Source: Syntrophorhabdales bacterium (GTDB taxonomy: Bacteria > Desulfobacterota > Syntrophorhabdia > Syntrophorhabdales > WCHB1-27). From it: 37,566 nt of DNA. Location of the stretch: contig DATKNH010000159.1 of assembly GCA_035541455.1 (NCBI GenBank), forward strand, positions 1-37,566, written 5' to 3'. The notes below the pieces were generated by a model, which did no database searches, was not told the DNA's origin, and saw only the letters and a list, made by a program, of their open reading frames with translations. The position numbers and the translations under genes were made by a program. Positions within the stretch are counted from its first letter, which is position 1, and each line of letters starts with the position of its first letter. Shown in pieces: positions 1 through 37,566 of this stretch.

Positions 1-902
1 AAAAGCCGATCACGATGTTGATTTCGTTTGATCCCGGCAGCACAACGGATATCCTCGGGAGGGCCATAGGCATGACTTCTGAGAGATACCTCAACACGCA
101 TTTTATTTATGAAAACAGGGGCGGCGGAGGAGGAACAGTAGCCTTGGGCGTTCTCTCAGCGGCAAAACCGGACGGTTATACCATATCTGTGATTCCGAGC
201 GATTCGGTAGTTTACACGCCGCTTATGCAAAAGGTACCCTTCAAGCCGTTAAAGAGTTTCACGCCTATCATCGGTTTTTCCGCCGCTCCGCATACGGCCC
301 TCATCGTGAGGCCTGATGCGCCCTGGAAGAGCTTTCGCGAGTTAGTCGACTACGCAAAGAAGAACCCACGAAAGATACACTACAGTTCGGCCGGTGTGGG
401 AACGGGTATGCATCTGGCCATGGAGTACGTTGGCAATAAAGAGGGCATACAGTGGGTGCACATCCCTTATAAATCGGCGGCCGCCGCAAGAACGGCTTTA
501 ATGGGCGGACATGTAGAGGCCTGTTCGGCCGGGGCAGAGTTTGTGCCCTTTGCAAGGCAGGGACTCGTAAGAGTGCTCGTTACACATGGAGAAAAGAGAT
601 CACCCGCTTTTCCTGACGTGCCCACCATGAAAGAACTGGGCTACGACTTTGTTAAGGAAACGATACATTCGGTGGTGGGGCCGGCTTCGCTTCCCCCTGA
701 TGTACTGAAAAGATTGGAGACAGGGCTCACGAAAGGCGCAGAGACTCCAGAATTTATTGCGATCCGTGACAAGCTCGATTGTCTGCCGGGTTACATGAAT
801 AGCGCCGATTACGACCGATACCTGAAAGATCTTTGGGTCCGAACGGAGAAGACGTTTAAGGATGCAGGGATTATAAAGGAGCCTGCTACACAGCCGTATT
901 AA
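1..902 (+). CDS. TctC-family tripartite tricarboxylate transporter substrate-binding protein, 5' truncated
   Basis: Periplasmic solute-binding protein of the Bug/TctC family, which captures carboxylates for a TctAB-type permease. The reading frame is open to the left edge: before the first ATG (position 15) the in-frame codons read K-P-I-T. In this family that stretch leads directly into the conserved phosphate-loop-like segment, here ISFDPGSTTDILGR. The true start and signal peptide therefore lie outside the window and the ATG at 15 is internal. About 299 residues are visible of a usual 320-330. Family hallmarks are the ENRGGGGG turn, KPDGYT, the HTALIVRPDAPWKS hinge and PDVPTMKELGY. It converges with the amidohydrolase on the other strand, only 10 bases apart. 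The ligand cannot be read from sequence; aromatic or dicarboxylic acids would fit the rest of the window. Confidence 0.93.
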   Translation, partial: KPITMLISFDPGSTTDILGRAIGMTSERYLNTHFIYENRGGGGGTVALGVLSAAKPDGYTISVIPSDSVVYTPLMQKVPFKPLKSFTPIIGFSAAPHTALIVRPDAPWKSFRELVDYAKKNPRKIHYSSAGVGTGMHLAMEYVGNKEGIQWVHIPYKSAAAARTALMGGHVEACSAGAEFVPFARQGLVRVLVTHGEKRSPAFPDVPTMKELGYDFVKETIHSVVGPASLPPDVLKRLETGLTKGAETPEFIAIRDKLDCLPGYMNSADYDRYLKDLWVRTEKTFKDAGIIKEPATQPY

Positions 903-912
903 AAATTAACCA

Positions 913-1908
913 TCAACCACTTCGCTTCGTGCGAAGTCTGGGAAAAAGCGCTAATGCACTTTTCTCTTCGACGGATGCCCTCTTCTTTGCATTAAAGCCG
1001 GCAAAGCGCGCAACACCGTCAACCTTCGCAGCTATAATAGGGCTAGTCGCAAAGGGGTAGTCTGTGCCGAAGAGTATATGGTCAGTATCGATCAACGCGT
1101 GGAGAGAGGGCAAGTTGTACGGGCTGGCTGCACCCGCGGTATCGTAGTACAAACGCTTGAGGTAGTAATAGAAGCCTTTCGGGGCTTTTTCAGCCGCTCC
1201 CTGCCACCGCCGTGCCCCCTCTTCTATACGAGTGGCCAGATACGGGATCGTTCCCCCGCCGTGAGAAAAGATGAATCGGATATCCGGATAGCGTTCCAAT
1301 GTACCGCCGTAAATGAGATTGGTTATGGCACGGGTTGTTTCGAAAGGAGCCTCGAGTAGAGAGTGCGAACACGGAAACGGGTTCTTTCCAAGCGGATCGC
1401 CCGGGTGCACATGCACCACGGCTTTCCTGCGGTTCAGCTCTTTATACATAGCTTCGAACGCGCTATCCCCGAGATATGTGCCTTTACAGTTTGTCAACAG
1501 CCCGATACCGTCAAGCTTGAGGGTGTCGAGCGCGTACGCGATTTCAGTTAAAACTCCCTCTACGTCATTTAGTCCGGGCAAGGCTGCAAAAGCGCCGAAC
1601 CTGCGGGGATGATCGTGGATCAGTTCAGCTGCGATGTCGTTGCATCTGCGGGCGAGCCTGCGTGAAAATCTGCCATTGCCGACGAAGGCCGCCGGGCTCG
1701 TGAAGGAGGTGACTGCCGTCTGGATGCCGTGCCGGTCCATCATGCCGAGTGTCTTTTCTGTTGTCCATTCGGGAAAGCTCACCCCCAATGCAGTAGCGAT
1801 ACCCACATCAGCCAGCGCCTTCACATACTCGGACGGGATAAAGTGGTGGTGGACATCGATCCGGTGCGGTGCGGCCGATTCTGACTGTGATCCTTTTTTC
1901 TTTTTCAA
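913..1908 (-). CDS. Amidohydrolase-2 family metal-dependent hydrolase/decarboxylase (ACMSD-like)
   Basis: A 331-aa TIM-barrel metalloenzyme of the amidohydrolase-2 family. This group includes 2-amino-3-carboxymuconate-semialdehyde decarboxylase, gamma-resorcylate decarboxylase and 4-oxalomesaconate hydratase-type enzymes. Visible metal-site motifs are HHH at residues 20-22 (the HxH of strand 1), VHVHPGDP near 167, FSHGGG near 216 and the final FGTDYPF near 281, whose Asp is the usual catalytic base/metal ligand. The lysine-rich N-terminus has no signal peptide, so it is cytoplasmic. It is separated by 86 bases from the next minus-strand gene and converges with the TctC gene, so it is probably its own unit. 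An aromatic-acid or ring-cleavage substrate is likely from the family; the exact reaction is not determined. Confidence 0.85.
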   Translation of the reverse strand: MKKKKGSQSESAAPHRIDVHHHFIPSEYVKALADVGIATALGVSFPEWTTEKTLGMMDRHGIQTAVTSFTSPAAFVGNGRFSRRLARRCNDIAAELIHDHPRRFGAFAALPGLNDVEGVLTEIAYALDTLKLDGIGLLTNCKGTYLGDSAFEAMYKELNRRKAVVHVHPGDPLGKNPFPCSHSLLEAPFETTRAITNLIYGGTLERYPDIRFIFSHGGGTIPYLATRIEEGARRWQGAAEKAPKGFYYYLKRLYYDTAGAASPYNLPSLHALIDTDHILFGTDYPFATSPIIAAKVDGVARFAGFNAKKRASVEEKSALALFPRLRTKRSG

Positions 1909-1994
1909 CTGACGCCCCCCTTGTTGTTCTGGTAGGACCTACTCGCTCCAACTGCGCGAACCGTACTGATTACTGCTTGCTGCTCACTCGTCTT

Positions 1995-2330
1995 CTAGCA
2001 CGCCGCTTTTACATACTTCAACCGCACGTCGTAGAGCACAGTATCAATTAGTTTTTCCTCCTCCGCATTGAGATTGCCTTTTGTCTTCTCTTTGAGGAGT
2101 TCAATGACGCTGATGGTCTGCTTGGCAAGTTGCAGGTTCATCCCTTTTTCATTTGTCACAGGATCGGGAAGCTCGCCCAGATGGACAAGCGCAGACGTGG
2201 ATAAGGAAAGAATAAAAGTGGAAAAGCCAAGTTCGCTGAAGAGCGTTTTGGTATCGCAGGTTTCTCCCGTTTGCGTATCAATCCCCTTCTCTGTCTTATC
2301 CTTCACGGTGTCTTTCTTCTCTTCCGCCAT
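1995..2330 (-). CDS. DUF1844 domain-containing protein
   Basis: A 111-aa small soluble protein. After a charged, Lys/Glu/Asp-rich first 30 residues comes the DUF1844 core: FSTFILSLSTSALVHLGELPDP, then LQLAKQTISVIELLKEKTKGNLNAEEEKLIDTVL split over two helices. DUF1844 proteins are widespread in deltaproteobacteria and have no established function. It lies 10 bases downstream of the HtrA-like protease. The stop of that gene (TAG) is part of a strong ribosome-binding site, TAGGAGG, 6 bases before this ATG, so the two are very likely cotranscribed and translationally linked. It is the last gene of the long minus-strand operon. Family assignment is fairly sure; the role is unknown. Confidence 0.85.
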   Translation of the reverse strand: MAEEKKDTVKDKTEKGIDTQTGETCDTKTLFSELGFSTFILSLSTSALVHLGELPDPVTNEKGMNLQLAKQTISVIELLKEKTKGNLNAEEEKLIDTVLYDVRLKYVKAAC

Positions 2331-2340
2331 AGCTTCCCTC

Positions 2341-3666
2341 CTACAGTAAGCTGTCCAGCTTTATCGGGACGAAAAAGACTTCATTCTTCCTGTTCACCTG
2401 AAGCAAAATATAATTCGTTCGCAGCCCCTGCGCCACAAGTTCTTTGAAGTGCGCCGCGTCTTCGGCGTCCTGATTGTTGACTTTGAGAATAACGTCTCCG
2501 GCACGCAAACCATATTTCTCGCCAATGCCGCCTTTGAATACCTTGGTCACGATCGCGCCATCCCTCTCTCTGACCCTGAACTTCAACTTCATGTATCCCT
2601 GTATATCTGACACCCGCACGCCCAGCAGGCGCTCGTCCAGCGGCAAAGGAAGGTACCCTGTCAGATCTTCTCTCTTCAGATCGATAGTGATCGCTTCGTT
2701 ACCTCGCAGAATCTTTATCTGCATCGGTGCGCCCTCGCGGGTCTGCATGAGAGCAGTATGGATCTTCATTCCCTCTCTGATCCTCTTCTTATTCAGCTCG
2801 ACAATCCTGTCGCCGGCCTTGATGCCGTAACGCTCGGCAGGGCTTCCGCGAATCAGGTCAGTGACGTATAGATATGCTCCTCTTTCGTCTTTCTTTCTTT
2901 CAAAAAAAACTCCCAGGATGCTCCTTTTTGCCCCGGCATCCGAAAACTCAGATAACATGGATGCAACGTCTTCGATCGGTATGGCAAAGCCTATGCCTTT
3001 TCCCTCTTCATAGATAGCCGTCACAATACCCAGCAACTCTCCCTCACCATCAAGCAGCGCCCCGCCTGAACTGCCGGGGTTTATCGCAGCGTCTGTCTGA
3101 ATCAGGTTGACGTAGACCCGGTTGCTAATTCGCAGGTTCCTCCCGAGGGCGCTTATCACTCCCGTGGTTACGCTACTCGACAGGCCGTAAGGATTTCCAA
3201 TGACTATAGCCTTCTCACCCACCCGCACCGGTTTCCTTCTACTGATCCGCAAAAAAGGAAAGTCGGTCCGGTCGCTCTGGATCTTCAGCAAGGCGACATC
3301 CAGTTCCGCATCTGCAGCCATGACGGTCGCGTCGTACTCCTGCCTGTTTGTGAATTTCACCCTTATGGTTATCGCTTTGGAGACGAGGTGCTCGTTGGTG
3401 ACAATGATACCTCTCGGGTCAAGTACAACTCCCGACCCTATATTCTCTACCGTGTCCGCCTCCTCCTGCTCATCCTCCGTAAACATCCTCTTGAGGATGT
3501 CCTTGCTCTTGCCTTCAGTCGTCTCTTTCGACCACTCTTCGGTCTTGATGTTTACGATTGATTTACTGACACTCTCAATGACGCTTACGGTGGCGTCCTC
3601 TTTGGCGAAAAGGGGGCTAGACAAAAAGAGTGCGAGGGCTGCTAGTGCGATACAAAGGCTCTTCAT
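2341..3666 (-). CDS. HtrA/DegP-type periplasmic serine protease with two PDZ domains
   Basis: A 441-aa trypsin-like protease/chaperone for envelope protein quality control. Residues 1-21 form a clear signal peptide ending in SPLFA. The catalytic triad reads His93 (TNEHLV), Asp123 (ELDVALLKI) and Ser200 (NPGSSGGALL). The oxyanion motif is GSSGG rather than the usual GNSGG. Two PDZ domains follow: one around residues 250-330 with GIKAGDRIVELN, and one around 350-435 with GLRAGDVILKVN. An acidic insert (EDEQEEAD) sits in the LA-loop region before strand 2, where DegP/DegQ differ. The gene is 37 bases downstream of coaBC and directly upstream of the DUF1844 gene in the same operon. Which Deg paralogue it corresponds to cannot be settled, so no symbol is given. 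Confidence 0.93.
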   Translation of the reverse strand: MKSLCIALAALALFLSSPLFAKEDATVSVIESVSKSIVNIKTEEWSKETTEGKSKDILKRMFTEDEQEEADTVENIGSGVVLDPRGIIVTNEHLVSKAITIRVKFTNRQEYDATVMAADAELDVALLKIQSDRTDFPFLRISRRKPVRVGEKAIVIGNPYGLSSSVTTGVISALGRNLRISNRVYVNLIQTDAAINPGSSGGALLDGEGELLGIVTAIYEEGKGIGFAIPIEDVASMLSEFSDAGAKRSILGVFFERKKDERGAYLYVTDLIRGSPAERYGIKAGDRIVELNKKRIREGMKIHTALMQTREGAPMQIKILRGNEAITIDLKREDLTGYLPLPLDERLLGVRVSDIQGYMKLKFRVRERDGAIVTKVFKGGIGEKYGLRAGDVILKVNNQDAEDAAHFKELVAQGLRTNYILLQVNRKNEVFFVPIKLDSLL

Positions 3667-3703
3667 TTACGATGTTTCAGAATGGTCTATGGTCTGCATT
3701 TGC

Positions 3704-4960
3704 TCAGTACCAGTCATCCTTGTATTTCCGTTTTTTCTTTATTACCCGTTTCACAGCATCAAGGATTACGTGGGCTACTTCCTCCTTGGAGAGCTTCGGG
3801 ACATGTCTCGCGCGCCCATTGGCGGTGATAATAGTCACTTCATTTTCATCCGACCCGAACCCGATCCCCTGCTTTGTTATATCGTTCGCAACGACCAGAT
3901 CCAGGTTCTTTCTCTTCAATTTTTCATGGGCATTCTGAACGACATTCTCGCTTTCTGCGGCAAATCCTACCAGAATTCGGTCTTCCTTGATCAGACCGAG
4001 CTCCTGGAGAATGTCAGGATTCCTCTCCAATTCGAGTGACACTTCCTCTTCACCCGGTTTCTTCTTTATTTTGTGGTACCGCAAAGCCTTGGAACGAAAA
4101 TCAGCAACTGCAGCCGCCTTGATGATGACGCCGCAATTGGCCTGGCGCGCCATCACGACATTGCGCATCTCGCTGGCGGTGACCACATCTATCACTTCTA
4201 CACCCGGCGGACGGGGAAGATCCGTTCTGCCGGTAACGAGCACCACATCTGCTCCGCGCCGGCGCGCAATCTTGGCAAGGGCATAACCCATCTTTCCTGA
4301 AGAGCGGTTTGTAATGCAGCGCACCGGGTCTATAAATTCCTGGGTCGGTCCTGCCGTCACCATGATTCTTTCCCCGACGAGATCTTTGGCGGTAAAGATA
4401 TCTTCCATCTTCTCGACAATATCTTCGACGGCGGGCATCCTTCCTTTGCCTTCCCATCCGCATGCCAGACCGCCGCTCTCAGGCTCTATGAATTCATATC
4501 CATCCTCTCGCAGCCTGTCTATATTCGCCTGCACTATCTTGCTCTCCCACATCTTCGTGTTCATAGCAGGAACAAAGAGTACCGGCACCCTCGTCGCCAT
4601 CACCATAGTGCTAAGAAAATCATCGGCTATACCGCTGGCTATCTTTCCAATGATATTGGCTGTTGCGGGCGCTATCACCATCTGGTCCGCCAGGTCTGAA
4701 AGGGCAATGTGTCCGATCTTGGAGTTTTCAAGCAACTCAAACAACTCGTGGGTGACGCGATTTCCAGAAAGCGTCTGAAAAGTCAAAGGAGCAACGAACT
4801 CTATCGCGTGCTTGGTCATGACGACGTGCACGTTCGCACCCTTTTTCGCAAGTATCCTGACAAGTTCGGCAGTTTTGTAGGCCGCAATTCCTCCGGTCAC
4901 GCCCACGATGATCTGCTTGTCGCGAAGCATGGTGTACTGCTTTGGTGCGGGAACGCTCAT
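3704..4960 (-). CDS. coaBC: Bifunctional phosphopantothenoylcysteine decarboxylase / phosphopantothenate-cysteine ligase
   Basis: A 418-aa cytoplasmic enzyme catalysing two consecutive steps of coenzyme A synthesis: coupling cysteine to 4'-phosphopantothenate (CoaB, C-terminal) and decarboxylating the product (CoaC, N-terminal, FMN-dependent). CoaC motifs are GVTGGIAAYK (20-29), the catalytic His84 in KIGHIALSDL, PAMNTKMW (131-138) and the substrate-clamp Cys166 in GGLACGWEGKGRM. The CoaB half starts near residue 195 with TAGPTQEFIDPVR, then NRSSGKMG and KIKKKPGE. The start overlaps the upstream carboxypeptidase stop as ATGA. An internal Met at residue 11 (MLRDKQ) is an alternative start closer to the usual N-terminus. 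CoaD, the next enzyme but one in the pathway, is encoded four genes upstream in the same operon. Confidence 0.97.
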   Translation of the reverse strand: MSVPAPKQYTMLRDKQIIVGVTGGIAAYKTAELVRILAKKGANVHVVMTKHAIEFVAPLTFQTLSGNRVTHELFELLENSKIGHIALSDLADQMVIAPATANIIGKIASGIADDFLSTMVMATRVPVLFVPAMNTKMWESKIVQANIDRLREDGYEFIEPESGGLACGWEGKGRMPAVEDIVEKMEDIFTAKDLVGERIMVTAGPTQEFIDPVRCITNRSSGKMGYALAKIARRRGADVVLVTGRTDLPRPPGVEVIDVVTASEMRNVVMARQANCGVIIKAAAVADFRSKALRYHKIKKKPGEEEVSLELERNPDILQELGLIKEDRILVGFAAESENVVQNAHEKLKRKNLDLVVANDITKQGIGFGSDENEVTIITANGRARHVPKLSKEEVAHVILDAVKRVIKKKRKYKDDWY

Positions 4961-6183
4961 ATGCCGAGCCCCATCTTCCGGAAGATTCGCGTAAACAGGT
5001 TTGCTTTGGGAACGTAGACGGGCGAAACAACATCAACCTTGCCTATCACCTCATCATCGAGCTGGAACTTTATCTCCCCAAGCTTCTGCCCTTCTTTAAC
5101 CTCTCCCCTGATCCGGTCAGGTACGTCCACAATCTTCTTTATCTCTTTTTTCTTGCTCTTGAGCAGAGGATACGAGAAGTCAGACGCGCATACGCCTCTT
5201 ACCTTCTTGTACTTCCCATCCTCCAGGAATATTTCTTTATCCACCTGCTCGCCTTTCTTCACGAGGGGAGTCACCACGTATTGCGCGAAATACGTCTTCA
5301 GTTTTCCCAGCGCAACCTGATCCCTCAGTTTACCTGTCGAGCTGCCCATTACCACAACGATCAGTCGCAGGTCCCCTTTCCTTGCCGTGGCGGTGATGTT
5401 AAAGCCTGTGCTCCTGTAATACCCTGTCTTCAGTCCGTCCACTTCGGGCATCTGCCCAAGCAGCTTGTTCGTGTTGCTGAGGACAAATTTTCCTCCCCTG
5501 AACTCTCCCTGTTTTGTCGACGTCCATTCCATGAGCTTCGGATACTTGACCAGTTCCCGCGCCAGGATCGCCATATCATAACAGGACGTGAGGTCCTCCT
5601 TCTGGTCTTTGCCGGGCGGCAATCCATGCACCGAGTGAAACTCCGTGTCCGCCATTTTCAGGTCTTTGGCCTTTTCATTCATGAGAGTAACAAAATCGTC
5701 GACGTTTCCCGAAATGAACTCCGCGATGGCGTAGGCTGCGTCGTTCGCAGAATGGATCATCATGCCCTGCATCAACTCTTCCAGCGTGAATTCTTCTCCT
5801 TCTTTCAGATAAACCTGGCTGCCTCCTATCTTGGAGGCTGCCTTTGAGGCAGTTATCTTATCCGTCAGATGAATTTCCCCACGTGCGAGTTTCTCCATGA
5901 CGATGTCTGCCACCATCAGCTTCACCATGCTGGCAGGGGCCCTCTTCTCGTGGGCATTCTCCTCTTCCAGGACTTTTGCCGAATTGGCTTCCATGACGAG
6001 ATAGGCCTTATATTTTTCTACCGGCTCCGCTGCCTTGCCCTTCGGCTGTTTCGCCACAGCTTTTTTCGTCTTCGCCAATCCCTCGCCGGCAAAAGCGAGA
6101 CTCAGCAGGAACGCAACAATGGCGAGGAGAATTGCTAAGCGTTTCACATCCAATTTCATTGCTTGATTCATTGCTCCTTTCAT
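4957..6183 (-). CDS. D-alanyl-D-alanine carboxypeptidase (PBP5/6-type, DacA/DacC family)
   Basis: A 408-aa low-molecular-weight penicillin-binding protein that trims the terminal D-Ala from peptidoglycan stem peptides in the periplasm. Active-site motifs are complete: Ser85-Met-Val-Lys88 (SxxK), Ser145-Ala-Asn147 (SxN) and Lys252-Thr-Gly254 (KTG). The N-terminus has a hydrophobic signal segment at residues 17-33. The C-terminal PBP5-like beta domain ends in a weakly amphipathic tail ([14 protein letters not shown]) expected to hold the protein on the inner membrane. The ATG at 6183 overlaps the slipin stop as ATGA; ATGs at 6171 and 6159 (MKLDVKRL) are alternatives that give a more typical signal peptide. 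Its own stop overlaps the coaBC start, so it is translationally coupled at both ends. Confidence 0.94.
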
Positions 6184-6938
6184 GCCTTTTTATCTGTGAA
6201 GGCCTTCATCAATTCAATGGGGAGCGGGAAAATGATGGTTGAATTTTTGTCAGCCGATATCTCGAGAAGCGTCTGCAAATAACGAAGCTGAAGAGACATA
6301 GGACTCTTCGATAGAATATCGGACGCTTCAGCCAGACGGGTAGATGCCTGGAATTCACCTTCGGCACTGATAACTTTCGCCCTTCTTTCTCGTTCTGCCT
6401 CTGCCTGACGTGCGATGGCCCGCTGCATCTCCTGCGGCAAATCCACGTTCTTGACTTCGACGTTGGAGACCTTTATGCCCCAGGACTCAGTGTGCAAATC
6501 GAGTATCTCCTGGAGTCTTTCGTTCAGCTTTTCCCTTTTCGACAGAAGTTCATCCAGGTCCGCCTGGCCGAGCACGCTTCGGAGGGTGGTCTGGGAAAGC
6601 TGGCTCGTCGCGTACAAATAATTCTCCACGTCAATGACCGATTTCATAGGATCGATGACCCGGAAGTAGACCACCGCGTTCACCTTGATCGTCACGTTGT
6701 CCCTGGTGATGACATCCTGAGGCGGGACGTCGAGGACCACCGTCCTGAGACTGATCCTCACCATCTTGTCGATGACCGGGATCAGCAGAATGAGCCCGGG
6801 ACCCTTCGGGCGGCCCAGTACCCTTCCCAGCCTGAATATCACGCCCCGTTCGTATTCATTCAAAATCTTGATGGCGTTGTAGAGAAAAAAGAAGATGAGC
6901 ACAATCAGAAATATTCCGTATATCGGCACTCCTACCAT
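6180..6938 (-). CDS. Slipin / stomatin-like SPFH (band 7) membrane protein
   Basis: A 252-aa inner-membrane scaffold protein. Residues 5-22 form one hydrophobic segment. The SPFH core follows, with [51 protein letters not shown] and the long helical region [29 protein letters not shown] split over several turns. The C-terminal [13 protein letters not shown] and IIFPLPIEL segments match bacterial slipins. SPFH proteins oligomerise and organise membrane microdomains. Slipins are typically encoded beside an NfeD partner, whose soluble OB-fold domain binds them, and that is exactly the arrangement here: nfeD ends 2 bases upstream. A role in controlling a membrane protease complex is an inference from that pairing. 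Confidence 0.95.
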
Positions 6939-6940
6939 AA

Positions 6941-8227
6941 TTAGCCCCTTTCTTTTTTGACCTTCACGGTCATACCCTTGACTTCGGTCACAATGACCCT
7001 TTCACCCTCCCCTATCGATTCCTCACTCTGTGCATTCCATAGTTCGCCGTGTACATAAACTTTTCCGCTCTCTCTGATGTCGGTCCTCGCAACGCCTTCC
7101 TCTCCGATGAGCCCCTCTTTTCCGGTCCTGACCTTGGACAACTGGGCTTTGATCGCATATGATAGCACACCGACGAAGAATAGGACAGTGACCGCAACAA
7201 CAACAAAAATAGACACCCATGAGATGGAGAGCCATTCCGAGGGCAGATCGATCAGCATCACAGAACCAATAATGAGCGAAACAACTCCGGCGATGCTCAA
7301 CGCACCGTGACTCACCACTTTGATCTCCAGGATAAAGAAGATTATCCCCAGCAGGATCAAGCCCAAGCCGGCGAAACTGATCGGTATGCTTGAAAACGCA
7401 TAGAACGCAAGTATTATGCAAATACCGCCTATGACACCGGGGAATATGGCACCAGGGCTGTAGATCTCAAAAAGAATCCCATAGAAGCCTAGCATCATCA
7501 GTATGTAGGCAACATTCGGGTCGGTAATCGTGGAGAGGAAACGATATTTCAAAGACATCTCCACTTCTTTAGGCTTAACCCCCTTCGTCTTTAGTGTGAC
7601 CCTCTTATCACCAACCTCCACGCTCCTGCCGTCTATCTGAGTGAGAAGATCGTCCACGCTTTCCGCAACCACGTCGATAACATGCATCCGTAAAGCATCC
7701 TCCGCGGTTGCAGAGACGCTCTGTGTTACAGCTTTTCCTGCCCAATCTACATTTCTGCCCCGCTTTTTGGCTATACTCTTTGCATATGCCTCCGCGTCCT
7801 GCACCACTTTTTTCATCATTACTTTGTCTGGCTTCTCTTCCTTGCCAATGCTGACCGGGTGGGCTGCCCCGACGTTAGTTCCAGACGCCATAGCGGCAAC
7901 GTTAGACGCGAGCAGAATGATGGCCCCTGCCGAGGCGGCTCGGGCGCCCTGCGGAAACACATACACAATCACGGGTATTTTTGAGTCCATGATTGCCTTG
8001 ATTATTTCCCGCATCGACGTGTCAAGACCGCCGGGGGTATCGAGCAGAATGAGCAGCGCCTGGGCGTCCGCGCTGGTTGCACTTTTGATTGAATCGATGA
8101 CAAATTGTGCAACAGGCGGGCCGATCACATTCTGCACTCTGATTTGATACACATCTTTTGCGGCGCCGTGCGCGGCGCCAGAGCAACAAAGCAGCAAGAG
8201 CAGGATGGTGCAAAGTATCTTTTTCAT
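6941..8227 (-). CDS. nfeD: NfeD family protein with ClpP-like serine protease domain (long form)
   Basis: A 428-aa long-form NfeD. A signal peptide occupies residues 1-22. Residues 25-210 are a ClpP-like protease domain with the nucleophile Ser99 in the motif ARAASAG, and a basic helix near Lys150 and Lys154 that can supply the Lys of the Ser-Lys dyad seen in the archaeal homologue PH1510. Residues 235-365 hold four to five membrane segments ([20 protein letters not shown] and following). The C-terminus is the OB-fold NfeD domain ([34 protein letters not shown]). PH1510 cleaves the hydrophobic tail of its slipin neighbour, so the adjacent slipin is the likely partner. The start overlaps the coaD stop as ATGA. 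Confidence 0.94.
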
Positions 8228-8712
8228 GTATGCGGAAACTTTCTCCTTAGCGCTTCCTCGACACAGGGTGGGACAAAACCTTTGATCAACCCCCCGAAGC
8301 TTGCCACTTCTTTGATGGTTCTTGAGCTTACAAAGAAGTAGTCCTTGCTCGTCATCATGAAAATTGTGTCCATATCGCAGTTGAGATTTCTGTTCATTGA
8401 AGCCATTTGGAACTCGTACTCAAAATCGCTCATGGCTCTCAAGCCGCGTATGACGAACCGGGCATTAACTTTCTGGACGTATTGAACCAACAAGCCGTCA
8501 AAGCTGTCGACGATTACATTCTTGTTGCCGTCTATCGACTGCCGGATCAACTCCTTGCGCTCGGGAACGGTAAAGAGCCCCTTCTTTTCGATGTTAGTCG
8601 CAATGGCGCAGATGACTGTGTCGAAAAGCTTAAGGCCTCTATGCAAAATATCCAGATGCCCATACGTGATCGGATCAAAAGAACCGGGGTATACCGCCAC
8701 TGTTTCTTTCAT
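8224..8712 (-). CDS. coaD: Phosphopantetheine adenylyltransferase
   Basis: A 162-aa cytoplasmic nucleotidyltransferase that adenylates 4'-phosphopantetheine to dephospho-CoA, the penultimate step of CoA synthesis. Signatures are YPGSFDPITYGHLDIL at residues 8-23, with the nucleotide-binding T/HxGH-type element, RGLRAMSDFEYEFQMASMN in the substrate site, and SSRTIKEVASFGG near the C-terminus. Length and motifs match the hexameric bacterial family well. Its ATG follows directly on the stop codon of a 48-aa upstream reading frame, whose last codons supply an AAAGGGAG ribosome-binding site. Its own stop overlaps nfeD. The same operon carries coaBC, but no coaE is seen. Confidence 0.97.
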   Translation of the reverse strand: MKETVAVYPGSFDPITYGHLDILHRGLKLFDTVICAIATNIEKKGLFTVPERKELIRQSIDGNKNVIVDSFDGLLVQYVQKVNARFVIRGLRAMSDFEYEFQMASMNRNLNCDMDTIFMMTSKDYFFVSSRTIKEVASFGGLIKGFVPPCVEEALRRKFPHT

Positions 8713-8859
8713 CTATTGCTCCCTTTCAATCAGAGGATGCTTTTTTACCACTCTCTCCTTGCCTTTATCCTTACAGAATGCTTCGCTATCTGCGTACATC
8801 TCCGATGATAATTCTGTTTCCTTCTTTATGAATCCTTTGATGTCAGCGCGTTCTTTCAT
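8713..8859 (-). CDS. Small hypothetical protein (48 aa) between rsmD and coaD
   Basis: This frame encodes 48 residues beginning MKERADIKGF and ending HPLIEREQ. Its ATG overlaps the rsmD stop as ATGA, and its TAG stop is followed immediately by the coaD ATG, so it fills the gap between two real genes exactly. That fit argues for a genuine translated frame rather than chance. The peptide is highly charged (many Lys, Glu and Asp residues) with one cysteine, has no hydrophobic segment and no recognisable motif. It could be a small protein of its own, or a frame kept mainly to couple translation of rsmD to coaD. No function is assigned. Comparing related genomes for conservation at the amino-acid level would decide. 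Confidence 0.6.
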   Translation of the reverse strand: MKERADIKGFIKKETELSSEMYADSEAFCKDKGKERVVKKHPLIEREQ

Positions 8860-9410
8860 CCACACGCGATCAAGGAAACCGCCGTATCTCCGTAGAGTTT
8901 GCTCCTCACACTCTCCGGGTTTATAAAGTCTGGTAACCGCTCTCTTTTTGAGTGCTCCACCACCAGCAGAGTTTCACTGCGACAAATACTCTGGCTCCTC
9001 AGGATCTCCAGCGTCATCGAAACATAGCCCTTGTCGTACGGCGGATCCATCAGTATAAGGTCGAATGCATCTTCTTTGCTAGCCAACGCGGGCACCGCAT
9101 ATATTACATCCATATTCAACACAACACAATCCTTATCAAGGCCCATCTTCTTCAGGTTCTCTTTGAGCATCTCTGCCATACGCCCGCTTTTCTCCACACA
9201 GACGGCTCGCTTTGCTCCCCTGCTCAGCGCCTCTACGGACAGCGAGCCCGCCCCGGCAAACAGGTCGAGGACTTCGCAACCCTCTATATCACCGACCAGG
9301 TTAAAAATCGCCGCTCTCACTTTCGACGAAGTATACCGCGCGTCAGCGTTATCCGGCACCCTGATTTTTCGACCCTTCAGACGTCCACCTGTCAGACGCA
9401 GTTCTCCCAT
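8856..9410 (-). CDS. rsmD: 16S rRNA (guanine(966)-N2)-methyltransferase
   Basis: A 184-aa SAM-dependent Rossmann methyltransferase that modifies G966 of 16S rRNA in the small subunit. Motifs: the N-terminal GELRLTGGRLKGRKI typical of RsmD, the SAM-binding VLDLFAGAGSLSVEALSRGA (motif I around residues 47-66) and the catalytic DPPY at 122-125. A longer frame reaches back to 9464, but that extension overlaps the ATPase gene by 50 bases. The ATG at 9410 lies 4 bases after the ATPase stop and begins exactly at the family's usual N-terminus, so it is preferred. The rsmD-coaD neighbourhood is conserved in many bacteria, here interrupted only by the 48-aa frame. Confidence 0.94.
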   Translation of the reverse strand: MGELRLTGGRLKGRKIRVPDNADARYTSSKVRAAIFNLVGDIEGCEVLDLFAGAGSLSVEALSRGAKRAVCVEKSGRMAEMLKENLKKMGLDKDCVVLNMDVIYAVPALASKEDAFDLILMDPPYDKGYVSMTLEILRSQSICRSETLLVVEHSKRERLPDFINPESVRSKLYGDTAVSLIACG

Positions 9411-9414
9411 TCCG

Positions 9415-10374
9415 TTAAACGCCGTCGCCGAAGAGGGCACGTGAGACTTCGGTGATTCTCTCAAGGCCTTTAATTTCGTAGGGAGAGAGGTAGAGCGTCA
9501 CCAGGTTCCGGCCGCCGCACACTGCCTTCAGTACGCTCATGTACTGCCTCTGCATCTCTCCGCGTTGTTTGTGAAAAGGGCAGTCTTCGTCCCGCACCAC
9601 ATGATTGATGATCAGATTACCCACCTGGAGCCCGTTTTCTTCAAGTTCCTTCAGCATCCGCTCAGCCAGTCTCACACCGAGAGCCTCAGCGATCGTGACC
9701 ACAATATACCTCGTCCTTTGCTGGTCCCTGATGAACTGGATGATCTTCCTTGAAAGCTCTTCCCAGCCCGCGATGATCTCCAGGAGGCTTCTCCTTGAGT
9801 TTTTCAGCGAGACGGCGTCTTTGACCTTCTCGAAACAGCTGTAGAGGTTCATGTAAAACTTGGTTGCAGCTTCCATATGACTCAGGAACAGGTGCGGCAG
9901 GCGGAGCAGACGCAGTGTGTGGCCCGCCGGCGCCGTGTCCCAGACAACAGTGTCATACCTCCCCGCATCTACGAGCTCCACGATGAAGTGGAGCATGAAT
10001 TCCTCTTCGATACCGGGAGCCGTCCCGATGTAATCCACAAAATCATAATCAAGACTGGCGAAGCTCGACACCACTTCGTAAATTTCGAGGCCGAATCGCT
10101 CCTTCCAGCGTTTGAGCACCAGGTCTGACGAAAGTTCCAACCCGAACAGCTGGTGATCCGATGTGAGCTGAATCTCGTTGTCATCCATGCTGGTTTCAAA
10201 AATGTCGCCCAGCGAAGGTGCCGGGTCACTGGAGAGGAGAAGTACCCTTCGTCCGTCACGGGCTAGCTGCAATGCTATTGCCGAGGCGCACGTGGTCTTG
10301 CCGACGCCCCCTTTGCCGCCCACCATAACGAATCTCACGTTTCTATCGCGTATTCCGGTCAGGCCCACGAACAA
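9415..10374 (-). CDS. ArsA/Get3-family P-loop ATPase
   Basis: A 319-aa single-domain ATPase of the anion-transporting ArsA / tail-anchored-protein-targeting Get3 family. Motifs: deviant Walker A with signature lysine GGKGGVGKTT (19-28), switch I SSDPAPSLGDIF (48-59) and switch II DTAPAGHTLR (146-155). Near the C-terminus is CPFH (265-268), where Get3-like proteins often have CxxC, so the dimer-bridging zinc pair may be reduced to one Cys plus a His. The listed start is a TTG directly abutting the hydrolase TGA, with AAGGA just upstream. A GTG two codons further in, or one at codon 13, could also serve. No arsenic genes are nearby, so arsenite export is unlikely; a soluble chaperone-like role is inferred. 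Confidence 0.88.
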   Translation of the reverse strand: MFVGLTGIRDRNVRFVMVGGKGGVGKTTCASAIALQLARDGRRVLLLSSDPAPSLGDIFETSMDDNEIQLTSDHQLFGLELSSDLVLKRWKERFGLEIYEVVSSFASLDYDFVDYIGTAPGIEEEFMLHFIVELVDAGRYDTVVWDTAPAGHTLRLLRLPHLFLSHMEAATKFYMNLYSCFEKVKDAVSLKNSRRSLLEIIAGWEELSRKIIQFIRDQQRTRYIVVTIAEALGVRLAERMLKELEENGLQVGNLIINHVVRDEDCPFHKQRGEMQRQYMSVLKAVCGGRNLVTLYLSPYEIKGLERITEVSRALFGDGV

Positions 10375-11025
10375 TCAATCCTTCTTGCTCGCCTGTGGAG
10401 CTGTTTCTGATGGAGGGCCGAACATATGATGCACGAAATCCCGCAACTCGCGCTCAACACCGGAAAAAAAATGAGAAGAAGGCAACACCTTCAGCCATTT
10501 CTCGGCCTGCAGGTCTCGGTATACGGAGAGGAGCGGGTCAAGCGGCGATATGTCATCCAGAGAACCACCTACAAGGTAAATCCTTCCCTTGTACGCTTTG
10601 AGCTCGGATGAGTCATAGATTGAAAAAGGGTACGCTACCAGAACGAGATCCTCGAGGCCTTGCGCATGGGCAGCCGCCCTGGCGGCCACCCATGCGCCAA
10701 AGGAGTAACCTGAAAGCACCAGCCTGGCCCCGCTGCTCAGGAAATCGGTCATAAATCCGCAGGCAGCTATGGTATCGGCTACCTCTCCATTGCCCTCATC
10801 GTATACGCCATCGCTCGCACCAACTCCCCGGAAGTTGAACTTCAGAGTGGACATGTCGCTCAAGGCGAAACCTTCCTCGAGGGCTTCCACCACGTTGTTC
10901 TGCATGCTCCCTCCGTACAGAGGATGAGGGTGGCAGATCACAGCGCCTCCCCTGTCCCCACGGTCGCTCAAGATCGCCTCGAGCTTGTTACCCCCGGATG
11001 TAAAGGTCACCCTTTTTATTGACAT
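10375..11025 (-). CDS. Alpha/beta-fold hydrolase (COG2945-like)
   Basis: A 216-aa cytoplasmic serine hydrolase. The strand 1-2 region carries CHPHPLYGGSMQNNVV (31-46), the hallmark of the COG2945 dienelactone-hydrolase-related group. The nucleophile elbow is GYSFGAW with Ser108; the acid is probably Asp157 or Asp158 (GGSLDDISP) and the base His185 (LPSSHFFSG). There is no signal peptide. It is the first gene of the minus-strand operon, with a 62-base AT-rich intergenic region separating it from the divergent accD, so the operon promoter should lie there, although no convincing -35/-10 pair was found. The substrate is unknown. Its stop codon abuts the start of the ATPase. Confidence 0.88.
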   Translation of the reverse strand: MSIKRVTFTSGGNKLEAILSDRGDRGGAVICHPHPLYGGSMQNNVVEALEEGFALSDMSTLKFNFRGVGASDGVYDEGNGEVADTIAACGFMTDFLSSGARLVLSGYSFGAWVAARAAAHAQGLEDLVLVAYPFSIYDSSELKAYKGRIYLVGGSLDDISPLDPLLSVYRDLQAEKWLKVLPSSHFFSGVERELRDFVHHMFGPPSETAPQASKKD

Positions 11026-11087
11026 ATGCTCTCTATTTTGGTAGGTTTCTTCCGAAAATTCAATAGATTTTCATTAAAAAAAACACC

Positions 11088-11954
11088 ATGGGTCTATTCA
11101 AGAAAAAGGTCGTTCCGTTAAAGCCGCACCAGAAGATTGATATCCAGCGAGAGATAAAGAAGGCTGAGCGGGAAGACGAAAGCTTGTGGATCAAATGCAG
11201 TTCCTGCCAGGAGTTGCTTTACAGAAAAGAGGTGGAACGCAACCTCAGTATCTGCCCTAAATGCTCGTATCATTTCCCGATCAGCGTTGAAAAACGGATA
11301 GCTCTTACGTTCGACAAGAACTTTACCGAACTCTATACAGGTGTAGAGCCCGTGGACTTCCTGAAGTTCAAAGACACCAAGACCTACAAGGCAAGGCTGA
11401 TCGAAACCAGAGAAGCTACCAACAGGAGCGACGCGGTAGTCTGTGGGAGCGGCAGTATAGACGGCGTCGAAGTGCTCAGCGCAATTTTTGATTTCACCTT
11501 CATGGGCGGGAGCCTCGGCTCGGTCGTGGGAGAGAAAATCACGCGCCTGCTTGAAGAAGGAGCGGAAAAGAAGCTACCGGTGATTGTCTTCTGCGCATCA
11601 GGCGGAGCACGGATGCAGGAGGGCATTATGTCCCTCATGCAGATGTCGAAGGTGGCCGGAGCTATCTTCAAATTGAAATCTGCAGGCGTTCCCTACCTCA
11701 CCGTATTGACCGACCCGACGCTGGGCGGTGTAAGCGCAAGCATCGCCATGCTTGGAGATATAATCGTGGCCGAGCCAAAGGCGATGATCGGCTTTGCCGG
11801 ACCCCGGGTCATTAAAGAAACGATCAAGGAAAAGCTCCCTCCGGGATTTCAGCGAGCAGAGTATCTGCTCGAGCACGGCATGGTTGACCTCATAGTTTCC
11901 AGGAAGGAGCTGAAACGAAAGCTGCATGGCCTGCTTTCGCTGATCGGCGCATGA
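11088..11954 (+). CDS. accD: Acetyl-CoA carboxylase carboxyltransferase subunit beta
   Basis: The 288-aa beta subunit of the carboxyltransferase that moves carboxyl from biotin-BCCP to acetyl-CoA, the first committed step of fatty-acid synthesis. A four-cysteine zinc ribbon is intact: Cys37, Cys40, Cys56, Cys59. The crotonase-like core includes SGGARMQEG and LTDPTLGGVSAS, the oxyanion-forming glycine motifs. The alpha subunit (accA) is not in the window, in line with many genomes where accD pairs with folC instead. The stop overlaps the folC start as ATGA. The ribosome-binding site upstream is poor (an A-rich run), so initiation may depend on an unstructured leader. Confidence 0.97.
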   Translation: MGLFKKKVVPLKPHQKIDIQREIKKAEREDESLWIKCSSCQELLYRKEVERNLSICPKCSYHFPISVEKRIALTFDKNFTELYTGVEPVDFLKFKDTKTYKARLIETREATNRSDAVVCGSGSIDGVEVLSAIFDFTFMGGSLGSVVGEKITRLLEEGAEKKLPVIVFCASGGARMQEGIMSLMQMSKVAGAIFKLKSAGVPYLTVLTDPTLGGVSASIAMLGDIIVAEPKAMIGFAGPRVIKETIKEKLPPGFQRAEYLLEHGMVDLIVSRKELKRKLHGLLSLIGA

Positions 11955-13213
11955 GTCGGTATTCCACAGCGCTGGAATACCTTTACGGCCTCGAAAAATC
12001 AGGTATTGTTTTTGGCCTGGATGCTATCCGCTGGATCCTGGACCTCATTGGCAACCCCCAGGATGCCCTCAAGACCATCCACATAGGCGGGACAAACGGA
12101 AAGGGCTCCGTCGCCCGCATGAGTGCCTCTGTCCTGCAGGAAGCAGGATACACGGTAGCATGCTACACCTCCCCGCACCTTGTTTCGTTCACCGAGAGGA
12201 TCACAGTCAACGATGTTCAGATCACCGAAGAGGAAACTGTTGAGCTGACGGAGTTCATCAGGAGCCGCATTGACAGAACTGACTCTTCCAGAAAATACAC
12301 GTTCTTTGATTTCACCACTGCAATGGCCTTTGAATACTTCAGACGCCGGAAGGTGCAGCTGAGTGTCATCGAGGTCGGCCTCGGAGGCAGACTCGACTCC
12401 ACGAATGTCATTCTTCCGCTTGTCAGCGTTATTACCAATGTGGAACTGGACCACATGGATTACCTCGGCGAGTCGATAGAAGAGATAGCTGCTGAAAAGG
12501 CAGGTATTATAAAGAGTGGAGTTCCCGTGGTAACGGGCGCCGAAGGAAGCTCGCTTGAGATCATACGCAACGTGGCCGGAGAGAAGTCACCCCTGTTTGT
12601 GCTTAACAAGGACTTCGACTACTGGAAAAAGGCAGACGGGGTGATGAGATACAGAGGGATTGAAAATTCTTTCTCCGATCTGCACCTCAATCTGGCAGGA
12701 GATCATCAGCTATCGAATTGTGCTATTGCCTTATGCACGCTGGAACTGCTTGCCCGGGCAGGATTCCCTGTAACAGAGGAGGCCATCAGACGTGCGCTCG
12801 CAAAAGTGGCATGGCCCGGCAGGCTGGAGAGCGTCTGCGACAGACCCTTAATTCTCCTCGATGCGGCACATAACCCGCATGGAGCAAAGGCCCTGGCTCG
12901 CTACCTCACGACTCATTACTCTGACAGAAAAAAAGTTTTGATCTTCGGTGTCATGCGGGATAAGAACTTTACCTCTATGCTGGCAGAGCTCGCTCCTGTT
13001 GCCAATCGCATAGTCCTCACAAGGCCCGTGACCGAGCGGGCGGCTCAGGTCGAGGAGCTTATTCAGCTGGTTCCTGATGCGGTTCAAACGGCAGGCGTGG
13101 AGGAAGCCCTGCAAAAGGCACGGCAGTTGACTGCTGATGATGATGTACTGATCATCACAGGCTCCTTCTACACCATCGGAGAGGCGAGAAAGCTGATTGA
13201 TACGATATTTTGA
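11951..13213 (+). CDS. folC: Bifunctional folylpolyglutamate synthase / dihydrofolate synthase
   Basis: A 420-aa Mur-ligase-like enzyme that adds L-glutamate to dihydropteroate and extends the glutamate tail of folates. The P-loop GGTNGKGS is at residues 46-53, followed by the folate-loop segment YTSPHLVSFTERI. Further family motifs are EVGLGGRLDSTN, ITNVELDHMDYLG, EKAGIIKSGVP and, in the C-terminal domain, LLDAAHNPHGAKAL. The accD-folC pairing is common. The end overlaps the next gene, lptD, by 17 bases. Whether both activities are present cannot be told from sequence alone. Confidence 0.95.
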   Translation: MSRYSTALEYLYGLEKSGIVFGLDAIRWILDLIGNPQDALKTIHIGGTNGKGSVARMSASVLQEAGYTVACYTSPHLVSFTERITVNDVQITEEETVELTEFIRSRIDRTDSSRKYTFFDFTTAMAFEYFRRRKVQLSVIEVGLGGRLDSTNVILPLVSVITNVELDHMDYLGESIEEIAAEKAGIIKSGVPVVTGAEGSSLEIIRNVAGEKSPLFVLNKDFDYWKKADGVMRYRGIENSFSDLHLNLAGDHQLSNCAIALCTLELLARAGFPVTEEAIRRALAKVAWPGRLESVCDRPLILLDAAHNPHGAKALARYLTTHYSDRKKVLIFGVMRDKNFTSMLAELAPVANRIVLTRPVTERAAQVEELIQLVPDAVQTAGVEEALQKARQLTADDDVLIITGSFYTIGEARKLIDTIF

Positions 13214-15413
13214 TGCCAGTACGCGTTGGCGTACCATCACATGGCTTGGGCATACCATTCTATGGCTCGCAGTCATCCTCCTGATGCCCTTTTCGTCTGA
13301 GGCCAGAGAACTGGCCAAAAGAACCACAAACGCCCCGGTTGACATCACCGCCGACTTCCTCCAGTACGACAAGAACCAGAACATGTACATCGCCAAGGGG
13401 AACGTGGAAATGAGGCAAGGCACGGCAACGCTGACTGCCGATTACGTGGAATATCACGAAGACTCGGCTGACGCACTCGCAGAGGGCAATGTTGTTCTCC
13501 AGGACAATGAAGGCACTATCCGCACCGAACGCATGACGCTCAATATGGTGACGCAGCAGGGGACAATTGAAAAGGGCGATATCTACATCAAGCAGGGGAA
13601 CTTCTACCTTATTGGCGACGAAATAAAGAAGACCGGCGAAGCAACGTATGTAATTCAGCGGGGTAAGTTCACTACCTGCGGGTGGGACAAGCCGGCATGG
13701 ACATTCGCGGCAAAGGATATCAACCTCACCGCGCAGGGGTATGCGACCGCAAGTAACGCCAAGTTCAGTATCCGCGACAACCCCGTCTTCTTCCTGCCCT
13801 GGGGTGTCTTCCCGGTCAAGACCGAAAGGCAGTCAGGTTTTCTGCTCCCTGAACTGATCAAGTCAAGCCGGGACGGATACAGGCTCACAGAATCCTATTA
13901 TTGGGCCATATCGAAAGACACGGATGCAACCTTCGGTGCCCAGTGGATACAGGACAGGGGTGTACGAGCACTAGGCGAATATCGCTATTTTGTATCGCCG
14001 GAACTGAAAGGGCAGTGGGGAGCCTCGATCATAGATGACCAGGAATTTCATCACACTCGATGGAATATAGTAGGCGAGCACGTCCAGGCTGTCAATAACA
14101 GCCTGACTCTGAAGGCAAGGGTGTATCAGGTCTCCGACCAGGACTTCCTCAAGGATTTTGGTCTTACTACACTGCAACGGGCGGAGAATTCAGTGAGCTC
14201 GACCGTATTCGCCGAACAGTTCATGAAGAAATCACTGCTCACGGCTGAGACCACCTACTTCCGTACTCTTGTCGTGGAAGACAACAAACAGACCTTCCAG
14301 TACCTCCCATTTGTGTCATTTTTCACGGAACATCTGCCTTTGCTTAACAGTAGCATCTACGCCAATGCGTCTTCCAGCGTCACCAACTTCTCGCGAGAGC
14401 AGGGTACCACATATGCACGCTTCTCTGCTGCTCCCGCCTTGAGCATGCCCTTCCACTTCCAGGGGTTCAATCTGCTGGCGAGCAACACCTTCATACAAAG
14501 GGCTTACTCAATAAACCAAAAAGGGTTGGCTGATGTGTCCCCTGTCCCCGATGAAAAGACTTCCAACTATTTCCAGACCATCATGCTCCAGGGTGACGCA
14601 AACTTTCAGGCATACAGGAACTACAAGACAGACCTCTTCGGGTTGGATAACCTGCAAAGCGTTATCAAGCCGAGGGTTACGTATACCTTCATCCCTGCCA
14701 CTGACACTGTAACGCTCCCCATCGTCAATCCTTTCGATCAGATTGTAAAGACCAATACGATTACCTACTCCTTCAATCATTACCTGAATGCCGTCGGTAA
14801 GACTTCATCGCGCGAGATTTCCCTTCTGGAAATCGACCAGACCTATGGGTTGTCCGGGGATCTGCCGCCATCAACGTCCTACATAATAGGCAACGGCGAC
14901 AACACAGGCCCGGGGCGGAGATTCTCTGACGTTCATGCAAGGCTGACGCTCTATCCTGTAAGCACTTTCTTTTTTACTGAAGAAGCCTATATCGATCCTT
15001 ACAGCGTAGAAGCCAAAATATTGAGAACTTCCTTGGGTGTCAACAGGCCGACTTTCAGCTCGAGTGTCACCCACACTTACCAGCAGGGTACTATTGATCA
15101 GATTCTCTGGATCGCAACAGGAAGGTTCTGGAACTTTGACGGACGCATCAGCATACGATATGATCTAATGGATAACACATGGATAGACACGCTCTATGGT
15201 CTGACCTATCATCCGGGGTGTTGGGCCCTAAACCTGATCCTGTTGCAAACCAGGAGACCGCCCGATACGAGCATACATTTCACGTTCAGCCTGGCGGGCT
15301 TAACAAGTCGTGGGCAACCCATGGAGCCCGTGGGTCCACTGAGCGGACCGACTCCTTCCCCGACACCCGCTTCGTCGAGAGGAATCAGCGGTTTGCAGCA
15401 ACAACTTTTCTGA
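13197..15413 (+). CDS. lptD: LPS-assembly protein LptD (outer-membrane beta-barrel)
   Basis: A 738-aa outer-membrane translocon subunit that, with LptE, inserts lipopolysaccharide into the outer leaflet. A hydrophobic signal segment occupies residues 16-33. Residues about 45-135 form the LptA-like OstA domain (VDITADFLQYDKNQNMYIA and TLTADYVEYHEDS regions), followed by the family motif DNPVFFLPWGVFPVK with GFLLPEL, then a Ser/Thr- and aromatic-rich barrel. Only two cysteines stand out, Cys161 (TTCGWDKPAW) and one near residue 675 (HPGCWAL), fewer than the four of E. coli LptD, so a single interdomain disulphide is possible. The start is a TTG right after an in-frame stop, inside the end of folC; the next ATG would remove the signal peptide. 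The tail is Pro/Ser/Thr-rich. Confidence 0.93.
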   Translation: MIRYFDASTRWRTITWLGHTILWLAVILLMPFSSEARELAKRTTNAPVDITADFLQYDKNQNMYIAKGNVEMRQGTATLTADYVEYHEDSADALAEGNVVLQDNEGTIRTERMTLNMVTQQGTIEKGDIYIKQGNFYLIGDEIKKTGEATYVIQRGKFTTCGWDKPAWTFAAKDINLTAQGYATASNAKFSIRDNPVFFLPWGVFPVKTERQSGFLLPELIKSSRDGYRLTESYYWAISKDTDATFGAQWIQDRGVRALGEYRYFVSPELKGQWGASIIDDQEFHHTRWNIVGEHVQAVNNSLTLKARVYQVSDQDFLKDFGLTTLQRAENSVSSTVFAEQFMKKSLLTAETTYFRTLVVEDNKQTFQYLPFVSFFTEHLPLLNSSIYANASSSVTNFSREQGTTYARFSAAPALSMPFHFQGFNLLASNTFIQRAYSINQKGLADVSPVPDEKTSNYFQTIMLQGDANFQAYRNYKTDLFGLDNLQSVIKPRVTYTFIPATDTVTLPIVNPFDQIVKTNTITYSFNHYLNAVGKTSSREISLLEIDQTYGLSGDLPPSTSYIIGNGDNTGPGRRFSDVHARLTLYPVSTFFFTEEAYIDPYSVEAKILRTSLGVNRPTFSSSVTHTYQQGTIDQILWIATGRFWNFDGRISIRYDLMDNTWIDTLYGLTYHPGCWALNLILLQTRRPPDTSIHFTFSLAGLTSRGQPMEPVGPLSGPTPSPTPASSRGISGLQQQLF

Positions 15414-15441
15414 CGTAACGAAGAACGAACAGGGGGTTATC

Positions 15442-16173
15442 ATGAAAGGCGTTATACTTGCCGGCGGTCTCGGGACGAGGCTCTTTCCTCTTACCAAGAT
15501 TACAAATAAGCATCTCCTTCCGATCTACGACAAGCCAATGATCTATTATCCAATCCAGACGCTCATCAATGCGGGGATAACGGACATTATGATAGTCACC
15601 GGCGGAAATAACGCGGGTGATTTTCTGCGGCTACTCGGCAACGGCTCGGAATTCGGACTGAAGCACATCAACTACACGTACCAGGAGGGAGAGGGAGGAA
15701 TTGCAGCCGCCCTCTCCCTTGCCGAATACTTCGCAGAAGACGAACCGGTCTGCGTGGTTTTGGGCGATAACCTGATTGAGAAGAATATTGCGCGGGCAGT
15801 CAAAGCGTTTGAGAAGCAGGGCAAGGGCGCCAAGATTATTCTCAAGGAGGTGCCCGATCCGGAACGGTTTGGTGTCGCAGAGATAAAGAACGGCAAGCTT
15901 GTGACCATTGAAGAAAAACCAAAGCACCCAAAGAGCAGCCTCGCCGTGATTGGTATATATCTTTTTGACGCGGAGGTTTTTCGTATCGTCAAAACACTGA
16001 AACCCTCTGACAGGGGAGAACTGGAGATAACCGACGTAAACAATGCCTACATCAAGAAGAAGACCATGACCTGGGAAATGCTCGAGGGCTGGTGGACAGA
16101 CGCAGGTACTTTCGAGTCTTTGATGAGAGCCGCAATACTCGTGTCCCAGACGGGCGCCAACAACATGGGATAA
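15442..16173 (+). CDS. rfbA: Glucose-1-phosphate thymidylyltransferase-type sugar nucleotidyltransferase
   Basis: A 243-aa nucleotidyltransferase that most likely makes dTDP-glucose from glucose-1-phosphate and dTTP, the entry to dTDP-L-rhamnose. The signature LAGGLGTRLFPLTKITNKH (6-24) with the catalytic Arg and the LLPIYDKPMIYYPI stretch is present, as are VLGDNL (metal-binding Asp) and GVAEI and EEKPKHPKS in the sugar-binding part. At 243 residues it is shorter than the 290-residue E. coli RmlA, lacking the C-terminal allosteric helices, as in the short RfbA subgroup. A good GGGGG ribosome-binding site precedes ATG. The three following rfb genes complete the pathway, which supports the assignment. 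Confidence 0.9.
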   Translation: MKGVILAGGLGTRLFPLTKITNKHLLPIYDKPMIYYPIQTLINAGITDIMIVTGGNNAGDFLRLLGNGSEFGLKHINYTYQEGEGGIAAALSLAEYFAEDEPVCVVLGDNLIEKNIARAVKAFEKQGKGAKIILKEVPDPERFGVAEIKNGKLVTIEEKPKHPKSSLAVIGIYLFDAEVFRIVKTLKPSDRGELEITDVNNAYIKKKTMTWEMLEGWWTDAGTFESLMRAAILVSQTGANNMG

Positions 16174-16275
16174 AGATCGTTTTCGGTTTACGGTTGTCAG
16201 TTTTCAGGAAGAGCAAAAAGGATTCTCTTGAATAATGGCTGATAGCGCCAAAAGAATCGCTGCGGCTGATGCTAG

Positions 16276-16404
16276 ATACCGATTCGCATTCAAGATGAAT
16301 GCCGAGGCAAGCCGAGGCTTGGGCTACGGAGGCGTACCGATGGTACGTCGAGTAAGAACAGGCCGACGGGTAACGAAGGTAGGCGCTTGAAGGCAAATCG
16401 GTAT
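16276..16404 (+). repeat. Intergenic fold-back repeat with 19-bp imperfect terminal inverted arms
   Basis: Between rfbA and rfbC lies a 129-base non-coding element. Its ends, 16276-16294 and 16386-16404, are inverted copies matching at 17 of 19 positions (ATACCGATT outermost). An inner hairpin GGCGTACC-GAT-GGTACGTC occupies about 16331-16349. A related but longer element sits at 21760-22026, sharing the ACCGATT..ATTCAAGATGAAT left end and the GGAGGCGTACC / GGTACGTC inner hairpin. No reading frame is apparent. It resembles a non-autonomous, REP/MITE-like repeat family. It ends 4 bases before the rfbC ribosome-binding site. Confidence 0.7.
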
Positions 16405-16419
16405 GTTTAGGAGGTGTGC

Positions 16420-16867
16420 ATGATCGATGGTGTAGCAGTCAAGAGCCTCAAGGTCGTCCCTGACGAAAGGGGAAGATTGATGGAAATATTACGCTGCGAT
16501 GAGGAGATATTCACCAAGTTCGGCCAGGTCTACATGACGACGACCTATCCTGGTGTGGTAAAGGCCTGGCATTATCATGAAAAACAGGACGATTTTATCA
16601 CGTGCGTCAAAGGCATGCTCAAACTGGTCCTGTTCGACGACCGGTCGGATTCCCCGACCCGAGGCGAAATTAATGAGTTCTTCATCGGCGATCACAAGGC
16701 AACTCTGGTAAAGGTCCCCCGAAAGGTCTATCACGGCTGGAAATGCATCTCGGAACAGGAGGCTATAGTCGTGAATGCACCGACGGAACCGTACAACAGC
16801 GCACATCCCGACGAGTTTCGGCTCGATCCGCACAACAATAATATTCCATACAGGTGGGAAAGAAAAG

Positions 16868-16875
<8 letters not shown>
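16420..16875 (+). CDS. rfbC: dTDP-4-dehydrorhamnose 3,5-epimerase family protein (short RmlC)
   Basis: A 151-aa cupin that should epimerise dTDP-4-keto-6-deoxyglucose at C3 and C5. The ATG at 16420 is chosen because a perfect AGGAGG sits 5 bases upstream; a GTG two codons earlier overlaps that site. The core strand VKAWHYHEKQDDFITCVKG carries His51 and His53, and VPRKVYHGWK carries His105. The protein is about 30 residues shorter than E. coli RmlC, and the usual GLHYQ motif reads AWHYHEKQ, so it belongs to a divergent short branch. Neighbouring rfbA, rfbB and rfbD make the role as the missing epimerase step most likely, but another sugar epimerase or isomerase activity is possible. Its stop overlaps the rfbB start by 8 bases. 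Confidence 0.82.
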
Positions 16876-17880
<1,005 letters not shown>

Positions 17881-17881
<1 letters not shown>

Positions 17882-18013
17882 AAGTGAGCAGTAAGCGGTC
17901 AGCGGTAAATGAGTGACAACGACAGAGAGTGCAAGAATGAGAAGGGTAAGCGTCTATAGAGTCGGGGCTTCCCTCTGCTTGGTACGCACCGCTCACTGAT
18001 TACTGCTCACTTT
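17881..18013 (+). repeat. Inverted repeat (26-bp arms, 23 matches) built from GTGAGCAGTAA-type units
   Basis: The gap between rfbB and rfbD is framed by an inverted repeat. The left arm is 17881-17906 and the right arm 17988-18013; the first 14 bases (AAAGTGAGCAGTAA) are identical and 23 of 26 match overall. The arms consist of degenerate heptamer-like units (GTGAGCA, GTAAGCG, GTCAGCG). A similar string, ACTGATTACTGCTTGCTGCTC, occurs at 1965-1985 next to the amidohydrolase gene, which suggests a dispersed repeat type. The spacer of 81 bases shows no gene. It could fold as a long hairpin in the rfb transcript. Confidence 0.7.
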
Positions 18014-18034
18014 GGCCTTTTGAAACCGAGCATT

Positions 18035-18877
18035 ATGAAGAAGATACTGGTAACCGGCAGCGATGGTCTCGTCGGCACAAACATCCTGCCAGCCCTCTCG
18101 AACCACTTCACAATCATTCCTCTCATTGAGGAACAGTGGGATATCCTTGACAGGAAGGCAGGGAAAGAGATTCTTCGTATCCACCGGCCTGATGTTTTTA
18201 TCAACCTCGCTGCAATCACTAACGTTGACGGCTGTGAGGATGCGTCTGAACTGGCTTACCGCGTGAATGCTGAAGGAGCGGGCGTCATTGCTGAACTCTG
18301 CGCAGAACAAGGGGTCAAGCTTCTTCATTTCAGCACTGACTACGTCTTCGACGGGACGAGCAACAGACCCTACACAGAGGAGGACCCGACCAACCCTTTG
18401 TCTGTCTACGGTCGCAGCAAGCTCTCAGGAGAAAAAAAGGTTCTTGAGAATCACCCTTCGTCAGTGGTGATACGGACCGAGTGGATCTATGGCAAGGGAG
18501 GGGAGAACTTCATAACCAAGGTGACGAAGATTGCGCGTGAGAAGGGAAAGGTCGAGGTAGTTGATGACCAGACCGGAGCTCCAACATTTGCGCGCGACCT
18601 CGCAGAGCCTGTGAGGGCCCTCATAACTCTAGACAAGTCCGGCATCTACCACGTCACTAATGGTGGGGCCTGCACGTGGTTTCAATTCGCGAAGGAGATT
18701 TTCTCAATACTCCACATTGACGTGCCATGCCTGCCCGCCAGTTCTGCACAGATACAACGGAAGGCAAGGAGACCGGCATATTCCGTACTTGATTGCTCCA
18801 AACTGCAGAAAGAGACCGGCATCTCCATGCGGCCATGGCAGGAAGCGCTGAGGCAGTACCTGGCAGAACTTTCATGA
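18035..18877 (+). CDS. rfbD: dTDP-4-dehydrorhamnose reductase
   Basis: A 280-aa NAD(P)H-dependent reductase that completes dTDP-L-rhamnose synthesis. The nucleotide-binding GSDGLVG is at residues 8-14, STDYVFDG near 100-107 and the catalytic Tyr125-Gly-Arg-Ser-Lys129 motif is intact. TEWIYGKGGENFI and DDQTGAPTFARDLA match the C-terminal substrate domain. The frame is open back to a TTG at 18020, but the ATG at 18035 starts exactly at the Rossmann strand (MKKILVTG). Its stop overlaps the start of the following metallophosphoesterase as ATGA, linking rhamnose and lipid A-type functions in one transcript. Confidence 0.95.
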   Translation: MKKILVTGSDGLVGTNILPALSNHFTIIPLIEEQWDILDRKAGKEILRIHRPDVFINLAAITNVDGCEDASELAYRVNAEGAGVIAELCAEQGVKLLHFSTDYVFDGTSNRPYTEEDPTNPLSVYGRSKLSGEKKVLENHPSSVVIRTEWIYGKGGENFITKVTKIAREKGKVEVVDDQTGAPTFARDLAEPVRALITLDKSGIYHVTNGGACTWFQFAKEIFSILHIDVPCLPASSAQIQRKARRPAYSVLDCSKLQKETGISMRPWQEALRQYLAELS

Positions 18878-19590
18878 AATGCATCTTTTTCGGCGACACG
18901 CACCTCGGAAGAAGGGATGCCGCGCGCCACGCATTTGTAAGAGATTTTATAGAGAAGGCGTGCACGGGGTCCGACATGGTTTTCATTCTTGGAGATCTGT
19001 TCGAGTTTTATCACGGCTATGACAACTATATTTACCCCTGGTATAGGAGCATCGTTGATGCCCTGAGAGAGCTTGCTGCTGCCGGCACAGCCGTTTACCA
19101 CATCGAAGGGAATCATGAATTCGACATGGGATCATTTTTCTCTTCACATACAGGTCTGATCTGCGCGCGAAGGCTGGTTATCGAGATAGATGGAAAGAAG
19201 GTATTCATTGCGCATGGAGATGAGATGGGTGACGCCATCCTTTCAAAGATTCTCAAATCTCCCCCTACCTATAAAGTCATGAATGGACTGGGGCCCGCAC
19301 TCACCTGGAGAATAGCCATGGTTTGCAGGCTCTTTCTTTCAGAGAGACGGAGAGTGTACCGCGAAAAAGTTCGCGACAGGTTCCGTGTTTATGCGAAGAA
19401 CAAACTGGACGAAGGGTTCGATGCAGTGATCCTGGCGCACACGCATATGTCCGATTTCGTGGAGTACGGCACGGACAAAACAAAGAAGGTTTACCTGAAC
19501 ACAGGGGGGCTGATCGAAGAGCTGACCTACGGACATTACACTACGTCCGATGGGTTTTCCATACGAACCTGCAAGCCTGCAGAAGGGTGA
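18874..19590 (+). CDS. UDP-2,3-diacylglucosamine diphosphatase-like metallophosphoesterase (LpxH family)
   Basis: A 238-aa calcineurin-type phosphoesterase with all metal-binding motifs: Asp8-x-His10 (GDTHLG), Gly40-Asp41 (ILGDLFEFY), Gly79-Asn80-His81-Glu82, His114-Gly-Asp116 and His189-x-His191 (AHTHMSD). LpxH enzymes cleave UDP-diacylglucosamine to lipid X during lipid A synthesis, at the membrane surface. The GDLFEFYHGY stretch and the basic helix LSERRRVYREKVRDR are typical of LpxH-like proteins that bind acyl chains. A longer frame starts at 18793 inside rfbD; the ATG at 18874 overlaps the rfbD stop and matches the family N-terminus. The envelope context supports LpxH, though a related phosphoesterase is not excluded. 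Confidence 0.82.
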   Translation: MKCIFFGDTHLGRRDAARHAFVRDFIEKACTGSDMVFILGDLFEFYHGYDNYIYPWYRSIVDALRELAAAGTAVYHIEGNHEFDMGSFFSSHTGLICARRLVIEIDGKKVFIAHGDEMGDAILSKILKSPPTYKVMNGLGPALTWRIAMVCRLFLSERRRVYREKVRDRFRVYAKNKLDEGFDAVILAHTHMSDFVEYGTDKTKKVYLNTGGLIEELTYGHYTTSDGFSIRTCKPAEG

Positions 19591-19653
19591 GCATGAGAGC
19601 GACTCCGTCCTAACCCAGCGGAACCGGGAACATCCTGATGGGGTGATGCGCAC

Positions 19654-20427
19654 GTGGACTCCTATTCCTTGAGCTTTATTTTCAAGAAGAGCGTAACGGC
19701 TTTTCTTCTGCCACCGGGTATGTTTCTCCTTCTCTTACTGCCGGCTATTTTCCTGGTCCAAAAACGACTGCGCCTTTTTCTTTTAGGCCTTTTTCTCCTG
19801 ATCTACGCACTTTCGATCGAGCCCACAAAAGAATTCCTTCTCCTGCCCCTTGAAGACCGGTACCCGGTCCCCACGTGGAGCGGGATGCAACACGCGGACG
19901 CGATCGTCGCTCTCGGTGGGGGCGCCAATGAGAACGCCCCCGGTATAGACGGGAAGGGAGCCCTCTACGGCGAGAGCCTGCAGCGCGTGGTAACCGCGTA
20001 TAGGCTCCAGACGACCCTGAAAAAACCTCTGATCATCGCAGGGGGTACCCTCTACGGGCAAAGACCGGAAGCGGAAATTTCAAAAGAGGTGCTCCGGCGC
20101 CTGGGAGCCCAGGAGCAGCTTTTGGTGATTGAGACGAGAAGCAAGGACACAAACGAGAATGCGCTGTTTGTGCACGACATTTGTCGTAAAAACAACTGGC
20201 GTAAGATAGTGCTCGTGACCAGCGCGTTTCATATGAGAAGATCCATGATGCTCTTCGGCAGGTTTTTTGATGACATAGTGCCCTACCCTGCTGCTTACAA
20301 GAGCGCCCGCAGAAGCTACGACTACTGGAGCTTTCTCCCCGGGGCTTCCAATCTTGAAGATGTTGCAGACGCTATGAGAGAGTATCTGGGGATCACGTAC
20401 TACAAGCTCACCTTGAGATCTTCGTAG
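19654..20427 (+). CDS. YdcF/ElyC family (DUF218) membrane protein
   Basis: A 257-aa inner-membrane protein with two hydrophobic segments at about residues 14-31 (AFLLPPGMFLLLLLPAIFLV region) and 38-52, followed by a DUF218 domain. Conserved elements are DAIVALGGGANEN, GESLQRVVTAYRL, PLIIAGGTLYG, the acidic-basic ETRSKDTNENA motif and VTSAFHMRRSMMLF. This architecture matches ElyC/YdcF proteins, which in E. coli affect peptidoglycan and lipid-carrier metabolism. The start is a GTG at 19654 with a GGGGTGA sequence upstream. It follows the LpxH-like gene by 63 bases and ends the plus-strand envelope block before a fold-back repeat. The molecular activity is unknown. Confidence 0.85.
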   Translation: MDSYSLSFIFKKSVTAFLLPPGMFLLLLLPAIFLVQKRLRLFLLGLFLLIYALSIEPTKEFLLLPLEDRYPVPTWSGMQHADAIVALGGGANENAPGIDGKGALYGESLQRVVTAYRLQTTLKKPLIIAGGTLYGQRPEAEISKEVLRRLGAQEQLLVIETRSKDTNENALFVHDICRKNNWRKIVLVTSAFHMRRSMMLFGRFFDDIVPYPAAYKSARRSYDYWSFLPGASNLEDVADAMREYLGITYYKLTLRSS

Positions 20428-20483
20428 CACGTGCTTACCTAAGTCGTGGCAGTCTCAGCCATAGTCACTCCGTCGCGGGAAGA

Positions 20484-20607
20484 GAAATTCTAAATCCTAA
20501 TGTCGAAATTCTAAACAATATCAAATGATCAAAATTGGAAACGGAATACAACACCGTTACGGGCTTGAAATACTCGGCATATGAATTTGTTTAGGATTTA
20601 GAAATTC
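20484..20607 (+). repeat. Fold-back repeat with 17-bp arms of CTAAATCCTAA type
   Basis: In the roughly 200-base gap between the YdcF-like gene and the convergent epmA, the arms 20484-20500 (GAAATTCTAAATCCTAA) and 20591-20607 are inverted copies with 16 of 17 matches. A second set of short units, ATTCTAAACAATATCAAAT at 20508-20526, is partly repeated in inverted form at 20582-20600. The element is therefore a chain of near-identical AT-rich units able to fold back on itself. It is more AT-rich than flanking genes and no frame is seen. Placed between convergent genes, it could also act as a bidirectional transcription end, but there is no clear T-run. Confidence 0.7.
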
Positions 20608-20623
20608 GGTATTCTGATTTGCA

Positions 20624-21574
20624 CTATGCGGGCCGGAATCGGCTGTAGAGTACCTCTCCTATCTCCGAGCTGTTACGAAGCACCATAAGAAGCCTGTCGA
20701 CTCCCACTGAGACGCCCGTAAAGGAATCATGTACGCGAGAAAGTCCTGCGAGGAATTCCGTGTCGATCGGTAGCAGTTCCCGTCCGAGGGCAGCCCTCTT
20801 CGTATTCTCCGCACGGAATCGTGACTCCTGCTCCTCCGCATCGAAAAGCTCAGTGTACCCGTTGGCTATTTCAAACCCTTTCATGTAAAGCTCAAACCGT
20901 TCGACCGTGTATGCATCCTTCCTTCTTGCCATGCTTGAAATGTTCAGGGGCCAGTCCTCAATAAAGTAGGGTGCATCCGCCTTGATGGCCGGCTCCACTT
21001 CCTGGATAAAAAGCTTGTAGAAAAGATCCTCCCATGCCTCATCCCCTTGCACATCAAAAATCTGCTTATCGCGCATAATCCCGAAAAGTGATTGCCGGTC
21101 AAGCACCAAAGGGTTTATTCCTGTCTTTTCAAGGCACAGGTCCGCCATGATATAATGATGCCAATTCCTCTTGAAGAAGCCTTCATCAGCCGCCCCACCG
21201 TATTCAGCTACTGACTTCAGCAGATGTTCCGTGAATAGCATTGCATCCCTGTACGTGCCGGGCATGTACCATTCAAGCATGGTAAATTCAGTATTATGAA
21301 CCTTCTCCAGCTCCTCTACCCTGAAGACCTTACATATCTGAAATATTTTCTGAGGCCCTTCAGCAAGCAGTTTCTTCATGCCGATCTCAGGCGAGGTGTG
21401 CAGGAAAAATGGACCCCGGTCTGCCACATACACCCTGACCGGTTCTATGTGGGCATCCGGCGCTGGATGGTTCATGAGGTTGGCTGTCTCCACTTCGAGA
21501 AAGTCCTGCGCATAAAAAAAAGCACGTATAGCTTTCAGCACCTGATGTCGGGCTTTCAGAATTTCTGAGTCCAT
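20624..21574 (-). CDS. epmA: Elongation factor P--(R)-beta-lysine ligase / EF-P lysyltransferase (GenX/PoxA/YjeA)
   Basis: A 316-aa class II lysyl-tRNA-synthetase-like enzyme without the N-terminal anticodon-binding domain, which attaches (beta-)lysine to a conserved lysine of EF-P. Motifs: FLHTSPEIGMKKLLAEG (58-74), motif 2 VFRVEELEKVHNTEFTMLEW (83-102) and motif 3 GVSVGVDRLLM near the C-terminus. The frame is open up to 21724, but the ATG at 21574 has a GGAG five bases upstream and matches the usual N-terminus and length (E. coli 325 aa). EF-P and EpmB are not in the window. A full lysS is excluded by length. A promoter candidate lies about 70-100 bases upstream. Confidence 0.93.
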   Translation of the reverse strand: MDSEILKARHQVLKAIRAFFYAQDFLEVETANLMNHPAPDAHIEPVRVYVADRGPFFLHTSPEIGMKKLLAEGPQKIFQICKVFRVEELEKVHNTEFTMLEWYMPGTYRDAMLFTEHLLKSVAEYGGAADEGFFKRNWHHYIMADLCLEKTGINPLVLDRQSLFGIMRDKQIFDVQGDEAWEDLFYKLFIQEVEPAIKADAPYFIEDWPLNISSMARRKDAYTVERFELYMKGFEIANGYTELFDAEEQESRFRAENTKRAALGRELLPIDTEFLAGLSRVHDSFTGVSVGVDRLLMVLRNSSEIGEVLYSRFRPA

Positions 21575-21642
21575 TGTGTCTCCAGCACAGAACTGATGTG
21601 CAGCAACGATCAAACACCTATTCTTAATACATTTGAACGATA

Positions 21643-21671
21643 AGTCTAGAACACGCATCAGTCTTTGTAAA
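21643..21671 (-). promoter_or_regulatory. Sigma70-type promoter candidate for epmA
   Basis: On the minus strand TTTACA (21671-21666) and TAGACT (21648-21643) are separated by exactly 17 bases, giving 5 of 6 and 4 of 6 matches to the consensus boxes. Transcription would begin near 21636, about 60 bases before the epmA ATG. Seen by eye only. Confidence 0.45.
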
Positions 21672-21759
21672 TCACATTTACGGGAGAGAAGCGGTGTGGA
21701 TAAAACTGGATAACCCGGTGGCATCCTTTTCTCCGTTCTCTAGTACTTAAGACCAAATT

Positions 21760-22026
21760 ATACCGATTGGAATTCAAGATGAATACCGTCGCCACCCGCG
21801 AATGAAGAGTTTGGTCAATCGCGGGTGCCCGGCTAAAGCAATTGGGTGGACGGAGGCGTACCTGTCGGTACGTCAAGGAGAGCCACACAGACTCACACGC
21901 CCACTTCCAGATTTCCCTTGTCGTCTTGGGAAATCTGGTTGGCGAGCACGGCGAGCGAGAAGGGGAGGCTCCGGCAGCTATGCTGACGGAGGGGGGCGAC
22001 GCGAGCCCCAATTATTGATTTTTGGG
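21760..22026 (+). repeat. Structured intergenic region related to the 16276 repeat
   Basis: About 270 bases upstream of the tRNA gene hold a chain of hairpins and no gene. In order these are: a left end ATACCGATTGGAATTCAAGA matching the start of the 16276 element, a stem ACCCGCGA/TCGCGGGT (21794-21826), the shared inner hairpin GGCGTACC-TGTC-GGTACGTC (about 21856-21875), a perfect 11-bp stem CCAGATTTCCC/GGGAAATCTGG (21907-21938) and CCCCAA/TTGGGG (22007-22026). No terminal inverted copy of the left end was found on the right, so this copy is either a longer subtype or a truncated one. The 185 bases between here and epmA hold only the epmA leader and promoter candidate. Confidence 0.6.
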
Positions 22027-22043
22027 GGGTAAGCAAGTATACT
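22015..22043 (+). promoter_or_regulatory. Promoter for tRNA-Ser
   Basis: TTGATT (22015-22020) and TATACT (22038-22043) are spaced by 17 bases and lie just upstream of the tRNA, which starts 8 bases after the -10 box. The primary transcript would have an almost absent 5' leader. The -35 box sits inside the loop/arm of the last hairpin of the preceding structured region. Confidence 0.6.
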
Positions 22044-22051
22044 CTGCCCAC

Positions 22052-22145
22052 GGAGAGATGACCGAGAGGCCGAAGGTGCTCGCCTGCTAAGCGAGTGTAC
22101 GGGCTAAAACTCGTACCCAGGGTTCAAATCCCTGTCTCTCCGCCA
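22052..22145 (+). tRNA. tRNA-Ser (anticodon GCU)
   Basis: A complete class II tRNA with encoded CCA. The acceptor stem GGAGAGA pairs with TCTCTCC. The anticodon arm CTCGC-CTGCTAA-GCGAG presents GCT, decoding AGC/AGU serine codons. A long variable arm (TGTACGGGCTAAAACTCGTACC) has a GTACG/CGTAC-like stem as expected for tRNA-Ser. The T arm is CAGGG-TTCAAAT-CCCTG. Discriminator base G is followed by CCA at 22143-22145. It stands alone, without a tRNA neighbour. Confidence 0.97.
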
Positions 22146-22181
22146 TGCTCACTCGTCAATCCCCACGTTACAAGTTATTTT

Positions 22182-22202
22182 CTCCTGCCTCAGGGATTTT
22201 TT
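22182..22202 (+). terminator. Possible weak terminator after tRNA-Ser
   Basis: A short CCTG-CCT-CAGG hairpin is followed by GATTTTTT about 40 bases after the tRNA. The stem is only 4-5 bp, so this is a tentative rho-independent terminator. Confidence 0.3.
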
Positions 22203-22361
22203 CGTTTGATCGGCTATACGATGTAGTATAGACTATCGGGCCAGGCTTACTGAGCGCATCAACGAATGGAGGCTTGAGCCGTCCGGCTCCGCGTTCTTCC
22301 GATTTCCAGCAAAGCCGGTTTCGGGGCACCAACCTCAATAATATGTGTGCGGAGGAATCTC

Positions 22362-23102
22362 ATGGCAGCAAAAATAAAATGGGTGGGTATTGATTTCGGA
22401 CAGTGTCTCATGTCGCCCTCCTCGTTGCGCAATCCGCTGATTTTCAGCGAGATAGGAAAGCTCCTTGGGAAGCAGGAGATGATACCGGTTTGGATTCACC
22501 GGATGCGCAGGCTCAAGGAAAAGTACGGCAACTACAGCGCCATAAAAGAGGGCCACCGGGACGAGATCGAAAATTACGTGCTTGATGGCGATAAGGAGGC
22601 TCATCGTATATTCAGGATAAAAGAGCAGGAATTCCTGAGCCTGCCCCCTGGCGCCGGGGAGTTTCTGGAATGGTTGAATCAAAAAGGCATCAAACCGGAC
22701 GTTGTTGCGGAACTGAAGAAGACACTTGGCGCCATGGGCGCTGACATCGTTACCGGATTCCTCCTCCATCAAAAGATAATGAGCCGCTTCAGGAACCTGG
22801 TTACGCCCCAGGGCAAGGTCAACCTCGCTACCGACGAGAGGGATCCCAAATACGCGGGTACATCCAAAGAAAACGGCACACTCTACGCGCTTCTCATTGA
22901 AGATCTCGCAAGAGAAGGACTCAAACCTGAGAATTGCGTGATGATCGGGGATAAACTAAGCACGGACATTATCCCGGCAAAGGAGCGCGGATTCACAACC
23001 ATACAGTATACAGGCCACATCGACATGGGTCCGTGTGCGTCCAGCGACTATTATGCCAAGGACTTTTTTGAAGTCAAAGCTATCGTGGAAAAGCTGATCT
23101 GA
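22362..23102 (+). CDS. HAD-superfamily-like protein with altered motif I
   Basis: A 246-aa soluble protein. The ATG at 22362 is chosen because GGAGG lies 6 bases upstream; an upstream in-frame GTG overlaps that site. HAD-like features are motif I at residues 8-14 (VGIDFGQ) and a clear C-terminal motif IV, MIGDKLSTDIIPAKERGF (around residues 195-212), typical of HAD phosphatases and dehalogenases. Motif I keeps the nucleophile Asp11 but has Gly13 where phosphatases carry the second (acid/base) Asp, so phosphatase activity is doubtful. The middle 100 residues are a helical, charged cap with no known motif. An orphan gene follows after 11 bases in the same direction. Substrate unknown. Confidence 0.72.
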   Translation: MAAKIKWVGIDFGQCLMSPSSLRNPLIFSEIGKLLGKQEMIPVWIHRMRRLKEKYGNYSAIKEGHRDEIENYVLDGDKEAHRIFRIKEQEFLSLPPGAGEFLEWLNQKGIKPDVVAELKKTLGAMGADIVTGFLLHQKIMSRFRNLVTPQGKVNLATDERDPKYAGTSKENGTLYALLIEDLAREGLKPENCVMIGDKLSTDIIPAKERGFTTIQYTGHIDMGPCASSDYYAKDFFEVKAIVEKLI

Positions 23103-23113
23103 GGGAGGGCCCA

Positions 23114-23599
23114 ATGGCGGACAAAAAATATGTGGTCATGAAATGGAAAGATGGATGGCAGGAGGTTGTTGCCGTCCAGGGAGACGTCATTGATTTCAGC
23201 AAGTACTATGTTGTTGAGCGGCTTGAGCAGTACGGCAGGCTCGTCCTCAACAGGCCAAAGGGCGAGGTACCGGAACTCGTTGTCATCGGCCGGAACCCCA
23301 GGCAGATAGAAAAAGTGACCCTGGTGGACGCTGACCAGCGGACACTGACGCCAAAGGACACCTATCGCGAAGGAACGCGAATGGAGTACAATTACGACCT
23401 GGCGAAGGACGGGGATGTAGTTGCGGAACTGGCGGCAAAAGTGAAAGAGGTTCTTGCCGGACGGAGAACGAGTGCGCGCGACCTCCTCTCGAAGGGTGAT
23501 GCGGACATCTTAGCGATTGCAAAAGAGATTCAGGTCGTCGGGACTGAAAGCCAAGCCGACCTGGTCAACTTCATGAAACTTCTGCTTGCACGGCTGTGA
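23114..23599 (+). CDS. Uncharacterised protein, 161 aa
   Basis: I do not recognise this family. The ATG has a GAGGGAGGG ribosome-binding site overlapping the end of the preceding HAD-like gene region. The N-terminal half looks beta-rich (YVVMKWKDGWQEVVAVQGDVI, then LVVIGRNPRQIEKVTLVDADQ in strands), with a DTYREGTRMEYNYDL link. The C-terminal half is alpha-helical (VVAELAAKVKEVLAGR, SARDLLSKGDADILAIAKEI). No signal peptide, membrane segment or cysteine is seen. It is coupled to the HAD-like gene and precedes the IclR regulator, so it may belong to the catabolic locus. Codon use and spacing argue for a real gene. Confidence 0.75.
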   Translation: MADKKYVVMKWKDGWQEVVAVQGDVIDFSKYYVVERLEQYGRLVLNRPKGEVPELVVIGRNPRQIEKVTLVDADQRTLTPKDTYREGTRMEYNYDLAKDGDVVAELAAKVKEVLAGRRTSARDLLSKGDADILAIAKEIQVVGTESQADLVNFMKLLLARL

Positions 23600-23611
23600 A
23601 TGGTACTTCTT

Positions 23612-23663
23612 AAAATCAATCGGCGGACGCGTGCCTAGCTAACACATCTCATCGATTGATTTT
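23612..23663 (+). promoter_or_regulatory. Perfect 11-bp inverted repeat upstream of the IclR gene
   Basis: AAAATCAATCG (23612-23622) is repeated as its exact complement CGATTGATTTT (23653-23663), 30 bases apart. The right arm covers the -35 box of the IclR promoter candidate. It may be a two-site operator for autoregulation or a stem-loop ending the upstream transcript; there is no T-run after it. Confidence 0.5.
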
Positions 23664-23684
23664 CACGATGAGAAATATTATTAT
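23656..23684 (+). promoter_or_regulatory. Promoter candidate for the IclR regulator
   Basis: TTGATT (23656-23661) and TATTAT (23679-23684) have a 17-base spacer. Initiation near 23691 would leave only about 5 bases before the annotated ATG (23696), so the transcript would be nearly leaderless. Confidence 0.5.
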
Positions 23685-23695
23685 TACAATCCGGT

Positions 23696-24484
23696 ATGCG
23701 TAAGCGGGCTGCCCAACACGAACGATACGTGGTAAAGGTCCTCGAAAAGGCATTGAAGATGCTGGACCTCTACTCGCGTCACGAGAACGCCTTCACGCTT
23801 GACGACCTCACGAAAAGAACTGGTCTCGATAAATCGACCGTCTACAGGATCGTGAGGACTATGGAGAAGAACGGTTATATCAGGTACGACCAGGAGGACG
23901 GGCTCTACAGGCTGGGGCTCCGTTTTCTAGAACTGGGTGCAGTGCTTTACAGCTCCACGTCCATCAGGAAGTCGGCTGCGCCCTATCTTGACGGAGTAGC
24001 CCGTTCGCTGAAGGCCACAATACTCGTGGGCGTGATCATAGACGAGCAGTTCTTCTATATCGACAAGAGGGAAGGCGACAGCATATTAAACATCCCTTCG
24101 TATCTTGGGGCCAAGATACAGCCGGAGGACAGCTTTCTCGGGCTGACCCTGCTCGCGTTCATGGAGCCCGCCGAAAGAGACAGAATCCTCAAACTGCAGC
24201 GTGCCAAGCACCGCCGCGATCATACCTCGCGCAGCCAGGCCGGACTGAAAACAAGACTCGAAGACGCGGCTCGCAAAGGCTATTTCCTCGAGCGAGGCGA
24301 GTTCTTCGAAGGAGTGGCAGAGATCGGGGTGCCGATCAGGGGGGCTGCGAGGAATACCGTCGCCGCTCTCGGTGCCTGTGTGCAGGACTTCCGCGTGTCG
24401 GACAAAGGCCTTGTGAGCATTGTGCAAGAACTGACACACACGGCAACCCTTATTTCAAAAGAACTCGGATACCAGGGCAAATAA
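23696..24484 (+). CDS. IclR-family transcriptional regulator
   Basis: A 262-aa DNA-binding regulator. The N-terminal winged helix-turn-helix (about residues 12-75) reads VLEKALKMLDLY, FTLDDLTKRTGLDKSTVYRIV (split over the helices) and MEKNGYIRYDQEDGLYRLG. The C-terminal two-thirds is the GAF-like IclR effector domain, with FFYIDKREGD, ARKGYFLERGEFFEGVAEIGVPIRG and ALGACVQDFRV elements. IclR proteins often control aromatic-acid catabolic genes and bind small carboxylates or CoA-pathway intermediates. It directly precedes, in the same direction, the molybdenum-hydroxylase genes, whose promoter carries a palindrome, so it is the likely regulator of that operon. No ribosome-binding site is visible before the ATG; see the nearly leaderless promoter. 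Confidence 0.93.
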   Translation: MRKRAAQHERYVVKVLEKALKMLDLYSRHENAFTLDDLTKRTGLDKSTVYRIVRTMEKNGYIRYDQEDGLYRLGLRFLELGAVLYSSTSIRKSAAPYLDGVARSLKATILVGVIIDEQFFYIDKREGDSILNIPSYLGAKIQPEDSFLGLTLLAFMEPAERDRILKLQRAKHRRDHTSRSQAGLKTRLEDAARKGYFLERGEFFEGVAEIGVPIRGAARNTVAALGACVQDFRVSDKGLVSIVQELTHTATLISKELGYQGK

Positions 24485-24592
24485 TTCGTTAGCACCACTA
24501 ATCGGAGAAAGGCCTATTCTCTGCATGGCGGCGCCCGCCGAAATCAGTCTCGTACGATGCGACGTACATTAAAAAATGCATCAAAAAATGTC

Positions 24593-24621
24593 TTGACAAG
24601 CCTCGATCCATTTGTTAGCAT
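24593..24621 (+). promoter_or_regulatory. Promoter of the molybdenum-hydroxylase operon
   Basis: A consensus -35 box TTGACA (24593-24598) and a -10 box TAGCAT (24616-24621) are spaced by 17 bases. Transcription should start near 24628, giving a leader of about 165 bases before the first gene. The leader holds an imperfect inverted repeat CGCCAATCGA (24661-24670) / TCGGTTGGCG (24699-24708), 9 of 10 matches. The rest of the 309-base gap shows no gene. Confidence 0.65.
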
Positions 24622-24631
24622 ACAACATAGA

Positions 24632-24648
24632 ATGTCACATTGTAACAT
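24632..24648 (+). promoter_or_regulatory. Putative operator palindrome
   Basis: ATGTCACATTGTAACAT is a 17-base palindrome with a single mismatched pair (pattern ATGTyACAnTGTrACAT). It begins about 4 bases after the predicted transcription start, an ideal position for repression. The adjacent IclR regulator is the obvious candidate binder, by inference. Confidence 0.6.
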
Positions 24649-24793
24649 ATTGGGCGTCGTCGCCAATCGAACAACATTCGAAACAACGCATGGCTCTCTC
24701 GGTTGGCGCGTAAATGGGTGGAAGGTAATTTAGAAGAGCGTCCTGCCTGATTGATCCGGCGCAATACGAAGGATTAAATGAAAGGAGTATACC

Positions 24794-25660
24794 ATGTATT
24801 ATTATCGGCGATTGCCCCCTTTTGAGTATGTCGCTCCTAAAAGTATGGAAGAGGCTGCATCATTTCTTGGGAATCACCATGCCGATACCCGCGTTTCAGC
24901 GGGCGGCACCATGGTGATCCATCGTATGAAGGAACGCATCGGTGTCAGGAAGTATCTCATGAGTCTCAAAGAAATCCCCGGTCTCGACGATATAAAAACG
25001 GGGTCTGCCCAGCTGAGACTCGGAGCTATGGCGCTGCTCCAGGCAGTCGCCAAAACGACCTCGGTCAAGAAAGGATGCGGGATGCTGGCCCTGGCCTGTG
25101 CAAAGCTCGGCACGCCACAGATCCGCGCAATGGGCACGCTCGGCGGTAACCTGGCCTCTCACCTTGCAACCGCTGAAACAGTGCCGGTTCTCATAGCGCT
25201 GGATGGACAGGCGGTACTGGTCAATGCCGCGGGGAACCGCATGGTGCCCGTGGAAAATCTCTACAACGAGATCAAGGAAGGCGAATTTCTTTCAGAAATC
25301 CTGGTGCCGATTGTCAAAGGCCAGACATGGGGATACGAGAAGTTTGCGGTACGGGAGAGGTTTGATTACGCCACGGTTTCTGCGGCTGTCACTATAGTGA
25401 TGACGGGTAACGTCTGTAAAGACGTGCGCATTGGTCTAGGGGGTGTGACGCTGCCCACCAGGAGGGCCGGTACTGCAGAAGACCTGTTAAAGGGTCGAGC
25501 TGTAACAGACAAGCTCATCGGTGAGGCCGCATCCGCAGCAGCAGAGGGCGCCCGTACCGGTGGTGATATTTACTTTAGCGCTGAATACAAAAAAGAACTG
25601 GTCGGGGTAATGGTCAAAAGAGCCCTCACGAAGGCTTCGGCAAAAAGGAGGACCGTATGA
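24794..25660 (+). CDS. Molybdenum hydroxylase (xanthine dehydrogenase family) FAD-binding subunit
   Basis: A 288-aa CoxM/HcrB/NdhF-type subunit passing electrons between [2Fe-2S] clusters and the outside acceptor. FAD motifs are AGGTMVIHRMKERI (around 36-50) and TPQIRAMGTLGGNLA (around 105-119). The C-terminal CO-dehydrogenase flavoprotein domain starts near 180 (YEKFAVRERFDYATVSAAVT). It lacks the extra four-cysteine insert that carries a [4Fe-4S] cluster in 4-hydroxybenzoyl-CoA reductase beta subunits; only three scattered Cys are present. A GGAG precedes the ATG. Its stop overlaps the start of the [2Fe-2S] subunit as ATGA. Confidence 0.92.
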   Translation: MYYYRRLPPFEYVAPKSMEEAASFLGNHHADTRVSAGGTMVIHRMKERIGVRKYLMSLKEIPGLDDIKTGSAQLRLGAMALLQAVAKTTSVKKGCGMLALACAKLGTPQIRAMGTLGGNLASHLATAETVPVLIALDGQAVLVNAAGNRMVPVENLYNEIKEGEFLSEILVPIVKGQTWGYEKFAVRERFDYATVSAAVTIVMTGNVCKDVRIGLGGVTLPTRRAGTAEDLLKGRAVTDKLIGEAASAAAEGARTGGDIYFSAEYKKELVGVMVKRALTKASAKRRTV

Positions 25661-26127
25661 AACAGGAGATGACTTTTAACGTAAACGGAGAGCAGCACAC
25701 CGTTAAGGTGGACATCAGGAGAACTCTTCTCGAGGTACTCAGAGAAACCCTCGGACTCACAGGAACCAAAGAGATGTGCAACAAGGGCGATTGCGGCGGC
25801 TGCACAGTCATAATGGACGGCAGGCCCATTCTCTCATGCCTCACTCTTGCTGTTGAGGCGCAGAACAAAGAAATCGTCACGATCGAAGGCGTCGCTGATG
25901 GGTACACACTCCATCCCGTTCAGCAGGCCTTCGTTGAAAAGGGCGCGATCCAGTGCGGCTACTGCACGCCGGGTTTCATCATGTCGGCCAAGGCCCTGCT
26001 GGACAGAAATCCGAATCCTACAGAGGATGAAATTAAAGAAGGCATAGCTAACAACATCTGCCGGTGCACAGGCTATGTGCAGATCATCGAGGCCATCCAG
26101 GCTGCAGCGAAAGCTGGAAGGAGGTAA
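25657..26127 (+). CDS. Molybdenum hydroxylase [2Fe-2S] subunit
   Basis: A 156-aa CoxS/HcrC-type subunit with two [2Fe-2S] clusters. The plant-ferredoxin-like cluster is bound by Cys41, Cys46, Cys49 (CNKGDCGGC) and Cys61. The helical-domain cluster is bound by Cys100, Cys103 (QCGYCTPGF) and Cys135, Cys137 (NICRCTGY). All eight ligands are present, so electron transfer should be intact. There is no twin-arginine signal, so the enzyme is cytoplasmic. It sits between the FAD and molybdenum subunits, 2 bases before the latter. Confidence 0.96.
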   Translation: MKQEMTFNVNGEQHTVKVDIRRTLLEVLRETLGLTGTKEMCNKGDCGGCTVIMDGRPILSCLTLAVEAQNKEIVTIEGVADGYTLHPVQQAFVEKGAIQCGYCTPGFIMSAKALLDRNPNPTEDEIKEGIANNICRCTGYVQIIEAIQAAAKAGRR

Positions 26128-26129
26128 GG

Positions 26130-28457
26130 ATGAGCAGCTTAATCGGAAAAAGTTTAGCGAGAATCGGCTCTGTCGACAAGGCAATGGGCCTTTCAAAATT
26201 CACGACGGACATAGTTCTGCCGGGTATGCTGTACGCCAAGTCATTGAGAAGCCCTCACGCGCACGCGCGTATCCTCAACATCGACACCAGCAAAGCAGAA
26301 AGGATTCCCGGCGTGAAAGCGGTGGTGACAGGCATCAAGGATACTCCCAGGGGAGGCGTCTTCGGTATCATCCCTCATACCAGGGATCACGTGCTGCTCC
26401 CTTTTGACAAGGCTCGTTATATCGGTGAAGAAGTCGCAGCGGTCGCCGCTATTGACGAGGACATAGCGGAAGAGGCAATCGAGGCTATCAAAGTTGACTA
26501 TGAGCCCCTTCCTTTCGTGCTCACCTGGCAGGACGCAATGAAAGAGGGAGCGCCGCTGGTCCACGAGAACCGGGTGGGGAACAGGGCTGCCCACTACCTG
26601 GTCAACGAGGGCAACATCGAGGAAGCATTCGCAAACAGTGATCTGGTCTGGGAAAAAACTTTCACCTGCGAGGTAGCAAGCCACGCTCTGCCGGAGCCCT
26701 TCACGGCGCTCTGCAGCTTTGAGCCTTCCGGCAAGTATAACTTCTGGATGCAAACACAGTGCCCTTTCCAGGTGCGCCAAGGCCTGCACAATACACTGAA
26801 AGTTCCCCTCTCCGACATCAGGCTGCACACGGTTGAGATGGGCGGCGCTCACGGCGGCCGTTCGGATACACCTCCAGGGGCCTTCATCGCAGCTCTCCTC
26901 TCGAGAAAAGCCGGCAAGCCCGTTCAGCTGAAACTTTCCCGTGAAGAAGTAGAGGATTGCATGCGGGATAAAGCCGCAAAGGTATGGACCATAAAAATAG
27001 GCTTCAAGAAGGACGGCACGATCACCGGTAGAGAAATAAACATGGTGCTTGAGTGCGGGGCCTATGCATCGAGTGCCATCGTCGAACTCTGGGTGCCGCT
27101 TCTGATAGATGAAGTGCTCTGGCGTGCTCCCAGCTACCGGTATGATGCCAAGCTCATCTACACGAATAAGACGATAAGCTCCATGATGAGGACGAGGGCT
27201 CATGTCGGGCCCATGTCGATGGACGTTGCATTTGATGAGGTAGCCGAGAAGCTCGGGCTTGACCCCATCAAGATCCGTCTGAAAAATGCGATCCTGCCCA
27301 ACGAGGTCGTACCCTCGAAGGCGACAGTCACCTCTACCGGTCTCTCCGAGAGCATCGTCATGGCAGCCGAAAAATCAGGATACAAGAAAAAACTGGGCAA
27401 GATGGGGCCGAAGCGCGGCATCGGCATAGGCTCCGGCAACATGCAGTCGATGTTCTACATGGGCTTCAGAAGCGGCTCCACAGCTTTCATAAAATTCAAT
27501 GACGATGGAAGCTGCACGGTATTCACCGGTAACTGCGACCTCGGCCAGGGCAACAGAACCATGCACACGCAGATCACCTCAGAGGTTACCGGAATACCGA
27601 TGTCTATGATCAAGGTCTGCTACGGGGACACCGAGCTCTGCTACCAGGATCCGGGTGATTACTCCATGTCAGCCACGGTCGTATCGGCAAACGCGGTAAA
27701 GAGAGCCGCAGAGGACGCAAGACTGCGTATCCTTGAAATCGCCGGCGACCTGCTGGATGTCGCATGGGATGAGGTCGAGCTGCGGGACGACGGTAAGTAC
27801 TATGTCAAGCTGCGTATCGGCAAGGGTAAAGGCGTCTCCCTGGGAGAGATCTGCAGGACAGCCTTCAAGCGTGGGAAACCCATCTACGGCTTCGGCGATT
27901 ACCGGGCCCGCATCGATTATTCAGATTTCTCCGTCGATGTAAAAGAACCATACAATGAGAAAACGTACGGCATGAAAGTCACCGCCTACTCCTTCGGTAC
28001 TACGGCTGTACAGGTCGAAGTCGATACAGACACAGGCGTTGTGAAAGTAACGGACATCTGGGCAGTCAACGATTGCGGCACAGTGCTTAACCCGATGCTG
28101 GTGATCGGCAACATGCACGGGCAGCTCAACTTCATGCTGGGACAGGGTCTCTACGAGGCGAATGTATGGGACATGAAGACCGGCCGGAAGCTGACCAGCG
28201 ACTTCCGCACCTACAAAGTGCCGACCGCGAACGAGACGCCTCGTATCGAAACCTATTTCCTTAACATCCCTGATCCCCAGGGTCCGTACGGTGCAAAAGA
28301 GGGTTCGCTGGGTTTCGGCTGCGGCCTGCATGGAGCAATCTCCAACGCGATTTATGACGCCGTGGGTGTCAGGGCATACGACGTGCCCTTTAAACCCGAA
28401 ACCATACTTAAGCTGCTCAAGGAAAAAGAGGCAAAGGGAGCGAAGAAAAAGAAGTAG
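26130..28457 (+). CDS. Molybdenum hydroxylase large (molybdopterin-binding) subunit, divergent active site
   Basis: A 775-aa catalytic subunit of the xanthine-oxidase/CoxL family. The ATG at 26130 has a strong GGAGG seven bases upstream; the longer open frame overlaps the previous gene. Recognisable parts: the N-terminal a/b hammerhead (VDKAMGLSKFTTDIVLPGMLYAK region), EMGGAHGGRSD near 237 (the usual GGGFGGK site), the cofactor loop GDLGQGNRT-like CDLGQGNRTM near 470 and a GPYGAKEGSLGFG loop at 718-730. In characterised family members the last loop reads like GAKGVGE, with the catalytic Glu. Here that position is Leu727, while a Glu is three residues earlier (Glu724). The usual RGxGxPQ element also reads RAHVGPMSM. 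It ends in a Lys-rich tail. The substrate is unknown; an aromatic or N-heterocyclic acid is plausible. Confidence 0.9.
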   Translation: MSSLIGKSLARIGSVDKAMGLSKFTTDIVLPGMLYAKSLRSPHAHARILNIDTSKAERIPGVKAVVTGIKDTPRGGVFGIIPHTRDHVLLPFDKARYIGEEVAAVAAIDEDIAEEAIEAIKVDYEPLPFVLTWQDAMKEGAPLVHENRVGNRAAHYLVNEGNIEEAFANSDLVWEKTFTCEVASHALPEPFTALCSFEPSGKYNFWMQTQCPFQVRQGLHNTLKVPLSDIRLHTVEMGGAHGGRSDTPPGAFIAALLSRKAGKPVQLKLSREEVEDCMRDKAAKVWTIKIGFKKDGTITGREINMVLECGAYASSAIVELWVPLLIDEVLWRAPSYRYDAKLIYTNKTISSMMRTRAHVGPMSMDVAFDEVAEKLGLDPIKIRLKNAILPNEVVPSKATVTSTGLSESIVMAAEKSGYKKKLGKMGPKRGIGIGSGNMQSMFYMGFRSGSTAFIKFNDDGSCTVFTGNCDLGQGNRTMHTQITSEVTGIPMSMIKVCYGDTELCYQDPGDYSMSATVVSANAVKRAAEDARLRILEIAGDLLDVAWDEVELRDDGKYYVKLRIGKGKGVSLGEICRTAFKRGKPIYGFGDYRARIDYSDFSVDVKEPYNEKTYGMKVTAYSFGTTAVQVEVDTDTGVVKVTDIWAVNDCGTVLNPMLVIGNMHGQLNFMLGQGLYEANVWDMKTGRKLTSDFRTYKVPTANETPRIETYFLNIPDPQGPYGAKEGSLGFGCGLHGAISNAIYDAVGVRAYDVPFKPETILKLLKEKEAKGAKKKK

Positions 28458-28507
28458 ATGGCGCCCGACATGGCCAGAACATAGGAGGGGCACCAGGAGG
28501 ATTAGGC

Positions 28508-30154
28508 ATGCCGTTGGGAGGCTTCACACCGTACAACAGGAAGGACGCAGAGAAATATAACAGAATGCGCTGGTGGCTGGGCATGACCTGGGGAGATGTC
28601 TTCGACAGAGCCACAGATCTTTATCCCGACAAAATCGGCTTGGTCGACGATACAGGAAGATGGACCTATGGCGAACTGCGTGCAACAGTAGACAGACTTG
28701 CCATCGGCTTTATGAAGCTGGGCATCATGCCGGGGGACAGGGTTTTCATTCAGATCCCCAACTGGCATGAATACATATACTGCTTTTTTGCCCTGCAAAA
28801 GATCGGTGCCGTTCCGGTTCTTTTGGTTCCAAGACACAACCAGATCGAAATCCGTCACCTTTATAAACTTACCGAACCGGTGGCCTGGATCCTTCCGGCA
28901 CAGTACGGCAAAATCGAATACCAGCCGATCATCGATGATGTCCTTAAGGAAAGTCCGAAAATCAAGCACATCATTCAGGTCAGGGCCGACAATACCAGGT
29001 ACCACAAACTGGAAAAACTTATCGCGGACGGAGAGCCGACTGAAGAGAACCTGCTTGCGCTTGAACAGCGCAGGCCCGACCCCGATCAAGTCGCCCAGAT
29101 TATGCCTACAGGCGGGACAACGGGATTACCCAAGGCGAGCCCACGCACTCACAACAACTACATCAATAATGTTGAGTATCATGCGTACCGATGGGAACTC
29201 ACCAGTGACGATGTGCTCATGGTGGTCACTCCCGTGGCACATGGCATGGGCCTGCACTGGGGCATTGGCGGTGCTGTTTTCAGGTACGCAAAGCTCGTTC
29301 TGCTTGACTCTGTGGCGCCGGAGGCCATCTGCGAGACAGTGCAGCGGGAGAAGGTGACCGCCATCCCGACAGTCCCCGCCCTCATCGCGAGGGTCGTGCA
29401 AATGGAGGATCTTCAAAAATATGACCTGAGTTCACTCAAGAAGATATCTGTTGGTGGCGCGCCCAGCACGCCGGAACTCGTAAAAACTGTTTATGAAAAA
29501 ATCGGCTGCCAGTTCATCAACGGATTCGGTTCTGTCGAGGGCACCTGCGCCGGCACCAAGCTGGGAGACAGCATCGAACTGATCTGTGGCAGCGTCGGCA
29601 CCCCGGTCTGTCCCTATGATAACCTGAAAATAGTCGATACCAACGGCAACGAAGTGGCGCAGGGCACTGACGGAGAACTCGTGTCCAAGGGTCCCGGTAT
29701 ATTCACCGGCTATTTCAAATCACCGGAAGAAAATGCCAATATCTTCACCACTGACGGATTCTTCAAGACAGGCGACCAGGCCCGGAAGGATGAGTACGGT
29801 AACATATGGATAACAGGCAGGATCAAGGACATCATCATCAGGGGCGGCGAAAACATCAGCGCAGTGGAAATTGAGGGGCTGATCAGTGTGCACCCTGATG
29901 TGCGGGATGTCGCGGTGGTGGGCATGCCCGATAAAATCCTGGGCGAAAGGATTTGCGCCTATATTATACCGTCTGTAGGAAAAAAACCCACTCTTCAGGA
30001 GATCGTATTGTTCCTTAAAGGACGAGGCGCATCCGTACTCCAACTGCCGGAAAGGTTGGAACTGGTCGAAGAGCTTCCTCTCACGAAGGTCGGTAAGGTT
30101 GATAAGAAGGCTTTGCGCGCAGATATTCAGAAGAAAGTTGAAGGAGAGGCGTAA
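28508..30154 (+). CDS. AMP-dependent aryl-acid ligase (EntE/DhbE-like)
   Basis: A 548-aa ANL-superfamily adenylating enzyme, closest in style to 2,3-dihydroxybenzoate-AMP ligases (EntE/DhbE). Core motifs: phosphate loop PTGGTTGLPKASPRTH (200-215), GFGSVEG near 340, GELVSKGPGIFTGYF, TGD near 425, hinge GRIKDIIIRGGENIS and the C-terminal catalytic lysine motif LPLTKVGKVDKKAL. An AGGAGG sits 6 bases before ATG. Placed in a catabolic operon, without peptide-synthetase or siderophore genes, it more likely forms an aryl-CoA thioester than a siderophore intermediate. Benzoate-, salicylate- or heteroaryl-carboxylate-type acids are possible substrates. It follows the hydroxylase genes by 50 bases in the same direction. 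Confidence 0.9.
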   Translation: MPLGGFTPYNRKDAEKYNRMRWWLGMTWGDVFDRATDLYPDKIGLVDDTGRWTYGELRATVDRLAIGFMKLGIMPGDRVFIQIPNWHEYIYCFFALQKIGAVPVLLVPRHNQIEIRHLYKLTEPVAWILPAQYGKIEYQPIIDDVLKESPKIKHIIQVRADNTRYHKLEKLIADGEPTEENLLALEQRRPDPDQVAQIMPTGGTTGLPKASPRTHNNYINNVEYHAYRWELTSDDVLMVVTPVAHGMGLHWGIGGAVFRYAKLVLLDSVAPEAICETVQREKVTAIPTVPALIARVVQMEDLQKYDLSSLKKISVGGAPSTPELVKTVYEKIGCQFINGFGSVEGTCAGTKLGDSIELICGSVGTPVCPYDNLKIVDTNGNEVAQGTDGELVSKGPGIFTGYFKSPEENANIFTTDGFFKTGDQARKDEYGNIWITGRIKDIIIRGGENISAVEIEGLISVHPDVRDVAVVGMPDKILGERICAYIIPSVGKKPTLQEIVLFLKGRGASVLQLPERLELVEELPLTKVGKVDKKALRADIQKKVEGEA

Positions 30155-30216
30155 CCACCACCCTCAACAATAGTCGAGGCGTGTAAAAAAATAAGGAACA
30201 AAGCGAGAGGTCAATC

Positions 30217-32784
30217 ATGAAGTATCCAAAATTGTTTTCGCCATTGGAAATAAGAGGCATGACCCTGCCCAACCGCATCATGTCCACCGCTGCTGTCACG
30301 AGACTCGCCGCAGAAGACGGCCATGTCACACAGAACATCAAGGACAGATACCAGAGACTTGCCATGGGCGGTGTCGGCTCAATAGTGGTGGAAGCCGCGG
30401 TGGTTCTTCCGTCCCGCAGTTCATTCAACCTCCGCGTGAGCGACGATCAGTTCATCGATGAGTTGAAGGATTTTGTTGCAGGTATACGCAGCGTAAACCG
30501 GGATGTAAAAATAGGGCTTCAGCTCATTCACTTCTTAAAGGTGGCCCGGACGGGTTGGCGGCAGAAAGTTGAGGACCTTAAACCGGAGGAAATAGCGGTA
30601 ATACCGGAGCAATTCGCCAGCGGTGCTGTGCGGGCGAGGGCTGCGGGTTTCGACTTTGTGGAACTGCACATGGCCCACTTCACCACGCTCGCCTCGTTTC
30701 TCTCGCTCGTTAACAAACGGACCGACGAGTACGGCGGCGATTTTGAGGGAAGAGTCAAGCTGCCCACCGAAGTCGTACTCGCAACGCGCAAGGCCGCAGG
30801 AAACGATTACGCAATCGGCGCCCGAATTTTGGGCGAGGAATTTACCAAAGAGGGGAACACGCTGCTTCAGAGCGCGCGCGTAGGCCGGAGGCTTGCGTCC
30901 CTCGGGCTCGACTACATCAGCGTATCGGCAGGCGAGCGCTTCGAGGATGCCGACACGCCGCTACCGAACATGCCTCCTTTCGCCGGTACGGGCTACTCGG
31001 GCTACCGCATGAGCCCGCGCTGGTGGAACCAGGACGGGGTCCAGGTTTATCTCGCGGAAGGCGTGCGCCAGGCTGTCAGAGAGGCAGGCTACAGCACCCC
31101 CGTGGTTGCTGCAGGCAAGATACGCATGCCTGACCTCGCTGAGGAAGTGCTGTCTTCAGGAAAAGCAGATATCATCGGCATGGCCAGGACGCTCTTTGCG
31201 GATCCGGACTGGCCCGTAAAAGCCAAGGCAGGCAAGCCCGACGAGATCGTGAAGTGCGCTGCCTGCGGCTACTGCAGTGAATCCGACGAACGATATGAAA
31301 CGGTGACGTGCATCGAGTGGCCCAAGGGCGAACTGAATGCCCCCTCGCCTTGGTACCTGGTCCCGCCCTGTAAGGCAGCCTGCCCTGCCGGGCTCGATAT
31401 AAGGAGTTACGTTGACCTGGCAGCGCACGGCCACTACGAAAAAGCCCTGGAAGTGATAGAAGAGAAGATCCCTTTTCCCGCCACCATAGGGCGGGTCTGT
31501 CCCCACCCCTGCGAGACAAAGTGCAACCGCAAGGAGCTGGATCAATCGATCGCCATAAATGGATTGAAGCGATTCATCGCGGATGCTGTCTACGCGCGGG
31601 GGACAAGAACGGTCTCGCCCGCACCAAGGATACACAATGAGCGTGTAGCAGTGATCGGCGCGGGACCGGCAGGCCTTACCGCTGCTTTCAACCTCGCACA
31701 GATGGGGTACGGCGTTACAGTCTTCGAAGCGCTTCCTATAGCAGGCGGCATGCTGACAGTCGGTATCCCCGAGTATCGCCTTCCGCGCGATATAGTACGA
31801 CGCGAGATCGACCACATCAGACATTCAGGCGTGGAAGTACGCACCAATAGCCCTGTGGAAGCAAACGGCCTGAGTCTCGAGAGCATTCAGAAAGAGTACC
31901 AAGCGGTCTTTGTGGCCACCGGAGCCCATAAGAGTCTTCCGCTCGGAATACCGGGCGAGGCTGCAAATGGACTTCTCAGCGGCACCGCGTTTCTCAAGGA
32001 TATTAATCTCGGCAAAAGTGTAAACGTCGGCAAGAAGGTCGCAGTGGTGGGCGGAGGCAACGTAGCCATTGATGCGGCACGGGCAGCAAAGCGGCTCGGC
32101 TCAGATGTAACGGTCGTTTACCGGAGATCCAAGGAGGAGATGCCGGCCTATGAAGAAGAAGTGGAGGCGGCCGAGAAGGAAGGAATAAAGATCGAGTACC
32201 TCGCGATGCCTTCCAAGCTGATAGACACAAACGGCCACGTGACGGGTATGGAATGTCTCAAGACCAAGCTCGGAGCGCCTGACAAAAGCGGCCGGAGAAA
32301 ACCGGAGCCTGTTGCGGGATCTGCATTCACCGTTACTGCAGACACAGTCATATCGGCCATAGGAGAAGAGCCCGATCTGGGCTTTCTCGGAGGCACCCTC
32401 AAAAAGAGCGGTACTTTCCTGAAAGCACAGCCCCACTCCTGCGAAACAGAGAAGGCGGGTGTCTTTGCGGGTGGTGACGTGGTAACCGGGCCAAGGACTG
32501 TGATCGAAGCAATCGCAGCAGGGAGAAGAGCAGCGATAGCCATCGACAGATTCCTGCGTAATGAAAAACACGAGGAAGAGCAGCTAGCTCCAAGCGTTAT
32601 CGGGATGGCCGATGTGGAAGTCGCGCGTTTCAAGAAGCGTGAGAGACAGGTGATGCCTGAGGCGCAGGCTGAGGAACGAATCAAAGGTTTCAGCGAAGTG
32701 GCGGTCGGCTTCAGCGAAGGGGCAGCACTCTTTGAGGCTGACCGGTGTCTCCAGTGCGGGCTCTTTCCGAATAAGAACAGGTAG
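30217..32784 (+). CDS. Fusion oxidoreductase: old-yellow-enzyme domain plus GltD-like FAD/NAD(P)H module
   Basis: An 855-aa flavo-iron-sulfur protein. Residues 1-345 are an OYE / 2,4-dienoyl-CoA-reductase-type TIM barrel (PLEIRGMTLPNRI, HMAH for the substrate pair, NKRTDEYGG). Next is a four-Cys cluster C347, C350, C353, C365. Residues 380-440 carry the GltD/Fer4_20 domain cysteines C385, C389, C428, C432, C436. Then come an FAD-binding GAGPAGL near 475 and an NAD(P)H-binding GGGNVAIDAA near 610, as in the small subunit of glutamate synthase. A further Cys pair (CLQC) lies at the C-terminal end. It should feed NAD(P)H electrons to reduce an enoyl or dienoyl substrate, perhaps an aryl-CoA-derived intermediate from the neighbouring ligase. 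It starts 62 bases after the ligase. Confidence 0.9.
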   Translation: MKYPKLFSPLEIRGMTLPNRIMSTAAVTRLAAEDGHVTQNIKDRYQRLAMGGVGSIVVEAAVVLPSRSSFNLRVSDDQFIDELKDFVAGIRSVNRDVKIGLQLIHFLKVARTGWRQKVEDLKPEEIAVIPEQFASGAVRARAAGFDFVELHMAHFTTLASFLSLVNKRTDEYGGDFEGRVKLPTEVVLATRKAAGNDYAIGARILGEEFTKEGNTLLQSARVGRRLASLGLDYISVSAGERFEDADTPLPNMPPFAGTGYSGYRMSPRWWNQDGVQVYLAEGVRQAVREAGYSTPVVAAGKIRMPDLAEEVLSSGKADIIGMARTLFADPDWPVKAKAGKPDEIVKCAACGYCSESDERYETVTCIEWPKGELNAPSPWYLVPPCKAACPAGLDIRSYVDLAAHGHYEKALEVIEEKIPFPATIGRVCPHPCETKCNRKELDQSIAINGLKRFIADAVYARGTRTVSPAPRIHNERVAVIGAGPAGLTAAFNLAQMGYGVTVFEALPIAGGMLTVGIPEYRLPRDIVRREIDHIRHSGVEVRTNSPVEANGLSLESIQKEYQAVFVATGAHKSLPLGIPGEAANGLLSGTAFLKDINLGKSVNVGKKVAVVGGGNVAIDAARAAKRLGSDVTVVYRRSKEEMPAYEEEVEAAEKEGIKIEYLAMPSKLIDTNGHVTGMECLKTKLGAPDKSGRRKPEPVAGSAFTVTADTVISAIGEEPDLGFLGGTLKKSGTFLKAQPHSCETEKAGVFAGGDVVTGPRTVIEAIAAGRRAAIAIDRFLRNEKHEEEQLAPSVIGMADVEVARFKKRERQVMPEAQAEERIKGFSEVAVGFSEGAALFEADRCLQCGLFPNKNR

Positions 32785-32821
32785 CAGCAACTACAGGTTG
32801 AGGAAAAACCGAGAAGAAAGG

Positions 32822-32882
32822 TTAAGGTTAAGAAAAGTAAATGCGGGGAATCAAAACAGAGCAGTCTCTTTTCTTAGCCTTC
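32822..32882 (+). repeat. Fold-back sequence with AAGGTTAAGAAAAG arms
   Basis: The 154-base gap between the fusion oxidoreductase and ridA contains an inverted repeat: AAGGTTAAGAAAAG (32824-32837) and its near-complement ending at 32881 (13 of 14 matches). Flanking runs of GGTTAA-type and CTTTAC-type units extend the symmetry imperfectly to about 32800-32903. No gene is seen. The hairpin may affect transcript stability between the two genes. Confidence 0.55.
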
Positions 32883-32938
32883 AATTAGCCTTTACCTTTA
32901 CCTGTTTTATTATTTTCCTATCCTTAAAGGAGGCGGCT

Positions 32939-33337
32939 ATGGCCAGAGAGAATTACAATGTGTTTGACGAAATGTATAAGCGTAAGAATTTCACCTGGAG
33001 CGACGCAGTTAAGAAAGGCAAGATCCTTGCCATCTCAGGCACAGTAGCAACTGACGAAAACCACAGGACGCTGTATAAGGGTGATCTCGTGGGACAGATG
33101 CGCTACATCTACGAGACGGTCAAGGGAGTACTGGAGAAAGCCGGCGGCAGCTTTGACGATGTCATCAAGACGACCGATTATATCACGCCTCAAGCCGTGC
33201 CTGACTATGTAAAGACAGCCGATATCCGTCGCGAATATTTCAAAGGCAATTACTCGGCAGCAACGGGTGTGGTAGTGCACAGCCTGCTCAGGCCCGATTG
33301 GCTGATTGAAATAGAGTTCCTTGCCGTGCTTGACTAG
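32939..33337 (+). CDS. RidA/YjgF/YER057c/UK114 family protein
   Basis: A 132-aa trimeric-type protein. Many members hydrolyse reactive enamine/imine intermediates; relatives include 2-aminomuconate deaminase and aminoacrylate deaminase of catabolic pathways. The ATG at 32939 follows AAAGGAGG by 5 bases; a longer open frame upstream is spurious. Family elements: ILAISGTVATDENH, QMRYIYETVKGVLEKAGGSFDDVIKTTDYI (in turns) and the C-terminal signature YSAATGVVVHSLLRPDWLIEIEFLAVL with the substrate-carboxylate-binding Arg. In this context a role on a nitrogen-containing pathway intermediate is possible, but a general housekeeping RidA cannot be excluded. Confidence 0.9.
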   Translation: MARENYNVFDEMYKRKNFTWSDAVKKGKILAISGTVATDENHRTLYKGDLVGQMRYIYETVKGVLEKAGGSFDDVIKTTDYITPQAVPDYVKTADIRREYFKGNYSAATGVVVHSLLRPDWLIEIEFLAVLD

Positions 33338-33427
33338 CAGAATCCTGTCTTCGCCGTCAAGACCGGCAACGTGCAAATTATTGATAGCGAGCCCCTGCTC
33401 GCGATATTTCTTCTGCCAACTATTTTC

Positions 33428-33456
33428 TTGACAGACGCTGGTCCGGCCCATATCCT
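33428..33456 (+). promoter_or_regulatory. Promoter of the RNase R gene
   Basis: A consensus TTGACA (33428-33433) and TATCCT (33451-33456) with a 17-base spacer lie upstream of rnr. Expected start near 33463, giving a short leader of about 30 bases. Confidence 0.6.
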
Positions 33457-33484
33457 ATTGTCAGGATTCGCACCGGACCAGCGT
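33435..33484 (+). promoter_or_regulatory. Perfect 12-bp inverted repeat around the rnr promoter
   Basis: ACGCTGGTCCGG (33435-33446) and its exact complement CCGGACCAGCGT (33473-33484) flank the -10 box and the predicted start. A smaller stem ATCCT/AGGAT (33452-33467) lies inside. The left arm fills the promoter spacer and the right arm the leader. It could be an operator pair, or a stem-loop ending ridA transcription that also occludes the rnr start region. Confidence 0.55.
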
Positions 33485-33492
33485 ACTCCCCC

Positions 33493-35598
33493 GTGAAAAA
33501 GCAGCGAGACGAAAGCGTTTCTCAAGACGATATTCTCCAGGTTTTCAAGAAGGAGAAGAGGCCTCTTTCTGTCGAAGACCTCAGACGCGTTCTAAATTGG
33601 CATAGATCGCAAAAAAAGCAGATCAGGAAATCACTACAGGAGCTGGTGCGTGCAGGAAAGCTCGTTCGCATCAGAGAGAACCGGTTCGGCATCCCTGATG
33701 AAATGAACCTGGAGATCGGAATCCTCTGGTGCACGAGAAGCGGGAATGGATTCGTAGTGCCCGAAAAGGCTGGACATAAAGATGTGTTCGTACCTGCCCG
33801 TTACATCAGGAATGCGATGCACGGCGACAAGGTGGTGGTCAGGGTGGAACATACCGGGCGCGAGCGCAGAGAAGGGCGCATTGTAAAAGTAGCAGAGCGG
33901 AAATCGAGAAACGTGACGGGCTTTTTGCGGGTACACAAGGAGCTCACGTTTCTGGTACCGGAAGATGAAAGACTGTCACACCATTTCCTGGTAAGAAGCC
34001 CTCTGACAAGAGGACAGATCAAGGATGGAGCCCTCGCGGCGGCCCGCATCACGCGCTTTCCGGAGGAAAACGGAGAATCTGAATGCAGGCTTGTAAAATT
34101 ATTTCCCGCGCTCGACAACGTAAAAGCAATATCACAGTTCATTACGTATAAACATAATCTGCCGGGGCGATTCACGAAGCGGACGGATGCCGAAGCGAAG
34201 GTTATTGCAGGAGTCCCCGCAGAGGGTCGTCTCGATCTCCGTTCAACCACACACGTGACAATCGACGGGGAACTGGCAAAAGATTTCGACGATGCTGTCC
34301 TTGTAGACAAGGAGAGGAACAGGTTCATTCTCTACGTTTCCATTGCCGATGTCGCGCATTATGTGCGCCAGCTATCCAGCATGGACGACGAAGCCTATGC
34401 GCGCGGAACGAGCGTCTATTTCCCGGGGAGCGTTATACCCATGCTTCCCAAGGAGCTGTCCAACGGCATCTGTAGTCTCAATCCTCGCGAGGAGCGACTT
34501 ACTCTCACAGCTCGCCTGCACTACGACAGTTCCGGCAATCTCCTCGAAACCTCTTTTCATAAATCGATTATCCGGAGCGCCCGTCGTCTCACGTACAGAA
34601 AGGTAGAAGATGCCCTCGTCAAAAAAGATGCGAGATCCAGAGGTGAATTAAAAGAGCTTCTTCCTGAGCTCGATCGCATGGCCGAGCTGGCTACAATGCT
34701 GAAACAGAAAAGAGAAGGAAAAGGCGGCCTCGATTTCGACCTGCCGGAGCCTGAAGTGGTCCTGGACATGGAGGGAAGCGTCACAGACATCATGAGGTCT
34801 GAACGGCTTTTTTCGCAGACCATTATCGAGGAGTTCATGATAGCAGCAAACCAGGCCGTCGCGGCCTTTATCCAAGGGCGCAAGGCTCCCTCTCTTTACA
34901 GGATTCACGAGCCTCCGGAGAGGGAAAAACTGCACGATTTCGAAAAACTCCTCCGTACCCTCTCCGTACATTACAGAAAGGATTCAAGGGGCCGTTTGCC
35001 TCTTCAGTCGATCCTTCAGCAGGTGGAGAATAAGGATTATGAGTTCCTGATCAACCGAATTCTTCTGCGCTCTATGAAACAGGCCAAATATTCGGCAGCC
35101 AACAAGGGGCACTTCGGGCTCGCACTCGATTCGTATACACACTTTACCTCCCCGATCCGGCGCTACCCTGATCTCGTCTGCCACCGCGTCTTGAAAAGCA
35201 TTATTGAGGGGAGCCCACCCCCTTATCCGGAACAGGAGCTGGACAAAATGGCTACCCATCTGTCGGACCGGGAAAGAGTCGCCATGGAAGCAGAGCGGGA
35301 ACTGGAAGACAGAGTGCGGGTGCTCTTCATGAAAGAAAGGGTCGGGGAAGAATACGAAGGGGTCATTTCCCACATCACGTCCTACGGCTTCTTTGTGGAA
35401 CTCTTCGATGTGTTCGTCGAGGGTATCGTTCTGCTCTCAAGCCTCTATGACGACTATTACGCTTTCCAGGAGGACAAGTTCAGGCTCGTCGGCAGGAGGA
35501 CACGAAAAATCTACCGGATCGGCGACCACGTGAGCGTTCGTATCACAATGGCCGACGTGGAGACAAACCGACTGCATTTTGCCCTGGCCAGGGATTAG
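33493..35598 (+). CDS. rnr: Ribonuclease R
   Basis: A 701-aa 3'-5' exoribonuclease degrading structured RNA. Order of domains: an N-terminal helix-turn-helix-like region (about 1-60), cold-shock domains (about 65-220, including RSGNGFVVPEKAGHKDVFVP and GRIVKVAERKSRNVTGFL parts), the RNB catalytic domain (about 250-580) with the metal-binding TIDGELAKDFDDAV, and a C-terminal S1 domain (about 620-700, EEYEGVISHITSYGFFVEL). SPIRRYPDLVCHRVL is also diagnostic. The start is a GTG at 33493 with no good ribosome-binding site, directly behind the inverted repeat; no better in-frame start is visible. The MFS gene follows after 3 bases. Confidence 0.95.
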   Translation: MKKQRDESVSQDDILQVFKKEKRPLSVEDLRRVLNWHRSQKKQIRKSLQELVRAGKLVRIRENRFGIPDEMNLEIGILWCTRSGNGFVVPEKAGHKDVFVPARYIRNAMHGDKVVVRVEHTGRERREGRIVKVAERKSRNVTGFLRVHKELTFLVPEDERLSHHFLVRSPLTRGQIKDGALAAARITRFPEENGESECRLVKLFPALDNVKAISQFITYKHNLPGRFTKRTDAEAKVIAGVPAEGRLDLRSTTHVTIDGELAKDFDDAVLVDKERNRFILYVSIADVAHYVRQLSSMDDEAYARGTSVYFPGSVIPMLPKELSNGICSLNPREERLTLTARLHYDSSGNLLETSFHKSIIRSARRLTYRKVEDALVKKDARSRGELKELLPELDRMAELATMLKQKREGKGGLDFDLPEPEVVLDMEGSVTDIMRSERLFSQTIIEEFMIAANQAVAAFIQGRKAPSLYRIHEPPEREKLHDFEKLLRTLSVHYRKDSRGRLPLQSILQQVENKDYEFLINRILLRSMKQAKYSAANKGHFGLALDSYTHFTSPIRRYPDLVCHRVLKSIIEGSPPPYPEQELDKMATHLSDRERVAMEAERELEDRVRVLFMKERVGEEYEGVISHITSYGFFVELFDVFVEGIVLLSSLYDDYYAFQEDKFRLVGRRTRKIYRIGDHVSVRITMADVETNRLHFALARD

Positions 35599-35601
35599 GG
35601 C

Positions 35602-36762
35602 GTGTACCCACGATTCCCTTCGCTGCGCGGCAAAGGGTTCCTCTTTCTTCTCTTCATCTGGTTCATCTGGTTCATGAACTTTAATGGCAGGACCCTGTTC
35701 TCCCCTCTCCTTCCATTAATTGAACAGGAATTCGGTACCACGCACGCGCGGGCAGCAAGTATCTTCACATTCATCTCCATTGGTTACGGTTTCGCCCTCT
35801 TTTCTGCAAGCCGGGTGGCAGGCTTTCTAGGTTCGAAACGGGCCGTGCTGGGGTCGCTGACCACCGCAGGCTTGGTCTTCTTTGTGATTCCTGCAATACA
35901 CAGGTTCAGCATCTTCTATCCTGTTGTCTTTGTGCTTGCTTTTGCGCTGGGCGTCTATCTCCCCACCATCATCCCGATGATCACAGAATACTATTCGGAG
36001 AAAGACTGGGGAAAAGCCATTGCGTTCCACGAATCAGCCAGTTCGCTCAGCATCTTCGGCGCGCCGTTGATTGCGCTCTTTCTCCTCTCATTCCTTTCAT
36101 GGCGCCTTATTTTTATCGTTGTCGGCGGCATCTTGCTTCTCTGTGCCATGATCTTTCGGGTCGTAGCGACAGAAACGCATTCGGGCAAGATAGGCTCGGT
36201 GAACCGCGGTCTCCTGAAGAACCGATCCATCTGGATAATGGGCATTCTCTGGATCTTCTGCTCTGGATGCGTGCTTGGTCTCTATTTCGTTCTTCCGCTG
36301 TATCTCGTGAGAGAACTCGGAATGACGGTCCAGTACGCCAATTCCATCTTTGGTCTCTCCCGCTCAGGCATGGTACTGATCGCAATAGCAGCAGGGTTCT
36401 TTGTTGACCGGATCAGCTTGAAGAAGGGACTTTTTCTCATCATGCTTGCCACTGGACTCATGACAATGCTTCTCGCTACAAAGGATATCGGCTGGATCAA
36501 ATCCCTTCTTTTCGTGCAGGCCACGATTTCGGGTGCATTCCCTCCTCTCGCCCTGGTGGCCATTTCCCGCATGTTCGGCCGGGAGACCCGCGGACAGGCG
36601 ACAGGCGTAGTGGTCACGGTGGGGATGGTCGGGACCGGGATTATACCGCACTTGATCGGCCTCACCGGCGATCTGGTAAGTTTCCGCCTGGGCATCTTCC
36701 TCCTTGGCCTTTGCACCGTACTCGCCAGTTCTCTGGTTCTCCGGTTGAAGGACCTCCGTTGA
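35602..36762 (+). CDS. Major facilitator superfamily transporter
   Basis: A 386-aa inner-membrane carrier with about 12 hydrophobic segments, starting with FLFLLFIWFIWFMNFNG and ending LGIFLLGLCTVLASSLVLRL. The loop between helices 2 and 3 reads ASRVAGFLGSKRAVLGS, a variant of the MFS A-motif. Start is a GTG 3 bases after the rnr stop, with AGGGATTAGGGC before it; an internal Met at residue 25 would lose most of the first helix. The family is clear, the substrate is not. Cotranscription with rnr is likely from spacing alone. Confidence 0.88.
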   Translation: MYPRFPSLRGKGFLFLLFIWFIWFMNFNGRTLFSPLLPLIEQEFGTTHARAASIFTFISIGYGFALFSASRVAGFLGSKRAVLGSLTTAGLVFFVIPAIHRFSIFYPVVFVLAFALGVYLPTIIPMITEYYSEKDWGKAIAFHESASSLSIFGAPLIALFLLSFLSWRLIFIVVGGILLLCAMIFRVVATETHSGKIGSVNRGLLKNRSIWIMGILWIFCSGCVLGLYFVLPLYLVRELGMTVQYANSIFGLSRSGMVLIAIAAGFFVDRISLKKGLFLIMLATGLMTMLLATKDIGWIKSLLFVQATISGAFPPLALVAISRMFGRETRGQATGVVVTVGMVGTGIIPHLIGLTGDLVSFRLGIFLLGLCTVLASSLVLRLKDLR

Positions 36763-36890
36763 CTTTTAGGCATTTCTCAATATGTCATATGATTTTATAA
36801 TGTATCTTTAAATATCTTACAATATCATATTATGAGCATTCCTTAAAAACTATTCTGCCACTGGGTGGCGTTTATACACTTTTATTAACG

Positions 36891-37052
36891 CTAACTTCGC
36901 ATCAATAGTTCAGCACCGTACTTAATGATTCTTGCCTTTGTTCTCGGCTCACACCGTCCACGAAACTCCGCCAAAGATACACCTTTTGAAATCTTGTACT
37001 CTGACGCAAATTGGTGTTGCATTTTACAGCATGAGAGTGTATGATTTGATAT
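36891..37052 (-). CDS. Possible small protein (about 53 aa), uncertain
   Basis: The minus-strand frame running MISNHTLSCC.. to ..YGAELLMRS is the only frame of note in the 291-base AT-rich gap between the MFS gene and the HTH gene. Its C-terminal half (EYKISKGVSLAEFRGRC, then EPRTKARIIKYGAELLM) has plausible helical character and basic residues. No ribosome-binding site stands out, it is divergent to the HTH gene and the function is unknown. It may be a remnant. The remainder of the gap is AT-rich, with two CAATAT..CATAT units at 36778-36790 and 36820-36830. Confidence 0.25.
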   Translation of the reverse strand: MSNHTLSCCKMQHQFASEYKISKGVSLAEFRGRCEPRTKARIIKYGAELLMRS

Positions 37053-37053
37053 C

Positions 37054-37311
37054 ATGGATGAAGAAAGCAGGTTGCTTACCGTCAAAGAGACATGCAAGTA
37101 CCTGAGAATCTCTCCCCCTACCCTTTACAGGATGCTCGAAAGACACGAACTTATCCCGGTCAAGATAGGGAAACACACTCTGTTTGAGAAGAAGGACCTT
37201 GACAGGTACATCGACGCGGCCAAGGGCCCTTTGGATAAAGCTCCGCAGCATGCAGCCAAGAAGCCGAAGAAGAAACGCAAGAGTAAGCCTCTTCCAGATA
37301 GACTGTTCTAA
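37054..37311 (+). CDS. Excisionase-type helix-turn-helix DNA-binding protein
   Basis: An 85-aa protein. Residues 6-55 form a MerR-like winged HTH of the excisionase/DNA-binding-domain family: LLTVKETCKYLRISPPTLYRML, then LIPVKIGKHTLFEKKDLDRYI. The C-terminal 30 residues are a lysine- and proline-rich tail (KKPKKKRKSKP), probably non-specific DNA contact. A TTGCAT / TATGAT pair with 17-base spacing (37017-37045) could drive it with almost no leader. Such small HTH proteins occur next to mobile elements and specialised cassettes. Here it precedes the PqqD-like gene by about 110 bases and may regulate it. Confidence 0.85.
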   Translation: MDEESRLLTVKETCKYLRISPPTLYRMLERHELIPVKIGKHTLFEKKDLDRYIDAAKGPLDKAPQHAAKKPKKKRKSKPLPDRLF

Positions 37312-37421
37312 CCCGCATCCATTCAATTTCCTGCATCCCTTGTGTTAGTACGGCCACACAGAGGTCTTTGTTGCTCGTTGGCACGTCGATTGCATTCCCA
37401 AGTCCAGGGAGAATACTGCAC

Positions 37422-37566
37422 TTGCACTCAGCTGATAACCCCATCGCCAATCCTCACGTCGCGCTCCGCGAGGAATTCGACGACTGGGCCGTGATCTTTA
37501 ATCCTGATGCCGACTTCGGATTCGCCGCTTTCGGCCTGAATCCGACCGGCGTGTGCGTGTGGAAGC
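37422..37566 (+). CDS. PqqD-like protein resembling ScmD of the SynChlorMet cassette, 3' truncated
   Basis: The frame runs off the right edge. Visible residues include NPIANPHVALREEFDDWAV, IFNPDADFGFAAFG and LNPTGVCVWK, which match the N-terminus of PqqD-type peptide-binding proteins and most closely what I recall of ScmD, the PqqD homologue of the SynChlorMet cassette. PqqD proteins bind a ribosomal precursor peptide and hand it to a radical SAM/SPASM enzyme. No ATG or GTG precedes the conserved region in frame. The TTG at 37422 (after GGGAG, 10 bases) is my choice; CTG at 37416 or a TTG at 37368 are alternatives. The identification rests on about 45 residues. Confidence 0.7.
   Translation, partial: MHSADNPIANPHVALREEFDDWAVIFNPDADFGFAAFGLNPTGVCVWK

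Follow-up and report, generated by a model that had tools for sequence, protein, structure and literature searches.

The closest described relative of the locus studied here is SynChlorMet, represented in NCBIfam by the models TIGR04248 (ScmD), TIGR04249 (ScmC), TIGR04250 (ScmE), TIGR04251 (ScmF), and TIGR04252 (ScmA). The canonical cassettes have the gene order D-E-F-A-C on one strand; in other genomes, ScmD stands alone with a length of about 94 amino acids, and a separate small gene is found near ScmF and ScmC. The genome considered here conforms to this system in that ScmC, ScmE, and ScmF score well above cut-off and the ScmD domain at or near cut-off, and in the resemblance of the protein tails described below to the ScmA-like peptides of canonical cassettes. 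In contrast to those cassettes, ScmD and the precursor form one polypeptide here, and its many copies are scattered away from the single ScmE/ScmF pair and the single ScmC.

Several other peptide systems share parts of this machinery. Popov et al. 2026 (PMC13381572) showed for linear polyphosphorylated peptides (LPP) that a RiPP recognition element (RRE) brings the leader to a signal peptidase of the archaeal type, and that phosphate is added to the core by an HprK-like kinase. The features in common are the RRE, a YxxP-type leader motif, the archaeal-type signal peptidase, the HprK-like kinase, and an MsbA-like exporter, as well as an NTP transferase, which on the Scm side is seen in canonical Scm loci. 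However, LPP is described without radical SAM enzymes and with a discrete RRE, and of its extended leader motif YxxPxVLxHQxIxFETxxS only the YxxPxL part is recognizable here by inspection. RREs are known to recognise YxxP sequences (PMC12710340), and the discrete RREs of lasso peptide systems bind their leaders via an added strand beside beta3 (PMC5067487). The lasso B1 protein (a discrete RRE) and its leader correspond to the PqqD-type RRE and the YxxPxL motif of our proteins, whereas the core here is Cys/Gly-rich and the RRE is fused to the precursor; neither a lasso cyclase (macrolactam synthetase) nor a B2 peptidase was noticed in the regions read. Finally, Cys-rich cores together with radical SAM/SPASM enzymes, sometimes two, are shared with sactipeptides and ranthipeptides (ruminococcin C, thuricin CD, and PapB type). 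The RRE of these systems lies within the enzyme or is separate, in either case outside the precursor. Here, in contrast, it is within the precursor, and thioether formation is only presumed.

In the open-licence papers that we searched, RREs are separate small proteins or enzyme fusions; none of these papers describes an RRE in one chain with its own precursor, and no relevant paper names SynChlorMet or its model numbers.

The ScmD-type gene at the contig end and its paralogs

The window, that is, the whole stretch of DNA analysed, is the entire contig C159 of 37566 bases from an assembly of 3.9 Mb in 173 contigs (97% complete), and an ScmD-type frame runs off its end (Table 1). From its TTG codon the frame reads LHSADNPIANPHVALREEFDDWAVIFNPDADFGFAAFGLNPTGVCVWK. 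The PqqD-like N-terminus proposed by the sequence-only reading is present with all the motifs that were quoted for it, and its assignment to the ScmD family of SynChlorMet is supported by TIGR04248, which matches profile positions 1-38 of 84 with E 1.3e-13 and 51 bits, the gene being cut at position 38 and family membership being set at 100 bits or more over the 84-position model. The profile of the genus's own fused family (A4) gives 73.5 bits (E 1.7e-19, positions 37422-37565), and the frame aligns clearly with all eight complete fused paralogs tested; Pfam searches with the window fragment alone yielded no match.

Table 1. Features at the right end of the window (contig C159)
Feature	Position	Strand	Evidence
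Small HTH_17 (excisionase-like) gene, 85 aa	37054..37311	+	Pfam PF12728, E 3.8e-17
AGGGAG, possible ribosome-binding site, 10 bases upstream of TTG	37406..37411	+	Read from sequence
5' part of ScmD-type PqqD/RRE gene, 48 codons, cut by the contig end	37422..37566	+	TIGR04248; fused-family profile A4; paralog alignment

TIGR04248 matches six places in the genome, namely contigs C135, C43, C85, and C42, the window, and a fragment on C149; ScmD-type genes are at least six in number and are scattered over contigs. The complete paralogs score 111, 101, 101, and 95 bits against the cut-off of 100, and contain the Pfam domain PF05402 with E from 6e-11 to 1e-13. All four are fusions of 175-276 amino acids, in which a linker joins the ScmD domain to a YxxPxL leader motif that is followed by a Cys/Gly-rich tail. 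Their cores of 32-112 amino acids have 4-16 cysteines in uninterrupted frames, are hypervariable between paralogs, and are rich in C-x-x-G units about 10 residues apart. Neither ScmD nor ScmA was found as a stand-alone gene in this genome. On C149 (L033 1414-1912), the remnant of an IS110-type transposase breaks the gene off once about 38 residues of the domain have been encoded; this copy has a loop insertion in common with the window copy.

An assembly or frameshift artefact was rejected as the source of the fusions, because nine complete frames are open in three genomes and the tree described below supports a second origin. Profile searches found the missing 3' half of the window gene on no other contig of the assembly; since its tail is absent, we can only infer, by analogy with the four complete paralogs, all of which are fused, that the window copy is the N-terminal part of an ScmD-ScmA fusion. 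Overall, we consider it fairly probable that the window holds part of a sixth RRE-precursor fusion, which breaks off ahead of the core and whose product is modified in trans.

The small HTH gene reported immediately upstream is real. It was rejected as a member of the system: in the sister species (genome G001, contig C89), an MFS gene is followed by the HTH gene with no scmD after it. This syntenic pair makes the HTH gene an unlikely system member, probably a neighbour only, and places the window copy at a lineage-specific site. The missing scmD at the syntenic sister site, together with the non-ATG start and a 3-residue insertion in the ScmD domain, could also mean that this member of the fused family is broken or decaying, the more so as a similar insertion occurs in the interrupted C149 copy. 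We regard this as rather unlikely, as the frame stays open over all 48 codons, both conserved motifs (REEFDDWA and LNPTGV) are preserved, and the ribosome-binding site is plausible.

Fused tails and stand-alone ScmA-like peptides

The tails of the complete paralogs were compared with the small genes of canonical loci. A stand-alone ScmA-like gene occurs in 30 of 42 loci with ScmE, ScmF, and ScmC, mostly between or beside ScmF and ScmC, and follows the pattern M(n)-[YW]-x-x-P-x-L-...-G-x-C, then C-x-x-G units. In the stand-alone cores, the third residue after Cys is Gly in 77% of cases and the most frequent Cys-Cys spacing is 10; in the fused tails the corresponding values are 57% and, again, 10. 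When a profile of 22 stand-alone ScmA-like peptides from other genomes was run against the whole genome in six frames, the top three matches were the tails on C135 (2.7e-8), C85 (2.0e-7), and C42 (3.8e-4), followed only by noise. A profile of 47 stand-alone peptides scored the four tails of this genome at 35.0, 30.8, 22.1, and 8.9 bits, compared with 11.7 bits for the best of 1000 tail-shuffles and 7.0 for the best unrelated ORF. Thus three of the four tails are ScmA-like, while the tail on C43 (8.9 bits) is unconvincing by itself, because it falls below the best shuffle; a tail of the sister species (G001a) also matches weakly, at 11.3 bits. With a leader-only profile, the four fused proteins rank first among 520 ORFs.

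It is improbable that the Cys-rich tails extend ScmD for structure or metal binding, with the true precursors lying elsewhere. Although the weak ScmA matches of the C43 and G001a tails would fit such a role, the tails have the leader motif and C-x-x-G spacing of the stand-alone genes in canonical cassettes, and are as variable between paralogs as cores are. Moreover, no stand-alone ScmA-like gene turned up in the genome, the remaining matches looking like chance.

The existing model for the precursor, TIGR04252 (cut-off 35 bits), does not match the fused tails, and on the stand-alone precursors of canonical loci it gives about 22-24 bits at most, or nothing. It is too narrow for most ScmA-like precursors. 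Two weak matches found with it in the whole genome (on C123 and C27) were read as chance. The precursor of SynChlorMet, taken by the sequence-only reading to be unknown, is therefore not wholly so, as NCBIfam had already named an ScmA precursor; that reading still holds to the extent that the model recognises few of the precursors found here.

Elsewhere among the loci collected, several ScmA-like precursors and several copies of ScmC alternate in tandem (L123 9650-13799, L130 4518-11308, and L103 7345-10238), as if there were one ScmC per precursor. In a Nitrospirota genome, four ScmA-like precursor genes stand in tandem between ScmF and ScmC (L119 7761-9011).

Location of the SynChlorMet enzymes

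The presence of a SynChlorMet system in this organism is supported by the enzymes. ScmE (622 bits) and ScmF (613 bits; curated cut-offs 400 bits each) are adjacent on contig C160, and both contain the CX3CX2C motif; ScmC (305 bits; cut-off 125 bits) is on contig C78, where it adjoins a further archaeal-type signal peptidase. The archaeal-type signal peptidases retain Ser, His, and Asp in the expected motifs. A gene for an MsbA-like ABC exporter lies on the 5' side of ScmE. Above cut-off, this genome, 97% complete, has one ScmE, one ScmF, and one ScmC. ScmE and ScmF are oriented toward the left end of C160, with ScmF 2.3 kb from that end, and ScmC is 0.8 kb from the left end of C78. From this orientation and the exporter gene on the 5' side it follows that ScmD is not directly upstream of ScmE, and the canonical D-E-F order is disallowed. 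In the sister species, ScmF and ScmE are likewise adjacent, with no ScmD.

The complete ScmD-type paralogs on C135, C43, C85, and C42 have no ScmE or ScmF nearby. A search of the genome's contigs found no ScmE-family radical SAM match on C159, C43, C135, or C42, and on C85 such a match lies only at about 40 kb from the scmD-type gene. The end of the window is therefore not visibly the edge of a cassette, as had been suggested for it: the contig ends at 37566, ScmE/ScmF and ScmC are on two other contigs, and the complete paralogs are unlinked to them. It is very improbable that the window ends in an ordinary, unfused ScmD gene with a complete cassette following to the right, since the one-strand canonical order, the contig end, and the proximity of ScmF and ScmC to ends that could in principle be joined to C159 are outweighed by the direction of the ScmE/ScmF pair with the exporter behind it, by the fusion and lack of linkage of all four complete paralogs, and by the single copy of each enzyme in a nearly complete genome.

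Proposed mechanism, origin, and meaning of the fusions

For one of the sister-species fusions, AlphaFold2 gave a mean pLDDT of 87 in the leader-motif block, against linker values of 54-56 and core values of about 40, and for the Nitrospirota fusion the same pattern was observed, though weaker (72/65); the docking signal here consists of confidence only, with few fused rows. In a fold comparison of the sister-species model, the confident matches were all RRE structures, TbiB1 being the closest, and the top solved folds were lasso B1 proteins solved with their leaders. The models suggest that the leader motif docks in cis on the RRE.

The precedent of LPP, whose accessory set recurs in Scm loci beside two radical SAM enzymes, leads us to propose the following scheme. 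The RRE would bind the leader motif of its own chain, so that the protein is a self-presenting substrate, which the single ScmE/ScmF radical SAM/SPASM pair would recognise in trans and modify in its Cys-rich core. The modification would most likely consist of carbon-sulfur thioether links, the best guess for Cys-rich cores combined with SPASM enzymes. The HprK-like ScmC might then phosphorylate or otherwise tailor the product, the archaeal-type signal peptidase would remove the RRE-leader part, and the MsbA-like ABC protein encoded beside ScmE would export the product.

Strong ScmD matches were observed in 19 of 395 genomes of the phylum, and in that sample fused ones only in this genome. Among 79 loci across many phyla, the fusion was found in the sister species and in one Nitrospirota genome, where it adjoins ScmE and ScmF of that genome. 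In a tree of 84 ScmD domains, the eight complete fusions of the genus form one clade (support 100/99). The Nitrospirota fusion is placed elsewhere, among other Nitrospirota, and well-supported branches force two changes; the deeper branching is unsure, because the tree has few columns. Of the fusions in the sister species, three share a contig and one or two more lie on a second. On its contig C369 (L063 3522-8778), a partial duplicate of a neighbouring membrane-protein gene lies between the first and the second of three ScmD fusion genes, which suggests spread by segmental duplication.

We lean slightly towards the view that acquisition of the RRE in cis freed the precursors from the operon, that they then multiplied and scattered while one radical SAM pair modifies all of them in trans, and that this arrangement arose at least twice.

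The fusions serve as a Rosetta stone that links the ScmD domain with one particular class of Cys-rich peptides, and thereby point to an ScmA-like precursor family much broader than the existing model; a broader ScmA model than TIGR04252 would be useful. From the resemblance to LPP come candidates both for the leader peptidase and for what ScmC does. Finally, the fusion is a single-gene substrate, which would make the uncharacterised chemistry of SynChlorMet directly testable.
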